Source of the DNA: Scolanthus callimorphus
Taxonomy: Eukaryota; Cnidaria; Anthozoa; Actiniaria; Edwardsiidae
Direction of reading: 5' to 3'
DNA length: 64,000 nt
NCBI GenBank assembly: GCA_033964015.1
Contig: CM066924.1
Location: 434,001-498,000, forward strand
Numbering within the stretch: the first letter of the stretch is position 1; every line of letters starts with the position of its first letter. Below the pieces are notes generated by a model. That model saw only the letters and a program-made list of their open reading frames with translations. It ran no database searches and was not told the origin of the DNA. Both the position numbers and the translations under genes were made by a program. This document shows positions 1 through 64,000 of the stretch, piece by piece.

Positions 1-1940
1 ACATCTAAAGAACTGAAGTCACCTTTTAAGGAAAATTTGTAAAACTCTCTTGCGTGCGAAGCGCACAGAAAAAAAAGAGCTCTGCATGTGAAATTACCGC
101 ATTGGGGGAACTGATTGGGGAAAAATTGGGGGGGGGGGGGGAGGCATGGGCCTCCCTGACCCTTTGATCACTATGGCTCTATATTACCCTAGCAACGTTT
201 GCGTAAAAACTAATATATATTTAATGACCCTCCCTTGTATCATTTGCACCAAATTTTTTTAACCTCCCTTTTTCACCTGCATGAAAATTAAAGGCCCTCC
301 CCCCTCTAATTTATGACCAGTCTCTTAGTGCTTATCAGACTGTAGTGTACATGTAGGCATTGTCAAGAATGTACTGGAGGCATTTTCAGGGGAATACTTT
401 CCCTGCTAACAAAGGTTTCAGGAGGTGAGAAAAATGAGGGACCTGAGGGACCTCTGTTAGTGAAAGGCATAAAGCTAAACAAAACATGATGTGAGGATAA
501 TAGGGTAGGAGAGAAATGCAAGGGGAGAAATGCAATATTGTGTTTTTGTTACTCAATCACCAATTCACCATTTCGGTGCTCTAGCTTCCATGCAGTGTAC
601 ATTATGTAACAATCACAAAATCAATCGAATGTTCAGACATTCTGACTGCATGATAAGAAGCCCTAGTTCACATTAACTACCATTGTGGCATTCAAAATTG
701 GATTGAGCATCCAAAATGGCCGAAGAGTGGCATTAGTCTGAGAAAATGTGGTGAATGTTAAAAAAGCTGGGCAGGGTGGCTGAGTGGTGCCCTTTCTCCA
801 CCTTCCCGACACTGCAGCCATTTACTTTTTAAAAATTAGTTTTACAGACAATTGTAACACAACGATAAATTTATATAAAATATTTTTTTCATCCATGCAT
901 ACCAACACGTGTAACTGTTTGCTTGAAATAGTAGAATGCTACTAGAATCAAAGGGCTCTGCAAGCTAAATCTTTCATGAGTTTGAATGAGAAAGGGAAGA
1001 GACTTTTTTGACTTGTAAATAGCCAAAAGGATAACAGACTGAGTTGCATTGAAAACTATAGAGGAACTGGCCATGATGGAACAATATTTAGCCATAGGCA
1101 TATCAGGACTTTACTTTTCACATTTTCAAATGGAAAGTATTTAAAAGAAGTTGAAATTAATTGTACATATCCATTTTTCCAAAAATAATATTTTGCAAAC
1201 CAGTGTGAATAGATTAAATCTAATGACGTTCTCCTTCCTTTTGACCTTTTTGCACGCCCTTGTAGACCTAAAGGGAAGTCCGAGTTCACGCATTTCATGC
1301 GTCTAGTTGACCATAAAACACAAACAAGATAACGGCTAATACGCCAAGGAATACACCTAATAATTAGAGCGCATTTGAAATAGAGCGCATTTCCAATAGG
1401 AGCTGGAAGCCATTCGACGGTAAACAAACCAAAAGAAGCAAAGAAAGGCAGACTTGTGTTGTGGTTTAAAGCCGTGCGTGTCACTGGCAGCACACTCCAG
1501 TATTTTAAATATAATACACACTCCGTTTCAGTGCTAGACCTCATATTTTCATAGTTTAATTTAACGAGGTCAATCATTAACTTAGTTTTACCAATTACCG
1601 ACAAAGACCACAAATTTTAACCGACTACCGACAATTTTCAAGAGTTTGAACCGACATCCAGCCCCCCCTCTGGCAGTGACCACCCTCAGTGTCTGTGCTT
1701 ATGACCGCTTGGCTGCCAGTGGCGCCGTTGAGACACAGCGCAATTCAATTACGCTGCAAGTCTGGGGAGAAGGCCTAAATATTTACATAAGCAAGCTTGA
1801 GTGGCTAAATGTGCATTCAGTCTTGATATAGCCCTGCTTACAGGCGGTTACTGTTTTTTTTTTTATCGCGGAAAACCCAGTCCGTTCGTTCCGTTCGTTG
1901 ATCGGGTGCCATCTTGGATTTTTAAGGCGCGTTGGGGTAG
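1..1940. other. Intergenic, no supported gene
   Basis: No recognisable domain on either strand. A 185-codon minus-strand open frame at 1056-1613 has no familiar motif, repeat or splice context and is treated as chance. A G homopolymer lies near 130-142. Confidence 0.6.
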
Positions 1941-2087
1941 GTTAGCACTCGTATGTTCACATTGACCAAAAGGACATTCTATTGTCTGTGAAACAATAGA
2001 ACGAGGAACATCACAATGTATATGTGCCTCGTTCTATTGATTCAAAACAATAGGACGTCCTTATGGACGATGTGAACGAGTGCTAAC
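1941..2087. repeat. Foldback (MITE-like) element, about 147 bp
   Basis: The ends are inverted copies: the left end starts GTTAGCACTCGTATGTTCAC and the right end is its near-exact reverse complement. The inner parts also pair through the CTATTGT/ACAATAG segments. There is no coding capacity. The form is that of a non-autonomous DNA transposon, family unknown. Confidence 0.75.
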
Positions 2088-2530
2088 CGTTGGGGTAGAT
2101 CCTTCATATATGGTACACTATAGTGTCCTCTGTATAAATACCTCTCATGTCTTATGGAACGAGGATAATAGTGGACCATATACGTACGAAGGATCTAGGG
2201 GCGACGGACTGGCTTTTCCACGATAAAACTCCCAGTAAACCTCTACAAGCAGGCTATCTTGATATGTGCAAAGTGTGCGAAAAACACTCCCTAAAACAAT
2301 GTTTTTGTTTGCCAACAGGATTCACGTGTCCCGGAAAACCTGGAGAATGCTTGAATTTGAACAATTTTAATTCCAGGGCTGGAAAGTCCCTGAATCTTTA
2401 TTGAACTCCTGGAAACGGATGACACAAAAAAACGTGGGTATAAAATCTGTGGATATGTGATGTTGGCAGCAAATTAGCATTCTAGTTTGTTATTTTTCGT
2501 TATTTAACTGGTTCATGGGTAAGGAAAAAG

Positions 2531-2701
2531 TCCTGGAAAGTGTTCCATAAAGTCCTGGAAAATGTTCCATAAAGTCCTGGAAAATGTTCCATAAAGTCCT
2601 GGAAAATGTTCCATAAAGTCCTGGAAAATGTTCCATAAAGTCCTGGAAAATGTTCCATAAAGTCCTGGAAAATGTTCCATAAAGTCCTGGAAAATGTTCC
2701 A
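2531..2701. repeat. 22-bp minisatellite, about 8 copies
   Basis: A tandem array of TCCTGGAAAATGTTCCATAA plus AG, nearly perfect. Because 22 is not a multiple of three, all frames cycle through the unit, which explains the repetitive reading frame on the minus strand. It is not a gene. Confidence 0.95.
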
Positions 2702-2702
2702 T

Positions 2703-5089
2703 AATCTCAGGGAGATTGAGATTAAGGCATGGGTCTCATCATCCTTAGGAAAAAGTTGAGGGGGTGGTTAAAATGTTGTTTATGATGCGTCTTGCTTCAT
2801 GAAGTTTCGATATTTGTTACTTTGCATAAAATGATGACGTCAACGGAGACCTTGCGTGTGTGACATTTAATCTTCTAGTGTCACGCAAGTATCACTTCCA
2901 AAATGTTTGGTTTAAATTCCGAGTTGAAAACCTCATTGAACGTAAACACGTTTTACCTTTTAAGGTGTCTAATAGCAATGCCTTCACAACTGCATCTGGA
3001 TAATTAGGACTTTATTTATTCTAACTTAGAAATTAAATAATTACTTACTCGACCCAGTCCCCTGAAAAATATAATCGTGAATATTTCACGTATTTTAGAA
3101 AAATCTTCAAATGTCCAGATGACAAGTTTCAAATGGTCATGCCCTTAATCTATTCATAAGAAAAAGTTTCAAGAAAACTTGCGTTTAGGACTCGGATTTA
3201 GTTAAAAATGTGTTGACATTTCGAATTTTTGGTGTTAAGAGATTTGATAGGTCACGTGATGAGTTGATGAAGAGTGGACATTATTTTTATTGAAGAGTTT
3301 ATTCTCTTGATATATGCATTTTCCAACAGAGTTGACCACCCCCTAATATAAGTTTTAGGGCAAAATTAAGTATTGACCCATACCTTAATCTACCTGAGAA
3401 GTCCTGAAAAGTCAGTCCTTGAAAACTCTGGATTTTTTCTTTACAAAAGCGTACGATCCCAGTGCCTAGTTTGCTAGTTCCCGCAAACTAAAGCTAAAAA
3501 CAACAGCTGTTTTTTTTAGTAAAGTACTACCAGCTGTGCGCGACTAAGATTTGATGATAATCATCAATTCGTTTTAGTGACCATGTTGGGGACTCGTTTG
3601 GCTTTGAGGTTCTTGTATGACGTATGACGTGCTCTATAAGGTATGGCTAGGGCCCTCCAAAGGGAGATCTTAGACCCTGTCCACACTAACACGTTTTCAA
3701 AAGTACCCGGATTCGCTTCTCCGTTTAACGCATCGATTGATCCGCTCCCACAGCGTTTTTAGCCGTCCACACTAAAACGCTAAAGGAATGGCGTAACGTC
3801 ATGCATTTTCATTTGATTTTCCTTAGATTTTCGCTCTTAGCTCCTCAAAAGCTCTCCAAAAAAAGGCGGCAAAGACATCCTGAAGAAGTTTTTTTCCACC
3901 CTTCTGCGGCAACAGTTCACAGCTAAAACCAAGCGCTTTTGTTCGCACCCCGAATCCAAAATCGTTTCGACCTAATCCGTCGACGTACGTGAGGCCCTAG
4001 AAAGAGCTAGAGTCATGTGCACCGTCCTCGTTCAGCAAAAGATTCAACTCCTGGAGAGGCTTACCTCCAAAAAAACGATCAGTTTTTATTTGATGTTGGC
4101 ACAGTTGACAGCATCGTTTTAATTTTTATCCGGATTCGACCCACTAAAACGATATGTATACGGATTTATTTTTATCCACTTTCGAGAGCGAACTTACGGT
4201 TCTAAAGGCCACGCCAGAGATCTTTCAAACCATAAGGTCGCCATACGATGCTTCAGCTCTTTGTTTGGATGTATGGTCTTTTTCTTCACAAGGACCAGTT
4301 CTTCGCTCCTTGTGATTGGCTCCTTTTAGTTGCCTCAGTTGTTTATGGTAGGCCGAGCCGTTTTAGAAGTTGTTGGTTGTTCTCTGGCTCCTGATCATCA
4401 GATCAACAATTTGGATATTTTACGAATGCGCGCGGTCCTATCTTCACTTGCCGTGAAAAGTACCTACTTTTGTCAAATTTTTAGAACAGTAATATTATCG
4501 TTGGAAAAGGAGCGCGCAAGGCAGTACAACATCACTAACTTGCAGTACGTGCGGCATTCCGTGGGGGATAACCGGCACGTGAACCGGGGTTTTTTTTTCG
4601 TATGAGCAACAACAAAAATGTCTCCACAACGTTATTCGTGTGAAAAGCTGAGTTTCCCCTAGCAGACGAATAGAAATTGTCAGGCGAACACTTTTCATTC
4701 TTTGCCTTGAGAAATCCGGCTTTTCTCATGAATGCCTGTGTACATGTGTCGTCACGGCATACGTCCGGCTCGAAGGACCAGAAAATGTGACTTAAAGGGG
4801 CCCAAATAGCCAATTTTTCAACATGTCTTCAATTCCACGTAGAATACACAGGTGTTAGATCCAGGCTAGCGAGCCCTGAACCACAGGCGTCCAATCCTTA
4901 AAAAAACTTATAAAGCTACTTCAATGAAAGTTGCCGGCCTTGTGAACACTGACGACCGAACAGCAGTATGGGTAGGAAATCCTTTTTTGATAATATCCCA
5001 CTGGTCTGGCTTCTAAACCAATGGAAAATTTCGATGATAAAGTCTAATGAAGCAGCATCTTTTGAAAAAAGGAAAGGTTCGACAGAAGT
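2703..5089. other. Intergenic, no supported gene
   Basis: Two CCACACTAA-type motifs near 3679 and 3768, with related sequence to about 4160, suggest a degraded DNA-transposon remnant. No coding exon or RNA gene was recognised. Confidence 0.4.
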
Positions 5090-5330
5090 TCGACTTAAAG
5101 AGTCTGTGTCAGCCGCCATTTTGACAGCATAGCAACATACGAAGTCGGAGAAAGCATCCATTTCCATCGGCTGATTTAGAGAATATAGAGCAATTTTCTC
5201 GATTGAATTTGGTAAATCAAATCTGAGACTTCGTTTCTAGACTTTGTTTTCTGTTGATTTAAAGGTTCCTACGCATAATTCGTCTTCTAATTTTGAACGA
5301 AAACAATAACAAAGGATTGGATAACACTAG
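5090..5330 (+). repeat. Dispersed element family R1, copy 1
   Basis: About 230 bp starting near GTGTCAGCCGCCATTTTGAC and running to CAATAACAAAGGA. It closely matches 8835-9062 and, inverted, 49345-49575. The 49-kb copy has inverted ends (AAGAG..TGTCAGCC), pointing to a MITE. Confidence 0.75.
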
Positions 5331-6682
5331 CGACAAAACAATTAATCGCATTAAGATTAAGGTCGTTTTATTTACTTCGTTCGTCTGTTAGTTCGTTGTT
5401 TAGCTTTGTTTAGCCCTTGTGCCCCCAAATAATGCAACACCCACTTACATGTCATACAGTTGGAAATGGTAGCTGTTTTTTTCCTGTAAGAAAATTGTTA
5501 TCATTTTCCGATACATCTACAATAACACGAGTGCGTAGATCTAATAAAAAAGAGTGATATTAAAATATAAGAACGTTAAGAATAGGCTTCAGCCTCAGGG
5601 AAAAGTGTTTGTAGTTGCTGATGTCGCTCAATTTTCACAAAAATAGCGCGCGCTCTTGTCGAACAGTTTCTTTGCTTTTTCAGCGCGCGCGATCATTTTG
5701 ACCTCCATTTTGAATTGTACGTGCGGCGTGACGTCATGTGACCCCCAAGAATTGTGCACGGCCTGTCGACCAATCAGAGCGCGTGCTTTTCAGGTATTAT
5801 TGTATAGATTCCACTCAGAACTTGTCCATGAGGCACTGGAAGCTACCCAGTGATACCAGACTCAGTCTGAAGGGGCATATCCTTTGGTAAACAAATATAA
5901 CTACAATAGAGATAAAAAGATATAATTGAAAACAAAACTTATATTATTACATAGGGCGATCAAGAAAAACAGTGGATTCGATCGTAATGAGCATGCAGAA
6001 CGAGACCCTAACACTTACTAAGTTGTTATGCAACGGGCCCAAACAGAAACCTGAGGTACCCCGCAGTTCAAACGAAATTGATCAGACCATTTGTAGCGTA
6101 AATTGGTTGATTTTCCAAGTGGATTAAAATGGAAAAGCTAAAGCTAACAACAACTTTTCAGGGTTCGACCATCCAGTTGGTTGGCAAGTTATACTTAGAA
6201 ATTATGCCCATGCATGATTTCTAATAGACCATTCGGCGTAGTTTTGAGGTGTAATTGCGGAAGTTTAAGTGCATATGTTTGCCGTTTATTTCGGTTCGAT
6301 ATCAGTATCTGTTCAAGGTCTTCAAGAGATACATGGCACCGTTAAATGTTATGCAATAGATTACGTCAGGTCAGGCAAGACTGCTGAACCCATTACGTAT
6401 TTGATGACTGCTTTCGATGATTCGAAGATGTGAAAGAACCGAGTTCTTCCAATGACCTTCCCCACCTTATTAAGAAATTTGAGTCTTGAAAGGGTTTTCA
6501 TGAAAATGCCATTCATGATATAAAGCAAAGTTGTACGTTAGAATCAGCACCCACATCTCGAACGGAACTTAATTTTATTTGAACCAAATTTCATCTTGTT
6601 CATGTAACAAACCATGACGTCATAGTGATATACTAGGACGTAATTTTACAGTAGCTCACATCAACATTATACCTTGAAAATT
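5331..6682. other. Intergenic; CCAATCAGAGCGCG motif
   Basis: No gene seen. A GC-rich stretch at 5645-5790 carries GCGCGCG and GACCAATCAGAGCGCG, a motif that recurs near 16590, 58680 and 63280. Confidence 0.4.
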
Positions 6683-6834
6683 AGAATATAGGGCTCTTTC
6701 TTGGTGTTGCAAGGCACCAGAGGCACAAAGACAATAGAAGACAAAAGACCGTAGAACGAAACAATAAGATGGAATACAATAGTTTCAATCCAATACAATA
6801 CATCTTGCAACACCAAGAAAGACCCGAATATAGA
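6683..6834. repeat. Foldback (MITE-like) element, about 150 bp
   Basis: Terminal inverted repeats of about 30 bp: the left end contains CTTTCTTGGTGTTGCAAG and the right end contains CTTGCAACACCAAGAAAG. The interior is A-rich and non-coding. Confidence 0.8.
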
Positions 6835-8463
6835 GAATCTACCCCATTGAGGTCTACCAATGTAGTATAATATATAGGCCTAGAACAAATGAATTTCCAT
6901 TTACATTCTTGTGAAAAATTCGCCTCTGAGCCCGTGAGTTTTCCCTAATTATTTTCTTACAAACACGGCCGAAAACACGACCGACGTGATAAAATCATGA
7001 CGTAATCAATTCGATCTGGAATTCAACTTCCTTTCGAAAAGTTAATAACCCTTTATCAAATCAATAAAAGGAAATTATACATCTCAACTTTCGTCAGTGG
7101 AGATATCCTAAGGGAATCTTAGATGTAAATATTCGCCAGCCGGAGTTTAATGCCATCAGTTTCTTCACTTTTAATTCCTCTAATTGCACTATTTTTGGGG
7201 GAGCAATTTGGGATATCACTTTGTTCGAGATCGACAGGTTTGAAATGTCTAGTGCTGCACATTTTTACTTTGTTCCATTTCTCGTATACTTATTACCTCC
7301 AAGGCCTCAGGGGTTCGTATTAGAAACGATACATCTTGATCAGCGTAATATACACCAGTGGTAATGATAAAGACGGACTTTTAATCACAAGTTTCCGCCC
7401 AAATGGAATATTTGTTATAAAGTTGTGTAGAGCTGAATAGAAACGGCATATCGTTCAAGTCATTCGATCAATGCACCGTTGTAAAAAAGAAAAGATAGTT
7501 TTTTGTTCACCTGGTAAAAATGAATAATGATTTCCACTGGCTTGTAGCGTCGTCGGTAACCAGCAGGGCGTATCGCTTTAAAAGGTTTAACCCGCTGTTT
7601 CTCGTGATAGAAATAATGATTTGAAGAAGGAAGTTATTTGGAAAGATGCTTCTGTTTTTACAACGCTAAGAAAGTCGTCCAAGCAAAGAGAAGTACACTC
7701 AGGGAACAGGGAACTTGAGAAGAAGAAGTCGGTATCCAACCTATGTGTCTGAAACTATTATGATAAAAGGCAGAGAAGGGAGATCTTCATCTTGATATTC
7801 GGTATAAAGCATAGCTAGTCAAGTAATATAGAGAAAAATGAAGAAAGTACCACACTAAAGGACAAACTTTCAGAAAAAGACGTCAGTATCAACGTTTATG
7901 TGCGCGGAGCTATTGGGATACTGAAGAGAAATATTTAACTTGGTTTTCTGAAGAAAAGCAAAATACTAGCCAATTAATTGAGAAGTAAGAAGGAAGTACG
8001 ACACCGAAAGATAACCTTTCAGAAAAACAAGTCTACATCAACCTCTCTGTGGGTGAAACTTTTGTGACAAAAGTAAAAGTGAGAGAAAAATATTTATGAG
8101 GGTGCTCTGAGGAACGCAAAGCTGGCGAGAGAAAGGAAAAACGTTCAGAAAGAGAATTGTATCAGCCTTGCTGTGCATGGAATTATTGTGACAAGAGTAC
8201 AAGTGAGAGAAAAAATATATATATAAGCATCTAGGATGCTCTGAAGAAAGAAAAGCTACAGCCAAGTAATAATATAGTGAAGAAAGAAGAAAGTACCAAT
8301 TAAAAGAAAAATTTACAGAGCCTGGAACATTGCGACACAAAAGTGAAAGCGCTGAAACAAATCTTGGTGTTCTGAAGAAAGCACAGCTTGCCTAGTAATA
8401 TAGGAAGGAACACGAAAGCAGCACACCAACAAGAGAGGGAAAACAAGCTGAACCTCGTTAACC
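6835..8463. other. Region upstream of the GPCR gene, no other gene seen
   Basis: The stretch from about 7620 to 8430 has recurring GAAGAAAG/AAGTAC-rich segments of weak internal similarity. It could hold 5' untranslated exons or the promoter of the GPCR, but no motif fixes a start site. Confidence 0.35.
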
Positions 8464-10808
8464 ATGCCCGCGATAATCTACATGCAAGTTTCATTTGCTA
8501 TCATCGCTACTGTTTCTCTCGCCAGTAACGCCCTATTTTGTGTGGTTATTCTTCGTGATCAGCGCCTGAGAAACACAGCTTATAACGCCTTATTGTTAAG
8601 TCTTGCAATCACGGATATGCTGACTGGTAAGTTAACGAGACAAAAGTGACAGCTGGGTTGTATTGTCCGGAAGAGATATTAGGAATGTGTTTTCCCTATT
8701 TAATACATAGTTACATTTTTAATTGCAAAACAAGGAAACAATCCTTACTTAGCATGGTTGAGGGAATAGGTCCAGCTGGGATGCAGATATTTGGGCTGTA
8801 TTTTTCCTGCTAAGCTTGACAATTAAATATCCTGTGTCTGCCGCCATTGTGACAGCATAGCAACATACCAAGTTAGAGAAAGCATCCATTTCCATCCGCT
8901 GATTTAGAGAATATAGAGCAATTTTCTCGATTGAATTTGGTAAATCAAATCTGAAACTTTGCTTTTAGATGTAGATGTAAGGTTTCTACACGTAATTCGT
9001 CTTCTAATATCTAACGTAAACAATAACAAAGGAGTGGTTGACACGGGCTCTTTAAGGAATAGTCATGACAAAATATACTTAACACGGTATATAAAATGTT
9101 ACATTGAACGCATATTTGAAATTTTTAATACGCTATAATGATGGTTAAATATTTCTATATGATCATCAAATGATGATACTAAGCAGAGACGTCGCTCAAA
9201 TATCCCTCAGACTTAAATTCCTCTGAATGGATTCAAGCTATAACGTACACGCGCGCTGCATGTCGGTAGATGGACATTTCTAAACAAACCGTTAAAGCGC
9301 GCGCTGCATTCTGGTAATTGTGGGACACGGCTTGGGCATTCTGGATAAAGAAGAGCGCGCGCTCTTATAGCTGGAATCATCTATTCCTCTGAATTCGGCC
9401 TGTAGCCTCATGGGCTGTTGACTCAGAGCTGCAGCCATTTGGGTTCGACGAATAATTGCTAATATATAGATTTAGGCAATGCCTAAAAGCGGAACTTCTA
9501 TCAAACACACTTCACTTCTTACTGCAAATGCGCATTTAGTCAAAGTAATGAAGAGATCAACGCGCCAGCATTACAAATGTTTCTTGCAAAAATGTTCCAA
9601 AAAATGAAGCTTTGTCTATTGCCTTTCAGGTTTCAGTTTGTTAATTACACCAGAAAATGTCATCGATGCCTCAAAGTTTACCATTCCAGGGGGGACACTA
9701 GGGGATTTCTTCTGCCGAGTCATCTACTCACAGCTCTTGGTCTTCACGCTTGGGATCGTGTCCGTCTACACGTTAACATTCTTGGCTGTGGAGAGATGGT
9801 ATGCGATCACAAGACCTCACAAGTAAGTGGATCAACATGGCAAAAGCTGCATTTCCCATGGTAGAAGAATGGGAAGTGTTCGGATTTCCCATGGCTATCC
9901 ATGTGAACCCCGAACACTTCCCATACGTGTGCCTTGGGAAATGAATATGCCACCTAGGTAAGGGGGATTTCCTAATGTTAAAGACGTTTTGCAACGTCTG
10001 CAATTCGACAGTTTTTGGCGAACTTTTCGTGATATGCGGACCTTAGTAATTGATCAAAGCACTGATATATTTCCAGATACAAAGGTCTTTTCGGCAGCAG
10101 ACTCAAGCACGTGTATGTGGCGGTTGTGTGGGTGATATCGTGCCTCCTTAACTCACCACACGCCTTAGAGATGGAGCTCGTCACCCAGAATGCATCGGTC
10201 CACAAGTGCGAATGGATCACCACAATCACAGATGAAAATGCTCGCCGCGGGTCGCTGTGGTGGAATTCTTGTTCAAGTTCTTGTTACCAGTCTTGGTCAC
10301 GTGCTCAACGTTTCTTCATCTCAATCACACAGTGCGAAAGCCCGGATGTCAGTTCTTGCGCACTAACGGCAGAGAGAGACTAAGGCTACTGCGCATGTGC
10401 ACTATCACGGCCTTCGCGCTTGCGCTGTGCTGGGCGCCAAACCAGATCTCATACCTGTTATTCAAGTTTGACCTGACACGAAATGATGGACCAGGGCACT
10501 ACTCGACGATAATCATCTGTATGTCGAACTCGTGCATTAATCCCTGGTTATACTGCGCGACTAATCCGACCTATAGAAGAAAATTCGAGGAGCTCCTGTG
10601 CTGTCGCGCGAGTCACGTGGTAAGTGACGTCACAACATCCGGGACAGGAGATGAGCAGTCGACAGAGCCAACTAATGGGTTGGGTTGCCATGACAACGAG
10701 TCATTGACGTTTAATAATGCCGCGGGCAGAATGTCACCTCGAGGTGAACCCAGTATCATGAACATGGAGCTGAACTTTGAGCCTGTGAAGGCGGGCAATA
10801 CAGAATGA
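8464..10808 (+). CDS. Class A (rhodopsin-family) GPCR, three coding exons, apparent frameshift in exon 3
   Basis: Likely a plasma-membrane seven-helix receptor; the ligand is unknown, and a peptide or amine is possible. Exons: 8464-8626 (donor GTAAGT), 9630-9822 (donor GTAAGT) and 10077-10808; phases 1 and 2 match across the junctions. TM1 has SNALFCVVIL; TM2 has LSLAITD, the LAxxD motif; TM3 ends AVERW, a variant of DRY; TM4 has VWVISCLL; a cysteine in CEW marks extracellular loop 2; TM6 has CWAP; TM7 has NPWLY, the NPxxY motif, followed by helix 8 with a CC pair. Total length is about 362 residues once the frame break is allowed for. The frame changes between 10249 and 10260, just before TM5 (VVEFLFKFLLPVLV): one base appears to be missing. 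The N-terminus is very short, so an upstream exon may exist. A poly(A) signal AATAAA lies at 10857-10862. Confidence 0.85.
8835..9062 (+). repeat. Dispersed element family R1, copy 2, in GPCR intron 1
   Basis: Closely similar to 5090-5330 over about 225 bp and in the same orientation, ending near GGGCTCTTTAAGG. It lies wholly inside intron 1 (8627-9629). Confidence 0.75.
9870..9923. repeat. Small inverted repeat in GPCR intron 2
   Basis: TGGGAAGTGTTCGG at 9870-9883 is exactly complementary to CCGAACACTTCCCA at 9910-9923. It could form a 14-bp stem in the pre-mRNA; no function is implied. Confidence 0.6.
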
Positions 10809-10862
10809 GTGTTACAGGTACAACGAGAGAAATATATATAATCACGACCCTGATATAATAAA

Positions 10863-12082
10863 CAGTAATATCATTGGCGATATCACGCGCAAAAATTCGT
10901 ATTTCCGCGCATATAATCCTCTCTATAATCCTCTCTATATGCTCTATAATTCATCCATGCCACTATCTCGATTCTGATTGGCTAAAAGTACGCAGCGAAA
11001 TCCTGTTGGTGCGCAGTTCGTGACGTTAGTCTGCAGACATAAGAATTGCTGCACTGTAATGACGTCATAATGCAAGCCAATAGGTTTAGGCGCCAAACCT
11101 AGGCGTTGACAAATCTCACTATCATGCTCAAACTACTACAATAATTGTTAGTTATAAGTATGTGTCATAGGCGGAGCAGGACCATAAAAAGTGGGGGTGC
11201 TCATTAGTAAGGAAGTATGGGAAGAATGAAAACGCAAAATACACTAAATGTATGAAAATTTGACGAAAAGTGGGATGTACCTTTACTAAAGTGATGATGC
11301 GTGTTCTAGTGCTGGTGTTCATTTTTAACAAAAATCAATTTGAATTGTCGGCGGCCATTTTGGAAAAAGGTCTATTATAAAACAATTGCTTGGTCACCTC
11401 AGGCTCCCGTGATTACAGCGGAATTTTTGAAGGGGTGGGGGGGGGGGGGGGGGGGGGGCGAATAGTGAAAACATGGGACGAAAATGCTCAAATTTTCTCC
11501 AGCAAATACAGTAAATGTATGGGAAAATTTCCGAGAAAGGGGGGCCCCTGGCTACGCCCCTGGATTATCGGCGAAAAGTCACTCGACTTCGTGAAAAAAT
11601 TTCATAGTAGTAGTAAACACTTTATTTCAACACGCTTGCCCCGACAACCTAAGCTGATTTCCACAAGGGGCGTGTGGAAATCGCCACATAGATTATATCA
11701 TTCTACGATTCCTTACGACATGTAATACATTGTACACATTGATAAGTAATTGGATATCAAATAAAAAAATCATAAACCGAAGAACCCTTGGTTATGGGTT
11801 AGTTACAAGGACTGGCAACTGGTTTATTGCACACGATCGAGAGAATAGATCTTCCGGTTTGGTTTGCACACATAAACGCTTTATGATGCTTCCGCCAAGA
11901 AACTATAAGTTTTAAAACTGATTTTCACACAACTCAAAAAGTCGTTAAAAGAGGGAGAGGTCGTACTACTGCTCTAATATATCTTTACAAGATTCTCCAA
12001 CTCGACACCAGATTTCTTGGCAGTACTAGATAGTCTCTGGTTAACCTTTCCATTAAGGCTTTCCATTACCAAACCACAGTTC
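10863..12082. other. Intergenic between convergent genes
   Basis: No gene seen. It holds a 22-base G homopolymer at 11437-11458. A TTTATT at 11823-11828 reads AATAAA on the minus strand and could be the poly(A) signal of P450 gene A. Confidence 0.45.
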
Positions 12083-15000
12083 TTAGCCACAGGTGATCAC
12101 TCTCTCCTTGATGATTATTTTAAAAGGCTTCGGGACGTACGTAATACCACTATGACCAACCAAGGAAGGGAGGGGATCCTGGGGAGATTTTGTCAACTCA
12201 AACTGGTGGAGAATCCGGGCGAAGATCAAGAACAACTCGGTCTTTGCCAACGACTGACCGGGACAGCCTCTCCTTCCTGCGCTAAAAGGCAAATAACTTC
12301 TTTCTCCTGCGCCTGTGAACTTTCCTTCTTCAGTCAGGAATCTTTCAGGTTTAAACTCATGGGGATTTTCCCAGTCGTCCGTGTTGTGATGTATTGACCA
12401 GAGATTGATAATGAATGTGGTGTCCTGTGGTATGTCGTAACCAGCGAGCTTGGTATCACATGTTGACTTGTGAGGGACGCATAGAGGCGCCAAGGTCATA
12501 AAGCGCTGAGCTTCTGCGATTGTTGCTTCAAGATAAGGCATAGCGTGTCTGTCTTTCAACTCTGGCAGTCGAGCTGAGCCTATCTTCTCGTCTAGTTCTT
12601 TGTGGATTCTGGCCTGTACCTGTGGGTAGTTAACCATGAGGGCCAATAACCATAGGATCGAGTTAGTAGTGGTGTCATATCCCGCGCCAAACACGTCATT
12701 CATTGTCATCATTAGATTATCTTCGCTTAACACATCGCATTTCATATCCTTCCGCGCCTTCAGCAGCGCGTCCGTCAAATCCGTTACGTGGAAATCACCG
12801 CCAGCGCTCTCGATCTCGAATTTTTCCTTGTGGGCTTGGTACTCGCGGTTAACAATCTCATCTCGTTTCTCCATCGCGTAGTGAAGATGTCTTATGCCCT
12901 TATAAGGGATGAATCGTAGCCATGGAAATAACTCCAACATACTGAGGCCTTCAAGTGACTGGGAGAATATATCCTGTTAAGAATATTCAAAAGGAGGTAA
13001 GAGCACCTGAGGAATAAATCCATGAGTTGGGGGTCTGTCTGTCTGTCTACACCAACCACAGAGCGACACATGTAACCTGGTACAGCACTGTACCACTGTA
13101 CCACAGAGCCACACATGTAACCTGGTACAGGACCTCACACACGACACATGGGTGTAGTAACACACTGTACCACAGAGCCACACATGTGACCTGGTACAGG
13201 ACCTCACACAGGACACATGGTTGTACTAACACACTGTACCACAGAGCCACACATGTAACCTGGTACAGGACCTCACAAACGACACATTGGTGCACTAATA
13301 CACTGTACCACAGAGCCACACATGTAACCTGGTACAGGACCTCACACACGACACATGGGTGCACTAATACACTGTACCACAGAGTCACACATGTGACCTG
13401 GTACAGGACCTCACACAGGACACATGGTTGTACTAACACACTGTACCACAGAGCCACACATGTAACCTGGTACAGGACCTCACAAACGACACATTGGTGT
13501 ACTAATACACTGTACCACAGAGCCACACATGTAACCTGGTACAGGACCTCACACACGACACATGGGTGCACTAATACACTGTACCACAGAGTCACACATG
13601 TAACCTGGTACAGGACCTCACACACGACACATTGGTGTACTACACACTGTACCACAGAGCCACACATGTAACCTGGTACAGGACCTCACACACGACACAT
13701 GGGTGTACTAACACACTGTACCACAGAGCCACACATGCAACCTGGTACAGGACCTCACACACGACACATGGGTGTACTAATACACTGTACCACAGAGTCA
13801 CACATGTAACCTGGTACAGGACCTCACACACGACACATGGGTGTACTAACACACTGTACCACAGAGTCACACATGTAACCTGGTACAGGACCTCACACAC
13901 GACACATGGTTGTACTAACACACTGCACCACAGAGCCACACATGTAACCTGGTACAGGACCTCACACACGACACATGGGTGTACTAATACACTGTACCAC
14001 AGAGTCACACATGTAACCTGGTACAGGACCTCACAAACGACACATGGGTGTACTAACACACTGCACCACAGAGCCACACATGTAACCTGGTACAGGACCT
14101 CACACACGACACATGGGTGTTCTAACACACTGTACCACAGAGCCACACATGTAACCTGGTACAGGACCTCACAAACGACACATGGGTGTACTAACACACT
14201 GTACCACAGAGCCACACATGTAACCTGGTACAGGACCTCACACACGACACATTGGTGGACTAACACACTGTACCACAGAGCCACACATGTAACCTGGTAC
14301 AGGACCTCACACACGACACATTGGTGCACTAATACACTGTACCACAGAGTCACACATGTAACCTTGGTACAGGACCTCACAAACGACACATGGGTGTACT
14401 AACACACTGCACCACAGAGCCACACATGTAACCTGGTACAGGACCTCACACACGACACATGGGTGTACTACACACTGTACCACAGAGCCACACATATAAC
14501 CTGGTACAGGACCTCACACACGACACATGGGTGTACTACACACTGTACCACAGAGCCACACATGTAACCTGGTACAGGACCTCACACACGACACATGGGT
14601 GTACTACACACTGTACCACAGAGCCACACATGTAACCTGGTACAGCACTTCACACACGACACATGGGTGTACTACACACTGTACCACAGAGCCACACATA
14701 TAACCTGGTACAGGACCTCCCACACGACACATGGGTGTACTACACACTGTACCACAGAGCCACACATGTAACCTGGTACAGGACCTCACACACGACACAT
14801 GGGTGTACTAACACACTGTACCACAGAGCCACACATGTAACCTGGTACAGGACCTCACACACGACACATGGGTGTACTACACACTGTACCACAGAGCCAC
14901 ACATGTAACCTGGTACAGGACCTCACACACGACACATGGGTGTACTAACACACTGCACCACAGAGCCACACATATAACCTGGTACAGGACCTCACACACG

Positions 15001-17063
15001 ACACATGGGTGTACTACACACTGTACCACAGAGCCACACATGTAACCTGGTACAGGATCTCACACACGACACATGGGTGCACTACACACTGTACCACAGA
15101 GCCACACATGTAACCTGGTACAGGCCCTCACACACGACACATGGGTGTACTACACACTGTGTCACAGAACCACACATGTAACCTGGTACAGGACCTCACA
15201 CACGACACATGGGTGTACTAACACACTGTACCACAGAGCCACACATGTATCCTGGTACAGGACCTCACACACGACACATGGATGTACTAGCACACTGTAC
15301 CACAGAGCCACACATGTAACCTGGTACAGGACCTCACACACGACACATGGGTGTTCTAACACACTGTACCACAGAGCCACACATGTAACCTGGTACAGGA
15401 CCTCACACACGACACATGGGTGTTCTAACACACTGACCACAGAGACACACATGTAACCTGGTACAGGACCTCCAGTTAGGTAACATGGTACAGTACCTCC
15501 AATTCCACAATACTCTTGAATTCCTGATCGTTGACGTCATATCTCTTTCCATACACAGTTGAACATATGATGTTCAGGACTGCTACTGCTACGTCATACT
15601 TAGGGTCCACAGGGTGACCATCGCGGGCAAAAATCGTCTTGCGAGATCGTCGATTTCGAAAGTTATTTATCTGTGTGAGGAAAGAGTGAGTTTTACACAA
15701 ATCCCTTCTACCAGTAGATTTGAGCTATATTATGTGACACTAATCGATGAATAGATGTCGTTTTGCAGAAAACCTGCATTTTGCGAGATATTTCAGCCCC
15801 GAATTCCGTTTGATTTTTCTCAGCCCGTATCCCGATAACAAATAAAGAAAAATCCCGCATTCCGCCGAAACATGCCATGTGGATCCTCTATAAACATCGC
15901 TATTACCTTCCAAATGATTCCGCTCCTCGCCGTACAACTTCAAGGCAGAATGGATTATTCTCCGCAGACGTATCATTGTTGGGTTGAAGTCAGCCCATAC
16001 TAAGTTTGCATTACGAAAGATATAATTAGCAACAAACGAGTTCGGTCTTCCCGAGAACTCGTCCTTCCTTGTGAGTAGCGCTTCACGGGCAAGGTCCGCT
16101 AGAAAGAGAAGATACATGAGATAAGATAGCCTGCTCACGGGTAGATGGGGTTTTTATCGCGAGATCGCGGTCGCCATCTTCATCCCGCCCCCAACCTATA
16201 CTCCATCCCCTCTTCCAATTTCCATCCCTTCCTCCTCTTCCCCTCCTCCTCTGTCTTCTCCCCGCCCCACCTTCCACCACCTCCTCTTCTCCCCTCCCTC
16301 TTCGATTTATCTCCTCGCCCCTAGTACCTAAACCCAATGCAGGTGTCGAACCCGGGCCACAGCGGTGAGAGGCAAGCGCTAATGCCCCGAGACCCTATCG
16401 CTACGCCAACCATGCGAAAATTAACAGTCCTAGTGTGACAAATCACTCCTGGTAACTAGATGGTAATGCTTACTGATAGACCAAATCGGCTAACGGTGTT
16501 TACATGTTGTTGCCACCCAATTCAGATCATGTGATGATTCGCTTGGGTGGTTGCAATTGTTTATACAACAACACTAGTAAATCGCGCGCTCTGATTGGTC
16601 GAGAGCCATGTTGCTATAAGAGTACAGATACATGGTTGACAAAAATCCCTGTTTCTTACACACGACCGAGTGCATGTTCAGTATGTATAAGATGAACAAT
16701 TGTGTCTAGTGGCAACAAGATGTAAACACCTTTAGTCGATCTAGCTTATTGTGTCACAAGACATCAACGCAAAAAAACACGTCATCAAACGGGGACCTCA
16801 ATTCACAAACCTGTGTTAATGACGATACACCACTGACCACCAGGTAGCGTCAAGCTGTATATTTTCCCATACTCCTTTGCGAGCTTGTCCATGTCGAGGT
16901 GCCTCATAGAGCCAAGCAGACTCGGTAAGTTGCCAATAATCGGGTACGGTCTGGGGCCAGGAGGCAGGTTTAGACTCTTTGTCTTCCAAGCGTTAGCCAA
17001 CCAATTCTTCGCCAAGAAGACAGTAATGATTAAAAGAGCTGTTAGTGCGAGCTCCAGAAACAT
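12083..17063 (-). CDS. Cytochrome P450 gene A (clan 2-like), four exons; exon 3 carries two frameshifts
   Basis: Predicted ER-membrane heme monooxygenase; substrate unknown. Exons, 5' to 3' on the minus strand: 17063-16811, 16098-15907, 15670-15497 and 12973-12083 (stop TAA). Exon 1 encodes an N-terminal anchor followed by the hinge LPPGPRPYPIIGN. Exon 4 holds the I-helix motif GAGYDTT, the K-helix EAQR (ExxR), FKPERF and the heme loop PFSAGRRGCPG with the cysteine ligand. Exon sizes match gene B (253 and 192 bp) except exon 3, which is 174 bp against 176. Aligned with gene B, exon 3 lacks one base just after its acceptor and another about 45 bases on; read as spliced, it meets TAA in the third codon. 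The rest is well conserved, so this is either a young pseudogene or an assembly error. A TATA box lies at 17257-17264. Subfamily not assigned. Confidence 0.85.
13060..15478. repeat. 69-bp minisatellite filling intron 3 of P450 gene A (about 35 units)
   Basis: The unit reads GTAACCTGGTACAGGACCTC, then ACACACGACACATGGGTGTA, and so on through ACCACAGAGCCACACAT. Most units are 69 bp; some are 68 bp because one A of CTAACACAC is missing. Since 69 is 23 codons, long 23-residue-periodic open frames appear on both strands. The array starts about 20 bp inside the exon 3 donor and ends about 85 bp from the exon 4 acceptor, so it makes up nearly all of intron 3. The same unit fills intron 3 of gene B. 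Confidence 0.97.
16140..16411 (-). mobile_element. tRNA-derived SINE in intron 1 of P450 gene A
   Basis: Read on the minus strand, 16411-16339 is a tRNA-like head: an A-box-like GGCGTAGCGATAGGG, then GCCTCTCACCGCTGTGGCC and a B box GGTTCGACACC that fits GGTTCGANNCC. A purine-rich body follows to about 16140. A second copy lies at 20590-20871 and a related head at 62250-62335. The element lies next to the pyrimidine tract and acceptor of exon 2. Confidence 0.75.
16480..16757. repeat. Foldback element R2 in intron 1
   Basis: Inverted ends: CCAAATCGGCTAACGGTGTT at the left, with its degraded complement ending near AGCTTATTG at the right. Inside are TTGTTGCCACCCAATTC and GTGGCAACAAGATG. It contains a GCGCGCTCTGATTGGTCG motif near 16590. 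The counterpart in the duplicated copy is split by an insertion. Confidence 0.65.
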
Positions 17064-17256
17064 ATTCAGTTAATGCTCTCTGCAAAAAAGTATGAAAAAT
17101 AACTTCATAAAAAGTGCCGACTTGACCTTTCCAATAATGCACCGTATTGTTTTTTATTGTTTCGCGTTATCGATTAGTCGATTTGTAACACCCCCACCCC
17201 CCGGGGTCCTTGTGTCGGTCACACAACGCCTCCCTCGGAATGATGGCTGCTAGCGC

Positions 17257-17264
17257 TTTATATA
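17257..17264 (-). promoter_or_regulatory. TATA box of P450 gene A
   Basis: Read on the minus strand this is TATATAAA, about 195 nt upstream of the ATG at 17063. The same box sits at the same spacing in the duplicated copy (about 22981-22988). The sequence downstream of the box resembles half of the foldback element in gene B intron 1. Confidence 0.5.
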
Positions 17265-18287
17265 GGTGACTAAATTTCCAAGTTGGTCCGCATAGAGAGA
17301 GAAAAAAGCACAAGCTTTGACTGAACGGTGTTGTGGGCATTTTAATTTGAGTACCGTAGAAAAAAAAATTTGCTCAAAAAAGCGCATACTATCTAGTTCG
17401 ATTATTCGACAATTTAACTTTGTTGAAGCTAAAATGGTACACTATAACATAATTATCTGTCTGTTCCACCACTTGAATCGCCATTTCTCCTTCCACTTAA
17501 TCGAATTTGACTAACTTCATTGCAAACATCGTAGTTAATTTGATTTTAAGTAGTATTTTTCACCCCCAAAAATGAACTTGAGCAGAAGTTACAAGGACAT
17601 ACAAGTTGTGTGCAAATATTTCTTTCTGCTATATATAGTTTGTTTGATCGCGTTCCTGGTATTCTAAGGACGAAAAAAAAGTACCCGGAGGTGGCCGGGT
17701 AACTACTGCTTAAAAGAGAAACAGGCAGGCGAAACTACCTTCCAATCAAAACCGCTATAAAAAATGACTATAAAGATGACTTACTTTTGATTCACTTGCA
17801 ATGCAGCGGCAAAATGGAGCACAGCGGATCTCAATGCGAGGACCGAAGCGTTGAATGCGAATTTGAGTGAAGGTCACGTTGATCGAATTACTAGTTGGTA
17901 AGGTGGCTCGGGACAGTCTTTAATAATAACAAATAATAAATAGTTTATTAATCCTATTCGTAGGACAAAAAGCCCAAATTGCCAGGTCGACTTCGGTAGC
18001 TGTTCTGTACTCATACAAGGGGCGTCCATACTAATGTTCTGGTGGCCGGGCGTCCCTCTCCGTGCACCACTGGATCACTGAATCACTTCCGTTCAAAAAT
18101 TCCCAAGAATAGCGACTGTCAGGGCCGAAATCTATAGCGTGTCTTAAGCACCGTACGGCCGCCATACGATGCTTCACATCTCGCGGGGAGATTTCTGGAT
18201 GTATGGACCTGTTTTGTTTTTCTTGTTTTGTTTTGCTGATTTTTCGTTTCTTCTTAAAATGTATACATGTAGATAGCAACCTCAATC

Positions 18288-18507
18288 ATCCTCGTACCCT
18301 GCCAGAGCTCCCCGCCTCGTCTTCTCGCGCGGGAGGCACTGGTTCGAGGTTCTTCGCTGATGATTGGTGATTTTGAACGTTGGGGCATGCGCAGAAAGCT
18401 TTTTTTTTTTCAATTGCTCTGTATCAAATCTCGCTCATGCGTCAATGGCTGTCACAAGAGCCCGACCGCAAGGTGACGAGCCGGGGGAGCTCTGGGTTCG
18501 AGAATGG
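18288..18507. repeat. MITE family R3 (GAGCTC ends), copy in duplication 1
   Basis: Ends are inverted around CCAGAGCTCCCC and GGGGGAGCTCTGG; the interior holds GCTGATTGG, GCATGCGC and TGTCAC. A rearranged reverse copy lies at about 18519-18945. The duplicated equivalents are at about 24010-24240 and 24250-24680. Confidence 0.8.
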
Positions 18508-19634
18508 TCATTCAAGTACTGAGATCTCCCCGAACCCAGAGCTCTCTGCTGACCGTCGTTTGGCCGATTTTCAGCGTTGGGCGTCCACTCAGCGGCTCGC
18601 GCATGCGCCTGTGGCTGTCACAAGAGACTCCGAGGAGAACATTGTCGAACTCAGAGCTCCCTTGTTCGTCACCTGGCAGGGAAGAGCCGTCGAGTTAAAC
18701 ACCTTTCTGCACATGCCCAACGTTAAAAATCAGCCAATCAGCGAAGGCACTTTTAAGTTTAAAAATTTAAAATGGTAGCCTTAGTATCAGGCGGAACTTT
18801 ATATTTCCGTGAGAAACATTTTTTCGAGAGGGGGGAAGGTCCTGATAAAAAAGTAAAGTAAACAATAAATACTCAGGCTACTCAAATGGATGTCCCCAGA
18901 GCCTTCCCTGCGAGCAGACGAGCTGGGGAGCTCTGGGCACAAGAATGCGAGGAGACGAGCGGTGAGGTGTTCGTACCAGAATGATACTGACGATACTGAT
19001 GACTGATCGTTAATTCCTTGTGTTACCTTTGGTAACACGATCTGCAAACGGGTGTCCACCTTTTGTCCCAGTATTATAAACCGTGCTTCTATGCTCGTTT
19101 ACAGCTGCACAATTCAGTATACCCAATGTAAGTGATTATCGATTATAACACTAAGCAGCTAAGGGCAGTGATAATAATAATAATATTTATTAACCTTATA
19201 TCACATTAAGATACATCGGTATTTATAATACATTTTACAGATCACCATCTAATTTATGGAACTCTACTTTCCTGGACTGTAGCAAGCGATGTGTTAGAAT
19301 AGGCGAGTTTTGGTCCTATTCATTGTTCCGACCTGTCATTCAAAGCCGCAATAGTTACTGTTTCATACAGTAACCAGGGTTTTCTTAAAAAAAGTCCAAA
19401 AATATTCCGATCCCGCTTATAGGTTTACCAGTGAGATATCTCTATCTTCTGATCATCTCAGTATATACTGTCTTAAAAGGCAATAAAAGTGTTGCAAATA
19501 GAACTGATTTCGGAAGTCCTGAAATACTACAGTCCCCGTGGGAGAATCTTTCCAACTCCGATTGGTATTTCCAGAAAGCGTGAAATGGCTTCTGTGTTTC
19601 ACCGGAAATGAATAACGGGCCTTGTGTTCCATAA

Positions 19635-20551
19635 GGGACGTGTCATTATTTACCGGGGGGGGGGAGGGCTCCCATTTTTTTCAAACAAGGCTAAAAAAAA
19701 TTACGACCCTCCCCTTGAACATAACAAAAAAAAATGTGACCCTCCCCAAGTCGTAGGTAAAAAATTGGGACCCTCCCCCCTGTAATTTATTTCTGAAAAA
19801 ACCTGTCAGATAGACTATTTGTCCGAGTGATGCAATGTCTCTTTCATTCTTCTTAATATAGAAATACTTTTTTTCTTACTTCTGCCAAAGCTAAGGAACC
19901 GCGGTTATTATTTATCGCCTAGAGTATTTACGTGAGGATTTTGGGTAATACACGGGGAAAATGCAGTGATCCTCCCTCCATGAGGAGAATGATTAACGTG
20001 ATCCCACCTCTCCCGTCCCCTATCTGACCTATAGTACTGAAGACATTTTGCCGAATAAGAGGGACGCATATCTTTTGTTGCGCGCGACCCAGCGCGCCCG
20101 AATTTTGATAAACGCATTTCATGAAGCCTCAGAGAAAGGGTATATGAACATGTGTTGTGTTCGGTATAGTAAACAAAGCCTGTCAGGAGCCAAGGAAGTA
20201 CGCTACATATAAAGGTTAGATGAAAGCTTCTAATGAAGGGCTCATCATCATTATTCATGCGCACAACTGCGCGCCGCAAATGAAGAAGTTATTAATATGC
20301 TTGTAACGTCGAAAACTTACGCGTACCTATGGGGTCTTCTTTCAAATATGTAGTGACTTGCCAAGGGCATTTTTGGGAGAGTCTGCGTTTCCTCGTCAAG
20401 ATACACTTGTTCTTGTAAACGGCATCAGGGTAGTGTCTTTATTGCTCAAAGCGTATATCAGATGTCATTCTTTATGCGCGCGAAGCCCGCCGAAATTTTT
20501 ATAGAGAAGTTGCTGAAATAACCACTATCGCCATCTGTTTTACCCTCTTCA
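19635..20551. repeat. Repeat-rich spacer related to 61.3-61.9 kb
   Basis: The stretch 20080-20551 resembles 61320-61870: both share AAGCCTCAGA, AGTAAACAAAGCCTG, AAGATACACTTGTTCTTGTA and a GCGCG-rich end. It includes low-complexity CCCTCCCC segments near 19650-19790. No gene seen. Confidence 0.6.
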
Positions 20552-20589
20552 CCGCTAGATAGAGAAGATACATGAGAGAAGATAGCCTG

Positions 20590-20871
20590 CTCACGGGTAG
20601 ATGGGGTTTTATCGCGAGATCGCGGTCGCCATCTTCATCCCGCCCCCAACCTATACTCCATCCCCTCTTCCAATTTCCAGCCCTTCCTCCTCTTCCCCTC
20701 CTCCTCTGTCTTCTCCCCGCCCCACCTTCCGCCACCTCCTCTTCTCCCCTCCCTCTTCGATTTATCTCCTCGCCCCTAGTACCTAAACCCAATGCAGGTT
20801 TGAACCCGGCCACAGCGGTGAGAGGCAAGCGCTAATGAGCTGAGATCCTATCGCTACGCCAACCGTGCTCC
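20590..20871 (-). mobile_element. tRNA-derived SINE, duplicated copy
   Basis: Same element as at 16140-16411. The B box is decayed (GGTTTGAACCC on the plus strand). It was carried by the segmental duplication, so it inserted before that event. Confidence 0.7.
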
Positions 20872-20975
20872 CCTTAAATTTTGATGCTAAAAATAGCACT
20901 TCAACCGTCCTAGTGTGACAAATCACTCCTGATAACTAGACGGTAATGCTTACTGATAGACCAAATCGGCTAAGT

Positions 20976-22289
20976 AATGTTTACAAAACGAGCTGGAGTG
21001 TTTTATCGGCAGATAGAAACACGAGGCGAATGTAAACTACTTCTAAAACGGTTGCCAGTAATAATTCATAATTCCAAGCTAGTTAAAAAAAAGGAAATAA
21101 ATTTGTGAGAACTACTTCATTGAAATCGAGAATAAGAAATCTGATATAGACTGGCTTCAAGTTGTATTGTTTAGCTATTTTGAAATGCAAACAAAAGATC
21201 GACAACAAGAGCTTTTCATTATGAATAGTGTATTTAGAGAGGCGTTCCGAATACTTGACATATCTTCTGTGTTGGGACAAAGGTCTGTTCATAGTTACAT
21301 GACTTTCAAAAGAGAAGAATTCCTTTGGAATAGCTGTCACTTATTTACCTATAATAATGATAAGCAAAGAAATGCCGTTCAAATGTCATAGACAGGAAAT
21401 GAATGTATTAGCGATACCAGCGATACCTATAATAATGCTAGGGCTTTCTGATTGCCTTTTCTAAAGAAAGGGCTACGTCATTAGCTTCCGGGGCAGTGTT
21501 TCCTATTGTTTTTTTTCCTTTTATGATTCACATTTCTTTGACGAAATTGTCTTTGGCATGCGCGTAATGCATCATATGCAATTTGCCCATTCATTCTCAG
21601 TGCGGTTCGTACTGACTCGCCAAGTAGAGTAACTTGGACGGGTGAGTTAAATTCGTTTATCTGTGCATAATTTTGAGCCCAATTCAACTCAAGTGTTACC
21701 AAATAATTGTCAAATATGTCCGTTTTGGCACGTTTCACGAAATGTTCACAGAAGGGTGGTCGGCACTGCCCGAGTCGTTGTTGGATGTTTAAATCATGGC
21801 CACCGAAAATTAATATAAAATGTGATAAATGAACTATCGTTTTGTAAAATGCACGTATTCATTTCTAACATGTGTTCTTTTTTCGTGGGTTACGGCGGGA
21901 AAAGGTGGAAATCATGACCACAGAACGTTTGTAAGAGATGGGGTCTCCATGAATATTATCGGGGAAACATGCTGTTCTGGTGAGTGGTCCTATCATTACT
22001 GATGCTCAGAGAGCCAAACTTGATAAAGGACTGTGCTCACTCAACCGGATCTTATGTAGAACTCTGACGTCACCGGAGTTCTATATCAGATTCAGTTCAG
22101 TGCGCAGCAGTTCTATATCGTTTCTGGCAGATTGAGCACCATTATCATATGGCAACCAATCAGAACAGCTGTTCCCTGAAAATATTCATGGACTCCCAAA
22201 AATGCTATTTTCTATCGGGGTATACAAACGGCCTTTGTGGTCCTGAATTCCATTGTGTTTGCCTGATTGACTATTCATGAGTTTTAGAA
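20976..22289. other. Insertion inside duplication copy 2
   Basis: About 1.3 kb absent from copy 1, interrupting the left end of R2. It holds no recognised protein. Within it, 21940-22198 has inverted ends (CCATGAATATT / AATATTCATGG) and is probably another MITE. Confidence 0.55.
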
Positions 22290-22470
22290 TGGTGATTACA
22301 TCTTGTTGCCACCCAATTCAGATCATGTGATGATTCCCTTGGGTGGTTACCATTGTGTAATTTCTTACACACGACCGTGTGCATGAACAATGGTAACCAC
22401 TCAAAGGCATCATCACATGATCTGAATTGGGTGGCAACAAGATATAAACACCGTTAGCCGATTTGGCTTA
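22290..22470. repeat. Foldback element R2, duplicated copy (right part)
   Basis: 22300-22443 is a nearly perfect 56-bp inverted repeat: the left arm begins ATCTTGTTGCCACCCAATTC and the right arm ends GAATTGGGTGGCAACAAGAT. The outer right end continues to the complement of CCAAATCGGCTAACGG; the outer left end lies at 20958-20975, separated by the insertion. Confidence 0.8.
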
Positions 22471-22534
22471 TTGTGTCACAAGACATCAACGCAAAAAAAA
22501 ACTCGTTAACAAACAGGGGCCTCAATTCACAAAC

Positions 22535-22787
22535 CTGTGTTAACGACGACACACCGCTGACCACCAGGTAGCGTCAAGCTGTATATGTTCCCATACTCCT
22601 TTGCGAGCTTGTCCATGTCGAGGTGCCTCATAGAGCCAAGCAGACTCGGCAAGTTGCCAATAATCGGGTAGGGTCTGGGGCCAGGAGGCAGGTTTAGACT
22701 CTTTGTCTTCCAAGCGTTAGCCAACCAATTCTTCGCCAAGAAGACAGTAATGATTAAAAGAGCTGTTAGTGCGAGCTCCAGAAACAT
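22535..22787 (-). pseudogene. Duplicated P450 exon 1 (orphan or alternative first exon)
   Basis: Encodes the same start as gene A: anchor LALTALLIITVFLA, hinge LPPGPRPYPIIGN and an end at GGQRCVVVNT. The reading frame is open, and the donor (ACAG|GTTTGT) and the upstream TATA box are kept. It differs from gene A at a few sites (GGQRC instead of GGQWC, matching gene B here). No exons 2-4 follow before gene A. Its phase-1 donor could splice to gene A exon 2 at 16098, giving an alternative first exon; otherwise it is a truncated copy. Confidence 0.85.
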
Positions 22788-24009
22788 ATTCAGTTAAATG
22801 CTCTCTGCAAAAAAGTATGAAAAATAACTTCATAAAAAGTGCCGACTTGACCTTTCCAATAATGCACCGTATTGTTTTTTATTGTTTCGCGTTATCGATT
22901 AGTCGATTTGTAACACCCCACCCCCCGGGGTCCTTGTGTCGGTCACACAACGCCTCCCTCGGAATGATGGCTGCTAGCGCTTTATATAGGTGACTAAATT
23001 TCCAAGTTGGTCCGCATAGAGAGAGAAAAAAGCAAAAGCTTTGACTGAACGGTGTTGTGGGCATTTTAATTTGAGTACCGTAGAAAAAAAAATTTGCTCA
23101 AAAAAGCGCATACTATCTAGTTCGATTATTCGACAATTTAACTTTGTTGAAGCTAAAATGGTACACTATAACATAATTATCTGTCTGTTCCACCACTTGA
23201 ATCGCCATTTCTCCTTCCACTTAATCGAATTTGACTAACTTCATTGCAAACATCGTAGTTAATTTGATTTTAAGTAGTTTTTTTCACCCCCAAAATGAAC
23301 TTGAGCAGAAGTTACAAGGACATACAAGTTGTGTGCAAATATTTCTTTCTGCTATATATAGTTTGTTTGATCGCGTTCCTGGTATTCTAAGGACGAAAAA
23401 AAAGTACCCGGAGGTGGCCGGGTAACTACTGCTTAAAAGAGAAACAGGCAGGCGAAACTACCTTCCAATCAAAACCGCTATAAAAAATGACTATAAAGAT
23501 GACTTACTTTTGATTCACTTGCAATGCAGCGGCAAAATGGAGCACAGCGGATCTCAATGCGAGGACCGAAGCGTTGAATGCGAATTTGAGTGAAGGTCAC
23601 GTTGATCGAATTACTAGTTGGTAAGGTGGCTCGGGACAGTCTTTAATAATAACAAATAATAAATAGTTTATTAATCCTATTCGTAGGACAAAAAGCCCAA
23701 ATTGCCAGGTCGACTTCGGTAGCTGTTCTGTACTCATACAAGGGGCGTCCATACTAATGTTCTGGTGGCCGGGCGTTCCCTCTCCGTGCACCACTGGATC
23801 GCTGAATCACTTCCGTTCAAAAATTCCCAAGAATAGCGACTGTCAGGGCCGAAATCTATAGCGTGTCGTAAGCACCGTACGGTCGCCATACGATGCTTCA
23901 CATCCCGCGGGGAGATTTCTGGATGTATGGACCTGTTTTGTTTTTCTTGTTTTGTTTTGTTGATTTTTCGTTTCTTCTTAAAATGTACATGTAGATAGCA
24001 AGATAACCT

Positions 24010-24680
24010 CAATCATCCTCGTACCCTGCCAGAGCTCCCCGCCTCGTCTTCTAGAGTTGGAGGCACTGGTTCGAGGTTCTTCGCTGATGATTGGTGATTT
24101 TGAACGTTGGAGCATGCGCAGAAAGCTTTTTTTTTTTTTCAATTGCTCTGTATCAAATCTCGCTCATGCGTCAATGGCTGTCACAAGAGCCCGACCGCAA
24201 GGTGACTAGCCGGGGGAGCTCTGGGTTCGAGAATGGTCATTCAAGTACTGAGATCTCCCCGAACCCAGAGCTCTCAGGTGACCGTCATTTGGCCGATTTT
24301 CAGCGTTGGGCGTCCACTCAGCGGCTCGCGCATGCGCCTGTGGCTGTCACAAGAGACTCCGAGGAGAACATTGTCGAACTCAGAGCTCCCTTGTTCGTCA
24401 CCTGGCAGGGAAGAGCCGTCGAGTTAAACACCTTTCTGCACATGCCCAACGTTAAAAATCAGCCAATCAGCGAAGGCACTTTTAAGTTTAAAAAATTTAA
24501 AATGGTAACCTTAGTATCAGGCGGAATTTTATATTTCCGTGAGAAACATTTTTTTCCGAGAGGGGGGAAGGTCCTGATAAAAAAAGTAAAGTAAACAATA
24601 AATACTCAGGCTACTCAAATGGATGTCCCCAGAGCCTCCCCTGCGAGCAGACGAGCTGGGGAGCTCTGGGCACAAGAATG
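24010..24680. repeat. MITE family R3, copies in duplication 2
   Basis: Counterpart of 18288-18945, with the same GAGCTC-type ends, GCATGCGC core and reversed partner. Small differences show divergence after duplication. Confidence 0.75.
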
Positions 24681-25506
24681 CGAGGAGACGAGCGGTGAAG
24701 TTTTCGTACCAGAATGATACTGACGATACTGATGACTGATCGTTAATTCCTTGTGTTAACTTTGGTAACACGATCTGCAAACGGGTGTTCACCTTTGTCC
24801 CGGCATTATAAACCGTGCTTCTATGCTCGTTTACAGCTGCACAATGCAGTATACCCAATGTAAGTGATTATCGATTATAACACTAAGCAGCTAAGGGCAG
24901 TGATAATAATAATAATATTTATTAACCTTATATCACATTAAGATCTACTTTCCTGGACTGTAGCAAGCGATGTATTAGAATAGGCGAGTTTTGGTCCAAT
25001 TCATAGTTCCGACCTGTCATTCAAAGCAATAGTTACTGTTTCATACAGTAACCAGGGTTTTCTTAAAAAAAGTCCAAAAATATTCCGATCCCGCTTATAG
25101 GTTTACCAGTGAGATATCTCTATCTTCTGATCATCTCAGTATATACTGTCTTAAAAGGCAATAAAAGTGCTGCAAATAGAACTGATTTCGGAAGTCCTGA
25201 AATACTACAGTCCCCGTGGGAGAATCTTTCCAACTCCGATTGGTATCTCCAGAAAGCGTGAAATGGCTTCTGTGTTTCATCGGAAATGAATAACGGGCCT
25301 TGTGTTCCATAACTTGGCCGCACTTCACTGAAACAGACCTGAGTCCACACGTTCAGACGGTAATCAGGAACCTTTAGAAAGAGCATACTAGTTATAGCTC
25401 TCACTAAAAGTGCCAACGAGCAATAGAACAGTGAATCCTTTCGAAAATATGAGTTCCTCTGACTCACTGCTGCCCTATTCATTTGGCCGACTATAGGTCA
25501 CTTTAG

Positions 25507-25880
25507 AATTTAGAGATAGAGCCCTAAAGTGATGACGTCACAAAAAAAAACAAATTTTCGATTTAGCAATATTTGTCACTTTCAAAAGGCCATATCGAAT
25601 GAAAGCTACACACCAAAAATGAGGCAAATCGGTTGCAACGCGACCGAAATATAGCCCACTGAATACAAACAGTTTGGAACTGAGTCCAAAATGCAGTGAT
25701 GTTAAAGAAAATTATGTATTCAGCGGGCCATATCTCAGTCAACCGATTCAGCTCATTTTTTGCATGCATCGTTTGTTGGAGTTGGTCTTCCATTATTCGA
25801 GGACAACAATCTAACATTAAAAATTTTTCAAATTTGTGACGTCATACTTTTAGGACTCTATCTCTACTTCTAAATTTCAT
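25507..25880. repeat. Foldback element with TGACGTCA-containing ends
   Basis: The left end reads TAGAGATAGAGCCCTAAAGT then GATGACGTCAC; the right end reads GTGACGTCATACTTTTAGG then ACTCTATCTCTA, its inverted copy. The interior is non-coding, including two GGCCATATC-like segments near 25588 and 25729 in opposite orientation. Confidence 0.75.
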
Positions 25881-26631
25881 ACATTTAAGTAAAGGTTGCA
25901 TTTCCATGAGCATATGAACAAGCTAAATCACTGTGATAGCAATGACTGTGTAATAATAACAGCGCGAGAAATGTATACAAACCCCATACAAACACAACAT
26001 CGCGGCGATGGCTACACGGGAGCACTTCAGAAGTGGACCCCGACTTCTCTCTTACTGATACTGAGACAAGTTTAGCTTGTGGCTTCGCTGGCCGATGGTG
26101 ATTACTTTTGTTTTTGATTTGTCAGGGGCGGATTTAGACTATTGCAACAGATTTCAGAGAAATTTCATCTTTGTTTTGTCCCTTACTGTCACAAACCACT
26201 ACTGCACTACGGTCAGATTTACCCCTAAATCCGCCCGTTTGTTATGCTCTGAAGTATATGTCCATGTAAATTGTATATGTCCATGTAAATGACCCGCCTG
26301 TAATTCAGCTTTTTACCTGCGAAAGGTTGGAATAAACGAGATATAATATTAAGTATTTTGATTTGCTTCGTTAAATGTTTGGCACACTCGCCGATATTTG
26401 AGATGAGCTTGTCTTGCTCAAGTATTTAGTTACCCTTGAATAATAATGCTCTAACGAAATCCTGATTGGCTAGTGGTTACACCACTCTGAACTCGCGACG
26501 TTTTCTCCTTGCACGGCTCGCTGCCGCTTCTCGCACTTCGCCTGGCTCGGTTGCTTGTTTTCATCGTCTGGCATTATTTCACACGTATATGTGTTTTCTC
26601 TTGCTCGCAAGCAGTACATACCTAAGCAAGC
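25881..26631. other. Region upstream of P450 gene B
   Basis: No other gene seen. The promoter and any 5' untranslated exon of gene B should lie here. No TATA box as clear as that of gene A is visible, and the sequence is not homologous to the gene A promoter over any long stretch. Confidence 0.4.
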
Positions 26632-29600
26632 ATGTTTCTGGAGCTCTCGTTGACAGCTCTCTTAATCATTACTGTCTACTTGGGGACAAATTGGTTGTCT
26701 AACGCTTGGAAGACAAAGAGTCTAAACCTGCCTCCTGGCCCCAGACCCTACCCGATTATTGGCAACTTGCCGAGTCTGCTTGGTTCTGCGAGACACCTTG
26801 ACATGGACAAGCTCGCAAAGGAGTATGGGGAAATATACAGCTTGACGCTACCTGGAGGTCAGCGGTGTGTCGTCATTAACACAGGTTTGTGAAGTGCATA
26901 AAGCGGTCTTCGCAGGAATATCGAATGTGAATTAGACTTACGTTTTACGCTTGGTTTTCATAAGTGCGAAGGAAAAACAAAAACACAGAGACTCTTGTCT
27001 GCTTTAGGGGCTCATAAATAGGGGCGTCCCTCTCTAGTATTGGTAAGGCATTTTGACAGACCTAGCTATTTTTAGACTTCTAGTCTCCCTCGCAGCCCGT
27101 TCTTTGTGTCGGTCACGCAACGCTTCCCTCCCCACGAACGGCTGCTTACATTCGAACCACATTTCTTTCCCTTTGTTCTGAATGACCCAAGACGAAGTAG
27201 GCACTTTCGAGACATTTCCAAGGCAACCAGACAAAACAGAAATGTGGTTCGTATGTGAGCAACCGTTCGTGGGTAGGGGAGCGTTATGAGACCGACACAA
27301 AGAACGGGCAGCATGGGTGACAAGAATTCTTCGGGTCACGTGACTTAGTTCTGTTCTGTCGGTGAATGGTTTTGTTTACAATTGGCTAAGTGTATTAGTC
27401 TGTACTGTACATGTTTAATTAACTACACCAATTTTAAGAAATACCTTTCATTCTTTATTCTAGCGGATCTGGCCCGTGAAGCGCTACTGACAAGGAAGGA
27501 CGAACTTTCGGGAAGACCGTACATGTTTGTTGCTAGTTACATCAATCGCAATGCTAGTTTGATTTCTATTGATTTCAACCCTACATTGTTACGCCTACGA
27601 AAGATAATCCACTCTGCGTTGAGGATATATGGCGAGAGGCGTCAACACCTGGAAGGTAAGGCTGCGTTTAACACTCGAACTAGGAGACGTAAGCTCTATT
27701 TACGCGACCACGACAGAAATATTTGGACTCGGATAAAAAAGGTTCATGGACTACCTCGCCACGTAGTCCCGGCTCTGACATACTGTAGTACGAGACAAAG
27801 TTATTTACACAGCCCAAATATGGCCGAGCTGTGCCATTAAATTGGTAACCGTACCACTTTTTATCCGAGCCGTGCCAAAAAATCCATGTCGTGTAAATGG
27901 GCCTTTAGTGTTACACTAGCTGTAACAGTTAGAGCATTCAGTTTCAGATGAAAATGGTGAAGGGTGATGGGAGGGGCTTGTTGATGGCATGTAGTTTTAT
28001 TGTAATGAGAGATGTCGAAAGATGATTGTGGTGATGACGTGATGATGACGAGGGAGAGAAGGAGGTGGAAAACGAGGACGAGGACGAGAGGAAAGTAAAA
28101 GAAGGGAAGGGAAAGAATAGTGCGTGGAAGAGGAGAGAGTGGAAGATGAAGATGAGGAAGAGAAGGAGAAGGGAAGAGAAAGAGGAGTGTGTGGAAGAGG
28201 AGGAAAAGAAAGAGAAAAAAAGGAGCGGAATAGGAGAAAGTGGAAGTTGAAGATGAGGAAGAGGAGGAGGAAGAGGAAATAAACGGAAGAATAAGAGAAA
28301 GAAAAGGAGGTGGAAGATGAAGAAGAGAAAAAGGAGGAAGAGTGGGAAGATGAAGAAGATGGAGAAGAGAGGGAAGAGGGGGAAGAGAGGAAGGAAGGGA
28401 CAAGAGTGCATTTCATTACACCATCTTACGCTTTCTTGCCACAGATAAAATAACCTATGAGACCGATGATCTCGCCCGACGATTTCTCGCGCATAATGGC
28501 AATCCTGTGGACCCAAAATATGACGTAGCAGTAGCGGTCCTGAATATCATATGTTCAGTTGTGTATGGAAAGAGATATGACGTCAACGACCAGGAATTTA
28601 AGAGTATTGTGGAATTTCAGGTAACGATGTTATTATTATGAATATAGATCCACTATGTGTGAGGCAAAAGGTATTGGTATGCGGAAGTCATGGTGTATCA
28701 GTGAGTATGTTGTATGTTCGTTTGTGCCGTGTGTGAGGTCCTGTACGAGATTACATTTCTGGCTCTCCGGTGTAGTGTGTAAGTCCATCCCTGTGTCATG
28801 TGTGAGGTCCTGTACCAGGTTACATGTGTGGCTCTGTGGTACAGTGTGTTAGTACACCCATGTGTCATGTGTGAGGCCCTGTACCAGGTTACATGTGTGG
28901 CTCTGTGGTACAGTGTGTCAGTACACCCATGTGTCATGTGTGAGGCCCTGTACCAGGTTACATGTGTGGCTCTGTGGTACAGTGTGTTAGTACACCCATG
29001 TGTCGTGTGTGAGGTCCTGTACCAGGATACATGTGTGGCTCTGTGGTACAGTGTGTTAGTACACCCATGTGTCATGTGTGAGGTCCTGTACCAGGTTACA
29101 TGTGTGGCTCTGTGGTACAGTGTGTAGTACACCCATGTGTCGTGTGTGAGGTCCTGTACCAGGTGACATATGTGGCTCTGTGGTACAGTGTGTTGGTACA
29201 CCCATGTGTCGTGTGTGAGGTCCTGTACCAGGTTACATATGTGGCTCTGTGGTACAGTGTGTCAGTACACCCATGTGTCATGTGTGAGGTCCTGTACCAG
29301 GTTACATGTGTGGCTCTGTGGTACAGTGTGTTAGTCCACCAATGTGTCGTGTGTGAGGTCCTGTACCAGGTTACATGTGTGGCTCTGTGGTACAGTGTGT
29401 TAGTCCCACCATGTGTCGTGTGTGAGGTTCTGTATCAGGTTACATGTGTGGCTGTGGTACAGTGTGTTAGTACACCCATGTGTCATGTGTGAGGCCCTGT
29501 ACCAAGGTTACATGTGTGGCTCTGTGGTACAGTGTGTTAGTACACCCATGTGTCGTGTGTGAGGTCCTGTACCAGGTTACATGTGTGGCTCTGTGGTACA

Positions 29601-32600
29601 GTGTGTTAGTACACCCATGTGTCGTGTGTGAGGTCCTGTACCAGGATACATGTGTGGCTCTGTGGTACAGTGTGTTAGTACACCCATGTGTCATGTGTGA
29701 GGTCCTGTACCAGGTTACATGTGTGGCTCTGTGGTACAGTGTGTAGTACACCCATGTGTCGTGTGTGAGGTCCTGTACCAGGTGACATATGTGGCTCTGT
29801 GGTACAGTGTGTTGGTACACCCATGTGTCGTGTGTGAGGTCCTGTACCAGGTTACATATGTGGCTCTGTGGTACAGTGTGTCAGTACACCCATGTGTCAT
29901 GTGTGAGGTCCTGTACCAGGTTACATGTGTGGCTCTGTGGTACAGTGTGTTAGTCCACCAATGTGTCGTGTGTGAGGTCCTGTACCAGGTTACATGTGTG
30001 GCTCTGTGGTACAGTGTGTTAGTCCCACCATGTGTCGTGTGTGAGGTTCTGTATCAGGTTACATGTGTGGCTGTGGTACAGTGTGTTAGTACACCCATGT
30101 GTCATGTGTGAGGTCCTGTACCAAGGTTACATGTGTGGCTCTGTGGTACAGTGTGTTAGTACACCCATGTGTCGTGTGTGAGGTCCTGTACCAGGTTACA
30201 TGTGTGGCCCTGTGGTACAGTGTATTAGTACACCCATGTGTCGTGTGTGAGGTCCTGTACCAGGTTACATGTGTGGCTCTGTGGTACAGTGTGTTAGTAC
30301 AACCATGTGTCGTGTGTGAGGTCCTGTACCAGGTTACATGTGTGGCTCTGTGGTACAGTGTGTTAGTACACCCATGTGTCGTGTGTGAGGTCCTGTACCA
30401 GGTTACATGTGTGGCTCTGTGGTACAGTGTGTCAGTACACCCATGTGTCGTGTGTGAGGTCCTGTACCAGGTTACATGTGTGGCTCTGTGGTACAGTGTG
30501 TTAGTACACCCATGTGTTGTGTGTAAGGTCCTGTACCAGGTTACATGTGTTGCTCTGTGAACAGTGTGTAGTGCACCCATGTGTCGTGTGTGAGGTCCTG
30601 TACCAGGTGATATGTGTGGCTCTGCGGTGTAGTGTGTAGTTCACCCATGTGTCGTGTGTGAGGTCCTGTACCAGGTTACATGTGTGGCTCTGTGGTACAG
30701 TGTGTTAGTACACCCATGTGTCGTGTGTGAGGTCCTGTAGCAGGTTACATGTGTTGCTCTGTGTTACAGTGTGTTAGTACACCCATGTGTTGTGTGTAAG
30801 GTCCTGTACCAGGTTACATGTGTTGCTCTGTGAACAGTGTGTAGTGCACCCATGTGTCGTGTGTGAGGTCCTGTACCAGGTGATATGTGTGGCTCTGCGG
30901 TGTAGTGTGTAGTTCACCCATGTGTCGTGTGTGAGGTCCTGTACCAGGTTACATGTGTGGCTCTGTGGTACAGTGTGTTAGTACACCCATGTGTCGTGTG
31001 TGAGGTCCTGTAGCAGGTTACATGTGTTGCTCTGTGTTACAGTGTGTTAGTACAACCATGTGTCGTGTGTGAGGTCCTGTACCAGGTTACATGTGTGGCT
31101 CTGTGGTACAGTGTGTTAGTTCACCCATGTGTCGTGTGTGAGGTCCTGTACCAGGTTACATGTGTGGCTCTGTGGTACAGTGTGTCAGTTCACCCATGTG
31201 TCGTGTGTGAGATCCTGTACCAGGTTACATGTGTGGCTCTGTGGTACAGTGTGTTAGTACACCCATGTGTCGTGTGTGAGGTCATGTACCAGGTTACATG
31301 TGTGGCTCTGTGGTACAGTGTGTTAGTACACCCATGTGTCGTGTGTGAGGTCCTGTACCAGGTGATATGTGTGGCTCTGCGGTGTAGTGTGTAGTTCACC
31401 CATGTGTCGTGTGTGAGATCCTGTTCCAGGTTACATGTGTGGCTCTGTGGTACAGTGTGTAGTACACCCATGTGTCGTGTGTGAGGTCCTGTACCAGGTT
31501 ATATACATGTGAGGCTCTGTGGTACAGTGTGTTAGTACACCCATGTGTCGTGTGTGAGGTCCTGTACCAGGTTATATGTGTCTCTTTGTGCTTCACTTCG
31601 TTAGTACATCCATGTTACGTGTGTGAAATACAGGTTTGAGGGTTTCAACATAAAAAAGTGTCACCGAAGTCACGACAGTTGGACAAATAAATGTCGAGAA
31701 AGCTTCAACCTGATCCCTCCAGCTTCCGGCTGTTTCTATTAAGTACTCTTACTTTTGTTTAATCTTCCCTAAACAGGAAATATTGTCAGCGGCATTCGGA
31801 AGCCTCAGCATGTTGGAGTTGATTCCATGGCTACGATTCATCCCATATAAGAGCATAAGACGACTTCACTACGCGCGGGACTCGAGGGATGAGATCATTA
31901 ACCGCGAGTACCAAGCCCACAAGGAAAAATTCGAGATCGAGAGCGCTGGCGCTGATTTCCACGTAACCGATTTGACAGACGCGCTGCTGAAGGCTTTGAG
32001 TGAGGATGTGGAATGCGAGGAGCTGTTAAGCGAAGATCATGTGATGATGACGATGAATGACGTGTTTGCCGCGGGATATGACACCACCACTTTCTCGATC
32101 CTATGGTTATTGGCCCTCATGGTTAACTATCCACAAGTACAGGCCAGAATCCATAAAGAACTAGACGAGAAAATAGGCTCAGCTGGACTGCCAGAGTTGA
32201 AAGACAGACACGCTATGCCTTATCTTGAAGCAACAATCGCAGAAGCTCAGCGCTTTAAGACCCTGCTGCCTCTATCCATTCCTCACAAGTCAACATGCGA
32301 TACCAAGCTCGCGGGTTACGACATACCACAGGACACCACATTCATTATCAATCTATGGTCAATACATCACAACACGGACGACTGGGAAAATCCCCATGAG
32401 TTTAAACCTGAGAGATTCTTGAATGAAGAAGGAAAGTTCACAGGCGCAGGAGAAAGAAGTTATTTGCCTTTTAGCGCAGGAAGGAGAGGCTGTCCCGGTC
32501 AGTCGTTGGCGAAGACCGAGTTGTTCTTGATCTTCTCCCGGGTTCTCCACCAATTTAAGTTGACAAAATCTCCCGAGGACCCCCTCCCTTCCTTGGCTGG

Positions 32601-32691
32601 CCATACTGGTATTTCGTACCACCCAATATCTTTCAAAATGGTTTTTAAGGAGAGGACATTCAAAGACAAGGAGTTTTCGCTTCGTGAATAA
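26632..32691 (+). CDS. Cytochrome P450 gene B (clan 2-like), four exons, intact
   Basis: Predicted ER-anchored heme monooxygenase of 511 residues. Exons: 26632-26884, 27464-27655, 28445-28620 and 31777-32691; phases 1, 1 and 0 join cleanly and all introns are GT-AG. Residues 1-20 form the membrane anchor; the proline hinge PPGPRP is at 34-39; the I-helix AAGYDTT is at about 305-311; ExxR (EAQR) at 363-366; PERF at 418-421; the heme loop PFSAGRRGCPG has its cysteine at about 446. Every hallmark of an active P450 is present. It is divergent from gene A and about 80-90% identical in exon 4 by eye. The overall pattern recalls animal CYP1/17/21-type (clan 2) enzymes; substrate and subfamily cannot be told from sequence alone. 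Confidence 0.93.
27074..27320. repeat. Foldback element in intron 1 of P450 gene B
   Basis: Inverted ends of about 80 bp: the left has CCCGTTCTTTGTGTCGGTCA and CCCACGAACGGCTGC; the right is their complement (GCAACCGTTCGTGGG, GACCGACACAAAGAACGGG). One arm resembles the segment next to the gene A TATA box (17200-17255). Confidence 0.8.
28030..28400 (+). repeat. Polypurine tract in intron 2 of P450 gene B
   Basis: About 370 bp of nearly pure G/A on the plus strand (GAGGAAGAG, AGAAGGAGAAGG and similar). The Ser/Leu/Phe-rich open frames on the minus strand here are by-products of this composition. Such tracts can form triplex DNA. Confidence 0.85.
28735..31600. repeat. 69-bp minisatellite in intron 3 of P450 gene B (about 41 units)
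   Basis: Unit GAGGTCCTGTACCAGGTTAC, then ATGTGTGGCTCTGTGGTACA and so on: the reverse complement of the 13.1-15.5 kb unit, hence the same sense relative to each P450. It shows higher-order structure: a block near 28998-29490 recurs 619 bp downstream, and a four-unit block near 30500 recurs 273 bp downstream. Most units are 69 bp, giving open 23-codon periods on both strands. Confidence 0.97.
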
Positions 32692-33112
32692 GATAACTTT
32701 AAAATGCTATAGAATGATAGAGCTAAAATCGTTTTTTTAAAGGTATTTCCATATAAGATGGAGAGCAAATTTCACATTTGTCTTACAACTGGTGGAACTG
32801 TAGATTAAGAGGAAGATGTGACAGAAGTAAAGGTAAAGGAGAAGGAAGAGAAAGCGGAAGAGTAAGTGCAAGAGGAGGAGGGATGGAAGGGAGGTGCAGG
32901 AGGAATAGAAGCGAAAGAAAACGTGGAAGAGGAGGTCATACACACATCGGCATCAGTCAGGCCCAGACGGAACGCTAGCAGTTCAATTTGGTATAACTCC
33001 GATTCCGATTTTGTATAACTCAGGGCTCCTGTGTTGATAACAGGCAGCTTTTTAAGCTTCTGATTGACTACCCTAAGTTCTGATATTAAATAAAGGTTTC
33101 TATCTAATCTTT
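32692..33112. other. Spacer downstream of P450 gene B
   Basis: A second, shorter purine-rich stretch lies at 32805-32935. The part from about 32985 to 33112 is probably 3' flank of the hammerhead-bearing element (read on the minus strand). No gene seen. Confidence 0.4.
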
Positions 33113-33167
33113 GGTAGCCATGGACAGCTGTTTCGTCCTTGTTAGGACTCATCAGCATGGCATAGCC
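33113..33167 (-). ncRNA. Type I hammerhead ribozyme, short stem III
   Basis: On the minus strand every core element is present in order. Stem I 5' strand GGCTATGCCATG (33167-33156); CTGATGA (33155-33149); stem II GTCC / loop TAACAA / GGAC (33148-33135); GAAA (33134-33131); stem III and cleavage triplet CAGCTGTC (33130-33123); stem I 3' strand CATGGCTACC (33122-33113). GCCATG pairs with CATGGC next to the core. The triplet is GUC, so cleavage is expected between 33123 and 33122. Stem III is minimal (A-U, C-G, A-U with a two-base loop), but ACAGCTGT is self-complementary, the pattern of metazoan retrozyme and Penelope-type hammerheads that act as dimers. All conserved core bases are intact. Activity is inferred. 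Confidence 0.9.
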
Positions 33168-33530
33168 GGTGTTTGCCTCAGTAAACTTCATTGGCAAAAC
33201 AACTACAGAGGCGACTTCGAAAATCGAAGTGCTTTAACCACACGGAAAAGACCCATGTGGGACTTATAGCTACGACTGGGCTAGCGTGATGCCAATGTGT
33301 GGATCACGCACAGGAGACCAAGCTAGAGGAGTCCGTCGGGCGTTCTCTGACCGTTAGGTCCATCTCTAAAACAATCTGTCTTTATAATGTAATTTGTAGT
33401 TTGTTGTGATTCGAGTCGCTATAGCAATCGTTAACCACGGCCCTAGCTTGTTTATAATTAGCAGTCTTCAGACGCGTTGCTTGATCTATTTTTCATTTAA
33501 ATGACACCCCTTGCACAATCCATCAGCAAT

Positions 33531-33712
33531 AGAGTAGATTTCGTATGACTGTGAAAAGTACCGTGACACGGCGCGGTACTGTCGCGGTGGCGGTACCGAA
33601 CCTGGCCTGCTGTAAATACCGAACGAAACCGCGTAGTCGCGGTACGGTCACGGTCGCGGCGCGGTACAACTCTTTCGCGGTACTTTTCACAGTCATACGA
33701 AATCTGCTCTAG
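33531..33712. repeat. Foldback element with CG-rich interior
   Basis: Ends are inverted: GATTTCGTATGACTGTGAAA at the left and TTTTCACAGTCATACGAAAT at the right. The interior repeats CGCGGTAC-like words (GGCGCGGTAC, GTCGCGGT, CGCGGTACGG). Non-coding. Confidence 0.85.
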
Positions 33713-33913
33713 TCCCAACAAGTTATTGGAATGGACTTTTCCAGACTCCAAAGTGACAAAACTACTTATGTCTTAAAGAGTTCCTGGAAAAGCACGCAAA
33801 CAAAACAGTCGGTCTAAATCAGTTTTCAGTTCGCGTACAACCAACCAACAGTCTTTGAAATAAGAACTCTAGTGCGCATGCGCACACTTTCGACTCTTCT
33901 CCAGAGCTCCCCC

Positions 33914-34128
33914 ATTCTCGTACCCAGAGCTCCCCGGCTCGTCACTTCGCGGGGGAGGCTCTGGTGACAGCCATTGACGCATGCGCGAGATTTGATACAG
34001 AGCCGTTGAGAGAAACACCTTTCTGCGCATGCCCCAACGTTCAAAATCAGCCAATCAGCGAAGGCCCTCAAATGGATGTCCCCAGAGCCTCCCCTGCGAA
34101 GTGACGAGCCGAGGAGGTCTGGGTACAC
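33914..34128 (-). repeat. MITE family R3 copy
   Basis: Starts CAGAGCTCCCCGGCTCGTC and ends near GACGAGCCGAGGAGGTCTGG; the interior has GCATGCGC and CAGCCAATCAGCG. Reverse orientation relative to the next copy. Confidence 0.85.
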
Positions 34129-34234
34129 TAAGTGGAGAATATTTTGAAGGGCTACGAGCAACCGTTAACTCACCAAAAAATCATGAAGTACACCGAAGGG
34201 TCCCACATGGAATCACTTGGTCACCAATCAGACC

Positions 34235-34455
34235 CATTCTCGTACCCAGAGCTCCCCAGCTCGTCTGCTCGCAGGGGAGACTCTGGGGACATCCATTTGA
34301 GGGCCGTCGCTGATTGGTTGATTTTGAGCGTTGGAGCATGCGCTGAAAGGTCTTTCTCTCAGCGGCGCTGTATTAAATCTCGCGCATGCGTCAGTGGCTG
34401 TCACCAGAGCCTCCCCCGCGAGGTGACGAGCCGGGGAGCTCTGGGTTCGAGAATG
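34235..34455 (+). repeat. MITE family R3 copy, best preserved
   Basis: Ends CATTCTCGTACCCAGAGCTC and GAGCTCTGGGTTCGAGAATG are inverted copies. It contains GCTGATTGG, GGAGCATGCGCTGAAAGG and CGCATGCGTCAG. Length is about 220 bp with no coding capacity. It can serve as the family reference. Confidence 0.9.
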
Positions 34456-35345
34456 CAATCAGACCTATATATATACGTTGAGGGATGTATAGAGATAGTT
34501 AGTTTGTTCACTACTCATTACAAGGGGCGTTCATTTAATGGTCTGGTGGCCGGACGTTCCCTCACATAGGTCCCGGGCCGAGTCTCTGAGTCGCTACTGA
34601 GCAATTACACCCGAGGATAGCGACTGTCAGGGCCGAAATCTCTGGCGTGGGCGTAAGAACCGAAAAATGTCGCCATGCGACGCTTCAGCTCTGTCTGGAA
34701 GTATGGTCCTCGTATTCTTTGCTGCTAGATTAGAATAATTGCGCGGTATTTTTTTGTTAGTGAAATCACACTGGTGGTCTATTGTCAATGCTGCGTTCTG
34801 ATTGGTTGAGCTGCTAGTAGGCTATAAGTTATTAAAGTTATTTTTTAAACTTATGGAAAGTTTAACGAGCCTGGATGCGCTAAAATATTAAAGAAAGGAG
34901 TTCGTAAGAACTGCCATTTTCATAATTCTGCGATATGGGACTCCCATATTTTTGGGGCGGGGGTCTCGTCGTACCTTCCGGCGTCTGGTACCTTTTATGG
35001 GGGTAAAATTCGAAACAAAAATTCCAGATAGGTACCTATTAGAGGTACGTTCTAGCAAATCAAGCAAAGCACACTTGTTGGTAGCCTGATATTCAGTCGT
35101 ATTTCCCCTCGTAAAGAATAAGAGAGAAAATTACGAGGGAAAATTCGTCTTGTTGTCCCGGGACTCAGTCTCAGTAGCGCCAGAAGTTCATAACCGGTAG
35201 TGGGTAACCACGGCTATGAGTGGGTTGGATGGCCTGTATTTTGTGTTGGTCAAAATCTATTGGGAATCAAATTTCATGCTTGTGGCCGACAAAAAAATGC
35301 AATCTTTATGACTCATAGCGTCACGCTCATAGCGTCACGCTATTA

Positions 35346-35515
35346 AAGATACACTCTTTTTTCTTTATAAGAACCTTTTTTATAAGAACGTCAAGGCTGA
35401 AATATGGCCAAATATTAAGAACATTCTGATACATTTACTGTAAAAAGTACCTGATTTTGCCCAGGCTGAAGTCGATTCTTAGACGTTCTTATATAAAAAA
35501 AAGAGTGTAATTGAA
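35346..35515. repeat. Foldback element
   Basis: Left ACACTCTTTTTTCTTTATAA..AAGAACGTC pairs with right GACGTTCTTATAT..AAAAGAGTGTAAT. AT-rich, non-coding. Confidence 0.75.
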
Positions 35516-35801
35516 CTTTAGAACTTTAGAACTCTGTAGTGATTCATGACTAAATCCGGACAAAACAAAACTCAAAGTCATAGAATGTTCAACCACTCCG
35601 CGAACATAGCCGAACACAAGAGATATACGAAAGCTTGGTTTTATTATCCATATTGTTATCTACTAAGTCCACTAATAATTCGCCTGTTCTGTCTGTGGCT
35701 GAACATTGTTTATGCACTATCACTATAGTTATCCCATTTCGTTCTTCGCTAAGCCACGAGTTCATCTTATACGTTGTGCTGGGTAGCCTGTGGTAGTCAA
35801 A

Positions 35802-35898
35802 ATGGCGCCTTCCACACCTTCCAGCTCGCTCGACTTTCTTCTCGTTCCAAATAGAGAACGCGTTGATTTAAGAGCACAGGACAACCAGTACTTAGCAA
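35802..35898 (+). CDS. Candidate first coding exon of an unrecognised gene
   Basis: The ATG sits in TCAAAATGGCGCC, which resembles the TISU/YY1-type start element found at short-leader housekeeping genes. The frame stays open for 32 codons (MAPSTPSSSLDFLLVPNRER and on to DNQYLA) and stops at a good donor, AGCAA|GTAAGA, in phase 1. I do not recognise the protein. A phase-matched candidate follow-on exon is at 45666-45746. It could also be chance. Confidence 0.4.
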
Positions 35899-36503
35899 GT
35901 AAGATACAATTCTCATTATTTATTACGTAGGTTTGCAGATTTAAGCTCGCTTACGTAAATTACAACAGAATGTTGTGTTAATTTGAGTTGACTTTGAGCG
36001 AGTGTTAAGTATAGCTTAAGCTTAATTAGTTCTGCCAGTTCGTTTTGAGCTGTCAATGTACTAACCCGGTCAGCTCAGCGAGCGGTCCATACAAACAATT
36101 TCACATGACTGTTCTGAACAAACCAGTTCTGAACAAACGCTAACAGTATTAGAATACACGAACGGCACTCTAAAATCCACTCTATTGGAATGTGTGACTA
36201 ATTATATAACTTACTTAACTTATAACTTAACGGCCACCTCTTACTGTCCGGAAATCACAGTTTATCCCACGCAGCAAGGAATTTCAGAGCATGCTGGTCA
36301 AAACTTCCACTTATATCACTGCTATTTATGTAAATAGAACTTTTTGGAGAATGTGTTATAGTGATGAATTTAACAAATCAAATGAGGTTCACCTATTCTT
36401 GGTGTGCATGTGATGTAGGGGTAATGAATGGTAAATGGCTTGCAGAGACAAATAGACTGGCAGTTTAAAATCCGAGCCCGAGACTGAAGAAAATATCAGC
36501 TTT

Positions 36504-36830
36504 TATTATATAAACACCAATGAAATACCAGGTGATCTCCCGCGCGAAAACTTGATATCTTCACACGTGAAAATATCATGTTATTTTCACATGTGAAAAT
36601 ATCACACTTGCCTTTGCTGAATGCTCGATTTTAAGCTTAACTCAAATAAAATTTGAATTTGGTATTTCATTGATGTTTATATAATAAACAGAACATTACA
36701 TGACCGCTTGGAGATATGAATTTTATCTTCTCGTGTTAAAAATTGATCTCACTCGTTCGCTGCGCTCACTCGTGAGATAAATTTTCAACACTCGAAGATA
36801 AAATTTGTATCTCCGCGCGGCCATGTAATA
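36504..36830. repeat. Composite foldback element R4, intact reference copy
   Basis: Inner element 36504-36686: TATTATATAAACACCAATGA at the left against TCATTGATGTTTATATAATA at the right. Beside it is a second foldback, 36695-36829, with ATTACATGACCG at the left against CGGCCATGTAAT at the right and a CGTTCGCTGCGCTCACTCG loop region. The same composite occurs at 58315-58640 and, broken by insertions, at 58995-60200. Confidence 0.85.
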
Positions 36831-36984
36831 TCCTCTATATATATTTATTGTATTTAGAAGTCTGAGGGTGAAAATCTGATGTTCCAAGGCGCACGTTAAA
36901 AATTCTGAGATTCTGAGACTCTGCTGAAATGTAGTGAGACTCTTGATATTTTTAGGGACTATTCACTACCCCTTGATGTCACTG

Positions 36985-37064
36985 GTGGCCATGTTAGATG
37001 TACAGAACAAAAGAAAGTTCATTTGCTCACTTTGTTCAGTACATCCAACATGGCCACCACGCTT
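36985..37064. repeat. Short inverted repeat
   Basis: GTGGCCATGTTAGATGTAC and, downstream, GTACATCCAACATGGCCAC. Stem of about 19 bp with one mismatch; probably a small foldback element. Confidence 0.6.
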
Positions 37065-37925
37065 TTGTCATTTTATTCCAAAAGGAATGATTGCACACCA
37101 AGAATTGTCTAGACACTTGTTTACCATGCTTTATGTCATTAATTGCCAGCAAAACTAGGGAGGGAGAATTGCAGGAAATTTCAGCCATTTCAAGGCAGTC
37201 TCCATATTTTTGAAGTCCTGGGGTTGACATTCCTGCAAAATGGTGTGGACTCAAGAGCCTGATTGGTCTTGGTCAGTATTTTGAATGAAATGAATAATAT
37301 GCAAAAACATTGCAACCCTTATAATATTGCGGTGTTTGCGAGTCCTACGGTTAGCGGTATTTAGCATCCCAAGACTCTCGAATTGCAGTAAAACACACAA
37401 AAATGTTTTTCGTGTTGTAGATCACAAAAATGATTTAATAGCCAATCATCAACCGAGAGCCCAACCTTTGTGTTCTATTAGCCAATCGGAGCACTCGAAA
37501 AACAATGGATCAATTTGCAAACAAAAGAACACATGACGCAAAGGCTTCCAGGCGATGATGGGCCTTTAACTAGACACTTTGCTTTGTTTAGTTTTGCAGA
37601 ACAAAAGCTAACCCTACAAGCTGCCGTAGGAAGCACCGAATGGTTCTTTGAGGGTTCAGGAATTCAAGTTTGGTGCCAAATCAAATAGGATTTCATGTGG
37701 CTAACTCAGGTAATAGAACAATGCAGTTATGATTATAGGGGTGCATACCATTTGTCAAGGAAAATTGGTTTGATTGCATCCACTGAGGTACAAAGGGTTG
37801 GTTACTGTATTTCTTGGTCATAAAGCAGGTTGGTGTACCAAAGGTTACAATTGGTTCATTATGCCTTGGACAACAAAACCCAAAAATGGCAAGATTTGTA
37901 CCCTAAGGTCACCCATGTAAAAATG

Positions 37926-38720
37926 AGAGGCGGGATCCCGGCCGGGACAGGCGGGATCCCGGCCGGGATAGGCGGGATCCCAGGTGGGATGGCGGGATCC
38001 CGCCTATCCCAGGTGGGATAACGTTTCCCGGGTAGGTGGGATCCCGCCATCCCGGGCGGGATCAAAGGTGGGATGGCGGGATCCCGCCTATCCCAGGTGG
38101 GATAACATTTCCCGGGGAGGTGGGATCCCGCCTGGGATCCTGCCATCTCGGGCGGGATCCAAGGCGGGATGGTGAGATCCCGCCTATCCCAGGTGAGATA
38201 ATGGCCATCGCGGGCAGGATCCAAGGTGGGGTGAGATGGTGGGATCCCACTTATTATTATGGTGGGATAGCATTTCCCAGGTATCCCAGGATCCAGCCTT
38301 CCTGGGCAGGATCCCAAATGGATGGGATAGCAGGATCCTTGTTGGGATAGGGGGGATCCCGCCTATCCCAGGTGGGATAACATTTCCCAGGTAGGTGGGA
38401 TCCCGCCTGGGATCCTGCCATCCTGGGCGGGATCAAAGGTGGGATGGCGGGATCCCGCCTATCCCAGGTGGGATATCATTTCCTGGGGAGATCCCTGCCA
38501 TCCCAGGCGGGATCTAAGGTGGGATGGTGGGATCCTGCCTATCCCAATTGGGATAACATTTCCCAGGGATCCCAAGATCCAGCCTTCCTGGGCAGGATCC
38601 CAAATGGATGGGATAGCAGGATCCTTCTTGGGATGAAATTTCTCAGGGTCAGGTGGGATTCCCAGTGAGATCTTGAGTACCTAATGGGTGGGATCCCGTA
38701 TGGGATGGCAGAATCCCAGA
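37926..38720. repeat. 20-bp-type satellite array (GGGATCCC), diverged
   Basis: Built from GGCGGGATCCC, CAGGTGGGAT and palindromic GGGATCCC/CCCGGG words. A larger unit of about 120 bp (with GGTGGGATAACATTTCCC) recurs. Its left flank (37850-37915) matches, inverted, the right flank of the array at 43.3-44.1 kb. Confidence 0.9.
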
Positions 38721-38779
38721 GGGAGTTTTTTTTGAGGTGGGAAGCAAGGATCCTGCAATGATGGGACACCACAGTGGGA

Positions 38780-41048
38780 TATAAGGGGGAGAACCTGGGT
38801 GGGAAGAGAAGAGTGCAGGGAAATTTATCTAGCTGTGTTGGGAATTGTCAGGATTTTTTGTGGGAGGCGCTGGGATCCGGGGATCCTGCAATGATGGGAC
38901 ACCTCCATAGTGGGATGAGAGTGAGACTGGAGAGCAACATGTGAATTTCCTGTGAAAATGTTGTGAATGAACCTGTGAACTATTTTGACCTGTGAAAAAA
39001 CCCTGTGAAAATCATGAGAAAAATGTGACATTTTGAATCAGGAAAAACGTGAAAAAAAGCTGTGAATTCTATATCTTAAGTATCAACAAAATGGTATGAG
39101 AAAATATGATGTGAAGAAACTGTTAATTTTGGTTTTCTTTTGAAATCAAAATAAATGTTGTGATTCGATGTTTAATTAAATTTGATTTTGATCGTAGCCA
39201 TGATTTCCCAACTCTAGCTTTGATTTTCATTATTATTATAACTTGTTATTTTCTCTGGCACATCTTTCAGTATCTAGGGGTGATGGAAGCAGTTGGATGA
39301 GGGGCACTCTTGTCCCCCCTGTAATTATGATTGGGGAGAGGGGGAGGCCCCCAATAATATTGACAGTGGCCAACAGCATTAAACCTGATATTTTCCAAAT
39401 AATACTTACTCTAATTTACTGCAAAATTCAAGGGGAAAACTAAAAGATACCACAAACTGTGATTTCTTACCCATCATATTGTACACCCCTACCTCAGTAA
39501 TATAATGCGAGAAAGCCCCAACAGTCTACATAGTACATCTATGTTTATAGACTAAAGTGCACTGAGGCCTAGTTTATACATCGTATTTCGGACAAATTTA
39601 ATTGAGACAAATTTAATTATCGAAATTAAGTGACATATAAACTAGGCCTGAGCCACAATGAGATTTTACCTATTCCACAGCTATAACTACTGGAACTTCA
39701 CTCATGTAGATAAGATTTGTCAACATAAACTTTATATCATTCTGCCAAATTTCATGTGTATCCATGATAATAAATTTGAAGAATTATGTACTATTCTGTA
39801 CTATTTCTAGGTAATTTACAATTTCGTTATTGCGAAAAAATGTAACATTTGTCTTGTGCTTGAACTCGCCCATTCTGATGTTCTCTTAGAATTCAGTTGT
39901 CATCAAAGAAAAAGGCATAACTTACAGAAAAAGACAGTCCGAATGCATTTAGAAAAATCTTCAATAATTAAATCGTTTAGCAATTCAACCCACTTTTCGG
40001 ATAAGCTGTTTTTGCACCCAACTTTCCACATTTCATGGCAAGGAACGACCGCGAAACAAGAAGCAAAGGAAGGAAGGCGCCATGTTTGATTAACCACACC
40101 ACAGGCAGCCCACACATACGTAAGCACAAGGTCACGTGACACCAAAAAGGCGGGAAACGCGACGCACACGCGTCGTCTTTTTTCACCACCGAAAACGAGA
40201 AAACATGTCTTCAGTCTTCGCCTCTACTATCGTATCGACATTTGAAAGAAACTAAGCTACAAACATAGGCAAGTATTTGTTATTATGTATACTTATGTGA
40301 TGTTTCTTTTCCTTGTATAATTTGGCCGCTAACGTTCTTTACTGTTCAAAAAAGCTTAGAAAACAAAATGCCATAGGGAAAACCGGAGAGGTGACAAGAC
40401 AAGCAAGAGACTTGGCCACAGTTCAACATTTGATTCAACATTAATTTGTCAATGTTTGTTTAACAATTTCTTCATGATTAACAAGCTTTCGGAACCTGAC
40501 GAAACTCAGTTAATATTGTTCAATGCATGTTCAGCGATTAATAACGTTGAAAGTAGTAGTCTCTGAAGGGACTCCTACTGTCACGCAGCTTCTAATTTAA
40601 GTTAACTTAATTAAGTTATAATCATCTGAAATCCGCCTAATCCAAGAAAACAAGTCCCAAAGTGATCATTTTTACCACTCGTTATTTGCTTGACTAAACA
40701 AATTTCAAGACCTCAATTGGCAATCGAAAAGAAAACACAAGTATGATCTACTTACAACACTTTATCTGAAATCCACTCTAATCTATATGAAGTTGCCATT
40801 TATTAATTACTGTGGTTTTTCATAGTTTCATAATCCTGTAATCAAACATAGTAGCTTTAGGAGTATTTGCAAAATAGTCTGAGACAGAGGAATAAGCTGC
40901 TAAACCATGGTTTGACTAGAAATTGCTTCAGAGTTCACATGATTACATGTATGAAAACTCTCATGGAGATCAGAGAAACTGAATTTTAAAGTTTAACAAA
41001 TAATACAGGAATGTATAATTTGGATAGCCTTGGCAATATTTTTCATGC
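38780..41048. other. Intergenic, no supported gene
   Basis: 39565-39655 is a small palindrome (TAGGCCTAGTTTATA-like arms). 38930-39060 holds GTGAA-rich low complexity. No coding exon recognised. Confidence 0.4.
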
Positions 41049-41262
41049 TTACAGCCATTCTCAGTTACACGCGGTCTCCTAGAAAAAAGCTTGCAAGCGA
41101 AAACTCATTTTGCTGTCTTGTCTGAGCGCGACAAGCCGGCGAAAGCACATGCATTGCCATGGAAACTTTGACAAAAAAAAAACAAGTTTTCGCTTGCAAG
41201 CTTTTTTCCCAGCAACCTCATGTTGCATGTAACAGAGCATGTAACTGAGAATGGCTGTAATG
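41049..41262. repeat. Foldback (MITE-like) element
   Basis: Ends TTACAGCCATTCTCAGTTAC and GTAACTGAGAATGGCTGTAA are exact inverted copies. An inner pair, AAAAAAGCTTGCAAGCGAAA and TTTCGCTTGCAAGCTTTTTT, also matches. About 214 bp, non-coding. Confidence 0.9.
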
Positions 41263-41499
41263 AGCAACATTTCTGTGAACTTTGGCAGGGACAACAGCTT
41301 ATCACTTATATTCATACCTTTCAAAAAACACCAATACCAAAGTTAAAATATTTGTTACATTTTCGTAACAATAATCTTGACAACTAGTGTTCAACTTGCT
41401 CGCTTATAAAACAACCTGTCTTAATTATTCACTCGCAGGTTGACAGGCACTAGATCATGGAGCATTTGATTCTGTTGTAATGACATACAGGTAATTAGA

Positions 41500-41750
41500 C
41501 AAGGCTTGACCTGTTGGAGTGACCACATCCCGAACCACGTCCTCTACGGTGATCTGCCTAGAATATCTGACAGGGTGACCTGCCGCAGACTTGGCCTCGC
41601 CGGTCATTGTTACCGCCACGAAGAGCTCACAGCAAATCATCTCGTCTTGTGGGAGCCAACGCACGGCAACCGCCGCCCCGGCCGACCAGCGACTGGAGCT
41701 CGAGATGCGAGGTTTGGCTGAGGCCGCCGCAGTAAGTAAGTAAGTAAATG
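41500..41750 (+). mobile_element. LINE-type retrotransposon 3' end (reverse transcriptase C-terminal fragment)
   Basis: A plus-strand frame reads VLYGDLPRISDRV, RRLGLAGHCYRHEEL and LVLWEPTHGNRRPGRP, the extreme C-terminal signature of endonuclease/reverse-transcriptase polyproteins of non-LTR retrotransposons in invertebrates. It stops at 41719-41721 and is followed by a (TAAG)n tail at 41731-41748, typical of a target-primed LINE 3' end. The rest of the polyprotein is missing: a 5'-truncated dead copy. Confidence 0.8.
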
Positions 41751-42654
41751 ACCTGTACACCTGTAAAACTATGTTTAATGAGTCATTTAAGCTTAAGCAA
41801 GTTCTAATGTATCCTGCTTGTCACGTTTTTCAGGTAAAACCAGATGCATATGCATACTGCCATCAACAGAACTTCACGCTGCCTTCAGTCTGAAACAATC
41901 AAATAATCTAGCCAGCAACAAATGAAGGAGCTAAGAAGCAGCACATGAATTCAAGTAAAAAATTATTCATAGTTTTACCATGGGGTTTTATTCACCATTT
42001 TCAATATACATTGCTTAAAAATGAATAAAACAGACTCATCACCTGCACAGAGTTTTGGTGTCACATTATGTTCTTAGAGTGGATTTGATATTGAGTGTTG
42101 AAATCTAAATGCATAAGTACAAAAGAGAAGTACAAATTGAGCACAATAGAGCATGTTGTGATGTTGGGAGAGTAAAAACACAAGCTGCAAAAGGAGACAA
42201 AGTAATTGCAGAAAACAAGAGACTGCATGTTTGTTTGTTCTTCATGCTCTGGTATCATCTGAAATCTGCTCTTTTAAAGAACAGCATAGTCACTGTGGTA
42301 GGATTCTGTTCGCATGAGGTGAGCTGTCTCTGGGGGTTGGCATGGGGAAGGTGGGGGCGTAACTTTCAATCCTTGAAAAAGTATAGTATTTGCATCAGCT
42401 AGAGTGTTAGAATTATTAGGTTTTTCCTGCTAATGCAACATTTTGTGAATTGTGAATTTTATATTCTCAGAGTAACAAAATTTTGACCTCTTCTTGTAAA
42501 AATTGCTTGAAGTTCTTAAACAATTTTTCACCGGTTTGTTGGCCAAATTTTGGGGTTCTTTTATGAACATTTTTCACAGGTGCTTCACAAGTTTTTTCAC
42601 AGGTCTTTTTCACAAGATTTTCATTGGCTGATTGCATTTTTAAAACGCACCGGG

Positions 42655-42950
42655 GGGGGGGGGGGTTGAGGACCTCCCTTAAATAGTCCCCCTCCCCTGG
42701 AATTTCCACTTGTGAAACAGACCACCTCCCCTGGAATTTCCAACCTCATAAAGTACCCCCTCCCCTGGAATTTCCATTTTTTCTGGCAAAATACCCCTGG
42801 AAAATTTATTTTTGGATAAAATGTCCCAGGAAAGTCACCTTTTTTACCCCTCCCCCCTGGAATTTCCAGTCTCCTGACACACCCCCTCCCGTGGAATTTC
42901 CAGAGTCCAAAACAACCCCCCTGGAAAATTTTCCATAGGTCCTCAACCCC
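42655..42950. repeat. Degenerate CCCTGGAATTTCCA repeat
   Basis: Recurrent CCCCTGGAATTTCCA-like words at irregular spacing, beside a G homopolymer near 42653-42664. Similar CCTGTGGAAATTCCA words recur at 55620-55830. Confidence 0.7.
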
Positions 42951-43299
42951 CCCGATGCGGATTAAAAATGCAATCAGCCATTAAGCAATAAAACTGCTTT
43001 CCACATGCTTTGCATAGACGGGGGTCTCGGCAAGTGTCTATGCAATATAGACAAGTTATATAAGTTCCTCTGTAAGCATTAGTCATGTCACACATTATTA
43101 GGAAATCTTGAAACATATATCGATGTCTCATTAATTGTAAATGCATTTTCTTGTGATGACATCAGGGGACACGTTATAACCAGGGACACGTCCCTGGTTA
43201 AACCTGCTGATAATAATAACTGTGTTATGAGACAAGTTTTCTTTTTCAAAGTCCATATAAAAGACAGAATTCATCTGCTGTGATGGCCTTTCCTGTAGG

Positions 43300-44135
43300 C
43301 AGGATCTCGATTGGGATTCTGGGTGAGATGGCGGGATCCTTAGTGGGATGAGAAGATCCCGGGTGGGATAGCAAGATCCCGGGTAAGGTGGCAGAATAAT
43401 GCAAGATCCCGGGAGGGATGGCAGGATCCCAGTTGGAATCCCAGGTGGGGTGACACGATCACAGGTGGGATGGCAAGATGTGGGATGGCAGGATCCCAGG
43501 TGTTATTGCGGGATCCTGGGTGGGATGGTGGGATACCGGGAGGATGGCGGGATGGGTGGATGGCAGGATCCAAGGTGGGATGATGGGATCCCAAGTGAGG
43601 TGACAGCATCCCATGTGGGATGGCAAGATCCCGGGTGGGATCCCAGGTAGAATTGTGGGATCCCGGGTGGGATGGCGGGATCCCGGGTGGGATAGCGGGA
43701 TCCCGGGTGGGATCCCAGGTGGGATCCCGCTAAGGCGGGATGTCCACTAATCCCGGGCGGGATGGCGGGATCCCGGGTGGGATGGCGGGATCCCGGGTGG
43801 GATGGCGGGATCCCGGGTGGGATGGCGGGATCCCGGGTGGGATGGCGGGATCCCAGGTGGGATGGCGGGATCCCGGGTGGGATGGCGGGATCCCGGGTGG
43901 GATGGCGGGATCCCGGGTGGGATGGCGGGATCCCGGGTGGGATGGCGGGATCCCGGGTGGGATGGCGGGATCCCGGGTGGGATGGCAGGATCCTGGGTGG
44001 GATGGCAGGATCCCGCTAAGGCGGGATGTCCACTAATCCCAGGCGGGATCCCGGGTGGGATCCCGTCTTTCCCAGATGGGATCCCGACTGGTGAAAAGGC
44101 GGGATCCCGCCCAATCCCAGGCGGGATCCCGTCTA
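43300..44135. repeat. 20-bp satellite array (GGGATCCCGGGTGGGATGGC)
   Basis: The core 43750-43985 is about a dozen perfect or near-perfect 20-bp units; the edges are diverged. Each unit has a BamHI and a SmaI site and two short palindromes. A GCGGGATGTCCACTAATCCC segment flanks the homogeneous core on both sides (43733 and 44020), suggesting internal expansion. Open frames here are artefacts. Confidence 0.95.
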
Positions 44136-44143
44136 TACAAACA

Positions 44144-44355
44144 ATAAGAAACAAAATAGAAATGAGTATTTTTTTCTAATTGATCCGTCTTTAAGATATG
44201 AGGAGTTACACTTGGTTGCTGCAGCACTTTTTGACATTTTTTGTTAGAATTGTACAAATTTTGCCATAAAACGATGCAGTAACCAAAGTTTAGCAGCTGA
44301 TATCTTAAAGATGGATCAATTAGAAAAAAATACTCATTTCTATTTTGTTTCTTAT
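44144..44355. repeat. Foldback (MITE-like) element
   Basis: Ends ATAAGAAACAAAATAGAAAT and ATTTCTATTTTGTTTCTTAT are exact inverted copies; arms extend about 57 bp with one or two mismatches. It abuts the satellite array. Confidence 0.92.
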
Positions 44356-45227
44356 GGTATAAGGATACTCTATGCAAAGAATCAAGCCTATCTGACTTTA
44401 CCTGACCTTAGGGTAGAAATCTTTGCCATTTTCGGGTTCTGTCGCCTTGGACGGCATGACAACCACTAGAACGTCCACTCATTCCAACTGAAGTGACAAA
44501 AATAAAACTGTGAATTCATTACTGGAACTGGAATTTCTGGGATGTTTTGATAAATGGTAAGCACCCATGGTGACTGTGAGAAAGCATGGAACACAAAATG
44601 GTCACTGCATGGCATCTACTTGAACCTTGCACTAACCACATAAGGGGTAGTGATGGGTAAATGAGAGACTTGCTGAGACCCGCAACATTTCAACATCTGA
44701 GTCTGAGGTTTAAGGTCACCATTTGTAGACTCACACATACATGTAATTATCATGTGTTATCCAGTGGTATCATCTGACAGTATTGTGCTTCACTTACAAG
44801 AAAAAATCAGAGACAGGCAAAATTCAGGGAAAAACGAGACTCCGAGATGTGAAAAAAAAAAAAAAAATGCTGAGATTCTGAGAATTTGCAATATTATTTT
44901 ACCAAGACTTTAGAAATTTTAAGGTACCCATCGCTATCCCTCACATCATGCAAAATCATGTCAAATTACTTTGACACAGCACTACACATTGGCACAGACA
45001 TGACATGGAATGCTCCTTAAAGTTTTCACAGTCTTACAAAATGTGCACTATAGTAGGACACTTATACCGGTACTCATGCTTACCAGCATTTAGCACTCTG
45101 GTGGAGGGAGAACACTATAAATAAACCTTATACTCAGGCATCTCAATCTATATATTTTTGGCTACATAGCACAGCACAAGTGCAATGCAATGTGGAAGCT
45201 TATCATTGTTGAAAACATTTTTGAACC

Positions 45228-45614
45228 CAGAGTTCCCCGGCCCGCAACTTCACAGGGAGGTTCTGGTGACAGCCACTGGTGCATGCGTGAGATTTAATAC
45301 AGAGTGGCTGAGAAAAAGACCTTTTCAAACACATGTCCCCAGAGCTTGCGAGCAGACCCCAGGACCTCTTTTCTCGTACCCAGAGCTCCCCAGCTCGTCT
45401 GCTCGCAGTTTAGGTTCTGGGGACATCCATTTGGGGGCCATCGCTGATTGGCCGATTTTGAACGTTGGAGCATGCGCTGAAAGGTCTTTCTCTCAGCGGC
45501 TCTGTATTAAATCTCACGCATGCGTCAGTGGCTGTCACCAGAGCCTCCCCCGCGAGGTTACGAGTCGGGGAGCTCTGGGTAAGAGAATGCAGGAGCTCTG
45601 GGTACGAGAATGTA
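45228..45614. repeat. MITE family R3 copies (one partial, one full)
   Basis: A partial copy at about 45228-45345, then a full copy at 45373-45614 bounded by TTCTCGTACCCAGAGCTCCC and GGGGAGCTCTGGGTAAGAGA. The 190-codon frame across them is not a gene. Confidence 0.85.
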
Positions 45615-45665
45615 TTGAAAAGGACCATGGAAATAATCTGCTCATGTATCTCTCTTCCTTCCTAG

Positions 45666-45746
45666 TTGCTTCACTTCAGGAGTTGGCTGAAACATGGTTG
45701 AAACAGTTGGTCTGGTTGCATGAAATCACCAGTAGAACATGGCTTG
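45666..45746 (+). CDS. Candidate internal exon of an unrecognised gene
   Basis: An acceptor (TCTTCCTTCCTAG) precedes 81 bp open in one frame (SLQELAETWLKQLVWLHEIT), ending at TTG|GTATGA. It enters and leaves in phase 1, the same phase as the 35802-35898 donor, so the two could join as DNQYLA-IASLQELAE. The helix-like composition supports coding; no family was recognised and the donor is weak. Confidence 0.25.
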
Positions 45747-45873
45747 GTATGAGGTAGAAGTACACTTTAAAATACATGTAGCACTTGCCTAAAGAAACTC
45801 ACTCGTAGGAGCAGCAAAAACCAAATTCCAAACACAAGACCACCAAACGTACTAGTCAGTTGTGTATAGATAG

Positions 45874-46081
45874 TGTGTGGTTTCAGAAAATATCCCCCCC
45901 CCCCCCCAGAAGGGATTAGAAATTCCACATGGGTGGGGTTGCAATTTACCCGTTGTTTTCCATACAAATACTGTATTTTCCATTGGAAATTCCAAAGGGG
46001 TGGGGTGGGGTGGGTTTCACTTTTTCAACACCCTTCCATGGGGGGGGGGGGGGGGAGATGGTCATTTTCTGGAACCACACA
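45874..46081. repeat. MITE family R5 (TTCCAGAAAATATCC ends), copy 1
   Basis: Left TGTGTGGTTTCAGAAAATAT and right CATTTTCTGGAACCACACA are inverted. Two homopolymer runs (C at the left, G at the right) lie inside. A half copy is at 46783-46910. Confidence 0.75.
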
Positions 46082-47289
46082 ATCCATGTTTTGTACCAGT
46101 TGCTAGCGCATACAAATGTTTTAATTTTACAAGATCTAGGTTAAAGTAGGCTACAACCTAAGTGTGGATTTTGTTTTCTGTGAGTGTGGTGCAGACATTG
46201 TCTTTGTGTGAGTTGCTTTCAGTGAGTGCTACATGACAGCATAAAATGCATCAAAATCAATTCCTGTTTACTGCATCGAGAGAGCTTTATGATTCTTCTT
46301 AATTTTGTTGGCAGTAAAGTAAAAAAAAAAATAAAGTAAGGGAGGTTTGAATCCTTGGATAAAATTGATTTTTTAGGCAGTTCAAACTGAAACTGAAATT
46401 TGTAAGAACTAGTTGAGACAACTTTTTGATCATTATACACTGCTTTTAAAAATTTTTAAGTACAGTACCACTTATACTAAATTAGTTGGTGATGAGGTGA
46501 AATCTACATGTTTTAACTGTAATTATTTTGATGCATTTTATGGTCACTGTAAACATAGCCCTCACAGCAAGCATTCCTATATGTGGAGTCTGAGAGTAAG
46601 TTCAAAGCACTGCCATTGAAAAATTGATCATCTACTAAGGTAGCCCTCATCACATTCTTTGGGCTTTGTTGGTCTGGAATTCCACGGGAATACTTGCTAT
46701 GCAGGCTGTGATAAGCACAGGCTTCCCAGGAGTATGCGGAAACTGTATAAAATGAAAATGTTCCAGCACTTAAAATGAAATCTTTGGGTGGGTCAATTTT
46801 ACCTCTTTTCATACAAAATACTGTATTTTCCTTTGGAAATTCAGGAGGGTTGGGGGGACTTAGTGCAGTTTCTCCGTGGTGGGGGTATGGATATTTTCTG
46901 GAATTGCACATTCATAGGTTTGTAGGGAAATAACAAGCACTTTACTGTTCAGCTGCAGCGGCTATTGCTCCTTGTTTGTCTGTTGTTCAGTCTTATCTTA
47001 TTTCCTGGGGTTTAAGAGTCATTTCAATGTGAAGTCTAATGTTAAGTTATCTCCTAACGGAACTCACTCATCTTGATTTGGGACTACTGGATTTCATGCT
47101 CTAAAAAGTGCTCTTGAACCCCTGGAGAGAAGACAAGTCAGCCACCAGCTAAACAAGCAGCAAGTACTTTTTAATTTGATTTCAAATGCTGGAACATCTG
47201 CTTCAAAAAAAGAGACAATTTTATACAGCATCTCTATGCTCCTGTGTCCTGAAGGCTTAAACCAGCCAGGTGGGAGATGAATTCCCGGC

Positions 47290-47614
47290 TAGCAGAGGCC
47301 TCTTTTCGCTGCATTTTCCTAGCTGAGGGTCGCAAGGAAAAGAGATATCTGCGCTGGGTCAAAACTCGCTTTGTTTTGCTGCCATCCACAGTCTTGGATG
47401 GTTTGCTGGCGTTTGATTGAGCCCACTGTATATGGGCACATATCTACTGATGTTTATCTACGTCTGTAGATATGGTTGCGCATATAGTGGACTAAAGAAA
47501 GGGTCAGCAAGCCATCCAAGGTTGTGGACGGCAACAAAGATTCTACTCAGGGCAGATATCTCTTTTCCTTGCGACCCTCAGCCAGCGAAATGCAGAGAAA
47601 AGAGGCCTCTGCTA
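47290..47614. repeat. Foldback (MITE-like) element, about 325 bp
   Basis: Arms of about 63 bp: TAGCAGAGGCCTCTTTTCGC at the left and its near complement GAGAAAAGAGGCCTCTGCTA at the right, continuing through GGGTCGCAAGGAAAAGAGAT. Inner segments also pair (GCCATCCA..TTGGATGG). Confidence 0.9.
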
Positions 47615-47799
47615 CCAAGTATAAGCTAAGGCAGTGAAGTGAAATGCTCATCTTGTTAAGTGCTATTTCTTAATTCCCTAATATTGTATGGCTTGGTTCC
47701 TGGGGAGTTACTTTGAAAATAAATTATAATTATATTGAGAGTGTGATTCATATTTATTCCACATTTACATGGTATGTAAGTACCTTTTTCTGAATTAAA

Positions 47800-48090
47800 A
47801 AAAAAGTCCCACAAGGCCCCTCAGACCCCAGCTGTTGATGCCCCTGTCAGCACTAGTGGTGTGCCAGCTCACTACACTCGGTACTGAGATTCCAAGCTCC
47901 AAACTGCTCACCAGAGAGTATCTCCTCAGCTCTCAAGGCTGTAACTCCAGTGCAACAGGGTATTGCCTTCACACACACCAGGTCTCTCACATGATTGATG
48001 TTGTCATGGTGATAGATACAAATACATACAGTACATGTTAATTAGACCGTCTGATAACATTCTGTTATTAAGGGAGCATGCCAGAGATCA
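47800..48090 (+). repeat. Dispersed repeat R6, plus copy
   Basis: Matches 50480-50785 in inverted orientation: AAGTCCCACAAGGCCC, CTCACCAG, AGTATCTCCTCAGCTC, AGTGCAACAGGG and TTGATGTTGTCATG recur in order. It reads exon-like in short pieces but has stops in every frame. Confidence 0.7.
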
Positions 48091-48099
48091 AATCAATCC

Positions 48100-50470
48100 A
48101 TATATATCTCTCCCCCTGTGGGATTATCCAACTTTTGAAACAGACATCCTAACTTCCCCCACAATTAGGGCTGGAATGTCTATGACTCTGCTTTCGTGAA
48201 AGCCAATCTGCACACTGTATGCATATTAATTGTTAATGTTAAAAAGTAACACTACTTAGACATTAACAGAAATTTAACAAGAGAAATTTATTTGCATAAT
48301 TTAGAAGAAAAATATATATACAAAACTACAATTTAGGCAATTTTTGAAAGTCACTGACATTTTTTTTACAAGTAAAAATATGGTTGAAATTAAATGTTAA
48401 CTGTGTGACTACATCAACTGGGCCATCCCGTAAAAAGTTCAGAGATACAAACCATTTTAAGGAAATTTAATACCTGAACTATGTTTGATGTATCCTGAAC
48501 TCTGAACTTAAAAGTGTTTTGAAGTGATTTTTGCTTATAATTTTCAAACTTTTTAGAGAACAGCGAATATTTCGATGCCTGAGATTTCAAGAAAGTGAAG
48601 ATCCTTTGTTCTGTACCTTGCTTTCTGATTGGCTAACTTCTTACAAAATGGCCGGGTCGACGTAGTCGCACAGTAAAGCTTATCATTTTATAGCAAACTA
48701 AGGGTTCATCACATCAGCTCTCAGAAATAATGTAAAGCAGAGCTGCGTCATTAAAGCAAAGTGAAGTAAAAAAAAAAACCAAATTAATTATGACAAAATG
48801 TATGATTCCAGAAAATATTGAATACCTTTCCGTGCGAATTTCATGGCGGGACGAACCCAAGTTATTCCTTATAATATGCAGTTCTTCGAAAACAAACCAA
48901 AATCAAGTTTTGAGTAACTCGATTTTTGACCGTTTTTTTGACAAAATTGCTTGAAATCCTGGTAAAATCTGTCTTAACTAAAAATGCAACTTTATTTTCA
49001 AATATTGATGGAACAAAATCATTTTGCTTATTAGAAAATTTGGAGAGTCACCCTCCTCACAGCACTCTAGACTAATTTCAATGTTCAATATTATTATTTC
49101 ATGGAATCATTCAATTTGCATTAACAATTTTTATGTTAATAATTTTTATGAGAATACAGGAATTATTCTGCTGTGCTGACTGGTTGAGATTTAAATATTA
49201 ACAAACAGTCACTGAATATAATGAGTTATATCAATGGTTCTGTTTTTTGTAGAAATTAATAAATACTAAATTTATTTTGAAAAATTGTTCAGAGTCACTT
49301 ATTATACAATTTGTTATTCATTTATCAATTTATTTGTTATTAAAGAGCCCTTGTCAGCCACTCCTTTGTTATTGTTTTCAGTCGATATCAGACAACAAAT
49401 TATGTGTAGAAATCTTGAAATAGTCTTCTAAAAATGAAGTTTTGTTATTCATTTATCGAATTCAATCGCAAATATTGCACTACATTCCCTAAATCAGCCG
49501 ATGGAAATGGATGCTTTCTCTGTCTCGGTATGTTGCTAGGCTGACAAAATGGAGGCTGACAGAGACTCTTTAAGGCTATTTGGATATTTCAATCAGGAAA
49601 TTGAATTGATTTACCTTGGGCCATGCTAAAGATTATATATTACAAGAATGCGATCTAATCACAATCTAATAATCTATTATCAAAAGCATATGATAAACTA
49701 GTGTATATTTTTAGAGTTTCAGTATTTGATAATCACAACAAACAAATCTGATTCACAACATATTTTGGTCAGACCGGTCAGGCTTGCAGCTTTAAATTAA
49801 ATTTGGTATTCTACCAGAGAGAAGTAAATATGCCCCATGGGTGCAGGCTCTAAGAAACATGTTACTGTGCCCTAGATTAAATCCTTTTATAGATTATAAT
49901 TAATCAGGGTTTGACGTGTCCTGGAATATCCTGAATTTCATTTCCTTCCTGGAAAGTCATCAAAAGTCCTGGAATTTTAAGAAAAAATCCTGGAAAAATG
50001 TGTCAATTCAAAAAATTATGTGGTTGAATCAGTCAGTTTCGTGAATCTGATTCTGAGCTGCAAATTATGACATCCTCCAGACTTATCGTCTTTTTTTTTG
50101 GGGGGGGGGGGGGGGGGGAGGCAGGAGGCATTTCTACCCAATTAAAACTCCTGGAAAATCCTGGATTATTGTCATTCAGAAAATAATAAGATGAGTATTA
50201 TATTCAGAAAATAATAAGATGAGTATTATATTTATATCATATTTATATATCTTTTGACATTCTTTCTTTATATTAATTAATTAAGAATTTAACTGTGGAA
50301 TCCCAAAAACTTAATCTGACAGTCATTTTTATTTTTATCACCGAAAAAGTGTGCATACCATCTAATTTATGACTCGTTTTAGTAGCAGAGCTTCGCATCC
50401 GAGCCCGCCAAGGACTTAGATCATATTAGGATGCCTTAAATGTTCCAAAAGCATTTTGAATAATAACCCA
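48100..50470. other. AT-rich intergenic, no supported gene
   Basis: Contains dispersed family R1, copy 3, inverted, at 49345-49575, with ends AAGAGCCCTTGTCAGCC and GGCTGACAGAGACTCTTTAA. A G homopolymer lies at 50100-50118. No exons recognised. Confidence 0.45.
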
Positions 50471-50479
50471 CCGACGCTA

Positions 50480-50785
50480 AATATGTTTGATTTGCTCTGG
50501 CATGCTACCTTAATCTGAATGTGATCAGTCATGTACTGCATACAATTGTACCTACCATCATGACAACATCAACCATACAAGATACCTGGTAGATGGGAAC
50601 AGCATCACCCTGTTGCACTAGAGCTGTGGCCTTGGGAGCTGAGGAGATACTGCCTGGTGAGCAGGAGGAGCTGGAAGCCTCAGTACTGAGTGTAGCAAGT
50701 TGACACACCTACCAGTTTTGACTGGAGCAACACTTTCAGCTGGAGCCTTCAGGGCCTTGTGGGACTTTTTGTTTACAATGTATAC
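50480..50785 (-). repeat. Dispersed repeat R6, minus copy
   Basis: Reverse-complement partner of 47800-48090. On the minus strand one frame reads SSCSPGSISSAPKATALVQQ and ends at a donor-like CAG|GTATCT, so it may derive from a gene exon, but no complete exon can be supported. Confidence 0.6.
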
Positions 50786-50828
50786 ATCCCTGTTCCCTAT
50801 AACAACAACTAAAATAAAATATTTGTAT

Positions 50829-51398
50829 TGTGTGATTCCAGAAAAAAATCCTTGGCCTCCAGATAGAAGGGATTAGAAATTCCAGGAGTGGGGGTCAATT
50901 TGCCTGTTTTCTTTCTTATTATCTGTATTGTTTACTCAAAATTCAAGAGTAGATGGGGATAGGGTCATATTTCAACCCCAGGGGGGTACTCGGATATAAG
51001 AACGACAGGGAGGTCCAACAGTGCTCCAAATTTCATACCCCCAAAAAATACCTGAGCCCTAAATTTTATACCCAAACAAATACCTGCACCCAAAATCTGG
51101 TAACCCCAAACATACCCAACATTTTTTAGCCTAAAAAGGCTATTTAATACCAGCATACACATAATGCCCCTCCCATTATGTTTTTCCAGGAAATACCTTC
51201 AGCTTAAGGCAGTATCTTGATGATCAACTAACCCCCAAAAATACCTTGCAGAATTTTCAACCCCCCAAAAATTCTTTTACTACAAATTTCATACCCAAAA
51301 AATTATGTCGGACTCCCCTGTCATTTTTATATCCGAGATCCCCCTGGGATTTCAACCCCCTCCCTGGGAGGACCATGGATATTTTCTGTAATCACACA
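50829..51398. repeat. MITE family R5, copy 3 (long)
   Basis: Left end TGTGTGATTCCAGAAAAAA, right end ATATTTTCTGTAATCACACA. The interior has AATACC/CCCAAA-rich low complexity around 51020-51300. Confidence 0.65.
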
Positions 51399-51828
51399 TT
51401 CCAAAAAATGTTGTCAACAGTAGTTGAGTCGGCATCCTTCTAAACAAAGTCCTGAGTTATACTTGTGACTTTTGGTGATTCCTTTGCCTGAAAGATCATA
51501 ATTTCTGCATGTACTGTATTAGCCCAATAAAATCATTTGCTTCTATGAGCTATTCTATGGTCTATTCCTAAAATCACATATTGTGCTTCTCATGTACTGT
51601 GTAAAAAAATGTCTGGCTCAACTACTTAGGTACAAAACCAAAGGGTGAAAAAATGAAAAGGCTCTAACATTTGTGGTAAACATAATATGGTATGAAACTC
51701 AGGCAGCTTACCTAATAGTACTGGAATATTATTTGGTATTTGAAAAATTCTGGTCAAAACTAAAGATGTTAAATGACACAGTAACAGCAAACTAGAGCTT
51801 AGATTTAGCACATTAGAGCCTTTTCAAA

Positions 51829-52145
51829 TGTGTAATTCCAGAAACGATACAAGTATCCATTTGAGGGCCGTTGCTGATTGGCTGATTTTGAGCATTGGAG
51901 CATGCGCTTAAAGGTCTTTCTCTCAGCGGCTCTGTATTAAATCTCACACATGCATCAGTGTCTGTCACCAGAACCTCCCTTCAAGTTTACGAGCCAGGAA
52001 GCTCTCGAGAATGAATGAATTATACACCTGTTATTTCCCATTAAATCAGTATTTTTCACTGGAAATTCCTGGGGGTGGGAGTACTTAAAGTGGCTAAAAA
52101 TCACTCTGTGGTATGGATAACGTGTATCATTTCTGGAGTTACACA
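51829..52145. repeat. MITE family R5, copy 4, with an R3 MITE nested inside
   Basis: R5 ends are TGTGTAATTCCAGAAAC and TTTCTGGAGTTACACA. Inside, 51853-52016 is a truncated R3 copy (GGAGCATGCGC, CACATGCATCAG, GAAGCTCTCGAGAATG), so R3 inserted into R5. Confidence 0.75.
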
Positions 52146-53039
52146 ACGAAAAATCAAGATTACAACCATACTGTATTTTTTATCCATCCTTGAAGTCTAA
52201 ATAGTGGCAAAAGTTAGAGATAAAAACATTATTTGTTTGACGTTTTGGAGCCATCTCGCTCCATTATCAAAAAATGAAACTCAGAAATAATGCTGATCTT
52301 ATGAAGAAGTGTGATATCTTAATTTTCACTGTTCTGTAATCTTCCCAGGTTTTTAGGTGACTTAGAATATGCACCATTTCCCCCTCAACATACTTGGAGT
52401 TCTTCTTTATAGGAAATTTCTCTATAAATCCATTCATGGGAAGAAGCTCTGTTCAGAGCAATTTAAAGTGAATTCTAGAACAGCCACAAAAATAAATACA
52501 TAAAACAATTGGTTAGAATGAGACCTACGGCTACCTATGTAACAAAATAACCACACTTCATGGTTGGATGGAAAATGAGTCACAAAAAATCCACACACCT
52601 CTGTTGAGAACCCCTTTCCACCTTAAGGCCACCCTGGAAAGTTTGACTTGTCCCCACCCGCCCTGGATTTGAATTAATTGCTTCATGACCCCCCTGGAAA
52701 TTATGTTTTCCTACTTTTGAATTTTCCATTTTGTGAATTTGTCCTTTCTTGGAAGTTTACTGTTAATAAAGGGTGCCCAGGGCCCAGAATATAATTCCCA
52801 ACCCTGGAACTTCATAACTCCCTGGACTTCCTTTATGACCACCTCAGATTTCCAAATTTTTAACATTTTCTACCACCCTGGAATTGTACTTTGCTATTAG
52901 GGTCCCACCCCAGAATTGCAGGATACCCCACCCCGGAAATCTAGAGACCCTTGTCAGGGTGTGTGAATCATTTGTGCAGTTGCTGTATGGTGGGCAGGCT
53001 TTATCAGTTTAGTCACAGATCTTTCCAAAGGGCTCACTG

Positions 53040-54685
53040 ATCATGTAGCAGAGGTGAACAGTTGGTTGTGGTCTGGCTGATGGCCTTGCGCTATTGACTG
53101 GCTGATGTTGTGAAGGTCTGGCAGGCTGAAACAGTGCTGAAAGGCTTGCTGTGCTCTGGCTGATGGTGTGAAGGGCTGGTTGTGGTCTGGCTGATGGTGT
53201 GAAGGGCTTGCTGTGGTCTGGCTGATGGTGTGAAGGCTCACTGTGGTCTGGCTGATGGTGTGAAGGGCTTGCTGTGGTCTGGTTGATGGTGTGAAGGGCT
53301 AACTGTGGTCTGGCTGATGGTGTGAAGGGCTCACTGTGGTCTGGCTGATGGTGTGAAGGCTTGCTGTGCTCTGACTAATGGACTGGACGGCTCACCCTGC
53401 TCTGGTTGATGGTGTGAAGGGCTCACTGTGGTCTGGCTGATGGACTGGAGGGCTCACTGGTCTGGCTGATGGTGTGAAGGGCTCACTGTAGTCTGGCATA
53501 TAGTCTGAAGGGCTCACTGTGGTCTGGCTGATGGTGTGGCGATCTCACTGTGGTCTGGCTGATGGTGTGAAGGGCCCTCTGGTCTGGCTGATAGTCTGAA
53601 GGGCTCACTGTGGTCTGGTTGATGGTGTGAAGGGCTCCCTGTGGTCTGGCTGATGGTGTGAAGGCTCACCCTGCTCTGGTTGATGGTGTGAAGGGCTCCC
53701 TGTTGTCTGGCTGATAGTCTGAAGGGCTCACTGTGGTCTGGCTGATGGTCTGAAGGGCTCACTGTGGTCTGGCTGATGGTGTGGCGATCTCACTGTGGTC
53801 TGGCTGATGGTGTGAAGGGCCCTCTGGTCTGGCTGATAGTCTGAAGGGCTCACTGTGGTCTGGTTTTTGGTGTGAAGGGCTCACTGTGGTCTGGCTGATG
53901 GTGTGAAGTGTTCACTGTGGTCTGGCTGATGGTCTGAAGGGCTCACTGTGGTCTGGCTGATGGTCTGAAGGGCTCACTGTGGTCTGGCTAATGGTCTGAA
54001 GGACTCACTGTGGTCTGGCTGATGGTGTGGCGATCTCACTGTGGTCTGGCTGATGGTGTGAAGGGCCCTCTGGTCTGGCTGATGGTGTGAAGGGCTCACT
54101 GTGGTCTGGTTGATGGTGTGAAGTGCTCACTGTGGTCTGGCTGATGGTGTGAAGGGCTCACTGTGGTCTGGTTGATGGTGTGAAGGGCTCACTGTGGTCT
54201 GGCTGATGGTGTGAAGGGCTCCCTGTGGTCTGGCTGATGGTCTGAAGGGCTCACTGTGGTCTGGCTGATGGTCTGAAGGGCTCACTGTGGTCTGGCTGAT
54301 GGTGTGGCGATCTCACTGTGCTCTGGCAGATGGACTGAACGGCTCCCTGTGGTTTGACTGATGGTGTGAAGAGCTCACTGGTCTGTTGATGGACTCACTG
54401 TGGTCTGGCTGATGGTGTGACAATCTCACTGTGGTCTGGCTGATAGTCTGAAGGGCTCACTGGTTTGGCTGATAGTCTGAAGGGCTCACTGTACTCTGGC
54501 TGATGGTGTGACGATCTCACTGTGGTCTGGCTGATAGTCTGAAGGGCTCACTGTACTCTGACTGATGGTGTGAAGGGCTCACTGGTCTGTTGATGGACTC
54601 ACTATGGTCTGGCTGATGGACTGGAAGGCTCACTCTGCTCTGGCTGATGTCGGAAGGGCTCACTGTGGTCTGGCTGATGGTCTGA
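53040..54685. repeat. 31-bp minisatellite, about 50 units
   Basis: Unit GGCTCACTGTGGTCTGGCTG plus ATGGTGTGAAG, with variants (ATGGTCTGAAG, GTGTGGCGATCTCACTG). A multi-unit block around GTGTGGCGATCTCACTGTGG recurs at about 53538, 53790, 54025 and 54302, showing higher-order repetition. Not coding. Confidence 0.95.
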
Positions 54686-54944
54686 AGGCTGCAAATAGTG
54701 ATAAAAAAATAACAAAATGATGAACAAAATTTTACTTTGATCGCAACCAATCAGACCACCCTGGTGACTAACTTCAGGCAGTAGGGTATACAATTTTGAC
54801 CTTAGGTCTATGGTAGCATATAAAAAACGAGTATTTTTGGTATCAGACATTTTTTGGTATCTGATAGGGTCAGATTTTGGAGACCTTGGAGACCACACCT
54901 CCCCCCCTACCCCCCTCATCTGAAGGGCTCACTTTGATCTGGCT

Positions 54945-55390
54945 AATGGACTGGAGGGCTCACTGTGGTCTGGTGGATGGACTGGACTGGAGGGCTCACT
55001 GTGGTCTGGTGGATGGCTGACTGTGGTGGCCGGTCTGGTGGATGGACTGGAGGGCTCACTGTGGTCTGGTGGATGGACTGGAGGGCTCACTGTGGCCTGG
55101 TGGATGGACTGGAGGGCTCACTGTTGTCTGGTGGATTGACTGGACTGGAGGGCTCACTGTGGTCTTGTGGATTGACTGGACTGGAGGGCTCACTGTGGTC
55201 TGGTGGATGAACTGGAGAGGGCTCACTGTTGTCTGGTGGATTGACTGGACTGGAGGGCTCACTGTGGTCTGGTGGATTGACTGGACTGGAGGGCTCACTG
55301 TGGTCTGGTGGATGGCGACTGTGGTCTGGTGGATGGACTGGAGGGCTCACTGTGGTCTGGTGGATTGACTGGACTGGAGGGCTCACTGTG
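54945..55390. repeat. Related 31/36-bp minisatellite
   Basis: Units CTCACTGTGGTCTGGTGGAT plus GGACTGGAGGG (31 bp) or with an extra TTGAC/GGACT (36 bp). It shares CTCACTGTGGTCTGG with the previous array; the two are separated by about 250 bp of unrelated DNA. Confidence 0.95.
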
Positions 55391-55940
55391 GTAAGGCTAA
55401 AACAAATAAAACATATGGAAAAGCATCTAAAAGACCCATTTACAATGATTTAGGATTACAAATTAAGCTCAACATATTTTTTTCATTATTTAGAGTATGC
55501 CAAGCCTTTAACCTTTGGTGACCCAGGCTCAGCATTTATCTCTCAGCACTTCATGCGAAATGGGCAGTTTCCCCAAAAATGTGTACCCCCAATCGAGGAA
55601 CTCCAAATTTTCAAACATTCCTCTACCCCTGTGGAAATTCCAGACTCCTGTACAACCCCTGTGGAAATTTGAAGCAACCCCTGTGGACATTCCTCATTCT
55701 CTTGTGGGCCTGTGGAAATTCCACAGTTGCAAATAAATATCCTGTGGAAATTCCAGGGTAAAATGAATGGCCCTGTGGAAATTCCAGGGTCAAAATCACA
55801 GACCCTGTGGAAATTCCAGGAATGAGAGAGAATGTATTGGTTGATATTTCGGTCCGATACTTGTAATGCTATAAGTTCTGCAAGCTAAAACAGGGATGCC
55901 CTTGTAGTGTGTCCATATTAGGGCTGAAGCAAAGACAAGT

Positions 55941-57629
55941 AGGCCTTTATCACGCAATATTGAATAATAATATATAATAGTTATCCGAAAATGAAATCCA
56001 GTTTCCAATTCTACACATCCGTATTAGTAAAACTGCAAAGTTTCAACAGAATTACTTGAAAACTGACTGAGGAATTTTCAAAACTCCCTATTCTGACTTA
56101 CTTTTTACAAAGAAATGTATGGGCAAATACGTCAAGTCGAGGCTGGACCACAGGTGACCCAGGACAATTGTTTGTGTACTACAACATCGAAGTATTGACA
56201 GTAATATAGGGTTTATATGGGGATTGTGGTAAGAGATGTTTGGACCTGGAATTTTTTAGGAAATTATCAATAAAAGTTACTGAAACTTACCATGTTGTTA
56301 GTTGTGGTTGTCCTTGATGCTCATGTGAAGTTTCACGGATTTATCTTCAATTCGCCCCCCATACAGAGAGAAAGACAAGGTGGGAGGCTGAAGCCAAAAA
56401 TCGGCTCGATCGACCGATCTGCAGAACGCACTTCGAGACGGTTTTTTCACAAAATTCGAATTCCACAACCAAACAAACACACCACGATCGTAGATATACA
56501 TGTTACCGACGCAGCAAAATCAATAAATATCCTGCAGTTACGTACGCGAAGGTAGCAGACCCCGTTAAACTCGCACGACCCCCTTTTCAACGGTCGTTAA
56601 AAATCCGCGGGACGCACAGCTTGGCTAACCAAAATGGCGGCCGTCAAACAACCAAAATGGCGGTCGTTACCAAAAACTCCTCAAGGGGGAGGGGGACCTA
56701 GCGCAAACTCATGCAAATCAGATTGTGCGACTTCAAAATAAATCCATTACCTCCCGAACAAAGGATTTAATTTTTTTTTTACGGAGAAGAATGGATTTGT
56801 AGCAAATTTGGCCTAGGGAGCAGCCCGCTCTGCGAGTTTGCGCTAGGTCCCCCTCCCCCTTGAGGAGTTTTTGGTAACGGCCGCCATTTTGGTTGTTTGA
56901 CGGCCGCCATTTTGGTTAGCCAAGCTGTGCGTCCCGCGGATTTTTAACGACCGTTGAAAAGGGGGTCGTGCGAGTTTAACGGGGTCTGCTACCTTCGCGT
57001 ACGTAACTGCAGGATATTTATTGATTTTGCTGCGTCGGTAACATGTATATCTACGATCGTGGTGTGTTTGTTTGGTTGTGGAATTCGAATTTTGTGAAAA
57101 AATCCGTCTCGAAGTGCGTTCTGCCGATCGGTCGATCGAGCCGATTTTTGGCTTCAGCCTCCCACCTTGTCTTTCTCTCTGTATGGGGGGCGAATTGAAG
57201 ATAAATCCGTGAAACTTCACATGAGCATCAAGGACAACCACAACTAACAACATGGTAAGTTTCAGTAACCTTTATTGATAATTTCCTAAAAAATTCCAGG
57301 TCCAAACATCTCTTACCACAATCCCCATATAAACTCTATATTACTGTCAATACTTCGATGTTGTAGTACACAAACAATTGTCCTGGGTCACCTGTGGCTG
57401 GACGGGCATCGATGCCCGTCCATCCTCGTTTCGATTTATTTTCCCATACATTTTTGTTAAAAAATAAGACAGAATACGAAGTTTTGAAAATTCATATCTC
57501 AGTCAGTATTCAAGTAATTCTTTTGCAACTTTGCAGTTTTACTAATACGGATGTGTAGAATTGGAAACTGGATTTTATTTTCGGATAACTATTATATATT
57601 ATTAATCAATATTGCGTGATAAAGACCTA
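55941..57629. repeat. Long near-perfect palindrome (arms about 770-795 bp, 123-bp spacer)
   Basis: The left arm 55941-56710 and right arm 56834-57629 are inverted copies with only scattered differences. Each arm, read outward from the centre, has two AAAATGGCGG motifs, then a segment ending AACAACATG|GTAAGT, a strong splice donor right after an ATG (donors at 56289-56290 on the minus strand and 57255-57256 on the plus strand). This looks like a mirrored bidirectional promoter with two identical first exons. The right arm alone has a 22-bp perfect palindrome at 57400-57421. Confidence 0.92.
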
Positions 57630-58314
57630 TTCTGAGCTAGAAAAGTTATTGAGTTCTGAAGTTATTGAGTTCATTTGACTAGTCTTGAAACTTGGTGTGT
57701 GCATTATCAACTAACCATAACAGCAAGGTATGAAGTTTCATAAAAGTACCCGACCGTAAAAATGTTGTCGTCAAGACTAGCTCCTCGATAAACTTGATAT
57801 CCGAGTAAAACGTTTTTAAACTCTAAAGAGCAGCGTTAAAGGAATATAAGAGGTCGCAAACTTACCTTAATCACATCCTAAACCTTTTAGGGAGCACAGC
57901 GTTTCGAGCTGTGAAGTCAAGCTGGTGAGTTCGTCCTGTTTCTTGTCTCAAAGTATCGAGCACATGGCCGCCATTTTGATCTCGCGACCAAGCAAATAAT
58001 TTGCATTTTAAATTTCGCGCTATTGCTCCAGTCTCGCGCGTTTTGAAAGGGATTATCTTTGAGTCCTCTGACACCGCGGCAAAACGCAGTCAAAACATGC
58101 GCTAAAAATTCACTGGCCTGAAATGAAGACAATTGAAAAAATTTACATTAGAGGTGGACCATTAGAAATTGGGGGAGGGGGATGGCAATAGCCCATTTCG
58201 CGGTTAAAATCCCTGTATACACCAAAGAGAGGCTCAGGCACTTCCTTTTGCCAAAATACTGTAGCAAGTCATTTCGATCTACCTGCCAGTAGTGGCGAAA
58301 ATGTACTTATTATA

Positions 58315-60200
58315 TAAACACCAATGAAATACCAGGTGATCTCCCGCGCGAAAACTTGATATCTTCACACGTGAAAATATCATGTTATTTTCACATGCGA
58401 AAATATCACACTTGCCTTTGCTGAATGCTCGATTTTTAAGCTTAACTCAAATAAAATTTGAATTTGGTATTTCATTGATGTTTATATAATAAACAGAACA
58501 TTACATGACCGTTTGGAGATACGAATTTTATCTTCTCGTGTTAAAAATTTATCTCACTCGTTCGCTGCGCTCACTCGTGAGATAAATTTTCAACACTCGA
58601 AGATAAAATTCGTATCCCCGCGCGGCCATGTAATATCCTCTATTTATTATATAGCTCGTGTTTATTCGATCAAAGCGCGCGCTCTGATTGGTTCTATCAT
58701 GGTCACGTGGCGGGCTACAAATTCAATGTAGCCCGCGCGGGCTACAATTAAAAAATTGTTGCCCGCGCGGGCGACATCGCTAGAGCGAGAAGTTTCGGCG
58801 GAATATTTTTACCCATGTTTACCGTATTTTCTTTTTGCTATATAATAAAACACTTAATGACTACACCCTCGGGAAACAGCGAGTTTTGTTTTCCCTCGAA
58901 TCTCGATGTTTCCCTCGACTTCGTCTCGGGAAACATCGAGATTCTCGGGAAAACAAAACTCGCTGTTTCCCTCGGAAGCAGTCATTAAGTGTATATTATT
59001 ATAACACCAATGAAATACCAGGTGATCTCCCGCGTGAAAACTTGATATCTTCACACGTGAAAATTATACACTTAATGACTGCTCCCGAGGGAAACATCAG
59101 TTTTGTTTCCCGAGAATCTCGGTTGGCCGAGTGAGCACTCGCTATATAACAAATCATGTTGTTATATAGCGAGTGCTCACTCCAACCGAGCGCGCGCTCG
59201 TATTGGCTAAGTCATGGTCACGTGGTGAAGTACAAATCAAATATTCCCCGATCAGTCAATATTTCGAAAAATTATTGACTGGTCGGGGAATATTGCTTTC
59301 GCGCGTCGCGTTTGAGAGCGGGAAAAAAGAGAAAGTTTATTGTAAACACGCGAGTCTTTTTAAAAACTTTTGCTAATTTTGATAAGTTTTTGCTAATGCA
59401 AGAAAATTGTGTTGTTTATGAGTGTTTTCCCTTTACATGATGCAGTCGCGCACAAACTTTGTAACTTCTCTTTTCATTCTTGAAATACATTTGTTTTGAC
59501 TTAATAATTGCAGTATATTTTCTGCTATATAACAAAACACTTAATGACTACTCCCTCGGGAAACACCAGTTTTGTTTCCCTCGAATCTCGATGTTTCCCT
59601 CGACTTCGTCTCGGGAAACATCGAGATTCTCGGGAAACAAAACTGATGTTTCCCTCGGGAGCAGTCATTAAGTGTATATTATTTTCACATGTGAAAATAT
59701 CACACTTGCCTTTGCTGGATGCTCGATTTTTAAGCTTAACTCAAATAAAATTTGAATTTGGTATTTCATTGATGTTTATATACCGTTTCCGGGAAACGTT
59801 GTCACCCAAAAAGCCTATAAGCTTGAAGCGCAAAGGATGATGGGGGCATTTAAACTGCTACTGTTTGATCTGAATTCAGACAGTTATCGCAACCACAGGT
59901 GAAATGATTAAATTTCAGCACATTTCCAAGCATGTTTGTTTCTAATATTTTACAGAAATTTAAATAAATCTTTACCCATACTCCCTAGCGCACCAAGCTT
60001 ATAGGCTTTTTGGGTGACAACGTATCCGGAAAGGGTATATAATAAACAGAACATTACATGACCGCTTGGAGATACGAATTTTATCTTCTCGTGTTAAAAA
60101 CTTATCTCACTCGTTCGCTGCGCTCACTCGTGAGATAAATTTTCAACACTCGAAGATAAAATTCGTATCTCCGCGCGGCCATGTAATATCCTCTATTTCT
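58315..60200. repeat. Nested foldback-element cluster (R4, R7, R8)
   Basis: 58315-58640 is an R4 composite like 36504-36830. 58850-58995 and 59529-59675 are R7 foldbacks (ACACTTAATGACT ends, GGGAAACATCGAGATTC arms). 58650-58850 and 59160-59530 share TATATAGC ends, GCGCGCGCTC, ATTGG and CATGGTCACGTGG. A second R4 composite (58995-60200) is interrupted by R7 and by R8 (59781-60037). Confidence 0.85.
59781..60037. repeat. MITE R8 with TA target-site duplication
   Basis: Starts TACCGTTTCCGG and ends CCGGAAAGGGTA. Inverted arms run through GTTGTCACCCAAAAAGCC and TATAAGCTTG. It interrupts R4 at GATGTTTATA|TAATAAAC; the uninterrupted site exists at 36671-36689 and near 58480, so a 2-bp TA duplication is directly visible. 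This is consistent with a Tc1/mariner-type mobiliser. Confidence 0.92.
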
Positions 60201-61319
60201 CAACTTTTCTTCCCGCCATTTGAACAACACGCGCGCTTGAAAAAACAGTGCCCGCTTGAGCCTCTCTTTGGTGTTAAATACAGGCTTCCCACAGTGCCGC
60301 GTTTTTAACCGCGAAATGGGCTATTCTTTTGCGTATGAATATTTTTTCGGGGATCAGGTTGTGCAAAAAATGTTTTTCGGACTCGAAGGCCGATTTTTTT
60401 TTGTATGATTTTGTTTTCGCAGACACACACAGAAAATATCTTGTAACATGTTGTAATACACGTTATATATACATACCGAAACTTGTCAGTGAGAAAGAGT
60501 GTGAAAGGATAAACCCACGAGGAGTAGAGGATAGACCTGCGCATCGAGCAAGACACCTCGCAGTCACATCTGTTCCTGTGGCGTTATTATGCATCAACAA
60601 ATATTTCTTATACTGGTTTCAGAAATGGAGTAAGAAAATCCTGTTGGTCTATGTACAACACATTTTCTTGTGCTTTATTTATATTTGGTTGAGCTAAAAA
60701 CAAACCGCCCTCTATTCACAGATAGAGTGTATCGCATTTTTGTTTTGTTGCGCGCGAATTTTGATAAACGTATGGATGTAAAGCGCCTAGAACATATATG
60801 TATAGGCACTTCTTCTGGCGCTATATAAATTATTAGCGGAGCTCCTTTGCGGCCGAAGGCCGCAGAGCGGAGCTCCATAGGTATCGCGTAGGAAGAATAC
60901 AATAGCTCAAAGTAGAACTCAGGTATACGACCGACTTCATTTTTCATGGTTCAGCGGTATTCCCATTATGGCATCGCTGGCGCGTCCGTGCGTGCCTGCC
61001 CCACCACAGGTAAACCAAGATCCTTCTCCGTTTCATATCTCAGGAAGGGATGAAGCTCAGATAATCAAACTTAGGTGGGGGAGGGGGGCAGTTGTGTTAC
61101 TGGCAAGGGGGGTGCAACTGCGTGGTCACGTGGTATGACGTCATCATAGGAGAAAAAGAATGTATCTCGGGAAGGGTGAAGTTGTCTTGGGTGAAGTTGT
61201 CTAAGCGGCAAGGGGGTGCAATGACGATGACAGGCTACCTATGTACAATGGTAACCTTGTCTCAACACAGAAAAATGTAACCGGGAGCTCCGCTTTTAGC
61301 CAGTGGCTAAATCTATATA
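60201..61319. other. Intergenic, no supported gene
   Basis: A GGAGCTCC-bounded inverted repeat lies at 60838-60876 around GGCCGAAGGCC. The GTTGCGCGCGAATTTTGATA segment at 60748 also occurs near 20080. No exons recognised. Confidence 0.4.
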
Positions 61320-62340
61320 TTATTATTATTATTTCATCAAGCCTCAGACAAAGGGTAGATGGACATACATTTTTTTGTGTATAGTAAACAAAGCCTGATA
61401 TTTTTAATATTCATTTGCGTGAAGCGGTCCAAATGACGAATTTCTATGCTTATAACGTTGGCTCATCTCCAGTGTAAGAACTCGCCAGCTGCGTCACAAA
61501 GCTTTCTTTGTTTGGTAGAACGAAGGTTGAACCAATCATGATTAACTAGTAACTAAATACAAGGTGTCCTCAGGGAATGGTTCTTACACTGGAGATGACC
61601 CGTGTAACGTGTAGTTATCTCGGCAATTATCTCAATTAGAGATTAAAGACGTCGAACTCACTCTTACCCTAAATGGTCTCCTTTCGAATATAGTGACTGC
61701 CTGCCAGGCTTATCACTGCAGGGCAATTTCGGGAGAGTTAGTTTTTCCTCGGCAAGATACACTTGTTCTTGTAAACGGCGCGAGGGCAGTGTTTTCGTTG
61801 CGCGAAGACAGACTATATTAGTTGTTGCGCGCCGAAATGTTTATTAAGTATTCAGCGAAGTAAAGTAGAAAAATGCAAAAGATAGGGAAGTTGTTGGATA
61901 ACTACTTCAGACATCTTTTTTAACGAGAGCCGAAGCCATGTCTTTGTAGGATTTTTTTTCTAGCTTGAATGATCTCTGCAAGGTTTTCCTTTGCTACGAG
62001 GTGCAAGATGATCATATTCTAGTTGCTCTGCAATTTTTTGGCCTTACGTTTTGTGTATAAGTTTAAAAATTATTGCACGTGTGATGTCTTGCACTTGTAG
62101 GCAGGCTGGCAAAACTGTACTTTATATAGCCTTTCCACAGACTAATCGGGGAGAGCGGAGGCCTAGGTTTATTGCTTCATCCGAAAGACGAAGCACAGGA
62201 GAAATGACGAATCATTTCAACCCATGATAAGCTCCAAGCTCTGAAACACAACTCAAACGTAACAGCCGGAGCACAGCGGTGAGAGACAAGTGCCGTAACA
62301 CTGCGTCACCCATGCTTGCATAAGAAACTATCAGCGACGT
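61320..62340. repeat. Composite dispersed repeat related to 20.08-20.87 kb
   Basis: 61320-61870 matches 20110-20551 in patches. A decayed SINE head (TCTCACCGCTGTG on the minus strand) is at 62250-62335. An inserted foldback at about 61448-61602 has exact 18-bp ends TCATCTCCAGTGTAAGAA / TTCTTACACTGGAGATGA. Confidence 0.65.
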
Positions 62341-62527
62341 CAACCTAAAAAAGAACTCACTACTCAAACAGAAGTTCTTAGGGTTATCATCCCCCGCGTT
62401 TTCTTTCACTACTACACTAGACAATTCAACGACAGAGTTTCTTCACAAGATATTTTTAATAAAGCACAGCCTTTCACCAAAAAGGAAATACACACACATC
62501 CTAGAGTAAGAAATTTGTTATTTGTAG

Positions 62528-63729
62528 TTATTTAGAGTTCGCTTTCTTGGATTTCTTTTTCTTCTTTCCGTCTGTGATATTAACAGGTTTGGTTGCCTTG
62601 CGCTTGATAAAATCTACAAAATCAGACACTTCTCTCCCTCCTTGGTACTTCTCGGGGTTGTCCTTGTTATTTGCCGGCGCCCAGTAAATAGTCGGGAATC
62701 TGAGGAAAGAAAAGAAACAATATCGAACTGTGTTGCGTCTTTTGAACTAACAGTTACCCTGGTCCCATGGTGAAGTTTATGCGCTTGCGAACCAAATTAT
62801 AAGTCCTATTTCGGTTGTTTCAGTGGTAGTTCGTTTTGCCTCAGTTATTCTAGTCTTGATCTGTTTCTTGCTGAAACTTCATCCTGGGAACACTGGCTAG
62901 AAAATACAGTTCCATCAACCCGGCAAAAGCCAGCCCCAAAGGCGGAGCTTCGGGGCCTCCTATCATTGGATGGTGAACTTAGCGCCTTCTCATTGGCAGC
63001 AGGATTAGACCCAGAACGTCTCTCCTAGTAATGCATTTCTGGATGCTAAAATTATCACAAATTTCACATCATTATTAACAATTAGTCGCCGATAATCAAG
63101 GAGCCTGAGGCAACTAATTGGTTTAGCATAATTGCTCAAGCGATTTATAAGCTTTTAGACAAAAAAAATCTTGCTTTTGTTGGACTTTTTCACGATCATA
63201 ACAAAACTCGAGCGCGCACTCCCAATCCTTTCAATGTTATAAGGTGATTATAGCGAGAGAAAACAAACCTCTCGACCAATCAGAGCGCGGAAATTCTTAT
63301 AATCACTTGAGTAATTATACTAATGGCGGATAGTCCTAAAAAGAAAGATAATCTCTCCTTGTAATGGATTCCTGTAGTCGGTGAATAACTTGTTTATGTT
63401 GCTTACCCTTCTACTTTGAAAGTCGGTGGAACATCATTAGCTGTAGCGTCCATCTTAGCAATAGTGACGCCATCCACGTCCTTTAGTTTCTCTCCAAGTT
63501 CTGCGTACTTGGGCTCAAGACTCTTACAGTGGCCACACCAGGGCGCGTAGAACTCTATAAGGACATCCTTGGACGGGTTTTGGACGATTTCTTTGAAATT
63601 CTCCCCTACAACGACCTTATAAATGGCAGAGAAAGAGATGACATGAGATTAATAATAATACCAGAACGTAACCCATCACTTTGTGACGAAACAGTTTTTA
63701 AATATTAGTTACCTCCTGAAATTTTCTCA
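62528..63729 (-). CDS. PDIA3/ERp57-like protein disulfide isomerase, 3' end (partial)
   Basis: ER-lumen thiol oxidoreductase that forms and reshuffles disulfides in glycoproteins. Exon 63615-63407 encodes [11 protein letters not shown], then [17 protein letters not shown], the second catalytic thioredoxin domain with active site WCGHC, and MDATANDVP. It ends in phase 2 (GG|GTAAGC) and joins exon 62699-62528, which reads [20 protein letters not shown], then [17 protein letters not shown] and a lysine-rich tail ending NSK, stop TAA at 62528-62530. A possible 17-nt microexon lies at 63729-63713 and is uncertain. The pattern fits PDIA3 better than PDIA4. The tail lacks a KDEL- or QEDL-type ER-retention signal, which is unusual. 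Upstream exons lie beyond the right edge. An ATTAAA poly(A) signal variant is at 62455-62460 (minus). Confidence 0.9.
62700..63406 (-). other. Last intron of the PDIA3-like gene
   Basis: GT-AG intron of 707 bp. It contains GCGCGCACTCCC and GACCAATCAGAGCGCGG near 63210-63292, another occurrence of the CCAATCAGAGCGCG motif, between inverted TTATAA/TGATTATA-type segments (63238-63305). Confidence 0.6.
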
Positions 63730-64000
63730 CTGGAAAGAAAGAGAAGAGGAGATGACTCCGTAATCTTCAAATCCAACAAGTGAAAAAATGAAGGCGTCAC
63801 GGTATCCAATTTCTTGCTCCGCTGGTTCTTGATAAACGAACGTTGTGTAGGTTGTCGTGTAATGGAGCTCCAAATAATTCTTAATAATGAATGTTCCGTA
63901 AAAACGCTTCAACTAGCTTCAACGTCAACTTTTGTTGTTTTCTTTGGTACCATATACAATAAGGGAAAGTGTATCCTAGAATATTTTCAAGATCCGCATC
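63730..64000. other. Upstream intron of the PDIA3-like gene
   Basis: No homology to the thioredoxin-fold domains expected upstream was seen, so this is taken as intron. A pyrimidine tract (minus strand) precedes the possible microexon. Confidence 0.4.

Follow-up and report, generated by a model that had tools for sequence, protein, structure and literature searches.

A hammerhead retrozyme family in Scolanthus callimorphus inserted head-to-head in the manner of Penelope-like elements

A hammerhead motif beside a P450 gene

The window analysed here is a 64,000-nt stretch of Scolanthus callimorphus contig CM066924.1 (assembly GCA_033964015.1, positions 434,001 to 498,000), and it carries a hammerhead motif on the minus strand and a cytochrome P450 coding frame on the plus strand (Table 1). 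A reading made from the letters alone (hereafter, the sequence-only reading) had placed the motif beside a P450 gene, and the protein family match of the frame confirmed this neighbour. The named homologues among 120 of its 207 matches include proteins of sea anemones, a stony coral, and vertebrates such as fishes; Nematostella supplied the closest of them, at 55% identity. The frame forms an inverted duplication with a P450-like frame at 12083-12940 (minus strand), and 69-bp tandem arrays (13094-15472 and 28723-31626) adjoin one frame each. Elsewhere in the window, two copies of a direct repeat (16771-18699 and 22495-24428) lie 5.7 kb apart with 96-100% identity in the stretches listed, and a strong palindrome at 59549-59663, probably a MITE, matched a microRNA model on both strands below the gathering score. 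No tRNA genes were found in the 64 kb.

Table 1 Features of the retrozyme locus in the window.
Feature	Position	Strand	Basis
Cytochrome P450 coding frame, outside the element	31783..32691	+	PF00067, E 4.9e-80; ORF list
Retrozyme copy continued, unit positions 247-289	32938..32980	-	blastn, 93%
123-bp insert in retrozyme copy	32987..33109	.	sequence; 7-bp direct repeats TACCAAA at both bounds
Retrozyme copy, unit positions 1-227, holds hammerhead	33110..33339	-	blastn to L036 unit, 91.7%
Type I hammerhead motif	33117..33161	-	RF00163, 41.2 bits, E 4.7e-7
Predicted cleavage site after GUC (C17 at 33123)	33122..33123	-	position in hammerhead model, inferred
Self-complementary stem III ACAGCTGT, dimer-type	33124..33131	-	sequence; two-strand folds

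The motif had been called a complete type I hammerhead, and the Infernal run against Rfam bears this out: the match to RF00163 (Hammerhead_1) lies above the gathering score (41.2 against 34 bits) and spans 45 of 45 model positions, with no non-standard pair marked by cmscan. The core elements CUGAUGA and GAAA and the GUC triplet are all in place as claimed, and the predicted cleavage site agrees with the one proposed earlier. Stem I has 6 bp, stem II has 4 bp, and stem III is the palindrome ACAGCUGU.

All three stems had also been said to pair. As a two-strand (dimeric) structure they do; in a single strand, stem III shrinks to 2 bp closed by a 4-nt loop. The 63-nt region folded better than all 200 dinucleotide shuffles (z -4.0), but the most favourable fold of one strand differs from the hammerhead, with part of the CUGA core paired to the CAG of stem III. 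The proposed dimer-style nature of stem III held in the energy model for a young copy of the family (L036), whose lowest-energy two-strand fold is predicted to be the dimeric hammerhead (-52.1 kcal/mol against 2 x -23.4 for the single strands), and did not hold for the window copy, whose dimeric hammerhead core is calculated at -36.9 against -45.8 for the best two-strand fold. The predicted fold of the young copy has CGGC/GCCG outside a UAU/U internal loop of stem I.

The window copy of the retrozyme

We consider it likely, jointly with the mechanism proposed below, that the motif belongs to a metazoan (non-LTR) retrozyme, of which the window holds one copy, old and defective. Aligned by blastn to the 344-nt unit of the young copy, the window copy extends from 33339 to 32938 on the minus strand with about 92% identity; it lacks the final ~25 nt of the usual unit 3' end and gives way to CT-rich sequence. 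It is interrupted directly beyond stem I by the 123-bp insert, whose flanking repeats lie at 33116-33110 and 32993-32987, and which is absent from all other copies compared except one (L009). That copy, at 531 kb on C14, lies in a segmental duplicate of the P450 locus (97.7% identity over 1,674 bp), and the retrozyme parts of the two are identical across the 272 nt compared. Flank comparison gave no convincing target duplication for the window copy, which looks like a relic, seemingly dead.

The sequence-only reading had weighed a lone copy left as the solo unit of a circular-RNA-type retroelement against a new host element. The copy is alone within the window and has many relatives genome-wide, and it appears from sequence comparison to be a degraded single member of a dispersed family with tandem oligomers elsewhere, much as the first option had it. 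The host-element option found no support: at this site the copy is common only to its own segmental duplicate, and it carries an insertion.

The 344-nt family in the genome

In the genome searched (597 Mb, 302 contigs), 121 nt around the motif gave at least 44 matches (40 of 327 candidates scored) and the whole young unit at least 96 (40 of 514 candidates scored), both being lower bounds biased to the best, that is, young copies. Identity to the young unit was 98-100% in 85 of the 96 scored matches. The genome-wide search for tandem copies that had been recommended did recover arrays, with a period of 344 nt that gives the unit length and with about four units in one arm of L014. The 96 whole-unit matches fell into 41 clusters, 21 of them tandem on one strand, 12 head-to-head (several of which also hold tandem units), 8 single, and none tail-to-tail. 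The units abut directly in arrays, without coding sequence between them.

Within the unit, the hammerhead begins near position 176 and the predicted cut falls after position 214. The GC content of the young unit is 47.1%, and one circular unit folded at -124.9 with 68% of its positions paired (-91.4 +/- 6.4 in 20 mononucleotide shuffles). We assign the repeat to the metazoan retrozymes, an already described kind of element. Among the 59 pieces of at least 96% identity that were counted (15 of 74 were left out), each differed from the majority letter at 0-6 positions. Private variants were shared within an array at just two loci (L037, L041) and were seen in none of the other arrays, which lends weak support to one template per array.

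Cleavage triplets of hammerheads follow the NUH rule, with which GUA and GUC both comply. Of 50 intact family motif places read, 42 have GUA and 8 have GUC; six older loci have GUC in four (window/L010, L012, L013, L025) and GUA in two (L032, L035). The RF00163 gathering score was reached by the window copy, L012, L013, L025, and one unit of L014, and not by the GUA-carrying L023, L035, and L036, so that among the young loci L014, L023, and L036 just that one unit passes. Since young copies mostly carry GUA and just one unit of these three loci reached the gathering score, covariance-model censuses will undercount the family.

The RF00163 search of the genome itself gave at least 70 matches, 68 of them above the cut-off (74 of 84,363 candidates scored), and the same search of 14 control genomes gave none. 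All 30 loci extracted from it belong to another hammerhead family (..ACACCGTGCTGAAGAGACCC..; L045-L074), which also has stem III ACAGCTGT. One of its loci (L065) holds two motifs 269 bp apart, and one copy holds a Penelope-like insertion (L075).

Ends, orientation and target duplications of the insertions

The 3' ends of the retrozyme copies are nearly fixed. Of 50 piece ends within unit positions 295-335, 45 fall at 306-320, and the common ends (311-318) lie 97-104 nt downstream of the predicted ribozyme cut; a few pieces stop at other positions, such as 240, 183, or 175. The copies run out in ..GTTCATTCTCACTT, beyond which the sequence is unrelated and often AT-rich, and no common poly(A) or simple-repeat tail was present among the junctions inspected. 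The 5' ends are scattered. Several apparent starts at unit position 1 are an artefact of the choice of unit, because the flank matches about 10 letters further, and none of the start positions listed for clusters lies at 213-217, the end expected of a cut linear monomer.

In each of the 12 clusters with opposed copies, the arrangement is head-to-head, with the 3' ends facing outward. Two such clusters, both on C11, share their left flank and probably represent a single insertion that was duplicated. At C3:28966191 (arms of 91 and 98-100% identity) and C8:21847019 (99-100 and 89-96%), the arms differ in identity, so these may be nested or neighbouring insertions.

Short target duplications accompany the head-to-head form. 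In a first set, 8 of 13 loci scored 8 or more (9-14 bp), compared with 0 of 156 permuted flank pairs, the failures being L020, L026, L031, L034, and L040. In a second set, from which the second, duplicate C11 locus was left out, 5 of 6 loci scored 9 or more, compared with 1 of 30 permuted pairs; the C8 locus failed, and the match by which the C190 locus passed is an A-run. At single-orientation loci, taken without the duplicate of the window locus (L009), a clear target duplication was mostly absent, just 5 of 22 scoring 8 or more (3 of 462 permuted).

A Penelope-like element and a LINE query in the same genome

The coding frame of the Penelope-like insertion L075 is intact, spans 845 aa, and matches RVT_1 (E 2.5e-8) and GIY-YIG (E 1.2e-7). 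The element is built head-to-head, with identical 1,569-bp arms, and lies in a unit of the second hammerhead family, where its insertion duplicated about 10-11 bp of target (L057/L075). The hammerhead beside its frame was considered as the element's own repeat and discarded, as the Penelope element is inserted into the second-family unit.

Its 3' end gave at least 42 genome matches (40 of 447 candidates scored), with nine head-to-head and no tail-to-tail pairs, and its protein at least 63 (54 of 3363 candidates scored), with seven head-to-head and no tail-to-tail pairs within 8 kb. The junction rule of the first retrozyme set was applied to nine pairs (L075 and the eight others with retrieved outer junctions), two of which lie in local repeats: all nine scored 9-14, compared with 0 of 72 permuted pairs at 8 or more. 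A control based on the longest shared string in whole 241-nt stretches did not discriminate (a length of 11 occurred in at least 5 of 56 permuted pairs), and the junction-restricted test was used instead. The retrozyme and the Penelope-like family of this genome thus both show head-to-head inverted copies with short target duplications. The two arms of the Penelope pairs examined end at two different sites, whereas retrozyme arms end at about one. In all nine head-to-head Penelope pairs examined (L085-L100 and L075), the long 3' tail belongs to the left arm in assembly orientation, where half would be expected.

The retrozyme tail differs from that of the Penelope family examined (..CTCCATTTACTTCA or ..TCTTATTTTAAA), no Penelope element with the 344-nt unit as its own repeat was found, and a frame with reverse transcriptase (RT) and GIY-YIG domains adjoins none of the units examined, being present in the separate element L075. 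Given the tail mismatch and no unit flanking a Penelope frame among those compared, we name no partner element. A minimal hammerhead-like motif at the Penelope 3' end had no Rfam match at E up to 10 and is therefore a reading by eye. The link to Penelope-like elements drawn in the sequence-only reading is supported by the insertion anatomy, and does not extend to the repeat being a Penelope element's own terminal repeat.

As a LINE control, the reverse transcriptase from L045 (RVT_1, E 1.6e-33) was used as the query. From 8161 candidates it gave 125 scored matches, none with an opposed partner within 8 kb, a control that is partial because a query with the RT domain misses 5'-truncated arms.

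Discussion

Retrozymes of animals, coral included, have been known since 2020; Acropora millepora has more than 6,000 type I motifs, and non-LTR retrozymes (Cervera and de la Pena 2020) occur in Acropora, Mytilus, and axolotl (PMC7229834). Like the metazoan non-LTR retrozymes, the present family has a type I hammerhead, tandem units within 150-450 bp, a GC content below 50%, and many dispersed copies (PMC7229834). A stable helix III is reported for most invertebrate retrozymes (PMC7761336), whereas the palindromic stem III here is weak, like that of the amphibian (dimer) type. The hammerhead repeats of newts and salamanders also have a short stem III that works as a dimer and a unit of about 330-350 nt (PMC7229834), but the copies seen here form small dispersed arrays and monomers in an unrelated cnidarian genome. 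What is new here is how retrozyme copies sit in a genome, with a near-fixed 3' end, a head-to-head form, and target duplications. Head-to-head insertions with target duplications do not figure in the cited sections of the retrozyme descriptions (PMC7229834, PMC7761336), and no paper among those searched uses both "retrozyme" and "head-to-head", a narrow gauge of novelty.

Animal retrozymes yield abundant small RNA circles, and the question is which enzyme returns these to DNA; Penelope-like elements are named as a strong candidate (PMC7229834, PMC7761336). They too have head-to-head copies, short target duplications, and 3' ends at an internal site past a hammerhead (PMC3846280, PMC11167929). 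They differ in that the retrozyme unit has no RT/GIY-YIG frame and one class of 3' end instead of two. In rotifers, inverted Penelope copies are mostly head-to-head with 8-10 bp duplications, and the authors prefer self-priming on an antisense template as the cause (PMC3846280). The purified protein of a lizard Penelope-like element cuts and extends both target strands, preferring AT-rich sites (PMC11167929). Its reverse transcription starts 111-118 nt into the ORF and its ribozyme cuts 26 nt into the ORF, which puts the start 85-92 nt downstream of the cut, compared with 97-104 nt for the retrozyme 3' ends; ribozyme mutants were without effect on insertion in vitro (PMC11167929). The insertion anatomy found here supports the published guess that Penelope machinery may mobilise animal retrozymes. 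Scars that match those of a Penelope-like element in the same genome, and that were unseen with the LINE query, make this guess concretely testable.

The genome sequence itself supplies the unit, the tandem arrays, the near-fixed 3' end, the head-to-head rule, the target duplications, and a young Penelope element built alike, and from these we infer RNA cleavage, circles, copying of a circle over several laps, and a Penelope protein as the agent. In the proposed mechanism, tandem retrozyme copies would be transcribed, and adjacent hammerheads in the multimer would base-pair at ACAGCUGU, adopt the dimeric fold, and cleave the transcript to unit lengths. As the monomer prefers a fold in which the catalytic core is hidden, a circle formed by ligation would be protected from cleavage. 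The two target strands would be nicked in trans, 9-14 bp apart, by a Penelope-like RT/GIY-YIG protein. Either nick could then prime reverse transcription, which would begin inside the RNA, about 97-104 nt downstream of the ribozyme cut. Synthesis would proceed toward the RNA 5' side, sometimes for more than one lap, and where both nicks prime, the two cDNAs would be joined head-to-head. Priming of one cDNA at each of two staggered nicks would also produce the head-to-head form and would account directly for the target duplications. Arms of more than one unit from the same start site (about four in L014) fit copying round a circle or along a multimer; little speaks for the circle in particular, and a multimeric linear RNA would serve equally. 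A bolder form of the scheme, extended to animal retrozymes at large, is somewhat less probable than even: in Penelope-type double-strand priming, both nicks of one staggered cut would prime at the same internal site of a retrozyme circle, each cDNA might run several laps before the head-to-head join, and the dimer-only hammerhead would be a switch that cuts multimers and spares the monomeric circle.

The head-to-head and target-duplication architecture common to both elements, together with a 3' end downstream of the hammerhead that is also typical of Penelope-like elements (PMC11167929), would also suit a unit that is the pseudo-LTR of an autonomous Penelope-like element, with the window copy as a solo pLTR. 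This is unlikely, given that the array units abut at 344 nt without coding sequence between them and that all 62 unit positions compared are at least 133 kb away from the 63 scored Penelope ORF matches (54 of 3363 candidates scored). In the window and the examined loci, tblastn with the Penelope protein found, beyond L057/L075, a single 99-aa fragment of 60% identity, about 0.5 kb from the units of L043. Mobilisation of a SINE-like retrozyme by a LINE seems to us improbable. A near-fixed 3' end, variable 5' truncation, and 9-14 bp duplications are LINE-like as well, and 15-bp duplications in Nematostella repeats were once read as those of LINE-mobilised, SINE-like repeats (PMC4918200). Against it stand the junctions inspected, which have no poly(A) or simple-repeat tail in common, and the contrast between opposed retrozyme clusters, head-to-head in 12 of 12, and the 125 scored matches of the LINE RT query, a partial control, with none.

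Inverted arms flanked by direct duplications might also be the terminal repeats of a MITE-type DNA transposon, but 29 of the 41 clusters have no inverted partner, and arm lengths, unit numbers, and inner breakpoints vary by locus while the outer ends are one and the same 3' end; the cluster counts contradict this reading, which is hardly credible. A ribozyme recruited by the host, for example to process an antisense transcript near the P450 gene, is very improbable. It could account for an intact ribozyme in so old a copy, which agrees with its counterpart in the segmental duplicate at all 272 nt compared, but other old copies (L012, L013, L025) also keep intact ribozymes, and the duplication as a whole shows 97.7% identity over 1,674 bp.

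A LINE-like segment found at 7 places in the genome was considered as an autonomous partner and set aside, the one downstream stretch read (L120) being without a hammerhead; its peptide matched no Pfam family above the cut-off, with a best PDB match at E 0.56. Retrozyme pieces are joined to this segment in L038 (414-767) and L040 (238-791), which suggests template jumps or nested insertions.
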